From NCBI GenBank assembly GCA_028686345.1, contig JAQUCE010000036.1:1-42219 (forward strand): a stretch of 42,219 nucleotides of DNA, given 5' to 3'. This document shows, piece after piece, positions 1 to 42,219 of this stretch. Every line of letters begins with the position of its first letter. Position 1 is the first letter of the stretch. Origin of the DNA: Kiritimatiellia bacterium. GTDB lineage: Bacteria > Verrucomicrobiota > Kiritimatiellia > RFP12 > UBA1067. The notes beneath the pieces were generated by a model. The model saw nothing but the letters and a program-made list of their open reading frames with translations. It did not search any database and had not been told where the DNA came from. Made by a program: the position numbers and the translations under genes.

Positions 1-138
1 CATTTCGGGGCAGTAAATGACTTTTTGTTAGATAAAAAATAATATAAAATTCAGGTTTAGTGATTTTAAGTAATTTTATTAACCGGGACGTGAAATATAA
101 ACAGCTTTTTCTGATTTTACCGCATAACTTCAAAAAGG

Positions 139-333
139 TGACAGGCACTAATTTTACCCCTCCTCACGCGTTTAGGGACAGGCACTAATTTCCCGCGCGT
201 TTAGGGACAGGCACTAATTTCCCTAGGATTTCCCGCGCGTTTAGGGACAGGCACTGATTTCCTAAGATTTCCCGCGCGTTTAGGGACAGGCACTGATTTC
301 CTAGGGATTTCCTAGGGACAGGCACTGATTTCC
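139..333. repeat. Tandem GGGACAGGCACT repeat array
   Basis: About six imperfect copies of a unit with the core AGGGACAGGCACTRATTTCC, most preceded by CCCGCGCGTTT, lie head to tail here. Spacing is roughly 20 to 38 bp. Similar GGGACAGGCACT repeats are known to me beside REP-associated tyrosine transposase (RAYT) genes in environmental genomes, but no transposase is present, so that link is inference. A short open frame on the minus strand through the array is only the repeat read as protein. The flanks 1-138 (AT-rich) and 334-498 hold no gene I can support. Confidence 0.75.
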
Positions 334-498
334 GCAAGTGGGTCGAAGTGGTTGAAAGAGTTACTTTAGTTTCACAACACAATAAACCGCCAACACCTCC
401 AGCTCCTTAGAGGATGCCGGAGAGGTCAAGACCCAAAGTATAAAAGGATGAACTACGAGGAATGAAGGAGTAAAAAATCGCTCGTGAGAGCGGTGAAT

Positions 499-1146
499 TT
501 ATTTCAAGCCCATGCGTAGAGGATACATTTTTTTTGAGACACCACGGACAGCCTTAATAGTTTCAGGGCAGGGAGTGTCACATATATCCACAAGTCCCAC
601 CTGATGGTTTTCACCGTCCAGCGGGCGACCAGTGGCAGGTTCATCCCGGTACTGAAACCAGTGTGCTCCAACAATCAAAGAGTTTTGCAGTGCCCCCTCG
701 ACATAGCTCGTCAGAGCCGAGGCACGCTCTTGCTGATCAGCCGTACCTATCAGACCCGAGCCAAACGGAGCGCGATCCGGTGCTCCAAAATGAAATTCGC
801 CTATCAGAACCGGACGATTTAGTTCAATCGGTGGTGCCCAGCCCTTAACGGTCCGGCTGTATAAATTAAATGACACCACATCACAATAGCGATTTGCAGC
901 TTCAACCACTATCGCGTTGTACTCCGCGAAACGACAACCCAGATAGAGTTTCAGGGGAGCGACCTTTTTCAAAAACCGACTACAGATACTGAAACAGTGA
1001 TCCGCTGTCAAACGGCAGTACTCCTCCATATCCTTCCTTGCTGCATCCGGGGGCTGAACCGGATCATTAAAAACGTCCCAGTTCACAAAACTTGTTTTCC
1101 ATACCTCATTTAATTCATCAATGCTTTTATATTTGACAAAGTAAAC
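499..1146 (-). pseudogene. C-terminal remnant of a clan GH-A glycoside hydrolase (beta-agarase/GH42/GH50-like)
   Basis: The reading frame encodes the last third of a TIM-barrel glycoside hydrolase. Visible family-like segments are CDVVSFNLYS, the strand-7 motif VLIGEFHFGAPDR, whose Glu would be the catalytic nucleophile, then HWFQYRDEPATGRPLDGENH and VGLVDICDTPCPETI near the end. The first methionine-type codon (GTG near 1086) is not a real start, because the homologous frame continues upstream through YFVKYKSIDELNEVW to about 1146. There it runs into GGGGTCAAA repeats. The N-terminal two thirds, including the acid/base Glu region, are missing, so the product is unlikely to be active. The fragment sits between two repeat arrays, which suggests deletion or rearrangement. 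The exact GH family is uncertain. Confidence 0.6.
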
Positions 1147-1154
1147 GCGCCTTC

Positions 1155-1198
1155 GCGTCAGTTGGGGTCAAACCACGCCAGCCGGGGTCAAAGTGCAC
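1155..1198. repeat. Two direct GGGGTCAAA repeats at the truncation point
   Basis: Two roughly 20-bp copies (AGTTGGGGTCAAACCACGCC and AGCCGGGGTCAAAGTGCAC) lie in tandem exactly where homology of the neighbouring glycoside hydrolase fragment ends. They may mark the rearrangement junction. Confidence 0.5.
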
Positions 1199-1265
1199 GG
1201 CTCTACGTTTTATTCACTCTCGTATGGATGGAAATTTCATCCCAAGCTTCCAGCTTTAATGGAAG

Positions 1266-1308
1266 TGTTTTCTGCAAGCAAAATGCTTGCACTACTCCAT
1301 TATCACTT
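1266..1308 (+). repeat. Dispersed module D (GCAAGCAAAATGCTTGC hairpin)
   Basis: A copy of a roughly 40-bp dispersed repeat with the core GCAAGCAAAATGCTTGC followed by ACTACTCCATTATCACTTT. The core is a short palindrome. Other copies lie at 30961-30995, 36739-36763, 37242-37285 and 38946-38990, in both orientations and always in or at the edge of intergenic DNA. Confidence 0.75.
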
Positions 1309-1403
1309 TGTTTCCCGGAACGCGGGGAGTTTGTTACTGTAGCAGCGAGCTCTTGTTCACAAACTTTTTGTGAGGGTGAAAATCTGCCACACATCACATA
1401 AAC

Positions 1404-1446
1404 TCTTTTGGTTGTCTGCCTGTGCGTAGCACGCAGACAGGCGGCG
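1404..1446 (-). repeat. Hairpin repeat (CTGCCTGTGCG..CGCAGACAGG) after hrpA
   Basis: An imperfect inverted repeat with a 3-nt loop and G-U tolerant arms lies just downstream of the helicase stop codon. A near copy is found at 31032-31072. It could act as a 3' hairpin for the helicase transcript, but there is no clear U-tract, so I call it a repeat and not a terminator. Confidence 0.5.
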
Positions 1447-1456
1447 ACTAGCTGCT

Positions 1457-4400
1457 TTAGGATAGCAGCATATCCTTGCACACGCGCTCCCACAACTTGC
1501 GCAATCTCTGCGAACTAACAGGGTAAGCGGTTTTTAACTCTTGGGCAAAGAGGGAGACCCGAAACTCCTCCAGCATCCAGCGGTATTGATCCAACAGCTC
1601 TGCGTCATAGGGCGGCGCATGCTTCAAGGCCAGCAGCTGTGTGTAGCGCTGCCAGTGCGGGGCCAGCTCATTCAGCTTACGCATCTCGGTATCCGGGTTG
1701 ATCTGCGCCCGCTGGATTCTGATCCGGCAGCTCTCCAAGTAACGAGGATAATTTTCCAAAGTCGCGAGTGCCACACTCTCCGCGAAACCGGGAAAGACCA
1801 ACCAGGCAATCTGTTCCGCGATATCATTCAGCGTACTCTCCATCAACGCAGCGCTTGTCAGCAGCTGCTCAACCTCCATGGCACCCTGCAGGATCGCAAC
1901 CACAGCGCGGCTCCGGCGATTATGCGCAAGGTGCACCCGTCCATAACAAGCCTGCAGCCGCTCTTCAAAACTCGCCTTATCGCGGATCACGGGGAGACCC
2001 TCTGCAAAACTCTCACGCAGCACCGCGTTGCCAATCTCAACCCCCAGCTGCTTGGGGGTCATTTCCAGCTGCGTCAGATAGAGGGTAATATTTTTGGAGA
2101 GCGAAGGTGCGCCCGAGTATCCCTTAAATGATTTACCCAAAGCCAGCGCAAAGAGTCGGCAAACACCCCTCTGATGCGCGGCTGCCGCCTCGCTTTGCAG
2201 GGCAAAGAGCTGCATGGAAACGCTCGACTGATCATCCACCAAAGCAGGATAGTGGATCAAGGGCCACCCGGTTTTGCCCACATCCACCTGCTCTGGCAGA
2301 GGGCCGAAATCCCAACCGGTAATTCCGCTGCGGTTCCAGCGCTGCACGGTTGCACTGGCTGGCACTGGCGACACTGCCTCACCCTGAAAGCGCTGCAGCA
2401 ACCCGGCGATATCGCGGCTGGCAGCCAGGGTCTGTCCCTGCTGGTCAAAGACCAAAAACCGGACAATCAGGTGCGCTGGAAACTCCAAACCCTGCCAGCA
2501 CTCAGGGGGCAGCCGCACAGCACGCACCTGGTAGATAGCGGCTGCCAGGGCCTTGGTCAGCGAACCATTGCCGACGTGCATAGAGCTTCTGCACATCGCA
2601 ATGGTCTCCTCAATTGGCTGCAGGGCTCTGCGATACCGGGATGGCAGCACATGAATCATCCAGCGCAGCTTCTCATCCAAGGCCCCCGGCACCAGCCATT
2701 CACCGGGCCATTGCGCTGCGATTGGCAGCAAAGCGAGAGGAACCTCACAGGTAATGCCGTCGTCTTCCGCGCCCTGATGGTAGCAGTAGGTCAGCTTCAA
2801 GCGGTTGCCATGCAGGGTGATGTACTCCGGGAAATCATGCTCACGGCTGCCAGCCGCAGGGAGGTCTTCATCGCTCATGATCAGAGCCTGGAGCGCGGCT
2901 GGAGCCGCACTGCTCATCCAGCTGCGCAAGCTAGCCGCACTGCAGATATCCGGCGGCAGTTTTTTCTCATAAAACCGGGCGGCATGCTCAGGATCAAAGA
3001 GAGCACCCAAGCTACGGCTCTTGGCCTCAATATCCAGCAGACGGGTGATCCGGCGATGATTTTGCCCGATAAAATCCGGGATGGGAGCCGGAAAATCAGC
3101 GCGCACCAGCCCCTCACGGATAAAAATTTCGCGTGCTGCCACAGGATCAATCCGGCTGAGATCCCGGCTGCGCCCATCAGAGATCACCAGACCGAAAAAA
3201 GTCGCGCGCTCCTTGACCGAGACAAAACCGCGGCGTCCATCCCAGCTCTCAGCCCAATACTGGTATTTGCAGTAAGGGCCTGCCACTCGTTCAATCCATT
3301 CCGGTGCAATGCAGGCGGCCTGACGCGCGAACAGCCGGGAGGTCTCGACCAAGTCGCCGGCCAACACCCACTCGCGACTGATCTGTTTGTGGCCATGCGC
3401 AAACTGTTTTTTACCGTCAGTTGCCTTTTGCTCCTTGAGTTTAGCCAGCCCTGATCCTGGGAAGATAGAGAAGCGAATGCCGCGAACCCCCTGATATTCA
3501 TTGGTTTCAGGGTCAAAATGGCCAATATTGGTGATCAAGCCGCGTAGCAGGGCGCGGTGCATCCCATCCTCAGCGCCGGAGTGTGAATCGACATTTAGCT
3601 TTAACTCTTGGCAGATATTGCGTAACTGGGAGTGCAGATCAATCCACTCGCGCATTTTGGGATATGAGAGATAGTTTTCATTGCAGATCTTACGTTTGCG
3701 GCCCTGTGAACCGCTGCCTGTTTCATCCAGATACCAGCGCCACAAACGGATCAGCCCTGAGAAATCCGAGGTTGGGGAGAGAAAGCGCGCATGGGCACGA
3801 TCCGCCTCGGCCTGCTTTTCAATCGGGCGGCGCTTGGGGCTGTCACACTCCAGCGCGGCTACGACAATCAGGGTCTCGCGCAGCGCCTTTTCACGATCAG
3901 CCGCAAACAGGATGGCGCCCAGCTCAGGGCCGACCGGGAGCTGAGCCAGCTGCCGGCCAAGCCGCGTCAACGTGTAGGTTGGATCACTCTGCGCATTGCT
4001 CACAGAGTTGATCGCTCCCAGCAGTTCAAGTTTGCGGTGTCCCTCTTTAACAATGGCGTTAGAGGGCGGCTCGATAAAGGGGAAATCCTGTACCTCGCCT
4101 AAGTTGAGATCCAGCATGGTCAGAATCACGCTGGCCAGCGAGGTGCGCAGGATCTCAGGCGGCGTATAGTGCTCGCGTTTTTTAAAATCATCGGCGCCGT
4201 AGAGGCGGATGCAGATGCCTGGCGCCACGCGTCCGCAGCGGCCCATGCGCTGGTTGGCACTGGCCTGGGAGACTGGTTCGATCAGCAGGCGCTGCACCTG
4301 CGTGCGGTGGCTGTAGCGGTTGAGGCGCACCAGCCCGGAGTCAACCACATAGCGGATGCCCGGGATTGTCACCGAGGTCTCGGCGACATTGGTCGAAAGA

Positions 4401-5239
4401 ATGATCCGTCGCTGCGGGGTGATGGTGAAGGCGCGCTGCTGCTCAGCGGCGGGCAGCGATGCCAACAGCGGAATAATCTCGGTTCGCGCCAAGCAGCGTC
4501 CTTTGAGCACCTCTGCCGCGTCGCGGATATCATGCTCCCCTGGCAGGAAAACCAGAATATCCCCCTCCCCTTCCGCGATCAGCTCATCGCAGGCATTGGC
4601 AATCTGAGCCGCAAGATCCGCTTCATCATTATCGGGCGATGGACGCCAGCGCAGCTCAATCGGATATACGCGGCCAGGCACTGCAATCACCGGGGCGTTG
4701 TCGAAAAAGGCGGAGAAACGCGCCACATCCAGGGTGGCGGAGCTGATGATCACCTTCAGATCGCGACGCTGCGGGAGCACGCGCTTAATAATACCGAGCA
4801 GAAAATCAATATTGAGCGAACGCTCGTGCGCCTCGTCGATGATGATGGTGTCGTACTGCCTCAAAAGTCGGTCGCCCCGGCTCTCAGCGAGCAGGATGCC
4901 GTCGGTCATGAACTTTACGCGGGTTTTGCGTGAGAGCAATCTTTCAAAGCGATGCTGGCAGCCGACAAATCCACCCAGCTCCTGATTCAGCTCAGCGGCA
5001 ACACGCTTGGCCATGGTAAACGCGGCCAGGCGGCGCGGCTGCGTGACACCAATCAAGCCTCTTCCGCCGCGGCCTGCATTGAGCGCAATTTTGGGCAGTT
5101 GAGTGGTCTTGCCTGAGCCAGTGTCGCCGCTCACAACAATGACCTGATGGACTTGGAGCGCACGCTGGATTTGATCCGCCAGAGCGGCAATTGGCAGCTC
5201 AGCGGGGAGTAGTAGAGGAAATTTCATAAATCGGAGCAT
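1457..5239 (-). CDS. hrpA: ATP-dependent DEAH-box RNA helicase, HrpA family
   Basis: Cytoplasmic DEAH/RHA helicase of 1260 aa, close to the roughly 1300 aa of E. coli HrpA. HrpA family members unwind RNA and have been linked to mRNA processing and resolution of stalled ribosomes. Motifs seen: Walker A GDTGSGKTT (residues 38-46), DEAH (135-138), SAT (167-169), STNVAETSVTIPG (282-294) and QRMGRCGR (330-337). These are followed by the helicase-associated/OB region and a long C-terminal part matching the HrpA-specific DUF3418 region. Start: the first ATG gives MLRFMKF; the second ATG four codons later is an alternative. It is a single gene with no operon partner. A 34-bp tandem repeat lies about 70 bp upstream of the start. 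Codon use resembles its neighbours, and the gene appears intact. Confidence 0.95.
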   Translation of the reverse strand: MLRFMKFPLLLPAELPIAALADQIQRALQVHQVIVVSGDTGSGKTTQLPKIALNAGRGGRGLIGVTQPRRLAAFTMAKRVAAELNQELGGFVGCQHRFERLLSRKTRVKFMTDGILLAESRGDRLLRQYDTIIIDEAHERSLNIDFLLGIIKRVLPQRRDLKVIISSATLDVARFSAFFDNAPVIAVPGRVYPIELRWRPSPDNDEADLAAQIANACDELIAEGEGDILVFLPGEHDIRDAAEVLKGRCLARTEIIPLLASLPAAEQQRAFTITPQRRIILSTNVAETSVTIPGIRYVVDSGLVRLNRYSHRTQVQRLLIEPVSQASANQRMGRCGRVAPGICIRLYGADDFKKREHYTPPEILRTSLASVILTMLDLNLGEVQDFPFIEPPSNAIVKEGHRKLELLGAINSVSNAQSDPTYTLTRLGRQLAQLPVGPELGAILFAADREKALRETLIVVAALECDSPKRRPIEKQAEADRAHARFLSPTSDFSGLIRLWRWYLDETGSGSQGRKRKICNENYLSYPKMREWIDLHSQLRNICQELKLNVDSHSGAEDGMHRALLRGLITNIGHFDPETNEYQGVRGIRFSIFPGSGLAKLKEQKATDGKKQFAHGHKQISREWVLAGDLVETSRLFARQAACIAPEWIERVAGPYCKYQYWAESWDGRRGFVSVKERATFFGLVISDGRSRDLSRIDPVAAREIFIREGLVRADFPAPIPDFIGQNHRRITRLLDIEAKSRSLGALFDPEHAARFYEKKLPPDICSAASLRSWMSSAAPAALQALIMSDEDLPAAGSREHDFPEYITLHGNRLKLTYCYHQGAEDDGITCEVPLALLPIAAQWPGEWLVPGALDEKLRWMIHVLPSRYRRALQPIEETIAMCRSSMHVGNGSLTKALAAAIYQVRAVRLPPECWQGLEFPAHLIVRFLVFDQQGQTLAASRDIAGLLQRFQGEAVSPVPASATVQRWNRSGITGWDFGPLPEQVDVGKTGWPLIHYPALVDDQSSVSMQLFALQSEAAAAHQRGVCRLFALALGKSFKGYSGAPSLSKNITLYLTQLEMTPKQLGVEIGNAVLRESFAEGLPVIRDKASFEERLQACYGRVHLAHNRRSRAVVAILQGAMEVEQLLTSAALMESTLNDIAEQIAWLVFPGFAESVALATLENYPRYLESCRIRIQRAQINPDTEMRKLNELAPHWQRYTQLLALKHAPPYDAELLDQYRWMLEEFRVSLFAQELKTAYPVSSQRLRKLWERVCKDMLLS

Positions 5240-5306
5240 AGCACACTAAAGTAATTGATTGTTCTTTCCAAAAAGTTGTCTGTCGCAGCCTTATTGCGGC
5301 TTGTTT

Positions 5307-5428
5307 CTCAATCATCCACCGCATAGCGGCGGATATACTTCTCAATCATCCACCGCATAGCGGCGGATATACTTCTCAATCATCCACCGCATAGCGGCGG
5401 ATATACTTCTCAATCATCCACCGCATAA
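5307..5428. repeat. 34-bp tandem repeat, 3.6 copies
   Basis: Three perfect 34-bp units begin at 5307, 5341 and 5375, and a partial fourth begins at 5409. The unit begins CTCAATCATCCACCGCATAG and contains the palindromic core CCGCATAGCGG. The array lies in the region upstream of hrpA. There are no variable spacers, so it is not a CRISPR. Function unknown. Confidence 0.9.
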
Positions 5429-5488
5429 CGAACGACTTCCTTGCTTCGCACCGTGTCAAGTCAAAAAAAGATGATGAAATCCCCCGGC

Positions 5489-5670
5489 GCGCCTTTGACG
5501 AACAAACACCCGGTGTCCGCAATTGCTTCTGAGAAGCAACCCTACACCCCGGGGCGTGCCTTTCAAGAGCCTGTAGCAAAATGCCGCTCGTAGAGCGGCT
5601 ACTACACCGAACGACAACTCTTGCACTCCGCAGTGCAGCGCAGGTGTGGTAGTCGCACTAAAGGCGCGAC
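5489..5670 (+). repeat. Composite intergenic element copy 1 (modules E-B)
   Basis: Module E (5489-5580) begins CGCGCCTTTGACGAACAAAC and includes a small hairpin TTGCTTCTGAGAAGCAA. It is followed by module B, ATGCCGCTCGTAGAGCGGC then TACTACAC (5581-5607), and a decayed second B (about 5643-5670). The same E then B order recurs at 40095-40358 and, inverted, at 25225-25410. No module A follows here. The rest of the 5240-5963 gap holds GCGCATTC-type simple repeats and no gene I can see. Confidence 0.8.
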
Positions 5671-5963
5671 CTTGTTTACTCGCGCATTCGCGCATTCGCG
5701 CACTTGCGCACTACGCTCCTGGCGCTAATCTAGTCCCTTACCAAAGGACAGGACAAGCATGTTGTCGGGGCTTTAATCTTAATCCCAATCTCAATCTAAA
5801 CAATCCGCCATGGAGCAGCCCTCCCCTCTTTGGCCAAGGCTACGGCGTGACAAAGAAAGGCTGAACAACAAACCTTACGGGGCAGCTGTTTGCTATTCAC
5901 GCTTCCCTGTCACGGCGTAAAAGCGAAGCTCGGCTTGTCCGGGCGGAGCTATTGCGAAGACTG

Positions 5964-7433
5964 TTACTCGCTGGCCCAGGTTGAGTAGCCGTTCATTGTC
6001 AGCCACTCGGCTGCGCCCACATGGCCGCGCCGCGCCGCATCCCGGCAGAGTTTGGCTGCCTCGACATGGCTGCGGGAGACTCCGCGACCATATTCATACA
6101 TCATCGCTAGGTTGTAGACAGCTTCCAGACAATTGCCACGCGCTGCCTGACGGAACAGGTCGACCGCCACATCATAGTTCCGAGTCACGCTTTCGCCGCG
6201 TAAATACATCATCCCGAGATTATTTTGCGCCAACGGAAAATCAGTCTCCGCTGCAAGACGATAAAACTTCTCCGCCAACTCGTAACTTTTCTCCACCCCC
6301 TTGCCGCGATAGTGCATGGTTCCAATCGCATTCACGGCAAAGGGATTTTTTTGCTCCGCGGCTTTTTGGTACCAGCGCAACGCACGCTCGGAGTCCTGAG
6401 CAACCCCCAGGCCATCTTCGTACATCTGGCCAATCGCATACTGCGACATGGCGTGTCCCTTGGCAGCAACTCCGCTAAACCATTCCAGCGCCTGCGTGTG
6501 GTTCTGCTCCACACCCTGACCGTCCCGATAGATCACGCCGAGCTTGAAAGCCGCCTCCGGGTGGCCAGCCTGCGCGGCCTCGCGGTACCACTGCAAGGCC
6601 GCCTCAGGGTCTTTCGCCCCGGCCAGCCCGGTTGCGAGCATGAACGCCAGATTATACTGACCATCCGGGTTGCCGCCAAGCGCAGATTTATGATACCACT
6701 CAAGTGCCCCCTGCAAATTTTTATCCCCTCCCCGTCCCTGCTGACAAAACCAGCCAAGATTATTCATGGCATCAGAGTGCCCTTTATCAGCGGCGCGCTG
6801 ATAGAGGTGCTGAGCCATATCATCATCCTGCGGCACCCCGTGACCCTGAGCATAAAGGGTTCCCAGGTTATATTCACCAATGGAATTCGCCTGCATGGCA
6901 GCCTGCCGGAAGTAATCAGCGGATCTCTCATAGTCCTGCCGTACCCCTGCCCCGCGGTAGTAGACCATGCCCAGCGCGTTCTGCGCCAGGGCATACCCCT
7001 GCTCTGCGGATTTTTCCAGCCAGGCGCGGGCATCCTCTTTGCTCTTCAAATTGAAATCGCAATCCAGCCCGACCAGATATTGCGCCATGGAGTTGCCTTG
7101 CTCAGCGCGGGCGAGCATATGGATGCGCCCCTCGCTGAGGTATTTTTTCCGAAGCTCCTCCGGCAGCGCGCAAAGCGGCTCCTGCTGCGAGTAGACCGCC
7201 ATCAAAAACCTGAAAAACGGTTCACCGCGCTCGGCCATTGACCGCACCTTGGCCGCCGCCTTTTTGAACTCATTCAGGCTGCCGGCGCTGCGGCTGTTGA
7301 CAAAAAGCTCGACTGAGGTTTTCAGTTCCAGTGCGGCTTGATGCGCCACATCCGAAGCCTGCTCCTCAACAGCCAGGCACAGGCCGCAAGTAAAGGTTAC
7401 GGCCAGCAGAATTAACAAATATTTAACCGACAT
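5964..7433 (-). CDS. Secreted Sel1-like (TPR) repeat protein
   Basis: A 489-aa protein with an N-terminal signal peptide (MSVKYLLILLAVTFTCGLCL) followed by about ten Sel1-like repeats of 36 residues. These are recognisable by recurrent YxLGxxYxxGxGVxxDxxxAxxWY-type spacing, for example GMVYYRGAGVRQDYERS and GQMYEDGLGVAQDSERAL. Sel1 repeats form alpha/alpha superhelical scaffolds for protein-protein contacts, so a periplasmic or secreted adaptor role is inferred. I chose the ATG at 7433 over the GTG at 7445 because the GTG abuts the AGGAG ribosome-binding site. It is the last gene of a three-gene minus-strand operon, 38 bp downstream of the FAD oxidoreductase. A specific partner cannot be read from the sequence, but the operon suggests the flavoenzyme. 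Confidence 0.85.
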   Translation of the reverse strand: MSVKYLLILLAVTFTCGLCLAVEEQASDVAHQAALELKTSVELFVNSRSAGSLNEFKKAAAKVRSMAERGEPFFRFLMAVYSQQEPLCALPEELRKKYLSEGRIHMLARAEQGNSMAQYLVGLDCDFNLKSKEDARAWLEKSAEQGYALAQNALGMVYYRGAGVRQDYERSADYFRQAAMQANSIGEYNLGTLYAQGHGVPQDDDMAQHLYQRAADKGHSDAMNNLGWFCQQGRGGDKNLQGALEWYHKSALGGNPDGQYNLAFMLATGLAGAKDPEAALQWYREAAQAGHPEAAFKLGVIYRDGQGVEQNHTQALEWFSGVAAKGHAMSQYAIGQMYEDGLGVAQDSERALRWYQKAAEQKNPFAVNAIGTMHYRGKGVEKSYELAEKFYRLAAETDFPLAQNNLGMMYLRGESVTRNYDVAVDLFRQAARGNCLEAVYNLAMMYEYGRGVSRSHVEAAKLCRDAARRGHVGAAEWLTMNGYSTWASE

Positions 7434-7471
7434 AATCAAGCGCACTCCTAAGAGATTTTTTTTCAGGGCGG

Positions 7472-10324
7472 CTATGCCTCTGGTTGCGATAGCGGCGACG
7501 ATGCTGGTGCGCCTTTCTCAAGCACATATCCAGCATAGCGCACAAAAACCCCGCGCCAATCATCAATATACTCAGTGAGGATTCTGCGGCCCAAGCCGTC
7601 GGCATCGCCACAGCGATAGAGTGCCGACGCGGCAAAGAGCTCAATCAGCGCCTGTGAAAACTGCGGCGCAAGGATGCCGCCGGGCTCTGCTCCCTTATCA
7701 GAGTGTCCCATCACGCCGGGTCGGTTGAGAAACTCCGCCAGTGCCGGGGCAGCCTGCGGATCGCCGATGCGGCCCAGCGCCATGACAACCGACCTAAGCC
7801 GATTGAAACCAGTGTCAGCGCGGCACTCACGCAGCTTGTTGACCAGCGTCGGCACAGCCTGCTTATCCTGCGGGATCCCCAACAGCCACATAGCGCCGTC
7901 AAGCTCCGGCACATTTAAAAAACCCTCCCAGTCGTAGGCAGGGCCTTTGCCCAACGGTTCTTTCTCAACCCAGGCGGTCAGCAGCGGCACACCGGCGGAA
8001 TCCCCCAGCAGGCAGAGCGCTTTGGCCTTGGCCAAGCTTGGGCTCTCTTTGAAAGCAGTCTGCAGCGGTAAAACAGAGCGCTCCCCCCCGCGGGCCAGCG
8101 TCAGCAGGTTGGCCCTGAGCGAAGGGTCACGCGCGGCTTTAGCAATCTCCGCCTCTGTGGGCTCTGCCATCACCCCCGTGATGCGTTCAATATCCTCCGC
8201 TGGCAGAATATCCACCTCAACCATCTTCTTTTGCAGCGCCTTGATATCAACCTCGCGCGGCAGGGTATTGTTCTGCACACAAAGCGCGGCAATATATCCG
8301 GCAGCATAGCCCTCATTAATCACATCCGGATTCATGCGCACCATGGCCTGCACATCATGGGTAGTGGAGTGACACCGCCCAACCATCATAATCCCGTCCA
8401 GCCCTGCTGGCACAATCGCTCCCAGCGGAATATTGACCTTCACACTCTCCTTGACATGCTTGGTTGAGAGCATCAAACCGGCAAAGCTGTAGTCGCTGTC
8501 ATAGTAACCGTGCGGATCAAAGGCAGACGCGGCAATTGAAATCACATCAGGATAGGTGCGCTCCGCGCTCACATCCAGTTCATTGATCACATGATCGCCT
8601 TTGACCCTGCGGCTCTCGCGCAGTTGCACCATCGGCATATGATCCCAGCCCATCTGAGGCGCGGCCTGCACGGCCAGCACATGATGCATTGTGGCGCCAA
8701 AAATATCCACCGGGTCGAATGGCATCACATTTGCATAAAGGCCGATATCTTTAAACGAGGCCTCTTCGAGACAGAGGTCGCCGTTGTTAACATAAAACAG
8801 CTCCGCCCCGGCGGCGGCGCAGACATCACCCTCACCGGAGGCATCGATAATGATCCGCCCCAGCACCGCACCACGCCCCATCCAGGTTGCCACCTCAACG
8901 CCAACCACCTGTTGCCCCCGCATCACAGCACCCATCGCCTGGGTATGATACCAGATCTCAACATCAGCCTCTGCCAGCATCTTCAGGTAGGCGGCTCCAC
9001 TCTTTTTCCACTCCTGATTAAAGCCCCTGCAGTAGCCACGCCAGAAAGACTTGATCCCGAGCGCGGTATTTCCCCCCAGATAACCGGCCTGCTCAATCAG
9101 CAATGTCCGAACCCCGGCGCGCCCGGCGGCAATCGCAGCTGAGTGCCCAGCCGGGCCGCTGCCCACTACAATCAGATCATAATCACCCCAAACCGGCACC
9201 CCGCTCCGGGGCTGAGTGATTGTTTCCAGCTTTTTATTGCTGTAGGGGCGTTCGCGCTCATTCAACTCCCGGATAGCGACTCCCGCCACACCCCTGCCGG
9301 CCGGCGCGGCCGCCTTCATCACCACCTTTGCCGGCAGGGAAACCGCCGCCGCCATCCTGACCGCCCTCTCTCCCAGCCTTTCACCGACCTCAGCCAGTGC
9401 AATTGGCTGCATCAGAGCTTTGACCGCCTCCCGGCTGACAGCGCAAGAGGAGCCCAGCACCAGCAGGTTTTTCACCCCCGCTGGTTCACAAACGCCCAGA
9501 TCCAGCCCATCCGCCCCTGCAAAAGCCGCGCCTTTATCATTAACCTTGGCAAGGATCGCCGTTGGCATGACAAAGTGCAGGTTATAGGCGAATGCGTTGC
9601 CAATGGCGCCCTGATGCCCGCCCCGCAGCAGTGTCTCAGCCTGATTTAGCAGCGGCCATGAGAGCTCCGGCATGGGCACCTCTTTGACCAGCTCATTCAG
9701 AGTCGCGCCACCCTTTTTAAACCTGGCCCGGCTGACACTCAGAGTCTTTACCTGCCAAGGGGTGCGCGCAGCACCTGCCTGATCAGCCACAACACCCACA
9801 TAGGTTGCATCCAAAATCACCTTGGCTATCACCGCCTGCAGACCGGCCTTATTGGCGGTCACCACACCGCACAGCTCCCCTTGCAGGTCAATCAGCACCC
9901 CGGCGGGGCGTGTGTTGTTCAGAAAAACCACACCGGCCTGCAGCAGCAGCGCATCCGATTGTTTACGGTAAGCTGAAGGAGTCATATCCGCAAAGAGCGC
10001 CTTGCTGAACTCCTTGGCAGGCGCGGGCCCGTCCAACAGATAACGCCCTTTAGCAGTGACCTCACTGCCCAGATAATACTCATCGTTGAGCAGCATTACC
10101 TTTGCACCGAGCCGGGCTGCTTGCCATGCCGCTGCCATGCCCCCTTCGCTACCTCCGACAACCACCAGATCCACTCGGTCGATCACCGGCACACTCCGCT
10201 CCGGGGCCTCAACAAAACGATCTGCCGCCAACACCGCAGAGCCGCTCAGAGATGCGGCAGCAATCAAAGCCATACCGCGCGCACTGCTCAAGCTTTTAAA
10301 ATAATTCATGATAGTTAAATTCAT
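7472..10324 (-). CDS. Exported FAD-dependent oxidoreductase with two flavin-type halves and a HEAT-like tail
   Basis: A 950-aa FAD_oxidored-family (PF12831-like) protein. An N-terminal signal peptide (hydrophobic stretch about residues 17-33) predicts export. Two dinucleotide-binding folds are visible. The first begins VDLVVVGGSEGGMAAAW (51-67) and has a weak glycine motif. The second, YDLIVVGSGPAGHSAA (382-397), is canonical and is followed by the family's DASGEGDVCAAAGAELFY and VGRCHSTTHDVQAM segments. Residues of about 740-935 look like short helical HEAT-type repeats. Substrate unknown. Relatives in PVC bacteria are often found with carbohydrate genes. The ATG overlaps the TGA of the upstream aldolase (ATGA), implying translational coupling. 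GGAG lies only 2 nt before this ATG, so the ATG at 10309 is an alternative start. The first half may be structural only. Confidence 0.8.
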   Translation of the reverse strand: MNLTIMNYFKSLSSARGMALIAAASLSGSAVLAADRFVEAPERSVPVIDRVDLVVVGGSEGGMAAAWQAARLGAKVMLLNDEYYLGSEVTAKGRYLLDGPAPAKEFSKALFADMTPSAYRKQSDALLLQAGVVFLNNTRPAGVLIDLQGELCGVVTANKAGLQAVIAKVILDATYVGVVADQAGAARTPWQVKTLSVSRARFKKGGATLNELVKEVPMPELSWPLLNQAETLLRGGHQGAIGNAFAYNLHFVMPTAILAKVNDKGAAFAGADGLDLGVCEPAGVKNLLVLGSSCAVSREAVKALMQPIALAEVGERLGERAVRMAAAVSLPAKVVMKAAAPAGRGVAGVAIRELNERERPYSNKKLETITQPRSGVPVWGDYDLIVVGSGPAGHSAAIAAGRAGVRTLLIEQAGYLGGNTALGIKSFWRGYCRGFNQEWKKSGAAYLKMLAEADVEIWYHTQAMGAVMRGQQVVGVEVATWMGRGAVLGRIIIDASGEGDVCAAAGAELFYVNNGDLCLEEASFKDIGLYANVMPFDPVDIFGATMHHVLAVQAAPQMGWDHMPMVQLRESRRVKGDHVINELDVSAERTYPDVISIAASAFDPHGYYDSDYSFAGLMLSTKHVKESVKVNIPLGAIVPAGLDGIMMVGRCHSTTHDVQAMVRMNPDVINEGYAAGYIAALCVQNNTLPREVDIKALQKKMVEVDILPAEDIERITGVMAEPTEAEIAKAARDPSLRANLLTLARGGERSVLPLQTAFKESPSLAKAKALCLLGDSAGVPLLTAWVEKEPLGKGPAYDWEGFLNVPELDGAMWLLGIPQDKQAVPTLVNKLRECRADTGFNRLRSVVMALGRIGDPQAAPALAEFLNRPGVMGHSDKGAEPGGILAPQFSQALIELFAASALYRCGDADGLGRRILTEYIDDWRGVFVRYAGYVLEKGAPASSPLSQPEA

Positions 10325-11616
10325 TTCTCCAAATTGAACGCCTCGCAGATATCCTCAATCACCTTTGCGTCCATCGGCACATGGCCGCCAATGGGCAGTG
10401 AGTTAAGGATCGCCTCAGCCGCGCACTCCAGCACCTCAAGGCGGTCAAAGGTAGCGAGCAGATCACTGCCAACCACCATGACCCCGTTGTTTTCAAACAC
10501 AACAGCCGGGTTGCGGGGCGAAAGTCTGGCCACCAGTTCCTCATAATTATTGAAGGTGGTCTCAAAGGGCAGAACCCTCACCTCCCGCAGAAAAATATAG
10601 CACTCAGGCAGTGTGCGTGTGTCAATCTCCTGGTGACAGACACTGAATGCCAGCGCATTAACCGGCGAGGCGTTGATCACACAGTTGATCTCTGGATGGG
10701 CATGGTAGATCGCCTGGTGCGCGAGCACACCATGACTCGGAGTTTTGGTCATCTCCCGTTTGCCCTTGCGCACCATCACAACCTCCTCCGGCAGCATTGA
10801 AAAGCGGTCGAGTGGACGCGGCGTGATTAAAAAAGAGTTTTCATCAAGTCGCACCGAAAATGTGCCGATCGTTCCAGTCAGCAAACGCTGCCTATAACCC
10901 CGTTCAACAAAACGGCAGAGCTGATTGCGCAAATCCTTCTCTTTGATCGACATCATGCTGGGGTCATACTCGAAAGAGTCCAGCCCAGTACCGCTCTTGC
11001 TCTCCAGCTGCAACTGCTGATCGCTTAAACTCTTCGGTTCGCCCAGCATTGAGCCCTTGATCTGAGTTTTACAGCAGAGTTCCAAGGTCTCGAAGCGCTG
11101 AAAGGCATCCTGTAAGCTTGAACCGCCGCAGCAGACACCGTGGCTCTCGAGGATCACGCTGTCGAATCCCTCCGCAAATTTCGCGGCGATCTTATCGCCA
11201 AGATCCTGGCTTCCCGGTATTCCATACGCAGCAAATCCAACCGCCCCATTCCAGCGGAACGCCTGCGGTATGATCTTAGTGTCAGGTAGTTTCTTGGAGA
11301 TTGAAAAGGCCACCAAAGCTATTGGGTGGGCATGCACAACCGCTTTGATGTCCGGGCGCGCCTCATAAACTGATTTATGAAAAGGAAACTCCGATGAGGG
11401 AGGATGCGAACCGACCACTGTGCCGTCGGGTTTCACGCAAACAATGTCCTCGGCTTTTAAGTTCCCTTTGTCAAGGCGTGCCGGAGTAATCCAGATATCT
11501 CCATTCTCATCCATGATGGAGAGATTGCCACCCGAGGTCGTCGTCATTTTATAATGGTAGATCCGGGCGAGAGTCAAAGTAATTTCATCACGCGGATGCA
11601 GGTAGGCATAGTTCAT
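10321..11616 (-). CDS. Tandem two-domain class II aldolase/adducin family protein
   Basis: A 431-aa cytoplasmic protein of two fused class II aldolase domains, each about 200 residues, against about 215 for the usual single-domain enzymes (fuculose- or rhamnulose-phosphate aldolase family). The first domain keeps the metal site and catalytic acid: Glu76 in SSEFPFH, His95 and His97 in HAHP, and His159 in ESHG. In the second domain the matching positions read NASP (315-318) and ENNG (375-378), so the metal ligands are lost and it is probably a regulatory or structural copy. Substrate is unknown; a sugar-phosphate or related aldol is likely. Ribosome-binding site AAGGAG lies 7 nt before the ATG. 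It is the first gene of the aldolase, FAD oxidoreductase, Sel1 operon and overlaps the next gene by 4 bp. Confidence 0.85.
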   Translation of the reverse strand: MNYAYLHPRDEITLTLARIYHYKMTTTSGGNLSIMDENGDIWITPARLDKGNLKAEDIVCVKPDGTVVGSHPPSSEFPFHKSVYEARPDIKAVVHAHPIALVAFSISKKLPDTKIIPQAFRWNGAVGFAAYGIPGSQDLGDKIAAKFAEGFDSVILESHGVCCGGSSLQDAFQRFETLELCCKTQIKGSMLGEPKSLSDQQLQLESKSGTGLDSFEYDPSMMSIKEKDLRNQLCRFVERGYRQRLLTGTIGTFSVRLDENSFLITPRPLDRFSMLPEEVVMVRKGKREMTKTPSHGVLAHQAIYHAHPEINCVINASPVNALAFSVCHQEIDTRTLPECYIFLREVRVLPFETTFNNYEELVARLSPRNPAVVFENNGVMVVGSDLLATFDRLEVLECAAEAILNSLPIGGHVPMDAKVIEDICEAFNLEK

Positions 11617-11770
11617 AGTTTATCTCCTTGTGGGTCACAAAAGCACTGCAACAGATTTTTTACCTCAAAAACAACGCAGCGCACCCTCTCGGCATCTTTC
11701 ACAAATCTTTTGGGTTTTGTAACCGAAGCTGATTGAATAGCAGCCAAAGCAGCTTTTAATGCCTGTCCGC

Positions 11771-11816
11771 TGTTTACAGCTTACAGTTTACAGTTTACAG
11801 CTCACAGCTTACAGAG
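11771..11816. repeat. Short tandem TTTACAG/TTACAG repeat
   Basis: A low-complexity run of TGTTTACAGCTTACAGTTTA-type units lies between the thioredoxin-like gene and the start of the aldolase operon. It has no coding potential and its function is unknown. Confidence 0.7.
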
Positions 11817-11821
11817 TACTG

Positions 11822-12403
11822 TTACACCAAGTCACAAGCCTCAGCCGGCATCCAGTGCGCGTCCCGGCCCTCCCATTTGACATTGCAGCCAATGGGATTG
11901 GTCAACGGGATACTCACCGGTTTTCCAGCAAGGTACTCTTCTAAAGCTCGCTGAAGATCATTGACACGCACCCGGCTTGCATCCCGGGGTGAATCATTCC
12001 CCCTGCCTGAGTAAATCAGCGTGCGCTCACTGTCAAACAGATAAAAATGAGGTGTCCGCAGGGCGCCGTAAGCTCTGGCGATCTCCTGAGTTTCGTCATG
12101 CAGATAGACCCACGGGAAGCGCTCTTCCCGCATGCGAGCCACCATGTGCGGAAAATCATCCTCTTGGTAGGTGTTTTTACTGTTGGAGTTAATCCCCACA
12201 AATTGAACGCCTTGCGGAATAAACTTCTCCGCTGTTTGACGGGTGACCTCATCCGAGCCAATCACATAGGGACAGTGGTTGCAGGTGAAAAATATCACCA
12301 AGGCCTCGGCACCGGTAAAGTCGATGAGTTGATAATTCTTTCCATCAGTGGCCGGCAGATTGAAATCCGGTGCCTGAGCACCTAAAGATAGTGTGAATGA
12401 CAT
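11822..12403 (-). CDS. Thioredoxin-fold redoxin (AhpC/TSA-like)
   Basis: A 193-aa cytoplasmic redoxin. It starts [16 protein letters not shown], the usual entry to the AhpC/TSA/redoxin fold, and carries the CxxC-type motif [10 protein letters not shown] (Cys-Asn-His-Cys). It also has RTPHFYLFD, which holds the conserved thioredoxin-fold cis-Pro region. Likely a thiol-disulfide oxidoreductase or peroxiredoxin-like protein; the electron donor and target are unknown. No signal peptide. AAAGGG precedes the ATG. It is monocistronic and divergent from ablA, with the ablA promoter in the shared 230-bp spacer. A C-terminal segment (NPIGCNVKW) is typical of this subfamily. Confidence 0.88.
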
Positions 12404-12478
12404 GTTTTACCCTTTCAAGTTTATTCGCTTTAATTATAGCAAAAGCAAAGGCTAACGCTCAAGGTCTGATTCGTGACC

Positions 12479-12508
12479 TTGACAAAAAACCCCTAAAAAG
12501 GCTATCTT
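12479..12508 (+). promoter_or_regulatory. Sigma-70-type promoter of ablAB
   Basis: TTGACA (12479-12484) is followed after 18 bp by TATCTT (12503-12508), about 130 bp before the ablA ATG. It is the best housekeeping promoter match I found in the window. The leader is long, so regulation in the leader is possible, but no clear riboswitch was recognised. Confidence 0.65.
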
Positions 12509-12635
12509 ATTGACTCGTGCGTGATTTTCTTAATGACTTCTGCAGTAGAGACAAAAAGAGTTGTAAAAGTTTTATCTGAGATATTTGCGTTCCGGAAAAC
12601 ACAACCCGGCCACGGCTGTTAACAGAAAGATTATT

Positions 12636-13940
12636 ATGATTTACAACGAAAACCAACAAAAAATTGCGCGCAAGATTGATTCCGACTCCTCTAACTCACA
12701 CTGGAGAGACTGGAAATGGCAGGTGAAAAACCGCATCACCTCTTTGAGTGCCCTGAATAAATTGCTGGAACTGAATTTGTCCAAAGACAAGATCGAGCAG
12801 ATACAAAAAACAATCTCAAAGTTTCCATTGTCAATCACCCCTTACTACCTGTCTCTGATTGATATTGATCATTTTGAGCATGATCCTGTCTTTCTTCAGT
12901 CAGTCCCTTCCATTCAGGAGCTGACCATCTCGTGTGCTGACATGCCGGATCCACTGGATGAAGACAGCGACAGTCCGGTTCCCGGTATTACGCACCGTTA
13001 CCCGGATCGTGTACTGTTTCTAGTGAGTAATGTCTGCGCCATGTATTGCCGCCACTGCACCCGTAAACGCAAGGTGGGCGATATTGATGAAATCCCCTCC
13101 AAAGAGGTTATTGACTCAGGCTTGGCGTATATTCGCAACACACCTGTGATCAGAGATGTTCTGCTCAGCGGCGGCGACCCCTTTCTGCTCTCTGACTCGA
13201 TGCTGGACTACATTCTGACCGAACTCAGAGCGATCAAGCATGTTGAGACGATCCGCATCGGCACACGCACACCGGTGGTGCTCCCCTATCGCATCACAGA
13301 TGAACTGGTGGCAATCCTCAAGAAGCACCACCCCCTTTGGATCAACACCCACTTCAACCACCCGCGTGAGATGACAACCTCGGCCAAGCAGGCACTGGCA
13401 AAGCTGGCGGATGCCGGAATTCCGCTGGGAAATCAGACCGTACTGCTTGCAGGCGTGAATGACTGTCCAAAGATAATGCGCGCTTTAATGCACAAACTCA
13501 CCGTCAACAGGGTACGCCCGTATTACCTCTATCAATGCGACCTCTCCGAAGGGTTGAGTCATTTTAGAACACCGGTTGGCAAGGGCATTGAGATCATCGA
13601 AAGCCTCATTGGCCATACCAGCGGATTCTGTGTGCCAACCTATGTTATCGACGCCCCGGGCGGCGGCGGCAAAATCCCGGTTATGCCGAACTACCTGATT
13701 TCCTGGTCAACCAACAAGGTCATACTGCGAAACTATGAAGGGGTTATCACCACCTACCGCGAACCCGACAGCTATGAGCCCACCTTTTGCGACCGCAATT
13801 GCGAAACCTGCGACCTACAACTCGCGCTGGACGACGCAACAGAGTACCGCTCAGTCGGCATTGAAAAACTTTTGGCTGACCATGACGAGACTTTCGCACT
13901 GGTGCCACACGACAATGATCGCATGAAAAGGCGTGATTAA
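12636..13940 (+). CDS. ablA: L-lysine 2,3-aminomutase
   Basis: A radical SAM, PLP-dependent enzyme that converts L-alpha-lysine to L-beta-lysine, 434 aa, typical for the family (about 415-470). The 4Fe-4S-binding CxxxCxxC is CAMYCRHC (residues 134-141 from this start). The PLP-lysine motif [10 protein letters not shown] is present near the C terminus. I chose the ATG at 12636, with AGAAAGA 5 nt upstream, over a TTG 51 nt earlier. The stop TAA overlaps the ablB start by 1 bp (TAATG), so the genes are translationally coupled. In methanogens and several bacteria, ablA-ablB makes N-epsilon-acetyl-beta-lysine, a compatible solute induced by high salt. The neighbouring ablB identifies this copy as osmolyte synthesis, not lysine fermentation. 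Confidence 0.95.
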
Positions 13941-14782
13941 TGGAGCCCCAAGATACAATCGAAGTGTTTCACGGCTGCGTGATTCAACACGGCAGCTACA
14001 ACGACCGCATCTATCTGATCAAGTTGGCCTCAGAGCTATCGGGCACCTCTCCGTCAGCCCTGATCCAGTTGGCAAAGGAGCGCGGCTACTCCAAGATCTT
14101 CGCCAAGATACCGGATTGTTATGCGAAGATGTTTTTCGACGCTGGCTTTCAGCTAGAAGCGCGGATCCCCGCTTTCTACTCAGGTGCTGCTGACGCACTG
14201 TTCCTAGGGTTTTACCTGACAGAGGAACGAGCTGTGGAGGCCAACCCACTGCAGCTTGAGGAGTTCCTGAAGCTCGCGCTCCAGAAAAAAACGGAGCAGC
14301 AATCGCAACAGCTTGAGCAAGGGCTTGTGCTACGCAGTTGCGGCCCATCTGATGCAACCGCGCTGGCGCAGCTCTATCAGCAAGTTTTTCAGTCATATCC
14401 ATTTCCCATTCACGATCCAAACTATATCCTGGAAACCATGCAAAGCCATGTGGATTACTTTGGTATTGAAAGCCATGGACAACTGATTGCCGCCTCATCC
14501 GCGGAGATGGACCTGCAAGCTTCCAGTGTGGAGATGACCGACTTCGCAACACTCCCCGAAAGGCGCGGCCATGGCTTTGCGCAGCTACTTCTGGCAGAGA
14601 TGGAGGGGGCGATGCGGCTTAAAGGAGTTGTCACCGCCTATACAATCGCCCGCGCACTCTCGCCTGGCATGAACATCACATTCAGCAAGGCCGGCTACTA
14701 TTTTGGCGGACGTCTGAAAAACAACACCAATATCTCCGGTCATATTGAGAGCATGAATGTCTGGCACAAGGCTTTGTGGTAG
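13940..14782 (+). CDS. ablB: Beta-lysine N6-acetyltransferase
   Basis: A 280-aa GNAT-family enzyme that acetylates beta-lysine to the osmolyte N-epsilon-acetyl-beta-lysine. The N-terminal half (starting with FHGCVIQHGSYNDRIYLIKL) is the AblB-specific domain. The GNAT fold spans about residues 130-275, with the acetyl-CoA loop in PERRGHGFAQLLLAEME. Late motifs include TAYTIARALSPGMNITFSKA and GYYFGGRLKNNTNISG, which are family hallmarks. It starts in the TAATG overlap with ablA, so both are made from one transcript. Length matches known AblB proteins. No terminator was seen; the transcript runs towards the convergent four-helix-bundle gene. Confidence 0.93.
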   Translation: MEPQDTIEVFHGCVIQHGSYNDRIYLIKLASELSGTSPSALIQLAKERGYSKIFAKIPDCYAKMFFDAGFQLEARIPAFYSGAADALFLGFYLTEERAVEANPLQLEEFLKLALQKKTEQQSQQLEQGLVLRSCGPSDATALAQLYQQVFQSYPFPIHDPNYILETMQSHVDYFGIESHGQLIAASSAEMDLQASSVEMTDFATLPERRGHGFAQLLLAEMEGAMRLKGVVTAYTIARALSPGMNITFSKAGYYFGGRLKNNTNISGHIESMNVWHKALW

Positions 14783-14792
14783 CGGTTTTTCT

Positions 14793-14945
14793 TCGACTGA
14801 CATCGACTCCCGCCGACTGGGGACGACTACCGTCATGGAGGGGAGTCGACTACCGTCGATTACCTTCAATTACCTCGACTGACTCGACTGACTCGACTGG
14901 GGGCGACTACCGTCATGGGGAGTCGGCGGGCATCGATGGAAGTCG
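14793..14945. repeat. GTCGACT-rich array, left flank of the four-helix-bundle gene
   Basis: Dense CGACTGACTCGACTG, GGGAGTCGACTACCGTC and ACTACCGTCATGG motifs, with a short 9-bp tandem CTCGACTGA at 14874-14900. The array runs through the last codons of the minus-strand gene, encoding its Ser/Gln/Arg-rich tail. A similar array flanks the other end (15729-15812). Confidence 0.7.
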
Positions 14946-15709
14946 GGGGTAGTCGCATCCTCCTCGACCTCTCGCGTGCCTTTGCAAGCCGGATACCTGG
15001 CGCAGCCCCAAAAGGGATGCCCAGCGTGCGAGCCGACCTTGGCCTGGCGCTGGCGCATGGGTTTACCGCACTCAGGGCAGGCCGGCGCACCGGCCTCGAC
15101 CTGCTGCTGGTCGCGTGTTTCGAGCCGCGCGGCGGTCAGGCGCTCACGAAAGCCGCCCTCCTGGCGAAAGGCCTCGCCCTGCGCCTCTTTCAATCGTCCA
15201 AGCATGTTCAGTGCCCGCCCGATCAGGAGCAGGAGCGCGTTGGCTACCAGGTCAGGGTCATCGCTGTCGAGCCAGCGGGCGAACTTGTCGTACTGCGCCA
15301 GTAGATAAACTGAGGCTTCGTGCAGGCCGTCACCCTCACCGAGTGGATTGGGGTCGAGCCGCAGATCCAGCACAGCGCGGGCCTCGGGCGTGGGCACCTT
15401 CCACGGCAGCTTGCGGCGCGACAAGAGCCAGAACTCGTAGTCGTTCTTCAGCTCAGCCAGACTGGCGCGGGCCACGTCGGTGAGCTTCATCTCAGTTTCC
15501 GCCGAGGTGCTGGCCCGCTCCGAGCCCTCGGCGATGTTGACGCGGCCTGAGCGCGCGGCCTGGGTCATCTGGTCGAACTGGCGGCCGCACGGGTCGTTGC
15601 GGCGGTTGAGGAAGGTCGTGCAGAAGCGCCAGGTGGCGAGCTGCACGATCGAGGCGATCGTAAAGCTGTCGAGCTTGCGGTAGCCGCCGTATTTTCCAAA
15701 GAGGTTCAT
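14870..15709 (-). CDS. Four-helix-bundle 'suffix domain' protein with topoisomerase-type zinc ribbon
   Basis: A 279-aa protein. The N-terminal part (about residues 1-110) matches the four-helix-bundle/23S rRNA intervening-sequence family, with the typical QMTQAARSGRVNIAEGSERA and DVARASLAELKNDYEFWL. A linker domain (about 110-215, my match to the 'suffix domain') follows. Then comes a Cys4 zinc ribbon as in topoisomerase I tails (CPECGKPM and FWGCARYPACKG). The function of this family is unknown; nucleic-acid binding is inferred from the zinc ribbon. I chose the ATG at 15709 because homology begins at MNLFGKYGG and AGAAAGGA lies upstream; an earlier in-frame ATG adds 19 poorly conserved residues. 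Its higher GC and the bracketing GTCGACT arrays suggest acquisition as a unit. It converges with ablB. Confidence 0.8.
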   Translation of the reverse strand: MNLFGKYGGYRKLDSFTIASIVQLATWRFCTTFLNRRNDPCGRQFDQMTQAARSGRVNIAEGSERASTSAETEMKLTDVARASLAELKNDYEFWLLSRRKLPWKVPTPEARAVLDLRLDPNPLGEGDGLHEASVYLLAQYDKFARWLDSDDPDLVANALLLLIGRALNMLGRLKEAQGEAFRQEGGFRERLTAARLETRDQQQVEAGAPACPECGKPMRQRQAKVGSHAGHPFWGCARYPACKGTREVEEDATTPDFHRCPPTPHDGSRPQSSQSSQSR

Positions 15710-15728
15710 GGGTGGGCATCCTTTCTTT

Positions 15729-15812
15729 TTTTTCGACTGACCTCGACTGACGGCGACTTCCATCAAACCGGAGTCGATCTCAGTCGACCCAGTCGATGGG
15801 CATCGATCTCAC
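15729..15812. repeat. GTCGACT-rich array, right flank of the four-helix-bundle gene
   Basis: TTCGACTGACCTCGACTGAC, GGAGTCGATCTCAGTCGACC and CAGTCGATGGGCATCGAT motifs mirror those at 14793-14945, including the shared GGGCATCGAT. It lies immediately upstream of the gene's start. Confidence 0.7.
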
Positions 15813-15961
15813 GCTGCCGCTTTTAGGCTAAGCCGCCTTCCAAAAAGAACAACTCAGACACATACTACCTGATTAAATTAGTAAGCACAATTATGAAAAT
15901 GCGAATTGCTAGCTAAAACTTTCGATTTGCGAATACAACGCAATCATGCTACTCTAAGGCC

Positions 15962-16480
15962 ATGAATGTGATCAAAGCGGATATCATCACCTTGCAGGTG
16001 GATGCCATTGTTAATGCAGCCAACAGCACACTCTTAGGCGGCGGAGGGGTTGACGGCGCGATCCACCTCGCGGCTGGCCCGGAGCTGCTGCAGGAGTGCC
16101 GCGCGCTTGGCGGGTGCCCGACCGGCGAGGCCAAAATCACGCGCGGATACAACCTGCCCGCAAAGTATGTGATTCACGCTGTTGGCCCGATATGGCAGGG
16201 CGGCAATGCCCGTGAAAGTCAACTGCTGGCCAGTTGCTATCGCCGCTGTCTGGAGATCGCAATGGAAAACAACGTGAAAACAATTGCCTTTCCCTCAATC
16301 AGCACCGGTGTTTATGGCTACCCAAAAGAGGAAGCAGCTGAAATTGTCATTGCCACTTGTCGGGATTTTATGCAAAAAACGAACGCCGCGCTTGAGGTGA
16401 CATTCTGCTGCTTCTCCGACCATGACCTGCGCATATACCGTGAACTCCTGGGAGCCGCAGGTGCGCGTGAGACGGGTTGA
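15962..16480 (+). CDS. Macrodomain ADP-ribose-binding protein (O-acetyl-ADP-ribose deacetylase-like, YmdB/MacroD type)
   Basis: A single macrodomain of 172 aa, the usual size of YmdB/MacroD proteins. These hydrolyse O-acetyl-ADP-ribose or remove mono-ADP-ribose from proteins. The ligand motifs are intact: [19 protein letters not shown] (residues 14-32), [10 protein letters not shown], the HAVGP strand, and the diphosphate loop [10 protein letters not shown]. Cytoplasmic, with no signal peptide. AAGG lies just before the ATG. The following alpha-galactosidase is on the same strand 100 bp downstream, but two palindromic 34-bp repeats separate them and a functional link is not obvious. Confidence 0.92.
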
Positions 16481-16491
16481 AGAGGTTGATT

Positions 16492-16559
16492 TTTTAACCA
16501 CTCCATTGCAACCACTTAGTGGTTGTTTTAACCACTCCATTGCAACCACTTAGTGGTTG
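16492..16559 (+). repeat. Two tandem 34-bp palindrome-bearing repeats before the alpha-galactosidase
   Basis: Two identical 34-bp units (16492-16525 and 16526-16559), each ending in the perfect palindrome CAACCACTTAGTGGTTG. The second copy ends 4 nt before the AAAGGAG ribosome-binding site. A tandem operator, an RNA hairpin controlling translation of the downstream gene, or a terminator for the macrodomain gene are all possible. None is proven by the sequence. Confidence 0.8.
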
Positions 16560-16579
16560 CAATAAAGGAGCACCAAAAA

Positions 16580-18541
16580 ATGATGAAACCTATGAAAATT
16601 GCTTTGCTTGCAGCGCTGCTCCCGCTCCTCAACGGCATGGGCGAGACACAGTGCTGGCTGGATGAACTGGAGCTCACCACCATGACCAGCGGGTGGGGGC
16701 GGCCTCGCGCCAACCGCTCGGTTGAGGGTAACCCTCTGACCATCGACGGACAGCACTTCAAACGCGGTGTCGGCACCCATGCTGAGAGCTGGTTTGTGCT
16801 GCAGGCGGACGGACAGGCACTCGGCTTTGAGGCCATGGTGGGAATCGACGATGAAACCGGTGGCCGCGGCAATGGGTCGGTCGTTTTCCGGGTCTATGCT
16901 GACCAGCGAGTGGTGGCTGAAACCAAGCAGGCGCGCGCTACCCAGAGGGCCAAGTCCATCAAGGCCGACCTCACGGGCGCGAAGCTGGTAATCCTGCATG
17001 TCTCGGATGGCGGCGATGGCATCAGCTATGATCACGCCAACTGGTGCGATGCCCGTTTCACCCTGCGGGATGGGGCGGTGTTAACCCCGACTGATAAACA
17101 GCTAACCCGGCAGATGGGAGTTCTCACGCCAGCCGCCCCTGAAACCCCGCGCATCAACGGCGCCCGTATTTTCGGCGTGCGGCCTAACAAGCCCGTGCTG
17201 TTCACCATCCCGGCCACCGGGGTTCGACCAATCAAGTTTTCCGCCGAAAACTTGCCCCCAGGCCTGACACTTGACAGTGCCACCGGCAGGTTTACCGGGA
17301 GTGTCCGCCAGCCAGGCACCTATAAGATCGCCCTGTCAGCGCAAAACGCCGAGGGCAAAGATCAGCGCGAGTGGCGGCTGGTTGTAGGCGAAACCATTGC
17401 CTTGACACCCCCCATGGGGTGGAACTCCTGGAACTGCTTTGCCGGGGCTGTCACTGCTGCGCATATCCGCCAGGCAGCCGATGCCATGATTAAAAGCGGG
17501 TTGGCGGATCATGGCTGGAGCTATATAAACATCGATGATTTCTGGCAGACCAACCCGGAGGCGCAGGATGACCCCTCGTTGCAGGGCGCGGCGCGCAGCG
17601 CGGATGGGACGATCCTGCCCAACAAGCGCTTTCCGAATATGCGAGAGCTGGCTGATTATGTCCATAACCTCGGACTTAAGATCGGGCTCTACTCCTCGCC
17701 CGGCCCGACCACCTGTGGTGGCTGCATCGGGAGCTGGCAACACGAAGCTCAGGATGCGCGCACCTATGCTGAGTGGGGCTTCGACTACCTTAAATATGAT
17801 CTGTGCAGCTATCCCTCGGTGGGCGACATCTCCAACCTGAAAGGGATAATGCGCCCCTACCTGCTGATGGACAAACATCTAAGGGCCCAGAACCGCGATA
17901 TCATTCACAGCATCTGCCAATACGGCCTGGCCAACGTCTCGGCCTGGGGCGCTAAAGCAGGCCAAAGCTGGCGCACCACCTATGACATCACCGACACCTG
18001 GGAGAGCATGACCGGAATCCTCGATGCGCAGGATGGACTCGAACTCTTTGCCGCGCCCGGCAGCTGGAACGACCCGGACATGCTGATTGTCGGCATGGTC
18101 GGCTGGGGCGATCTCCACCCAACGCGTCTGACACCCAACCAGCAATACACCCATGTCTCGCTCTGGTGCCTGCTCTGCTCCCCCCTGCTGATCGGCTGCG
18201 ACATGACCCAGCTTGACGACTTCACCCTCAGCCTGCTGACCAACGATGAGGTGATTGAGGTCAATCAGGATCCTCTTGGTCAACAGGCGGCGCGGGTTGA
18301 AAAGAGCGAGACCCAGGAGGTGTGGGCCAAAAAAATGGAGGACGGCAGCACGGTTGTCGGAGTGATCAACCGCAGCTTTATGACCAGCACACTCACGATT
18401 GACTTTAAGGCGCTCGGGCTGCAAGGTCGGCAGCGGGTGCGCGACCTCTGGCGCCAGCGTGATGAGGGAACCTTTGAAGCCAGTTATCAGGCGGAGGTCT
18501 TTGGGCATGGTACGCAATTGGTGCGGCTTTTCCAGGAGTAA
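16580..18541 (+). CDS. Secreted GH27 alpha-galactosidase with NPCBM and Ig-like domains
   Basis: A 653-aa enzyme predicted to hydrolyse terminal alpha-galactosyl groups of oligo- and polysaccharides outside the cytoplasm. An N-terminal signal peptide is followed by an NPCBM sugar-binding domain (about residues 30-160). A putative Ig domain (about 190-275; FSAENLPPGLTLDSATGRF) comes next. The GH27 barrel starts at TPPMGWNSWN (residue about 277). Asp407 in YLKYDLC aligns with the nucleophile, and Asp469 in TTYDITDTW aligns with the acid/base. GSWNDPDML is the conserved late barrel motif, and a C-terminal beta domain follows. Start: ATG 16580 with AAAGGAG 9 nt upstream; an earlier in-frame GTG lies inside the repeat. 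No transporter or regulator is adjacent. Confidence 0.93.
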   Translation: MMKPMKIALLAALLPLLNGMGETQCWLDELELTTMTSGWGRPRANRSVEGNPLTIDGQHFKRGVGTHAESWFVLQADGQALGFEAMVGIDDETGGRGNGSVVFRVYADQRVVAETKQARATQRAKSIKADLTGAKLVILHVSDGGDGISYDHANWCDARFTLRDGAVLTPTDKQLTRQMGVLTPAAPETPRINGARIFGVRPNKPVLFTIPATGVRPIKFSAENLPPGLTLDSATGRFTGSVRQPGTYKIALSAQNAEGKDQREWRLVVGETIALTPPMGWNSWNCFAGAVTAAHIRQAADAMIKSGLADHGWSYINIDDFWQTNPEAQDDPSLQGAARSADGTILPNKRFPNMRELADYVHNLGLKIGLYSSPGPTTCGGCIGSWQHEAQDARTYAEWGFDYLKYDLCSYPSVGDISNLKGIMRPYLLMDKHLRAQNRDIIHSICQYGLANVSAWGAKAGQSWRTTYDITDTWESMTGILDAQDGLELFAAPGSWNDPDMLIVGMVGWGDLHPTRLTPNQQYTHVSLWCLLCSPLLIGCDMTQLDDFTLSLLTNDEVIEVNQDPLGQQAARVEKSETQEVWAKKMEDGSTVVGVINRSFMTSTLTIDFKALGLQGRQRVRDLWRQRDEGTFEASYQAEVFGHGTQLVRLFQE

Positions 18542-18616
18542 GAGAGGTTAAAGAAACAGAGATGGTTAAAGAGGTTAAAGCAGAGCAATTCTTATTATGG
18601 CCGCACCCCTGTTAAG

Positions 18617-18682
18617 AAGACACGCTAAAGCGTGAACTACATACTGTTTGCTGCGTATGTAGTTCACGCTTTAGCGTGTCTT
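18617..18682. repeat. Perfect 28-bp inverted repeat (hairpin)
   Basis: Arms 18617-18644 and 18655-18682 are perfectly complementary over 28 bp around a 10-nt loop (TGTTTGCTGC). Each arm itself contains the palindrome CACGCTAAAGCGTG. It lies 75 bp after the alpha-galactosidase stop. No T-tract follows, so a simple intrinsic terminator is unlikely; an extragenic repeat or cruciform-forming element fits better. Confidence 0.9.
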
Positions 18683-18876
18683 AGGGAACGCGCCAGCCGA
18701 GTGATTAGCAGGTCGAAGCTGTAGGGCGCGGTCCGTGACCGCGCCGGCAAAGCGATAATGTAGTGCAATGCGAGCCGTAAGCAGCCAGGTGGCGCACCAA
18801 AAACGAGCCCCGCGGTCACGGCCCGCGGCTACAGTGCTTCGCAAGCTGTAAGGAACGTGCCAGCCGAGTTACAGGC
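18681..18876. repeat. GC-rich inverted-repeat element with flanking direct repeats
   Basis: Inverted copies of GTAGGGCGCGGTCCGTGACC (from about 18718) and GGTCACGGCCCGCGGCTACA (to about 18834) are enclosed by imperfect direct repeats with the core GGAACGYGCCAGCCGAGT (about 18685 and 18851). The arrangement resembles a small miniature element, but I found no gene in it. The rest of 18542-19059 holds simple GTCACCAGGTCACCAG repeats only. Confidence 0.6.
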
Positions 18877-19059
18877 AAGCCCGCCGCGGGGCGCGCCCCG
18901 AAAAAATGATGGGTTAACTCAATGGTCATCTGCATCGGGGTCCGGGCCAGTAAGCAATGCCACCCAGTCACCAAGTCACCAGGTCACCAGGTCAAAAAGC
19001 AGCTTGTAGCCCGGACGCGGAGCAACTTGCAAAGAATTAAAATCAGGATTAGGAAAAAC

Positions 19060-20439
19060 ATGCAAAAAATAGAGAACTTTGATTTGATTGTGATTGGCTC
19101 GGGAGGCGGGCTGCCAGTCGCGCTGGCGGCGGCTAAGCGCGGCTTGAAGGTCGCGCTCATCGAACGCGATGCACTGGGCGGCACCTGCCTGAACCGCGGC
19201 TGCATACCATCCAAGATGGTCATCTATCCGGGTGAGCTGGCTGATGAGATCCGCGAGGCGAGCCGCATCAACATCAAGGTTTCAGAGCCTGAAATTAATT
19301 TCTCGGATCTCATCGGGCGCACAGCGCGCGAGGTGGCGGGAATTCGCCTTCAGCTCCAAGATGGTCTGACCCGCTATCCAACGCTGGAACGGATTGCGGC
19401 AACCGCGTCATTTGAGAGCAATCATGTGCTGCGTGTCAACTCCCGCCGGCTCACAGCACCGCGTATTCTGATTGCCACCGGAGCCGAGCCCCAGATCCCC
19501 GAGATCGCTGGGCTCGCTGATGTGCCGTATATGACCAGCACCGAGGCGCTGACAAATCCGCGCCTCCCCCGCAAGCTGCTGGTAATCGGAGCCGGCTACA
19601 TCGCAGTCGAACTCGGCTATGCGTATGGGGCGGCCGGCAGCGCGGTCGAGTTTATTGTGCGAAGCCGTTTGCTACGGCATGAGGACAGTGAGATTGCGGC
19701 TGAATTCACCAAAAGTTTTACCGGGCGCCATGTGTGCCACAACGGCTGGCACCCCTGCGACGTCAGCTTTGACGGACAGAGCTACGCGCTGGAGTGCACG
19801 CATGCGACAGAGGGCAAACGCACCTTCACCGGCGATGCCCTGCTGGTTGCCACTGGAGTTACTCCCCTGACGCAGGAGCTCGGGCTTGAAAACACGGATA
19901 TTCAGCGCGATAAAACCGGGCAGATTCGGGTGAACTCCTTTTTAGAGACCCATGTTTCCGGGGTTTATGCGCTGGGGGATGTTGTGGGCAACTACCTGTT
20001 CCGGCACACAGCCAACTACGAAGCGCAATACCTGATTCGCACCCTGATCGAGGGCGCGCCAGCTGTTGCGCTGGATTACGGTCCAGTGCCCCACGCGGTG
20101 TTCACCCGTCCTGAGATCGCCGGGGTGGGAGTGCGTGAACAGGATGTTGCGGAGCGCGGGGATGAGATCATTATTGGACGAGCCACATTTGCAGAGAGCA
20201 ACGCGGGGGTGGCCCGCGGTCTGAAAGAAGGGTTGGCGAAGATCATTGTTCAGCGCTCGGAGCTCAAGCTGCTGGGTTGCCACATTATGGGTGACGAAGC
20301 CGCCACCCTGCTGCATATGATGATACCGCTGCTCAAGTGCGGGGCAACACTCACTGAGATGCTGGATCTGATCTACATCCATCCCGCACTCTCTGAGATC
20401 CTGCGCGATGCGGCGCGCGATGCGCAAGCGCAAGTGTAG
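19060..20439 (+). CDS. Dihydrolipoamide dehydrogenase-type FAD disulfide oxidoreductase
   Basis: A 459-aa class I pyridine nucleotide-disulfide oxidoreductase. FAD-binding LIVIGSGGGLPVALAAAKRG is near the N terminus. The redox pair is GGTCLNRGCIPSK. The NAD(P)H-binding motif is LLVIGAGYIAVELGYAYGAA, and the second FAD motif is YALGDVVGN. The dimer-interface base is present as IHPALSEI (His-Pro-x-Leu-Ser-Glu). The GSGGG start and KMVIYPGELADEIREA segment resemble a divergent bacterial/archaeal lipoyl or low-molecular-weight thiol reductase group, so the substrate is uncertain. No pyruvate- or glycine-complex genes are adjacent. I chose the ATG at 19060 because homology starts at ENFDLIVIG; the longer frame to 18922 is repeat sequence. 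No membrane segment. Confidence 0.85.
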   Translation: MQKIENFDLIVIGSGGGLPVALAAAKRGLKVALIERDALGGTCLNRGCIPSKMVIYPGELADEIREASRINIKVSEPEINFSDLIGRTAREVAGIRLQLQDGLTRYPTLERIAATASFESNHVLRVNSRRLTAPRILIATGAEPQIPEIAGLADVPYMTSTEALTNPRLPRKLLVIGAGYIAVELGYAYGAAGSAVEFIVRSRLLRHEDSEIAAEFTKSFTGRHVCHNGWHPCDVSFDGQSYALECTHATEGKRTFTGDALLVATGVTPLTQELGLENTDIQRDKTGQIRVNSFLETHVSGVYALGDVVGNYLFRHTANYEAQYLIRTLIEGAPAVALDYGPVPHAVFTRPEIAGVGVREQDVAERGDEIIIGRATFAESNAGVARGLKEGLAKIIVQRSELKLLGCHIMGDEAATLLHMMIPLLKCGATLTEMLDLIYIHPALSEILRDAARDAQAQV

Positions 20440-20504
20440 CGCAATGTGATCGTTGGAAACCCGCAAAACTACAGCTCCGATTGCCATAGGAGCCTGATTT
20501 GATT

Positions 20505-20937
20505 CTATCGGACTACTATCACGGTGCCTGAGTCATGCGGAATCACGTTGATATTGATGTCTCCAATATATGAACCGCTGTTGTGCAAGCGGACAATCAT
20601 CCCGTGCCACTAGTCAGCACTCTATTTCCGCAGTTGGCCATAGGATCTACGACAGCAGTGATTCTGATCTGGCTGTCGGCGCTCAACCTTTGACAGAGCA
20701 TTCGTGTCTTCTATGAGTTCTTCAGCTCGTGATAGCCTATGATTGCCATCAATACAGCGAATTGGTTTCGGATGCACTTAATGAAAAAGAGTGCGCCCCT
20801 TTGCTCTGCGCAATTTTCTTTTGCAGATGGGCGGCATCCTGTGTTAAAAATCAGGGGATAAGGCGTAAGAAGAGCGTGCGCCCTGGAGTAAAAGTGCCTG
20901 CGGAGTGAATCTTTGCGGAGAGCGTCTGCTCGCCCAT
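20505..20937 (-). pseudogene. Decayed gene downstream of gspE
   Basis: An ATG 2 nt after the gspE stop opens a frame reading MGEQTLSAKIHSAGTFTPGR and on to LIP. It is then broken by a TGA and continues in the same frame (DAAHLQKKIAQSKGAHSFSL and on) to a second stop. Further down, two short overlapping frames (SADSQIRITAVVDPM, 20597-20701; LHNSGSYIGDININVIPHD, 20505-20600) look like one protein split by a frameshift. The tight spacing to gspE suggests a former operon partner. I do not recognise the family. The protein-like composition over consecutive frames is the only evidence of former coding. Confidence 0.4.
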
Positions 20938-20939
20938 GA

Positions 20940-22142
20940 TTACCGTGAGAAACAGAGCTTTTTCGCTTCAGCGATTGAAACGGTTCCACATGCGGCTTTT
21001 TGAAGGGCGTTGGCTTCGAGGCTTTGGTGGCCCTCAGCTGCAATGCGTTTGCAAAACTCCAACCGGTTGTCGCCGCGGCTGATCGCTTCCGAAAGTTCCG
21101 CTCCTATGGGTGTGATTTCATAGATACCGATACGTCCGGCATAGCCGTAGTTGTCGCACTCTCCACATCCAACGGCTTTCGATACTGTGACTGGTGGAGT
21201 CAGGCCGTGCTTTTCATACAAGGCACACTCGCTCGGAGTTGGTTCCCGCTGCCGGGAGCATTTCCGGCAGACCCTGCGCAGGAGTTCCTGGGTAATCACG
21301 AGGCGCAGCGCGCCGCTCAATACGTACTTCGGCACAGAGTAATGCTTGAGAGCGTCGATTGCCATGGCGGCATCTGTCGCGTGGATGGTGGCAACAACCA
21401 GACGTCCGGCAAGTGCAGCGCGGGCAGCCGTTATGGCAGAGTTCTCGTCGCGGATCTCGCCGATGAGAATCGCGTCGGGGTCCATTCGGAGCAAGACACG
21501 CAACCCTGCCTGCATGTCGAGTTCATGGTGCTGATTGACCTGAAGCTGTCGGATCCCGGGGAGTCTGAATTCCACCGGGTCTTCAATTGAGACAACGATA
21601 TTCCGCTGCAGGTCAAGGGCGTTGGCAAGTGCGTACAAGGTGCTTGTCTTTCCAGTGCCTGTTCCTCCGGCAACGAGGATCAGTCCGTGTCCGCGATATA
21701 TAGCGTCCGAAATATGCTGCAGGTTCTCTGCCCGCATCCCCAGGTTCTCTAAGTCGAGAACGGTACGGTCTGCTGCCAGAAAACGTAAGTGGGCGGCTGC
21801 CCGCACTCCAACAGGGATAATGGAAACACGGATACGAAAGTCGCCCCACTCGCTTTGAAGCTCAATATCACTTTCGAGGGGGACGAAAGAGTGATCGGTG
21901 TTCAGATTGGCGGCAACTTTAATCTGGTTGATGATCCGGCCTCTCTGATCAGCCTGGATGAGCTCTTTCCGCTGCAGAATCCCATCAACTCGAAAGCGGA
22001 GGACCTCCTCAGACGGCGCGGGATCAAAGTGAATATCGGTGGCGCGCTCGGTGAGCGCGATACGAAGCACGGATCGCAACGGCTCCGGCAGGTCGTTAAA
22101 CTTCCGTGCTGTGTGAACAGCACGTTGCGGAAGCGGGTTCAT
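20940..22142 (-). CDS. GspE/PulE/PilB-type secretion ATPase (solitary)
   Basis: A 400-aa ATPase of the type II secretion/type IV pilus superfamily, which powers pseudopilus or pilus assembly at the inner membrane. Motifs: ATDIHFDP (34-41), Walker A GGTGTGKT (159-166), Asp-box region SIEDPVEF, Walker B LIGEIRDE (227-234), His box ATIHATDAAMAIDAL (251-265) and the tetracysteine zinc site (Cys292, Cys295, Cys326, Cys329). It is shorter than typical GspE/PilB (500-570 aa) and lacks the N-terminal GspL/GspII-E domain, so partner contacts differ. Strong ribosome-binding site AAGGAGG before the ATG. No pilin, prepilin peptidase or secretin genes are nearby. Upstream is a deleted htrA and downstream a decayed gene, so it may be an orphan. 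Confidence 0.88.
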   Translation of the reverse strand: MNPLPQRAVHTARKFNDLPEPLRSVLRIALTERATDIHFDPAPSEEVLRFRVDGILQRKELIQADQRGRIINQIKVAANLNTDHSFVPLESDIELQSEWGDFRIRVSIIPVGVRAAAHLRFLAADRTVLDLENLGMRAENLQHISDAIYRGHGLILVAGGTGTGKTSTLYALANALDLQRNIVVSIEDPVEFRLPGIRQLQVNQHHELDMQAGLRVLLRMDPDAILIGEIRDENSAITAARAALAGRLVVATIHATDAAMAIDALKHYSVPKYVLSGALRLVITQELLRRVCRKCSRQREPTPSECALYEKHGLTPPVTVSKAVGCGECDNYGYAGRIGIYEITPIGAELSEAISRGDNRLEFCKRIAAEGHQSLEANALQKAACGTVSIAEAKKLCFSR

Positions 22143-22188
22143 CAGAAACCTCCTTTTATATGAAATGACGGTTGTCTGCCATTTTTTG

Positions 22189-22388
22189 TTAAGTCACTGG
22201 TTTGCGGTTTGCACTAATGATCAGGTTGCCAGGTTGAACACCCGCCTGCCCGGCAAGGCTGCCTTGCTCCACGTTCGTCACGACAACCCCGGCATCCTCT
22301 TCATAACCGTATTTCTGAGCCTTGTCCCATCTGTAAGAGCTGCGATACAAGTATAAATTCTTTGATCTCTGCGATATCTTGTGTTCAT
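22189..22388 (-). pseudogene. Internally deleted htrA (Do-family serine protease) remnant
   Basis: One nucleotide after the hsp20 stop (TAAAATG), an ATG with AGGAGA upstream starts MNTRYRRDQRIYTCIAAL, plausible as the start of an exported protein. After about 60 bp the sequence, in another frame, encodes YGYEEDAGVVVTNVEQGS and then AGVQPGNLIISANRKPVT before a stop. This is the signature of the second PDZ domain of DegP/DegQ/HtrA proteases. The catalytic His-Asp-Ser domain and first PDZ are absent. I infer a former hsp20-htrA operon in which htrA lost its middle. The PDZ identification is fairly firm; the N-terminal assignment is inference. Confidence 0.65.
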
Positions 22389-22389
22389 T

Positions 22390-23055
22390 TTATCTCTCCT
22401 GTTTTGCCTTTAGAATCTCTATGTAAAGTATCCCCTTTTTGTTTTCTGAGGTCATCTTATCGGCCTGAACAGAACCCGGAAGCATTATTGTGCGGCTAAA
22501 TTTGCCGCTGCGGCGCTCCTGCCGGAGCATCTTTCCATCCTCTTCATCCCGGATCTCCGACTCAACAGAGCCTGAGATTGTGAGCTCCTCTCCGTCCAGA
22601 TTGATATCAAGTTGCGATTCCTCAGCTCCTGGCAGATCGACCGTAACGAGGTAGCGATCACCTTTATCTTCAATGTTGACAGAGGGCGAAAACGTGTGGG
22701 TGCCGAAAAAGCTCCCGAAACCATCGCTCTTCTGGAACCGGTTGTAGGCATTACCGAACATCTGGTTGATGCGGTCATGCATGGAGTGCATCTCCTTGAA
22801 CGGATCCCAATCATCAAGGTTCCAGTCAAACGGGTCGCGGGCGAACAGGTCTTTGGCCGGTGCGGGCGTTCCAGCAGATTTCCCCTTGTCATCAGATGCG
22901 ACAGCACGGGGAGCGGAAGCTTTTTCGCCAATGTCTCTGCGGAGCTCTTTCCGCAGCCCAAGCATGGCGATGCTCTGCACCACGACGGCAGCAAGCAGAA
23001 CAACCACAAGTGTTGTGAGCAAGGTAAGTTTGTTGCTGTTGTTATTGTCTTTCAT
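22390..23055 (-). CDS. Membrane-anchored small heat-shock protein (Hsp20/alpha-crystallin)
   Basis: A 221-aa Hsp20-family chaperone with an unusual N terminus: one membrane helix (LTLLTTLVVVLLAAVVVQSI, about residues 10-29) that should anchor it in the inner membrane. A charged linker and the region MHSMHDRINQMFGNAYNRFQ follow. The alpha-crystallin domain covers about residues 122-215 (SVNIEDKGDRYLVTVDLPGA, ELTISGSVESE, SRTIMLPGSVQADKMTSENK), with the conserved G-x-L near GILYIEIL. It probably holds unfolded envelope proteins. Typical cytoplasmic sHsps are 140-170 aa without a membrane segment. Strong AAAGGAGGT precedes the ATG. A sigma-54-type promoter lies about 80 bp upstream, and a deleted htrA follows 1 nt after the stop. 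Confidence 0.9.
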   Translation of the reverse strand: MKDNNNSNKLTLLTTLVVVLLAAVVVQSIAMLGLRKELRRDIGEKASAPRAVASDDKGKSAGTPAPAKDLFARDPFDWNLDDWDPFKEMHSMHDRINQMFGNAYNRFQKSDGFGSFFGTHTFSPSVNIEDKGDRYLVTVDLPGAEESQLDINLDGEELTISGSVESEIRDEEDGKMLRQERRSGKFSRTIMLPGSVQADKMTSENKKGILYIEILKAKQER

Positions 23056-23133
23056 CTCTAACCTCCTTTCGCAGTGTATGACCGAGTGATACGCATTTTT
23101 TTTACATACCTCTTAACGTGACGCCTTGTAACT

Positions 23134-23150
23134 AGCAAATAATGTGCCAA
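23134..23150 (-). promoter_or_regulatory. Sigma-54-type (-24/-12) promoter for hsp20
   Basis: On the minus strand, TTGGCACATTATTTGCT matches the RpoN consensus YTGGCACGRNNNTTGCW at 15 of 17 positions, with exactly 10 nt between the invariant GG and GC. Its -12 element is about 80 bp before the hsp20 ATG. A short palindrome, CTGTAATACAG, lies about 40 bp further upstream (23188-23198) and could be an activator site. RpoN-dependent transcription would need an enhancer-binding activator not encoded here. Confidence 0.6.
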
Positions 23151-23461
23151 TATGGTCATAAGGAGGGTTGTTTTTGAAATTAAAGCACTGTAATACAGCA
23201 CGTTAAATGTATGGTAGGCAGTAGCGAAGAAAAGTCGGTCAAAACAAGACTCGTGTCGTCCTGACACATTTTATTCGCGTTAAGTGCGTCATAATGGCCC
23301 GTTTTTGGCCAGAAATGCCTAGAAAATAACCTAGTGCACCCTCTGTGCTCCTCGGCATGGCACGCCGTAGCCTTGGCATCGGAGGGTGTCTCAGTGGCAA
23401 AAAACCGATTATCTGCCTGTGCGCAGCAAAAAACCAGAAACACAAAGATACAAAAAGTGTA

Positions 23462-23644
23462 AAACATGAAAAATTTCCAAATCTTAAACCGACATTAAAA
23501 TCTGTGTCGATAAGATTGCCACAAACTATGATTGATGACTTGAAGGTTTTAGCAAATAAACGTGATATTCCTTATCAAAGTCTGTCAAAAATGTATTTAG
23601 CATGGGGTATTCAATCTGAAAAAAATAATAATAAGCTAACATAA
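23462..23644 (+). pseudogene. C-terminal half of a CopG/BrnA-type antitoxin
   Basis: The frame encodes KHEKFPNLKPTLKSVSIRLP and then DDLKVLANKRDIPYQSLSKM. This is the ribbon-helix-helix part of CopG/BrnA-type antitoxins, which bind operator DNA and neutralise a cognate toxin. The usual N-terminal region of about 40-50 residues is missing: in-frame sequence upstream (to 23345) is unlike the family and has only distant ATGs. No toxin gene (BrnT, RelE or similar) is on either side. I read this as a truncated, probably unexpressed remnant, though a non-canonical start cannot be excluded. Confidence 0.6.
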
Positions 23645-23781
23645 AGAAGCCTTTAATGTTCGCCCTCCACTACCTTTTAGCGGCTCTTTCGAGCCCGCTC
23701 ACCTTTCAGGCCTTAAGCGGTTCCGCCGAAGCGTTATCTTTCCAACTGTTATCAAGTCGGGGTTGGACTAACTGCTTGATT

Positions 23782-23859
23782 CACACCAAAATTTCGTCTA
23801 CCATAACCGAAGTTACAGCAACCAAAGTTAAAGTTGACATTACTTTCAATTTTGGTGTG
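23782..23859. repeat. 12-bp perfect inverted repeat pair (CACACCAAAATT / AATTTTGGTGTG)
   Basis: The arms at 23782-23793 and 23848-23859 enclose 54 bp without coding potential. The pair may be a small hairpin or ends of a decayed element. It lies 60 bp before the CurA-like gene. Nothing else is recognised in 23645-23921. Confidence 0.5.
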
Positions 23860-23921
23860 CTCTCGCAGCGCACCAACAAGCAAGCGGGCAAGCCCGGCAC
23901 ACAACCATAAAGGGACATACA

Positions 23922-24962
23922 ATGAAACAAACCAAACAAATCAATCGCAAGATCGTGTTGAATTCCCGTCCACACGGGGCGCCGGTGCCGGAAAACTTTC
24001 GACTCGAAAAGACGCCTGTGCCTACCCCGGGCAACCGAGAGTTATTGCTGCGGACGGTTTATCTCTCGCTTGACCCGTACATGCGGGGCCGCATGAGCGA
24101 TGCATTGTCGTATGCTCCCCCGATTGCGCTCAATGGGGTAATGGTCGGCGGCACTGTCAGCCGCGTCATGGAATCCCGGCATCCTGATTACTCAGCTGGC
24201 GATTGGGTATTGAGCTACAGCGGGTGGCAGGACTACAGCATCTCCGACGGCACAGGGCTGATTCTGCTGGACAAGCAGCCGGAGCACCCATCGCTGGCAC
24301 TGGGTGTGCTCGGTATGCCGGGATTCACCGCTTACATGGGCCTGCTCGATATTGGACAGCCACAGCCGGGAGAAACGGTTGTCATGGCAGCTGCAACCGG
24401 GGCGGTCGGCTCTGTTGTGGGACAGATCGCCAAGCTGAAAGGTTGCCGAGTTGTGGGCATTGCAGGCGGTTCTGAAAAGTGCCGATTAGGCATCGATAAA
24501 TTTGGCTTCGACGTCTGCATTGATCATCGCGCAGAGGACTTTAAGAAACTACTTGCGACGGCCTGCCCACAGGGGATTGATGTCTACTTTGAGAGCGTTG
24601 GCGGTGCTGTGTTTGATGCCGTGTTCCCGCTCCTGAACGTAAAAGCGCGTATTCCAGTTTGCGGGTTGATTGCGCATTACAACGACACCGGGTTGCCCGG
24701 GGGGCCGGACAGGCTGCCGTGGTTAATGCATGCCCTTCTGGTTAAGCGCATCAAGGCGCAGGGCTTTATTATCTTCGATGACTATGGCTCGCACTACGCT
24801 GAATTCGCCGCAACCATGGGCGCCTGGGTCAAAGAGGGAAAGATCAAGTTTCTCGAGGACATTGTGGACGACCTCGAAGCCGCACCCGACGCATTCATCG
24901 GATTGCTCACCGGGAAGAACCTGGGCAAACTAATTATTCGTGTGGGTGCTGATAACGGATAA
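23922..24962 (+). CDS. curA: NADP-dependent MDR oxidoreductase, CurA/leukotriene B4 dehydrogenase family
   Basis: A 346-aa zinc-independent medium-chain dehydrogenase/reductase. Family members reduce activated carbon-carbon double bonds (curcumin, enones, 15-oxo-prostaglandins) with NADPH. N-terminal RGRMSD preceded by LSLDPYM is a family signature. The nucleotide-binding loop is AAATGAVGSVVGQIAKLKG. FESVGGAVFDAV and GLIAHYNDTGLPGGPD are conserved in CurA. The late KRIKAQGFIIFDDYG and C-terminal TGKNLGKLIIRV complete the fold. Cytoplasmic. AAAGGGA precedes the ATG. It is probably monocistronic, with composite repeats downstream. The physiological substrate is unknown; detoxification of reactive enones is inferred. 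Confidence 0.9.
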   Translation: MKQTKQINRKIVLNSRPHGAPVPENFRLEKTPVPTPGNRELLLRTVYLSLDPYMRGRMSDALSYAPPIALNGVMVGGTVSRVMESRHPDYSAGDWVLSYSGWQDYSISDGTGLILLDKQPEHPSLALGVLGMPGFTAYMGLLDIGQPQPGETVVMAAATGAVGSVVGQIAKLKGCRVVGIAGGSEKCRLGIDKFGFDVCIDHRAEDFKKLLATACPQGIDVYFESVGGAVFDAVFPLLNVKARIPVCGLIAHYNDTGLPGGPDRLPWLMHALLVKRIKAQGFIIFDDYGSHYAEFAATMGAWVKEGKIKFLEDIVDDLEAAPDAFIGLLTGKNLGKLIIRVGADNG

Positions 24963-25063
24963 ACCAGCTACTAAGGGTCCAGATCCGCGCACTGGGCGCG
25001 GAGTGAAGAAGTTCTAAAGTTCGAGAGTTCTCAAGTTCTAAAGTGAAAAGGGCGCGGAGCAAC

Positions 25064-25410
25064 GTAGCTCCGATTTCCAATCGGACATGTCCGGTTGGAA
25101 ACCGGAGTTACTGAGGTCGGCTGCGCCGCCGGTTTACGATGGCGGCGACGATGCTGGTGGACGATTTTCAGCATGATCCCAGTCGTCCACCAACATCGTC
25201 GTACAGCATCGTAAACCAATGTCGTCCGTAGATCGACTACTACACATACGCTGCACGGCGCAGTGCAAAGGTTGTCGTTCGGTGTAGTAGCCGCTCTATG
25301 AGCGGCATACTGCAGCAGGCTCATGAAAAGCGCGTCCCGGGATGTAGGGTTGCTTCTCAGAAGCAATTAGCGGCTGCCGGGCGTTTGTTCGCCAAAGGCA
25401 AGTCCTGGGG
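25064..25410 (-). repeat. Composite intergenic element copy 2 (modules C-A-B-E as read on plus)
   Basis: Read on the minus strand this is E-B-A-C. C occupies 25064-25111 (TCCGATTTCCAATCGGA and TCCGGTTGGAAACCGGA hairpins). A is 25131-25217 (87 bp, long hairpin with loop motif GCATGATC). B is about 25229-25308 (GTAGTAGCCGCTCTATGAGC). E is about 25310-25410 (TTGCTTCTCAGAAGCAA). This is the most complete copy in the window. The rest of 24963-25566 includes AAGTTCTAAAGT direct repeats and no gene. Confidence 0.85.
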
Positions 25411-25566
25411 TTTCATGATCTTTGTTTGGCTCACAGAGCCAACCCTACACATTTCAACCTTAATGAAATCTGCAAGGAGCCTGAGATAAACAAAGCGCAG
25501 CCAATCAATATTGTCTTGCCGGTTGTGCCAAACAACATTGAATGGCAGTACTATAAGGAGAAACTG

Positions 25567-25953
25567 ATGAAAAATGAACTAAGCGGAAAGAGATGCAAAC
25601 CTTGTGAGGGCGGTACACCGCCGCTGAAGGGCGAAGCTTTGGGCGACCTCTCTGCAAAACTAGACGAAGGCTGGAAAGTCGTTGAGGAGCACCATTTGGT
25701 GAAGAGCTATGACTTCGATGACTTCAAACAAGCCCTTGCATTCACCAACCGCGTGGGAGCAGTCGCGGAAGAACAGGGTCATCACCCTGACATCTATTTG
25801 AGTTACGGCAAGGTCGAGATCAAGATATGGACGCACAAGATTGACGGGCTGACCGAGAGCGACTTCATCTTCGCGGCAAAGGTAGACGACGTTCTTTTAA
25901 TTCATGCAAACGGAGGCGACGATGGGCAAACTGTTCTCAATGAACTGGCGTAA
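25567..25953 (+). CDS. Pterin-4a-carbinolamine dehydratase (PCD/DCoH family)
   Basis: A 128-aa protein of the 4a-hydroxytetrahydrobiopterin dehydratase fold. This enzyme recycles the pterin produced by aromatic amino-acid hydroxylases. The PCD core is WKVVEEHHLVKSYDFDDFKQ, and the active-site region EEQGHHPDIYLSYGKVEIKI supplies the His-His motif and following strands. Start: ATG 25567 with AAGGAG 6 nt upstream; the longer frame to 25426 is intergenic repeat. It carries about 18 extra residues at the C terminus (LLIHANGGDDGQTVLNELA), because its end overlaps the next gene by 32 bp. That overlap implies co-translation with the multicopper oxidase, an unusual pairing. No hydroxylase gene is nearby, so it may act on molybdopterin-like or other pterins. 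Confidence 0.88.
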   Translation: MKNELSGKRCKPCEGGTPPLKGEALGDLSAKLDEGWKVVEEHHLVKSYDFDDFKQALAFTNRVGAVAEEQGHHPDIYLSYGKVEIKIWTHKIDGLTESDFIFAAKVDDVLLIHANGGDDGQTVLNELA

Positions 25954-28336
25954 TCGGTCGATCTGGAGAGGCGAACTCCTGTTACTTTACGTAGTGTTAG
26001 GCGTCCTGGCGCTGGCCGTGCCGGTGGCTGTGTTGTCGGCTGCAACCGTGGAATACGATCTCACCATTGCCAGGCAGGAGGTGAATTTCACAGGTAAGCC
26101 TGTCCAGGCCATGACCCTCAATGGTCAACTGCCGGGGCCGACCCTGCGTTTCACAGACGGCGACCACGCAATAATCCGCGTCCACAACCAGATGGACGTG
26201 GAAACCTCAATTCACTGGCATGGAATTCTGCTGCCCAACAACATGGACGGCGTACCCTTTGTGACATATCCACCCATTGCACCTGGTACGACATTCACCT
26301 ACGAGTTTGATCTGCGTCAATCCGGCACCTATTGGTATCACAGCCACACGATGCTCCAGGAACAGCGCGGACTGTTCGGTGCGCTGGTCATTGCGCCGAA
26401 GGATAAGGGTGAGTTTGACCGGTTACGGGAGCACGTCGTGATGCTATCCGACTGGACAGACGAGGACGCAAATTCGGTACTCCACACCCTCAAACGCGGC
26501 AGCGAGTGGTATTCAATTAAGAAAGGCAGCGGTCAAAGCGTGCTGGGTGCAGCGCGGCTGGGACTGTTGGGCGCGTATTTCTCAAGGGAGCTTCAACGCA
26601 TGCCGCCCATGGATCTGTCCGATGTGTACTATGATCGCTTTCTGCTCAACGGCGCACCGCACCACGCCCTCGCCGCCAAACCAGGCGAAAAGATCCGGCT
26701 CCGGGTCATCGATGGTTCGGCCTCCACGTTCTTCTATTTGCAGTTTGCCGGCGGCCCGATGCAGGTGATAGCGGCGGATGGGCTGCCGGTGCAACCCTTC
26801 GACGAAGAGCGGCTGCTGATCGCTGTGGCTGAGACGTACGACGTGATCATCACGGTGCCGGATGGAGGAGGCAACCACGAATTTCGAGCGACAGCTCATG
26901 ATGGCTCAGGCCATGCGTCGCTGTGGATTGGTGATGGAACACGGCACGCGGCGCCGGACATTCCGTCCCCCAATCTTTACGACAGCATGGGCGGCCTCTC
27001 GCTCAAACGCGTGTTCGCACTGACCCCGGGCGGTTCGATGGGTATGTCGGGCAACGCTGTACGTGCCAGCAAGTTCGATCAACCGGGCATGAACGGTATG
27101 GAGGGAATGGAGAGTATGGACGGCATGCAGGAGATGGATCATGGCAACATGGTGCCCGATGCCGCTAAAACGAACCATTCCGGGATGGGCGCCGCACCCG
27201 CGATGGAACACGCGAGCCATGAAATGAGCGGCATGATGCACGAAAAGGCGCCGATGGATAAGGGTATGGTTTCCGAAGAAAAAACCACTGCACCCAATAG
27301 CACCTGGCTCGGGCTACTCGCCGCGGATGTGAGTTCTCGAGCCCCGCTGGCCGCTGACAACATGAGCGAGGAACGTCCGGGAGCGCCTTACGACAAGCTG
27401 CGTGCCCTGCAATCCACCGCATTTGATTCGTCAAAACCGATCCGTGAAATCCGACTCACTCTTGATGGCGACATGGAGCGTTACGTCTGGTTTCTGAACA
27501 ACAAGCCGTTGTCCGAGCGTGACGACACTGAAATCAAACGCGGCGAGGTGGTGCGGCTCATCATGATCAACCGCACCATGATGCATCACCCCATGCATCT
27601 TCACGGCCATTTCTTCCGGGTGATCAACGCTCAGGGAGATCATGCGCCGCTCAAACACACCGTGGATGTCGCCCCCATGACGACTACTGTGATTGAGTTT
27701 GCGGCGGATGAGTTCGGCGACTGGTTTTTCCACTGCCACCTGCTCTATCACATGATGAGCGGCATGGCGGCGGTGGTGCATTATCAGGAGTTCGTCCCCG
27801 ATCCGGCCACCGCAGCCGTGCGTCCACTGCTCTACGATGACCCGTTCTACCTGTATGGCCGGGTGGATGCGCTTTCACAGATGTCGCAGGGAACACTGAT
27901 TTACGCCAACTCGCGGCACATCTTCTCTACCGAATGGCAGGCCGGCTGGCAGCACGTGGATGACGTAGAGTGGGAGGTCGTTCCCACCTACGATTATTAC
28001 CTGAACCGTTTTGCCACTCTCTTCACAGGGCTTGACCTTGAAGGCGCGGACGATCACCTCGACAAGCACGAGGGCATCTTCGGCCTGCGCTATCTTCTGC
28101 CGCTCAATATCACATCCCGCGTGTGGGTGGACACAGCCGGTGAGTTCCAATTCGCCGTCGGCAAGCACCTCGAACTCACGCCGCGACTCGCGGTGTTTTC
28201 AGAGGCCGAATATGATACCAAAGAACATTGGGAGATCCGCGCAGGCGCTGGCTATTTGCTTACCAAACACTTTTCCCTCATCGGCCAATGGCACTCCGAT
28301 TTCGGCTGGGGCGGCGGCCTGCGCTGGCAGTTCTGA
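25922..28336 (+). CDS. CopA-type multicopper oxidase fused to a CopB-like outer-membrane barrel domain
   Basis: An 804-aa exported protein. A signal/anchor segment (LLLLYVVLGVLALAVPVAVL) precedes three cupredoxin domains. All copper motifs are present: IHWHGI, WYHSH, HHPMHLHGH and HCHLLYHMMSGM, giving types 1, 2 and 3 copper. A Met/His-rich stretch at about residues 385-470 (MEGMESMDGMQEMDHGNM and others) should bind extra Cu(I), as in PcoA/CopA. The last 170 residues after VPDPATAAVRP alternate like beta-strands and end in a terminal Phe (GGGLRWQF). They resemble CopB/PcoB-type barrels, normally a separate protein. Start: ATG 25922 with GGAGG 5 nt upstream, overlapping the PCD gene by 32 bp. 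Likely oxidises Cu(I) and confers copper tolerance. No copper regulator or exporter is adjacent. Confidence 0.9.
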   Translation: MGKLFSMNWRNRSIWRGELLLLYVVLGVLALAVPVAVLSAATVEYDLTIARQEVNFTGKPVQAMTLNGQLPGPTLRFTDGDHAIIRVHNQMDVETSIHWHGILLPNNMDGVPFVTYPPIAPGTTFTYEFDLRQSGTYWYHSHTMLQEQRGLFGALVIAPKDKGEFDRLREHVVMLSDWTDEDANSVLHTLKRGSEWYSIKKGSGQSVLGAARLGLLGAYFSRELQRMPPMDLSDVYYDRFLLNGAPHHALAAKPGEKIRLRVIDGSASTFFYLQFAGGPMQVIAADGLPVQPFDEERLLIAVAETYDVIITVPDGGGNHEFRATAHDGSGHASLWIGDGTRHAAPDIPSPNLYDSMGGLSLKRVFALTPGGSMGMSGNAVRASKFDQPGMNGMEGMESMDGMQEMDHGNMVPDAAKTNHSGMGAAPAMEHASHEMSGMMHEKAPMDKGMVSEEKTTAPNSTWLGLLAADVSSRAPLAADNMSEERPGAPYDKLRALQSTAFDSSKPIREIRLTLDGDMERYVWFLNNKPLSERDDTEIKRGEVVRLIMINRTMMHHPMHLHGHFFRVINAQGDHAPLKHTVDVAPMTTTVIEFAADEFGDWFFHCHLLYHMMSGMAAVVHYQEFVPDPATAAVRPLLYDDPFYLYGRVDALSQMSQGTLIYANSRHIFSTEWQAGWQHVDDVEWEVVPTYDYYLNRFATLFTGLDLEGADDHLDKHEGIFGLRYLLPLNITSRVWVDTAGEFQFAVGKHLELTPRLAVFSEAEYDTKEHWEIRAGAGYLLTKHFSLIGQWHSDFGWGGGLRWQF

Positions 28337-28414
28337 GTGAAACAGTTAGCTTAGTGTCTGTAACCGGAAGCTACCCTTCCTTTGGGTGTCAAGTGCGCGT
28401 TGGTACGGTACAAC

Positions 28415-28498
28415 GTAGGTCCGGCTTCCAGCCGGACATGTCCCGACGCAATGAGGAACTACTGAAGTCTGGTTTACGATAGCGGCGACGATGCTGGT
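28415..28498 (-). repeat. Module C plus a half module A at the intron 3' exon
   Basis: C (28415-28462; TCCGGCTTCCAGCCGGA) is followed by ACTGAAGTCTGG and one A arm (28471-28498, beginning GGTTTACGATAGCGGCGACG). The arrangement matches positions 25064-25160 of copy 2. The arm stops exactly where the group II intron begins. Confidence 0.75.
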
Positions 28499-29287
28499 AT
28501 CGCGGTAGGAACGCCCGTTACCGGGTGCCCCCCGCACAGATCCCGGCGTGCGGTTTTCTCGCACCGGGCTCCTCGTTTTGAACTTTCGCTACTTCCGTAT
28601 CAGACAGCAGTTCATTAAATAACACCGTGAAATTCATTTTCACCGCCGTCTCTGTTCGCTATGCCGTGAGCACAGTTTGCATATGTTCTTCGGTCTTTCT
28701 ATTCCGCATATGTTCTGTTCTCCGGCGCGTTCATCACGCCAATCCCTTTGCCGTCCCCGCTGGATGCGAGGACATTTGTATGCGGCTCTCCCGCACTCAG
28801 ACTACTATGAATTGGTCTGACTCCCCTGACTTAAAAACCCATCTGATCCGATTCGATTTCGTTTCTTCACATACCTCGGTTTCCGCCGAGGAGGTGCAGG
28901 GGCCTCCCACGTTGCCCACATATCTCTTACCACATGCCATGCTCTTAGACTCCGACGGCTGTCCATCCCTTGCGCTCCGGTGTTTATTCCAACCCCGGCA
29001 GGTATCCCTGCCAGAAGAACCGTTCTTTTGCGGTATGGACATTGAGGACTTCCGGAACGTTAAAACCGTCGCCCACCGCATCTTGACCATTTCACGAAGC
29101 TGAATTGCTTTAGGGGAATACGGTTCCCCTTACGGCCTATGGTATTCTCTGTGTACGCTTAACCTCCATTGTTCGCACCATACTGCGGTACTCCGCAGGA
29201 GCTCCAACACTCGATACATGACGAGGAGCTTAACCCGCCATGACAGGGACTTTCACCCCGCTAGATATGTGCACCCTCGTGGCGCAC
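28499..29287 (-). mobile_element. ORF-less group II intron (deleted derivative)
   Basis: On the minus strand the element opens with GTGCGCCACGAGGGTGCACA and GGGGTGAAAGTCCC, a typical bacterial group II intron 5' end. It closes with GAGGAGCCCGGTGCGAGAAA, then ACCGCACGCCGGGATCTG (the domain V hairpin with its GAGC start), then GGTAACGGGCGTTCCTACCG and CGAT as domain VI/3' end. At 789 nt it is far short of the 2-3 kb of reverse-transcriptase-bearing introns. Only a leader-like short frame (ending ESDQFIVV) remains where the RT would begin. Mobility would need a maturase in trans. The 5' boundary GTCA|GTGCG is clear. The 3' boundary at 28499 is chosen because joining the exons there restores GTCAACC, the end of module A. 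Confidence 0.8.
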
Positions 29288-29334
29288 TGACGATGCTGTG
29301 CGACGATGTTGGTGGACGATTAGGATCATGCGGG
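29288..29334 (+). repeat. Half module A at the intron 5' exon
   Basis: TGACGATGCTGTGCGACGAT and the following bases, through the loop motif GGATCATGC, match the first half of the A copies at 36881 and 40359. The second arm is missing. This is the upstream exon of the group II intron on the minus strand. No gene is seen in 29335-29519. Confidence 0.8.
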
Positions 29335-29519
29335 AAATCCAAAATCAAAACATATATATTTTATGATTGGTGCTGTTTTGACGCTTAGCCTCTGTACTTC
29401 TTATAAGGCAACACTTTAGCTCAATTTAAGTCCTGATTTAGCTCGCAATTCAAGACACTAATTTCACCTTGTCTTTTGATTCAGAACGTGGGAAAATAAT
29501 CACAACAATGAGGTGGATT

Positions 29520-30965
29520 ATGTCAAAGGATATCAACTACTTTGCGGACGCGGCGCCTTACAACAGTGTTAAGCTGGCTGAGCTGCACCATGTGCGGGAG
29601 AGCTCGCCGCAGTACCAGAAGCGGTTCCGCTGGTCTGAACGCCATCTGCAGTGCGTCTGGTACGACGAGCATTACCGTCCGCCGGAGCTGAAGCTCAGCA
29701 CAGGTGAAACTGTGACGGTGATGACACCGGGCAGCTGGAACCTGGAGGCAGGGCCGGACTTTCTTGACGCGCAGATTATGATCAACCCCGGCGCGCGCAT
29801 TGTGAAAGGTGATGTCGAAATCCATGTCTATCCCTCTGACTGGGACAGCCACCAGCATAACACCAACCCCGGCTACAACAATGTCATGCTGCATGTCGCC
29901 TGGTTCAAATCGCCCGCTGCAAAATCACTCTCCCCCAACACGCTCTCGCTCTCGCTCTCCGAGGCCATGCTGGCCAGACCCTGGATTTCACTGGATGATA
30001 TTGACATCAAGGCCTATCCCCACAACACCTTGCCAGCCACGCCGCGCCCCTGTCAGGGTTACCTGCAAAGCAACCCGGACTACACACATGATCTGCTGCT
30101 GGCAGCGGGCTGCCACCGACTGCAGAACAAAACCATGACCATTGCGCGGGCGCTCGAAGACCGGGCAGAGCGGGAGCAGATCTTTTACGAGGAGTTCATG
30201 GCCGCTCTCGGGTACAAGCAAAACAAGATCCCGTTCCGGGCGCTTGCCCGTCATCTGCCGCTCTGCGCTTTAAACCCAGTGCGTGATCATACCCTGGCCC
30301 TCTTCCTCGGCGCTGCCGGCCTCCTGCCACAACCCGACCCCCAGATGGATGCAGAGGGCTCCCGCTATCTCCGCAGTTTATGGGATATCTGGTGGAAGTC
30401 GGGTCTGGAAACAATGGATGAAAACATCGGTTGGGTTCTGCACGGCCTGCGTCCCACCAACCACCCCTGCCGCCGGCTGGCTGCGGCCGCAACCCTGTTT
30501 TCCGGGGAGCACTCACTGATGCGCAAGCTGGATCAAATCAATACCGGCGACTCAGGCAAAGAGTGGATCAAGCAGGTCTTTACAATCCTGGAGCGCGCCT
30601 GCCAATGGGAGTTCTGGAATCAGCGACTGCTTTTCAGCTCGCAGCCATCAGAGACACACACTCACGCACTGCTCGGACGCAAGAGGGCTGCCGCCATATT
30701 AACCAACGTGATCATCCCCTTTTACGCCGCTGAAAGCCGATTGCCGCTGAACACATTCAGCCACCTGCCGGCCGAGGACATCTCCTCACCGATGCGTACG
30801 GCAGCCTATTACCTGCTGGGGCGCGACCATAATCCCGCGCTCTACGCCGGCAATAATCTGTTGCAGCAGGGCATCCTGCAGATCTATCTGGATTTCTGTT
30901 TGCCAGCTAAAGTATCGTGTCTGGATTGCAAACTCTGCGAAAAGATCAAGGCGGATTTAAAGTGA
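29520..30965 (+). CDS. DUF2851 family protein
   Basis: A 481-aa cytoplasmic protein of the DUF2851 family (PF11013), common in Bacteroidota and PVC bacteria and of unknown function. Family features: YFADAAPYNSVKLAELHHVR near the start, TPGSWNLEAGPDFLDAQI (about residues 65-85), the GDVEIHVYPSDWDSHQH segment and NNVMLHVAWF. These conserved acidic/His residues look like a nuclease-type metal centre, but this is only inference. The C terminus has the usual cysteine cluster CLPAKVSCLDCKLCEKI. I chose the ATG at 29520 (GAGGTGG just upstream). Alternatives are ATG 29508 and TTG 29469. The stop codon lies within a dispersed module D repeat. Single gene. Confidence 0.85.
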   Translation: MSKDINYFADAAPYNSVKLAELHHVRESSPQYQKRFRWSERHLQCVWYDEHYRPPELKLSTGETVTVMTPGSWNLEAGPDFLDAQIMINPGARIVKGDVEIHVYPSDWDSHQHNTNPGYNNVMLHVAWFKSPAAKSLSPNTLSLSLSEAMLARPWISLDDIDIKAYPHNTLPATPRPCQGYLQSNPDYTHDLLLAAGCHRLQNKTMTIARALEDRAEREQIFYEEFMAALGYKQNKIPFRALARHLPLCALNPVRDHTLALFLGAAGLLPQPDPQMDAEGSRYLRSLWDIWWKSGLETMDENIGWVLHGLRPTNHPCRRLAAAATLFSGEHSLMRKLDQINTGDSGKEWIKQVFTILERACQWEFWNQRLLFSSQPSETHTHALLGRKRAAAILTNVIIPFYAAESRLPLNTFSHLPAEDISSPMRTAAYYLLGRDHNPALYAGNNLLQQGILQIYLDFCLPAKVSCLDCKLCEKIKADLK

Positions 30966-30995
30966 TAATGGAGTAGTGCAAACATCTTGCTTGCA
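30961..30995 (-). repeat. Module D overlapping the DUF2851 stop codon
   Basis: AGTGATAATGGAGTAGTGCA and the following bases are the reverse complement of the module D core at 1266-1308. The repeat supplies the TGA stop of the preceding gene. Confidence 0.7.
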
Positions 30996-31031
30996 ACAGA
31001 TTTATCAAGTTAATCCTGTTATCCTGTCAAA

Positions 31032-31072
31032 AGTTGGTTGCCTGCCTGTGCGCTGCACGCAGACAGGCGGCT
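31032..31072 (+). repeat. Second copy of the CTGCCTGTGCG hairpin repeat
   Basis: GCCTGCCTGTGCGCTGCACG followed by CAGACAGGCGGC matches 1404-1446 and forms an imperfect hairpin. The surrounding 30996-31343 has no gene; it contains AT-rich text with short TGCTTTTCGTGCCTTTCGTG repeats. Confidence 0.55.
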
Positions 31073-31343
31073 ATGCTGCGCTAGGTCCTCTGTGGTTTCA
31101 AATTTGCTACGCCCCATTCGTGTAAATTCGCGGTATTCGTAGTTCAAATCAGCAGAGCGTACCCCTTTAGTGCTTTTCGTGCCTTTCGTGGTTAAAATTG
31201 AGGGTAGAAAAACAGAGGGGTAGAAAAATCTGTTGCAACATGATAGTTTTACGATAAAAGCGGACATCAGGTGATTGTTCGTCAAAGGCGCGGAGTGGAG
31301 AAGTGCGCGAGTGAAGAGGTAGCGTCTTTTATGCGGTAGCAAC

Positions 31344-31436
31344 GTAGCTCCGATTTCCAATCGGACATGTCCGGTTGGAAACCGGAGCTACTGAGGTCGG
31401 CCACAGCTCAGGTTTACGATACCGATTCCGATAGCG
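31344..31436 (+). repeat. Module C and CGATAGCGACC repeat
   Basis: C (31344-31391) differs from 25064-25111 by one base. It is followed by CTGAGGTCGG and the first bases of an A arm (GGTTTACGAT). The arm is then replaced by ACCGATTCCGATAGCGACCC, a repeat that recurs inside the 3' end of the mtaB gene (41769-41794). Confidence 0.75.
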
Positions 31437-31499
31437 ACCCTGACCCCGAGTCATAGGCAAACCTTGTCCGAATTAAGCGGAGATCAAGGACTGCCCTCC

Positions 31500-32141
31500 T
31501 CACATACCAATGAAAGCGGGCACCTCGCTCAAGGAGCGCAGCACTGGCACCCCGCAAGTGATCAGGCGGTCAAAGGATTGATGGCCTTGCGCAATCAGAG
31601 CGCAGGCGATATCCAGATCCCGGGCCACCTCATAATCATGCAGGGAGTCGCCAATCAGCAGAATCTCGCACCGCGGCACCTTTGTCATCGCAATCATCGA
31701 GCGACCGATTGCGACCTTGGAGTTGCCATAGAGGTTTTGTGCACCCATCGCACGCTTGAAATAAACGGACAGCTCATACTCCCGCAGCATCAGATCCAGA
31801 ATTGATTGTTCAGAGGCGGAGAGAATCCATTGCGTCACCCCGCTTAGATGTATTTGCTCCAGAACCGGGCGTGTCTGCGAGTGCAGCGCGATTGAGCTGT
31901 CTGCTAAAAACCGCGCGTGGAAATCGCGCGCCATGGCATCCCAATCCTCACGCTCCAGCACAAAGCCGAGCTTGCGGTAAAAATCAGAGACAGGGAAACC
32001 AAAACAGGCGCGGTACTGCTCAACACTCAACTGCGGCAGCCCGCGGGCCTCCAGCATAGTGTTGATTGCATTGACACAGGCGAGCGTGTCATCCAGCAGT
32101 GTGCCATTCCAGTCCCAGATGATATGTGTAATCTGTGGCAT
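31500..32141 (-). CDS. HAD superfamily hydrolase (phosphoglycolate phosphatase-like)
   Basis: A 213-aa cytoplasmic HAD phosphatase with a helical cap. Motif I is DWNGTLLDD (residues 10-18). Asp10 is the expected nucleophile, while the usual second Asp is Asn12, a variant common in a DWNGT subgroup. Motif II is ILSASEQ, motif III the Lys of NSKVAIGRSM, and motif IV LIGDSLHDYEVA. The substrate, a small phosphorylated metabolite, cannot be assigned. No good ribosome-binding site precedes the ATG. The tRNA-Ser gene lies 90 bp upstream on the same strand. Confidence 0.87.
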   Translation of the reverse strand: MPQITHIIWDWNGTLLDDTLACVNAINTMLEARGLPQLSVEQYRACFGFPVSDFYRKLGFVLEREDWDAMARDFHARFLADSSIALHSQTRPVLEQIHLSGVTQWILSASEQSILDLMLREYELSVYFKRAMGAQNLYGNSKVAIGRSMIAMTKVPRCEILLIGDSLHDYEVARDLDIACALIAQGHQSFDRLITCGVPVLRSLSEVPAFIGM

Positions 32142-32234
32142 GAGCTTTGGTTGCTAAGTGCGAATAAACGTGGATAACCATGAATCGCCTTCGCAAGCAG
32201 GATGCTTACCCGGCTTCACGCTTCACGCTTCTAA

Positions 32235-32324
32235 TGGCGGAGAGGGAGGGATTCGAACCCCCGATACCTTGCGGTATGCATGATTTCGAGTCATGTGCAT
32301 TCAACCGGACTCTGCCACCTCTCC
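32235..32324 (-). tRNA. tRNA-Ser (anticodon CGA)
   Basis: A 90-nt class II tRNA with encoded CCA. The acceptor stem GGAGAGG pairs with CCTCTCC. The anticodon arm is CATGA-CTCGAAA-TCATG, giving anticodon CGA, which reads UCG serine codons. A long variable arm (ATACCGCAAGGTAT) as expected for serine is followed by the T arm with GGTTCGAATCC. All stems are intact. Confidence 0.96.
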
Positions 32325-32600
32325 TAGTCGTAAACCCCTTATTTGCAATGCTTTACTAGCCTTTATCGTTTTATGTCGCAAAATGGTGTTGCTTATTTTG
32401 TGATATAAAAACTTTACTTACGCTGTACTGCATAACAGCACACAAGGAGCTGAAACAGGGGTAAGCATATCAAAAGACACAGGACGAACTCAACGTATTT
32501 TTTTGCTTTGCAGACAGATGAAATTTTAAATCAAGTTGGCTGCTGTTTAAATACATCAATCGCAGAGGCTGAGCGTCAAGATACCTGCATTGCTGACACC

Positions 32601-35234
32601 CTATTTACGGTAACGCTGGATCGCTTCGCGCATGGCTTCCATGTTGCGCGTGCTTAAGGTCCGGCCATAGGCCCCCGGATAAAAGCTGACGGACTGGCAG
32701 TCATTAAACGGATGCATCTCGTCCCAGATCGAATTGCTATATGGATAACTGCAAAAAAGGGAGAAAGGCGCCCAGCCATCCCGATTGTACTTTGCCGCCA
32801 TCTCTCCAAGGTAGAGCAGTTCACTTGGAGAACCAGGGGATTTTTCGCGGAAACACGGCGTTGTATAGAGCAGTTTCAACTTGCCGATAGCAGGCAGCTC
32901 CTCACTCCGGTATTTCTCGTCTTTGGAACTAAAATGATTGAGATAGGGACAAAAAACATCGATGTAGGGGCGCATTTTCCGGATTATGTCCGGTGTGCTG
33001 CTCTGAACCTCGCCCGGGTTGCACCAGATTTGCACTTCCGGGGTGGCGGCACGGAGTTTCTGCGCCAGCTCCAGCCAGCGGTCTACTGTTTTAGCAGTCG
33101 GTTCGTCGATCAGGAATGCGCTCCAGTCATTTTCCGTCAGCCCGAGCTTGCGCAGCTTTCCCAGGTGGGCCTTCAGTGCTTGCGGTTCATAATCGTTCAG
33201 CGAAATATAGAAATGCCTTAAGCCGTATTTCTCCATCTCCTCCTTGGAGACAACGACTCCGTTAATCAGATTCAGCCCGATGTCATGGAACAGTTTCCAG
33301 CACGACTCGCGGTTGAAGGGACGACACCAGCCGCCAACCACCGGCGTTGATCTCTTGTTGTCCGGCGGCGTTACCATGACATCAAATTCAATTTTACGCT
33401 CTCCCAAAGACAACGTCGGAACGTATTTGCCCTGTTTCAGCGAAGCAGTGGAAAACGTCAGCCACAGCGAGGCATTCTGCTGGGGCGGCACAATGATCTC
33501 ACTGCGCTCTAGCAGTATTGTCGGTGTCCAGGAGTAGAGCGCGGTATTCATGTACGCAACCAGCCGAAGCTGCGGCGCACCTTTGCCGGATAGCTGGAGA
33601 ACAGGTTTAACCGGCGTATCGGTTTCGTTACGCAAGTGCAGTAATACGCTAGCCGTATCGCCGCGGGGAATCTGCAGCACGATTTTTTCCGGCTCCACTG
33701 TATCTTCAGCCAGCGGAGCGCTGATTCGGGAGAAAGCGCCCCATGGATTTTGCTGCTGCCACAGCGTTGTGGGCTGTTGAGAAACCGCCCGGCGAAACGT
33801 TTGGGGCAATGCGGCTTCACTGTCTGTAATAAAGATTTTATCGACCCGCCGATAGGTGTAGGGGCCTTTGCCGATATTTTTATTCAAGCTCAGTTCCAGC
33901 TGGCCAGCGGGCAGCTCAACCGGCAGGCATTCCCAAGTTAATTGGTTGTTTGTGCGTTGGAGACGATCCTCTGGCTGCCCGTAATTGAGGGTGGCGATTG
34001 CTTTGTCCTGCGCATCTGTGAAAGCGAGGTCGAAGAGGCTGTAATATTTATGAAACATGAAGTAACGCACCCACACATAATATTTACCGGCGTGCGGCAG
34101 CATAAGCGGGCTAACAGCCGAGGCCGGGCCATCGCCATAGCCGGCCTGGAGAATTTTGTTCGAGGCATCGGTCAACTCCTTGACCTCCCAGCCTTTCACA
34201 GGGCGCATCTCCTCAGCCTCGATTTCCTTGCCGAAAGATTTGGAGTAATCGTTTTTCAACTCTGAGGCTAGTCGTTTTTTTTCAGCTGCAACATCAGCTG
34301 GCGTGCCGATTAAATTCACCTCTTCATCAAAATAGGAGTAGGCTGCCAGCCGCTTTTCAGCGTCGTTTTCCGGTTGCTCCGCGATTTTTTTCAGGAAAGA
34401 GGTGCGCCAGTCCAAATAGTACTGCCTTTGTTTCAAAGTCAGGCTCTCCCATGGGAGGCTGCCAGGTCTTTGTGACCAAGCGTTCCAGCTCTGGCGTATG
34501 GGGTCGGAGGCGGGGTAACTGCTGTTGCCAGCTACTTCGTCGAGGCCTTCGAGCAGTGGGTCAGCAGTCAGGACAACCATGGCCACTTTTCGGAAGGTGT
34601 ATGGCCCACCGTGGATCATCGTGGCGAGTTCCAGCGTATAATCGCCGGGAGCCAACTCCACCATTGGGCCGCTTTCCCACATAAAACCGGTTGGCATATG
34701 CTTGAGATCCGGCAGACGTTCCGGTCGCATGGGGCTGTGTTCACTCCAGTCAAAACGACAGGAGTAATATTCACCTTTTGCGGAAACCACGCTCGGATCA
34801 GTTTGGTTCAACAGTTCCGGCGGCAGGATGCGCAGGGTAAAAGATGCGAGATGTCCTTCCAGGCGATAATACTTTACCCAAACACGATAAAACCCTGGCT
34901 CATCAATGTGCAGCGCGGCGCGCGCCGACGTTTCGCCATGGCCGTAGCTTCCATGCAGGACTTCGGTGCCATCGACTTTAGCGGGTTTCCATTTACCGGG
35001 ATTGGCGCTGAACGCCTCCGGCCGCAAGGTGGCCGCAGGAAATGCGACAGGGCAACTCTGCTCCCGCGCTTCCGGCAGGCGGTTTTTGCTCCAGTGTCGC
35101 TGAAAATCCCTGAACACATCAATACTGCTGCCAAAGCTCTCCCAGTTCAGTTCAGACGGTTCGTCCTCTACCGCCACAAGCGGAGCGGCCCCCACGGTCA
35201 ATAGCATGAGTGTTGCAAGCAGATATTTTGTCAT
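32601..35234 (-). CDS. Secreted DUF4091-like glycoside hydrolase-fold protein with duplicated beta domains
   Basis: An 877-aa exported protein with a signal peptide (MTKYLLATLMLLTVGAAPLV). Two related beta-sandwich regions (about residues 70-230 and 330-480) share FYRVWVKYYRL and YYVWVRYFMF, each followed by a YTFRKV or YTYRRV element. These are probably carbohydrate-binding modules. A third beta region (about 520-640) precedes a C-terminal TIM-barrel-like part (about 650-877) with GWCRPFNRESCWKLFHDIGL, FYISLNDYEP, FLIDEPTAKTVDRWLELAQK and WCNPGE. This resembles DUF4091 glycoside hydrolase-type domains, and the Asp-Glu of FLIDEP is a candidate catalytic acid. Substrate unknown. It is second in an operon, 50 bp after the ceramidase-like gene. 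GAGGT precedes the ATG. Confidence 0.75.
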   Translation of the reverse strand: MTKYLLATLMLLTVGAAPLVAVEDEPSELNWESFGSSIDVFRDFQRHWSKNRLPEAREQSCPVAFPAATLRPEAFSANPGKWKPAKVDGTEVLHGSYGHGETSARAALHIDEPGFYRVWVKYYRLEGHLASFTLRILPPELLNQTDPSVVSAKGEYYSCRFDWSEHSPMRPERLPDLKHMPTGFMWESGPMVELAPGDYTLELATMIHGGPYTFRKVAMVVLTADPLLEGLDEVAGNSSYPASDPIRQSWNAWSQRPGSLPWESLTLKQRQYYLDWRTSFLKKIAEQPENDAEKRLAAYSYFDEEVNLIGTPADVAAEKKRLASELKNDYSKSFGKEIEAEEMRPVKGWEVKELTDASNKILQAGYGDGPASAVSPLMLPHAGKYYVWVRYFMFHKYYSLFDLAFTDAQDKAIATLNYGQPEDRLQRTNNQLTWECLPVELPAGQLELSLNKNIGKGPYTYRRVDKIFITDSEAALPQTFRRAVSQQPTTLWQQQNPWGAFSRISAPLAEDTVEPEKIVLQIPRGDTASVLLHLRNETDTPVKPVLQLSGKGAPQLRLVAYMNTALYSWTPTILLERSEIIVPPQQNASLWLTFSTASLKQGKYVPTLSLGERKIEFDVMVTPPDNKRSTPVVGGWCRPFNRESCWKLFHDIGLNLINGVVVSKEEMEKYGLRHFYISLNDYEPQALKAHLGKLRKLGLTENDWSAFLIDEPTAKTVDRWLELAQKLRAATPEVQIWCNPGEVQSSTPDIIRKMRPYIDVFCPYLNHFSSKDEKYRSEELPAIGKLKLLYTTPCFREKSPGSPSELLYLGEMAAKYNRDGWAPFSLFCSYPYSNSIWDEMHPFNDCQSVSFYPGAYGRTLSTRNMEAMREAIQRYRK

Positions 35235-35284
35235 GTGTTTTTACCTCGGGTTAAAGGTGTGTTTGATTATTGTCGAAACAGACG

Positions 35285-36712
35285 CTACTCGCTTTTAAAT
35301 CGCGTGAGCATGCCCAGCAACTGTTCGATCATCTTAGGGGCGGCCTCGGTCTCGAGTCGGCTGGTGCTGAGCCACGTTTCATAGCCGCCCAATTTATGCT
35401 GTTCGACTGTCGGCAAGTAACCGAAATAACCGTGCGCCAGCGATACGACAAACGTGGGTTTAAAGGGGCTGCGGGCCTTCAATTCCAGGCCGATTTCGCT
35501 GAAGACCTCGACCGGGAAAGTAGCGATTCCGACCTCACCGATGCGAAAGGTCTGCAGCGGGAAACTCTCACGCTGCGGTGATGCGGGCATCATTAAAATG
35601 CGGTCAGCATAAATCTCCTCCAGCGAGCTTGGTTTGGCATTGGGAGGCAGTTTGGCCAGAACACCTCTGGCTCGTTCGAGTTGCTCTGAGCTCGGGTGGC
35701 GGAGCTGCAGGTTGATCTCCTCAAATGAGACGCCAAGCGGCACGCTGTCGTGCCACTGTATGGTTTGATAGGCCACATGCACGGCCTGCGCCACATCGTC
35801 GGCGACCTCCCGCATCCGCGCGTAAGGCTCCCTTTTCTCTGGCTTTTTAGTGAAGTCGATGTTATTGATATTGCCGCTTGTGCCGTTGCTCATCATGGCC
35901 ACGAACTGAGGAGTGCGGTGGTCGGCATCCAACAACTGGCGCATACGGTCGTCAAACATTCCAAAGTAATCAGCCGAGATGTCCGCGCCGCGTACGCCGC
36001 CAACATAATGCAACGAGTAGTTGGCCAGTAGCCCGATGGGGCGGCCTTCAAGCGACTTCACCGCAATCAGGCAGACTTGAGGATCCGTCGGTCCTGCGGG
36101 GCGCTCCAGGTTTGGACTGCCCGGCGGAGGATTCATCTTAACCAGATCGTTCGTGCTTCCAAAGGGATTCATCGTCATTGTGCCGGGTTTCATAAACCAG
36201 CGGCGGCAGAAAACATGTTGCGGCACCGACGCTGTCGCCCACCCGATACGGGCGGGTTCGAGGTTGTTGATCGCGCAGCGCACTGTGTCGACGATACGGC
36301 ATACCATAAACTCCTGGTAGTCATCCAACTCAGGCTTGAGGCTAAAACGATTGCCAATTGCGCTGGCCGCGGAGTGGGTGTGTACAGCGGAGACGAGTAT
36401 GTTGGCGCCCGGCATCCCACTCTCCTGCTGCACCCGCTGTCTTGCCTCGTCGCTGACCGCTCTCGAAATACCCAACACATCGCAAACGACAAATGCCATG
36501 CGCGTCTGGCCGTTATCCAACACCAGGCACTTTACCCAAAGATCGTCATGCACATGCGTGGCCGGATATGGGCGAAAACCGCCGATTATCATTGCCCCCA
36601 GGTTTGGTGTGATATTACCCTTGGCCACGCCTGCACGGAACGTGTCAGCCGAGCTAACAAAGACTCCGAAAAACATCGTGATACTTGCTGCGATCACTCC
36701 TATCCGTTTCAT
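35285..36712 (-). CDS. Secreted neutral/alkaline non-lysosomal ceramidase-like protein
   Basis: A 475-aa exported protein of the neutral ceramidase N-terminal domain family (PF04734-like). A signal peptide (VIAASITMFFGVFVSSADTF) is followed by FRAGVAKGNITPNLGAMI, the family's opening. HDDLWVKCLVLDNGQTRMAF and the zinc-ligand motif SAVHTHSAAS follow. NYSLHYVGG and SNGTSGNINNID are further conserved metal-site segments. True ceramidases (about 650-760 aa) also carry a C-terminal Ig-like domain; this one is shorter, as are many bacterial relatives found beside carbohydrate genes. Amide or ester hydrolysis is therefore only likely, and ceramide need not be the substrate. AAGGAG lies 5 nt before the ATG. 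It is first in a two-gene operon with the DUF4091-like protein. Confidence 0.85.
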   Translation of the reverse strand: MKRIGVIAASITMFFGVFVSSADTFRAGVAKGNITPNLGAMIIGGFRPYPATHVHDDLWVKCLVLDNGQTRMAFVVCDVLGISRAVSDEARQRVQQESGMPGANILVSAVHTHSAASAIGNRFSLKPELDDYQEFMVCRIVDTVRCAINNLEPARIGWATASVPQHVFCRRWFMKPGTMTMNPFGSTNDLVKMNPPPGSPNLERPAGPTDPQVCLIAVKSLEGRPIGLLANYSLHYVGGVRGADISADYFGMFDDRMRQLLDADHRTPQFVAMMSNGTSGNINNIDFTKKPEKREPYARMREVADDVAQAVHVAYQTIQWHDSVPLGVSFEEINLQLRHPSSEQLERARGVLAKLPPNAKPSSLEEIYADRILMMPASPQRESFPLQTFRIGEVGIATFPVEVFSEIGLELKARSPFKPTFVVSLAHGYFGYLPTVEQHKLGGYETWLSTSRLETEAAPKMIEQLLGMLTRFKSE

Positions 36713-36738
36713 ATGACTCCTTCTTATAAACTTTATCT

Positions 36739-36763
36739 ACAAGCAAAATGCTTGCACTACTTC
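36739..36763 (+). repeat. Module D copy
   Basis: CAAGCAAAATGCTTGCACTA and flanking bases repeat the module D core just upstream of the ceramidase-like gene. Confidence 0.7.
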
Positions 36764-36850
36764 AGTTTCTTCCCCCCAAACGCGCAGCGTTTGTTGACTA
36801 AACCAGCGGTGCATATTACACAACTTTTCAATGAGTGAGATAACATTGAA

Positions 36851-37095
36851 ATGTGTAGTAGTCGCTCTGCGAGCGACATCGGTTAACGATGCTGTGCGAC
36901 GATGTTGGTGGACGATTGGGATCATGCATGGGCTCGTCAACCAGCATCGTCGCCGCCATCGTCAACCAAAGGTGAAACCGATTGTCTGTAGGTCCGATTT
37001 CCAACCGGAAATGTCCGATTGGAAATCGGACCTACGTGACTTGTCCGATTGGAAATCGGACCTACGTGACTTGTCCGATTGGAAATCGGACCTAC
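36851..37095 (+). repeat. Composite intergenic element copy 3 (modules B-A-C, C amplified)
   Basis: B (36851-36880; GTAGTAGTCGCTCTGCGAGC) is followed by A (36881-36967, 87 bp) and C (36988-37035). The half-unit TCCGATTGGAAATCGGACCT is then tandemly repeated with a 30-bp period at 37036-37065 and 37066-37095. The order agrees with the inverted copy at 25064-25410 and shows that C can expand locally. The rest of 36713-37390 has simple GCGCACTCGCGCAC repeats, module D copies and the promoter region of the next gene. Confidence 0.85.
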
Positions 37096-37241
37096 CTTGC
37101 TCCCGCACAAAAGGCTCCATCTCTTTAACTTGCGCACTCGCGCACTTTAACACTCCGCGCCGAGCGCGGATGCAGTGGTATTCTCTCAACTCCTGTCGCG
37201 AAAAACAAGACAATCAGCTGCCTTCTTAATAAATTGTTGAA

Positions 37242-37285
37242 TGAGAATGTTTTCCGCAAGCAAGATGCCTGCACTACTCCACTAT
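37242..37285 (+). repeat. Module D copy
   Basis: GAGAATGTTTTCCGCAAGCA followed by AGATGCCTGCACTACTCC repeats module D with one base changed in the palindrome. It lies about 100 bp before the sulfide:quinone oxidoreductase gene. Confidence 0.7.
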
Positions 37286-37339
37286 CCCTTTCATTTTTTA
37301 GCGCTATAATTTTTCGGCTCGTATGCTGAGTGTCAGCTG

Positions 37340-37348
37340 TGATATAAT
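37340..37348 (+). promoter_or_regulatory. Extended -10 promoter of the sulfide:quinone oxidoreductase gene
   Basis: TGATATAAT matches the extended -10 consensus TGnTATAAT, 42 bp before the start codon. No good -35 is visible at 16-18 bp, as expected for an extended -10 promoter. A second TATAAT (37305-37310) lies upstream. Confidence 0.45.
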
Positions 37349-37390
37349 TTATTGTTTATTCATTAATTAAGAACACAAGGAAATCACGCA

Positions 37391-38806
37391 ATGAGTGATA
37401 AAAACTTTAAGATAATGCTGGAAAACGCGCTGGGTCAACTGGACCGTCGTACATTTTTAAAAGGCGCGGCAGCTGCCGGAGTTGTATCATTACTGGGCGT
37501 AAGGCCCGCAGAGGCCGCCGCCAGCGCCGCCAAGGTCAAGATCATCGTCATCGGCGGCGGTGCGGCTGGACTGGGCATGGCCGCGCGGCTAAGGCGCAAA
37601 CTGCCGCACTCGGAGATCACAGTGATTGATCCGGCAGAGCGGCAATACTACCAGCCTGGTTTCACCCTGATCGGCTCCGGCGTTTATACTCCGAAGCAAG
37701 TTTGGCACAAACAATCCGACTGCATGCCAAAAGGCGTAAAATGGGTCAAAAAAGCGGTGATCGCACTGGAGCCTGCGGCAAACAGCGTAATTGTCACGGA
37801 CAATGAAAAACATAGCTATGATTTTCTGGTGCTGACCCCAGGTCTGCAACTCAACTGGGAGCTGGTGGAGGGTCTCTCCCGGAAAACACTCGGCGAGGGT
37901 AATGTCCACAGTATCTACGATTTCGAGGGATCCCAAAAGATGTGGACAGCCATGCAAGCGTTTGTCGCGCAAGGCGGACGCGGCATCTTCACCGACACCT
38001 ACACCAAGCACAAGTGCGGCGGCGCGCCAAAAAAAATCTGCCTGCTGACCGAGCACCTCGCGCGCAAACGCAAAACCCGTGAGAGCTTGACACTCGACTA
38101 CTTCACAGGCTCAAAACAGCTGTACGACGTTCCCTTCTTTACGCCGCGGCTGGAGGAGATCTATAAAGAACGCAATGTCAGCGTGACCACCCGAACACAC
38201 GTCACAGGTGTTGATACGGCAGCCAAAAAAGCGTTCCTCAAACAAACTGAGATCATTAAAAAAGAGGTGACTGATCCGCTAAGTGGCGAGACCAAGAGCG
38301 TTGAGGAGTCGGTTGCAAAAACCTTCACCGAGTCATACGACATTCTGCATCTGGCACCGCCGCAGAGTGCGCCGGACTTTGTGCGTCAAGCCGGGCTTGG
38401 CTGGAGCGAGGGCAGCCTGGCCCCTGAGTCCTGGGTAATGGTCGACAAAGACACGTTAGTGCATAAAACCTTTCCTAATATTGTCAGCCTCGGGGATGTC
38501 GCCGGAATTCCGACGAGCAAAACCTCAGCGGCGGTCCGTAAGCAGGTGCCGGTGGCACTACGCAACCTGTTGTCGCTGATCGAAGGGCGCGCCCCTGAAG
38601 CAGTGTATAATGGATATGCCGCCTGTCCGATCATCACAGATTACGGGCATGTGCTGATGGCCGAATTCGACTATGATAAAAAGCCGCAAATCAGCTTTCC
38701 GCTCTCCATGTTTGACATGTCGAAAGAGAGTCGGATGGCCTGGATGCTGAAAGTTTATGTACTTAAACCGCTCTATTTTTACGGCATGATCCCGGGGTAC
38801 TGGTAA
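37391..38806 (+). CDS. sqr: Sulfide:quinone oxidoreductase, type II (SQOR-like)
   Basis: A 471-aa flavoprotein predicted to oxidise sulfide and pass electrons to the quinone pool at the membrane. A twin-arginine-like leader (DRRTFLKGAAAAGVVSLLG, residues 18-36) suggests Tat export or surface attachment. FAD binding is IIVIGGGAAGLGMAARL (51-67). Cys209 in KCGGAPKK and Cys412 in YAACPIITDY align with the two catalytic cysteines of human-type SQOR. AEFDYDKKPQISFP after the second cysteine is also typical. C-terminal hydrophobic/aromatic segments (KVYVLKPLYFYGMIPGYW) fit membrane docking. AAGGA precedes the ATG, with an extended -10 promoter upstream. Cysteine synthase 330 bp downstream makes sulfide the shared theme, although the Tat leader is unusual for this enzyme. 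Confidence 0.9.
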   Translation: MSDKNFKIMLENALGQLDRRTFLKGAAAAGVVSLLGVRPAEAAASAAKVKIIVIGGGAAGLGMAARLRRKLPHSEITVIDPAERQYYQPGFTLIGSGVYTPKQVWHKQSDCMPKGVKWVKKAVIALEPAANSVIVTDNEKHSYDFLVLTPGLQLNWELVEGLSRKTLGEGNVHSIYDFEGSQKMWTAMQAFVAQGGRGIFTDTYTKHKCGGAPKKICLLTEHLARKRKTRESLTLDYFTGSKQLYDVPFFTPRLEEIYKERNVSVTTRTHVTGVDTAAKKAFLKQTEIIKKEVTDPLSGETKSVEESVAKTFTESYDILHLAPPQSAPDFVRQAGLGWSEGSLAPESWVMVDKDTLVHKTFPNIVSLGDVAGIPTSKTSAAVRKQVPVALRNLLSLIEGRAPEAVYNGYAACPIITDYGHVLMAEFDYDKKPQISFPLSMFDMSKESRMAWMLKVYVLKPLYFYGMIPGYW

Positions 38807-38813
38807 TTGATTT

Positions 38814-38831
38814 GCGCTTGAGGCGCTTTTT
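38814..38831 (+). terminator. Possible intrinsic terminator after sqr
   Basis: GCGC-TTGAG-GCGC followed by TTTTT starts 8 bp after the stop codon. The stem is only 4 bp, so it would be weak. Confidence 0.3.
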
Positions 38832-38945
38832 ACCCGCTAATTTCCGCTAACAAAGTTTGTTGTCCAGCCTTTCCGTGTCCGGCGTAGCTGCGAAGCGCGA
38901 AGACGGAAGGCTGCTCCAAAACGGATTATTGAGACGTTACCGTAA

Positions 38946-38990
38946 AAGTGATAATGGAGTAGTGCAAGCATCTTGCTCGCAGAAAACATT
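38946..38990 (-). repeat. Module D copy
   Basis: AAGTGATAATGGAGTAGTGC and CTCGCAGAAAACATTTTCATT match module D in reverse orientation, between sqr and cysK. The remaining part of 38832-39132 has a TATACT -10-like hexamer at 39096-39101 that could serve cysK. Confidence 0.7.
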
Positions 38991-39132
38991 TTCATTCAAC
39001 ATGTTTTTAAGGACCAACATGTTTGTCTTGCCCTTTGGTAAGAGCCTAAGAGAAGAATATTTACTTTCGTTGTATCACAGAGTGTTGTTTTTCGTTATAC
39101 TATAAGAAACTTAAAAAGAGAAAGGTGACTCT

Positions 39133-40077
39133 ATGAATATTTGCAGCGACAACACATACTCAATTGGAAACACACCGCTGGTGAGTTTAAACAAATTGGC
39201 GCAAGGTTTGAAGGCAACGGTACTGGGGAAAGTCGAGGGGCGCAACCCCTCCTATTCAGTCAAATGCCGCACAGCCGCGTCAATTGTCTGGGAGGCCGAG
39301 AAGGCAGGCGATCTAAAACCAGGCATGACAATCCTGGAGGGTACCAGCGGCAACACCGGGATCGCGCTCTCGATGTGCGGCGCGGCGCGCGGCTATAAGG
39401 TTGCCTTGACAATGCCGGACAGCATGAGCATGGAGCGGCGCAATGTGCTCAAAGCCCTGGGTGCCGAGCTGATTTTAACGCCCGCGGCCGAAGGCATGGC
39501 CGGCGCTGTGAGCAAGGCCGAGCAGATGCGCGCCGAACATCCGGACAAATATTTTCTGGCTGACCAGTTCGCCAATCCAGCCAACCCTTTGATCCATTTT
39601 GAGACCACTGGTCCTGAGATCTGGGAGGATACCGAAGGCACGGTTGATCTCGTGGTTGCAGGTGTCGGCACTGGCGGCACAATTGTTGGAGTTGGGCAGT
39701 ATTTTCAAAGCATTGAAGCTGGCGTGACCATGGTTGCGGTAGAACCGGCTGAGAGTCCGCTCCTGAGTCAGACAATTGCCGGCGAGCCCCTGGCCCCCGG
39801 CCCACACGGGATTCAGGGGTTGGGTGCCAACTTCATCCCGGCAATCATCGACTTCTCGGTGATTGACCGGGTCGAAACCTGCACAACCGAGCTGGCCTTG
39901 GCAACATCGCGCCGCCTGGCCAAAGAGGCCGGGTTGCTCTCAGGCATCTCCTGCGGTGCCGCGGCAGCCGTCGCACTGCGGCTGGCTGCGCTCGATGAGT
40001 TCGCGGGTAAAACAATTGTCGTGATTCTGCCTGATTCCGGTGAGCGCTACCTCTCGACCAAACTGTTCACTGAATAA
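39133..40077 (+). CDS. cysK: Cysteine synthase (O-acetylserine sulfhydrylase)
   Basis: A 314-aa PLP enzyme that joins sulfide to O-acetylserine to form cysteine in the cytoplasm. The length is normal for CysK. GNTPLVSLNKL opens the fold. The PLP lysine is Lys44 in NPSYSVKCR. The substrate loop is EGTSGNTGIALSM, and the phosphate-binding loop is GVGTGGTIVGVG. The GISCGAAAAVAL helix and VVILPDSGERYLST end are intact. AAAGG lies upstream of the ATG. It follows sqr on the same strand but with 326 bp between, including a module D repeat, so it is probably transcribed separately. Together the two enzymes give oxidative and assimilatory sinks for sulfide. Confidence 0.95.
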   Translation: MNICSDNTYSIGNTPLVSLNKLAQGLKATVLGKVEGRNPSYSVKCRTAASIVWEAEKAGDLKPGMTILEGTSGNTGIALSMCGAARGYKVALTMPDSMSMERRNVLKALGAELILTPAAEGMAGAVSKAEQMRAEHPDKYFLADQFANPANPLIHFETTGPEIWEDTEGTVDLVVAGVGTGGTIVGVGQYFQSIEAGVTMVAVEPAESPLLSQTIAGEPLAPGPHGIQGLGANFIPAIIDFSVIDRVETCTTELALATSRRLAKEAGLLSGISCGAAAAVALRLAALDEFAGKTIVVILPDSGERYLSTKLFTE

Positions 40078-40094
40078 TTCGGCATACCGACGGG

Positions 40095-40445
40095 GAGCTC
40101 TAAACTCCGCACCTTTGACGAACAAACGCCAGGCATTCGTAAATTGCTTCATCCGCCTTCTTACATACGGCGTGACATGTAGAAGCAACACTACACCCCA
40201 AGGCGCGCCCTTCATGAGCCTGCTGCAAAATGCCGCTCGTAGAGCGGCTACTACACTGAACGACAACCATTGCATTTCACAGTGCAGCGCATGTGTAGTA
40301 GTTGCTCTATGAGCGACATATGCAGCGAATGTGTAGTAATCGCGCTAGCAGCGGCATCGGTTGACGATGCTGTGCGACGATGTTGGTTGATGATTGGGGT
40401 CATGCGGGGGCTCGTCCACCAACAGCGTCGCCGTTATCGTAAACC
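40095..40445 (+). repeat. Composite intergenic element copy 4 (modules E-B-B-A)
   Basis: E (40095-40230) starts CTCCGCACCTTTGACGAACA. Its small TTGCTTC..GAAGCAA hairpin has about 30 extra bases in the loop compared with copies 1 and 2. B follows (ATGCCGCTCGTAGAGCGGCT at 40231) with two further diverged B units (GTAGTAGTTGCTCTATGAGC; GTAGTAATCGCGCTAGCAGC). A is 40359-40445 (87 bp). The mtaB start codon is 54 bp downstream, so the element may lie in its leader. Confidence 0.85.
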
Positions 40446-40498
40446 GACCTCTGACCTCCGCGCCGGGCGCGGACTTAGTTGCACAAATTATTACCAGC

Positions 40499-41821
40499 AT
40501 GCAAGTAACATTTAAAACTTTTGGCTGCCGCCTGAATCAGGCGGAAACCGCGCACTATGTGGCACTTTTTCAGGCTAACAACATTGAGGTTGTCCCTTTT
40601 GGCGGACAATGTGATATCTGCGTGATTCACTCCTGCTCGGTCACGCAGCGGGCTGAATCGGAGTCGTTGCGGGTAGTGCGTTCCGTAAAGCGCAAAAACC
40701 CGGCAGCCTGCGTTGTACTGGCTGGCTGTGCAGTTGAATCGGCCACTGGTGAGCAGCTCAAGCACCTGGGGATTGACCTGATTATTCCTCGAGAACAAAA
40801 AGAGCGGCTGGTTGAAATAATCCTGAGCTATCTGAAGATTGCGCGTGGCACTTCAGGGGCGGCACCCGCCCCTTACTTCACAACGCACCGCGCACTGCTC
40901 AAGATTCAGGATGGATGCGACTTCTTCTGCGCCTACTGCATCATCCCCTATAACCGTGGCGCGCCGGTCAGCCGGGGCTTTAACGAGTGCCTGGATGAGG
41001 CGCGCGCGTTTATTGATCAGGGGTTTCAGGAGCTAGTGATCACTGGGTGTAATATCGCCTGCTACAAGGATGGTGGACGAAACCTGCCTGATCTGCTGCA
41101 GAGCATCGCAGCACTGCCGGGCTTGGGGCGTGTGAGACTCGGCTCGCTCGAGCCCGCCACAGTTGAGCTGGAAGTTGCAAGAGTAATTGCCGGCACGCCA
41201 AAAGTGTGCCGCTTTCTCCACCTGCCGCTGCAGAGCTGTGATGACACCACGCTCCAGCGCATGCGCCGACGGTACTCCACAGCGCAGATAGGCGGAGTGC
41301 TGGATGAGATCCTGGAGTTGGTGCCTGATATTGCGCTGGGGTCGGATTTGATCACAGGTTTTCCGGGCGAGGATGAGCAGGCTTTCAGCAACACCAAAAG
41401 ATTTATTAAAAACTACGCGTTCAGCAATCTGCATGTTTTCCCTTACAGCGAAAGACGCGGAACCGCGGCAGCGGAGTTTAGCGGGCAGGTTGATCATAGC
41501 CTGAGAAAAGAACGCGCCCAGGAGCTGATCGCCATTGGGCGTGCTCAGCGCAATCGCTACGCCAGCTCATGGCTGGGACGTGAGGTGGAGGTGCTGGTCG
41601 AGAAATTTGACAGTGACGGCAATGCCTGCGGATGGAGCGGCGAGTATCTCCCCTGCTGTATCAGCGGGCTCAAAGAAAACCAGCGGGCAGCACTGCCGGG
41701 AAAAACCCTGTGTTTCACGGTTGCCTGCGTGGCAGAAGATGTGCTGAAAAACAAGGTTCGCTTTTCGATACCGATCCCGATAGCGACCCCGAGTTATGGC
41801 CTCACAACTACGTTCAAGTGA
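40499..41821 (+). CDS. mtaB: MiaB-like tRNA methylthiotransferase (MtaB type)
   Basis: A 440-aa radical SAM methylthiotransferase. MtaB converts t6A to ms2t6A at position 37 of tRNAs reading ANN codons. Auxiliary cluster cysteines of the N-terminal UPF0004 domain are Cys10 (FKTFGCRLNQAE), Cys46 (IHSCSVTQRAE) and Cys77 (LAGCAVE). The radical SAM CxxxCxxC is CDFFCAYC (140-147). ELVITGCNIACY, RLGSLEP, FLHLPLQSCDD and DLITGFPGED are conserved family segments. A degenerate TRAM-like region ends the protein. I chose the ATG at 40499 because homology begins at VTFKTFGC; the longer frame to 40394 is repeat-derived. The last 20 or so residues (IPIPIATPSYG) come from a dispersed CGATAGCGACC repeat. MtaB rather than MiaB or RimO is favoured by GCRLNQ, not by experiment. 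Confidence 0.9.
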   Translation: MQVTFKTFGCRLNQAETAHYVALFQANNIEVVPFGGQCDICVIHSCSVTQRAESESLRVVRSVKRKNPAACVVLAGCAVESATGEQLKHLGIDLIIPREQKERLVEIILSYLKIARGTSGAAPAPYFTTHRALLKIQDGCDFFCAYCIIPYNRGAPVSRGFNECLDEARAFIDQGFQELVITGCNIACYKDGGRNLPDLLQSIAALPGLGRVRLGSLEPATVELEVARVIAGTPKVCRFLHLPLQSCDDTTLQRMRRRYSTAQIGGVLDEILELVPDIALGSDLITGFPGEDEQAFSNTKRFIKNYAFSNLHVFPYSERRGTAAAEFSGQVDHSLRKERAQELIAIGRAQRNRYASSWLGREVEVLVEKFDSDGNACGWSGEYLPCCISGLKENQRAALPGKTLCFTVACVAEDVLKNKVRFSIPIPIATPSYGLTTTFK

Positions 41822-41852
41822 GCAAGCTACAAGCATAAGATCTGTTATCCGG

Positions 41853-42113
41853 TGTCGCTGGTAGAGCGACTACTACACATGCGCTGCGCTTTGAATTCCA
41901 AGCCGTCATGCAATCCTTGCCGTTCGGTGTAGTAGCCGCTCTACCAGCGGCAGTGCGCTGCGCGTTTCACTTTAAGCTGGTGCAATCCTTGCCGATCGGT
42001 GTAGTAGCCGCTCTGTGAGCGGCATCCGTTGACGATGGTGTGCGACGATGCTGGTTAACGATTCCCGGCATGTTCCAGATCGTCCACCAGTATCGTCGCC
42101 GCTATCGTCAACC
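41853..42113 (+). repeat. Composite intergenic element copy 5 (modules B-B-B-A)
   Basis: Three B units (41853-41880, 41926-41952, 41998-42025) lead into A (42027-42113, 87 bp). The last two B units sit in a 72-bp tandem duplication starting CAATCCTTGCCG. No E or C module is visible. The tail 42114-42219 has no recognisable feature. Confidence 0.85.
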
Positions 42114-42219
42114 GACTGGCCTCCCTGGATAAGGATTGCGATTAGTACCTCTCTTCTTAAACCCTATCATGTTTGCGAAAGATTTTGCGACTTTTGCGTT
42201 TTTTTGCGGCTAAACATAG

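Follow-up and report, generated by a model that had tools for sequence, protein, structure and literature searches.

Group IIC introns, the IIC-attC introns among them, are described as inserting beside DNA hairpins with a short EBS1-IBS1 pairing, as in B.h.I1 and S.ma.I2 (PMC7923331, PMC4424553). Group IIB introns beside attC sites have also been reported, and the role of hairpins for them has been raised as a question (PMC7923331). According to one survey, insertion right after terminators is seen not only for RT type C but for g6, U1 and U2 as well, while introns of the other types tend to lie more than 1000 bases away (PMC8919778). Among other mobile elements, REP sequences are known targets of insertion sequences (IS), and a survey table lists group II introns at REPs, two of nine in P. 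putida (PMC1525189). ORF-less introns spread by driver RTs are described from Thermosynechococcus elongatus (PMC2882425). Here, we analyzed a 42,219-nt stretch of a Kiritimatiellia genome (the window, which is contig C60 of a 5.30-Mb assembly of 218 contigs, 90% complete), for which a first-pass annotation had proposed an ORF-less group IIC-like intron seated at the terminus of a repeated intergenic hairpin, module A. The intron is best read as belonging to a non-IIC, protein-less lineage that spread into a palindrome peculiar to the species or its close relatives; targets of this kind are known mainly from IIC introns.

The locus resembles each of these systems in part. Like the group IIC and IIC-attC introns B.h.I1 and S.ma.I2, the lineage adjoins DNA hairpins and has a short EBS1-IBS1 pairing, but the window intron combines an AGC triad with an RF02005 domain I, compared with CGC and RF02001/RF01998 in four of four IIC references, and its main target is a dispersed palindrome that is used at either end; the target layout is like that of IIC introns and the ribozyme is not. 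It shares with the group IIB introns found after attC (UHB.I2, H.ha.F1/F2) a non-IIC class, a position beside a palindrome and the truncation of some copies; those are single cases at attC or attC-like sites (PMC7923331), whereas module A has the order GGTT..AACC, which is not that of attC. As with the ORF-less TeI3 introns of T. elongatus, protein-less introns have multiplied within one genome, although T. elongatus has closely related RT-bearing introns and various target sites (PMC2882425), while in the present genome the searches found no close RT and a single repeat family predominates as the target. REP-targeting IS elements are likewise aimed at dispersed palindromes but use DNA transposases (PMC1525189). 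RT-bearing RF02005-type introns (L155 in gltS, L105 and G065) have the same domain I family, similar domains V and VI and the same EBS1 loop position; unlike them, the window lineage is ORF-less and, in the window, intergenic, whereas those introns encode an RT, and L155 and L105 lie in reading frames without a hairpin. A literature search, which covered titles and abstract openings among the matches listed, with subscription papers mostly outside it, returned no report of a lineage of non-IIC introns with a dispersed palindrome as its target. The features of the window to which we refer are as follows.

28499..29287, minus strand: ORF-less group II intron, 789 nt (Rfam RF02005 and RF00029; both ends common to the full-length copy C29).
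28499..28573, minus strand: domains V and VI, with AGC triad, unpaired A near the 3' end and terminal GAU (RF00029, 41.8 bits; fold).
28983..29253, minus strand: domain I core, RF02005 (group-II-D1D4-6; 67.5 bits, E 6.8e-17).
29056..29065, minus strand: predicted EBS1 loop, UUUUAACGUU, between the GCGAC and GGAAG strands (the same loop in L155 pairs 6/6 with its exon; G variant in C139 and C162).
29288..29294, minus strand: predicted IBS1, ATCGTCA, in the upstream exon (sequence pairing).
29288..29339, minus strand: upstream exon, consisting of the right arm and loop of module A without the left arm (comparison with module A copies; fold).
28471..28498, minus strand: downstream exon, module A left arm, inverted (ACCAGCATCGTCGCCGCTATCGTAAACC; comparison with module A copies).
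28420..28436, no strand: module C core (TCCGGCTGGAAGCCGGA), often beside the left arm (pattern match).
25131..25217, no strand: unoccupied module A palindrome (25127-25217 folds at -30.1 kcal/mol).
36897..36952, no strand: unoccupied module A, two arm matches (arm pattern match).
40375..40430, no strand: unoccupied module A, two arm matches, diverged (arm pattern match).
42043..42098, no strand: unoccupied module A, two arm matches, diverged (arm pattern match).

On one side of the intron a plus-strand ORF ends at 28336; on the other, the next plus-strand ORF with 160 aa or more is listed from 29469. Its RF02005 score of 67.5 bits compares with an Rfam gathering score of 49, and the covariance search for domains V and VI detected both with RF00029 at 41.8 bits (E 5.2e-05), slightly above the gathering score of 40. 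The ends that had been picked out by eye (GTGCGCC at the 5' side, GAGCCCGG in domain V and CCTACCGCGAT at the 3' side) are indeed recognizable; the RNA runs from GUGCG to GAU, as in C29, and satisfies the group II consensus of a GUGYG start and an RAY end (PMC7923331). In the fold, domain V (GAGCCCGG...CCGGGATC) has a two-base bulge and domain VI has an unpaired A near the 3' end, and folding of the complete intron gave a minimum free energy 3.3 standard deviations below that of 20 shuffles. With the RT of a relative as the query, tblastn gave no meaningful match in domain IV or anywhere else in the intron (best E 2.7), so that its description as ORF-less holds. The coordinates and anatomy of the first observation are sound; the IIC label and the hairpin in the window copy are not.

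A DNA search with the intron identified seven copies of the lineage in the assembly (nine rows at E ≤1e-22, with two rows each for C43 and C32; the remaining 20 rows had E >0.006). Two copies, the window (C60) and C29, are full length and identical as aligned across approximately the first 600 nt. The other five are truncated at the 3' side and have no domains V and VI: C139 retains nucleotides 1-336, C162 1-316 and C163 1-216, and C43 and C32 have a common internal gap at ~126-292 and end at 657 and 370, respectively. All seven begin with GTG(C/A)GCC at exactly the same base, as expected from intron insertion. The pattern in the truncated copies (C139, C162, C163, C43 and C32), an exact 5' end and no 3' end, is the reverse of what incomplete cDNA is expected to yield. 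Their 3' breaks (L043 3559 on, L044 3435, L046 263) run into other sequence, which in C162 and C163 consists of TTAGGGACAGGCACTGATTTT-type repeats. The break in C139 leads into a frame that, by eye, we take to resemble a REP-associated transposase, and C139 is absent from the Y1_Tnp matches. A further RF02005 intron at ~23800-24470 of C106 (L130), with a degenerate domain V, no RT match in the fetched stretch and a 16-bp hairpin beside it, was kept outside the count of seven because its 5' end is uncertain.

Alignment of 33 unoccupied copies defined module A as an imperfect palindrome of ~87 nt, GGTTGACGAT..CGACGATGCTGGTGGACGA-loop-TCGTCCACCAACATCGTCG..ATCGTCAACC, and a consensus typed from these copies gave a DNA fold of -35.0 kcal/mol. 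With at most two mismatches allowed, the arm pattern has 371 matches in the genome against one for the reversed-pattern control. With the 84-nt module A of C162 as a DNA query, 40 of the 349 initial candidates were scored, and every one of these 40 matched over 78 or more of the 84 positions. Across 60 genomes of the order, module A was found in its own genome, with two matches at 72-76% in a genus-mate and a single 31-nt match in a further genome; its expansion therefore looks peculiar to the species or near kin. Since the palindrome is symmetrical, ATCGTCA/ACC (the slash marks the junction) occurs at both ends, one per strand. Two known kinds of element were considered for module A and rejected. 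By inspection its order is GGTTGAC ... GTCAACC on either strand, and the arm order GGTT..AACC is not that of attC sites, RYYYACC ... GTTRRRY (PMC7923331). CGTC-tagged REPs are described with a stem of 8-9 bp and a loop of 4-5 nt (PMC3733652), and the consensus fold of module A has more than 20 pairs and a 14-nt loop. As a link to RAYTs was also considered, we looked near the seven Y1_Tnp matches of the genome, and module A arms were present in none of the seven fetched stretches.

In five of the seven copies (C60, C29, C139, C162 and C163), the upstream exon is module A ending in ATCGTCA and the intron begins exactly after it. This agrees with the original proposals that the target is a dispersed intergenic element and, from comparison with the module A copies, that the window exon is module A sequence ending in GTCA. 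The C29 intron is located at the opposite (left) end of module A, on the other strand, and C43 and C32 lie at sequences unrelated to module A. We folded the 70 nt upstream of each intron as DNA and compared them with a background of 4000 windows drawn at random from the contigs of the window, C43 and C32. The upstream sequences of C162 (-29.2 kcal/mol), C43 (-19.3), C163 (-18.5), C29 (-17.8) and C32 (-16.8) each fall in the lowest 2% of the background, 0.7% of which is as low as C43 and 1.9% as low as C32. At -3.2 kcal/mol, the window copy is equaled or exceeded in strength by 94% of the background, and C139, at -2.8 kcal/mol, has no hairpin either, because in both the left arm is missing upstream. 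Among the 33 unoccupied module A copies, 23 fold at -15 kcal/mol or below, so that right arms lacking a left arm form a regular minority. The placement at a hairpin terminus is therefore correct for the family, five of whose seven copies follow strong hairpins, but not for the window copy.

It had further been suggested that removal of the intron restores the module A terminus, and this stands in part. GTCA/ACC occurs at the corresponding point in 7 of the 33 aligned unoccupied copies, so the sequence produced by removal does exist at real termini; but the downstream exon of the window is the inverted left arm, not the usual continuation of module A, and a search for the exact unoccupied junction that allowed up to three mismatches returned four partial matches and none exact. 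An inversion of the loop, right arm and intron after insertion would explain the inverted left arm. However, right arms that lack a left arm and have a similar AT-rich flank occur elsewhere, which makes it equally likely that the intron entered a module that was already scrambled.

We take the EBS1 loop of RF02005 introns to lie between GCGAC and GGAAG in domain I. As an outside check, the loop of the E. coli plasmid intron L155 at this position, ACUGUU, pairs at all six positions with its exon end, AACAGU. In C139 and C162 the predicted loop is UUUUGACGUU, of which UGACG pairs 5/5 with CGUCA and UGACGUU 6/7, and in the window and C29 it is UUUUAACGUU, of which UAACG pairs 4/5 and the seven-position form 5/7; C163, C43 and C32 have lost the loop. 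The idea that UAACGUU alone fits the exons of C43 and C32 was discarded, as both forms pair 7/7 when wobbles are counted (two and one, respectively, for UAACGUU; three and two for UGACGUU). The word ATCGTCA occurs 31 times in the 157,658 bases of the genome that were examined, and 9 of the 31 are module A ends, which gives P ~0.002 for five out of five by chance; this value is conservative, since the background includes the window's own site and hence a larger module A share. Module A or its structure thus seems to add something beyond the word, on small numbers.

Hairpin, then short IBS1, is also the layout of IIC targets (PMC7923331), and the annotation had pointed to IIC introns. As IIC references we took four introns whose RT, along a 183-residue segment, has 66-72% identity to GsI-IIC; all four match RF02001 and RF01998 and have ACCGCC in domain V, and none has RF02005 among its listed matches, from which three overlapping, lower-scoring clan matches had been omitted. 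The window intron has AGC in domain V (GAGCCCGG), and RF02005 is its only listed domain I match; its RF02005-type relatives L135 and L137 also match RF01998, at a sub-threshold 32 bits. In an RT tree of 19 rows, a branch with 100/100 support separates the five IIC rows from the RTs of the RF02005-type introns L105, L154, L155 and G065, together with the RT on C5. The domain I model, the AGC instead of CGC triad and the position of the RT-bearing relatives all argue against IIC membership, and a group IIC intron that uses module A as a terminator- or attC-like target is highly improbable.

On balance, we consider it probable that this non-IIC group II intron, which is ORF-less and has five of its seven copies at the ends of a ~87-nt dispersed palindrome, was inserted by reverse splicing guided by the predicted EBS1-IBS1 pairing and probably also by the DNA hairpin. 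The intron RNA would reverse-splice into module A ends, where the predicted pairing would set the insertion base and the hairpin itself would probably be read; the copies would have arisen by retrotransposition, with the RT of another intron, perhaps of the C5/C169 lineage, acting in trans. The strong hairpins ahead of five of the seven copies and the five insertions at module A ends, one of them at the opposite end on the other strand, support this reading. Several observations speak against it: the EBS1 of the window and C29 mismatches two of seven IBS1 positions and UGACGUU one, five of the seven copies have no domains V and VI, the assembly yielded no RT of this lineage, the candidate helpers match RF02005 at 44-49 bits, slightly below the cut-off, and distant RT-bearing relatives lie in genes without hairpins. 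As the window and C139 have no upstream hairpin, the hairpin may not have been needed for insertion. That absence and the complementarity of EBS1, which alone explains the exact insertion base, would equally suit an intron that targets only the short word ATCGTCA, with module A merely a common place for it and the hairpin irrelevant, and the distant relatives at plain sites in genes fit this as well. We regard it as rather unlikely, because only 9 of the 31 words are module A ends (P ~0.002) and both copies outside module A, C43 and C32, follow strong hairpins that few background windows (0.7% and 1.9%) can match. A single capture of the intron by a module A copy, followed by spread through recombination or mobility of the repeat and not by retrotransposition, is improbable. 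The identity of the window and C29 introns over ~600 nt and the mosaic, often recombined state of the modules would be expected from such a history, but not the use of the opposite end and the other strand by the C29 intron, the flanks that vary between copies or the unrelated hairpins at C43 and C32.

A more far-reaching version of insertion by reverse splicing is possible, though doubtful: a non-class-C, protein-less lineage would have its own target specificity for both ends of a host-peculiar palindrome, read as IBS1 plus folded hairpin; a one-base change of EBS1, UGACG to UAACG, would tilt it toward other hairpins; and an expanding selfish repeat would offer a renewable safe harbor to a second selfish element. 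The window copy may in principle still be able to splice, but with one EBS1 mismatch to CGUCA and no upstream hairpin, it is probably settled rather than active as a donor.

A DNA search, an RT profile and a protein search found no RT of the window lineage in the 90%-complete assembly, from which we infer spread by a helper RT in trans. The nearest RT in the genome, on C5, is 40% identical to the G065 RT, and by eye the C169 RT is of the C5 lineage. C169, C102 and C216 have a common 5' region and RF02005 scores of 48.6, 46.5 and 44.4 bits, slightly below the cut-off of 49. Of the 94 genomes searched, 5 have DNA matches to the intron; one is its own, and in the others the matches are to the 3' end only. 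RF02005 was detected at E ≤1e-5 in 21 of 159 genomes, in 16 of them above the cut-off. Relatives at unrelated sites, which had been named as evidence against the proposal, give a mixed picture: C43 and C32 are at unrelated sequences but after strong hairpins, whereas the distant RT-bearing relatives L155, in the annotated gltS, and L105 (2454-4431), in a frame that is Rhs-like by eye, have no hairpin upstream. G087 has an ORF-less relative of 690 nt that also lies after a hairpin (-12.6 kcal/mol), but its EBS1 loop, by eye, does not fit the exon, and it was not used as support.

If the preferred reading, insertion by reverse splicing at module A ends, is true, a non-IIC lineage is aimed at a repeat family and hairpin targeting is not bound to the IIC ribozyme. 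ORF-less introns could then also multiply in a bacterium without a close RT present. Two EBS1 variants and hundreds of palindrome arms in a single genome would constitute a natural experiment.

Several minor observations concern other introns and repeats. Domains V and VI with a CGC triad, as in the IIC references, are present on C89 and C6 of the same genome (L058 1501-1577, L060 1501-1571), where these CGC-type introns coexist with at least two other intron lineages. Another RT-bearing relative, at L095 401, likewise lies in a frame that is Rhs-like by eye. Six RF02005-type introns of order relatives (L131, L134, L135, L136, L139 and L144; the first four start near 1460) directly follow an ATG that in most cases has an AAAGG-type stretch before it, which looks like insertion immediately after start codons. 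Two introns stand head to tail at L133 (G100:C236, 1412-1742), with a few bases between domain V of the first and domain I of the second. Within the window, five consecutive copies of a TTAGGGACAGGCACTRATTTC-type repeat lie at 172-332 with a spacing of 29-40 nt. Short hairpin-like repeats that start with GTA(G/A) (GTAGTCGCTCTACCAGCGACAT type, up to four mismatches) occur at 5581, 25219, 25287, 36858, 40230, 40298, 40336, 41852 and 41932; they resemble GTAG-tagged REPs, and several are close to module A.
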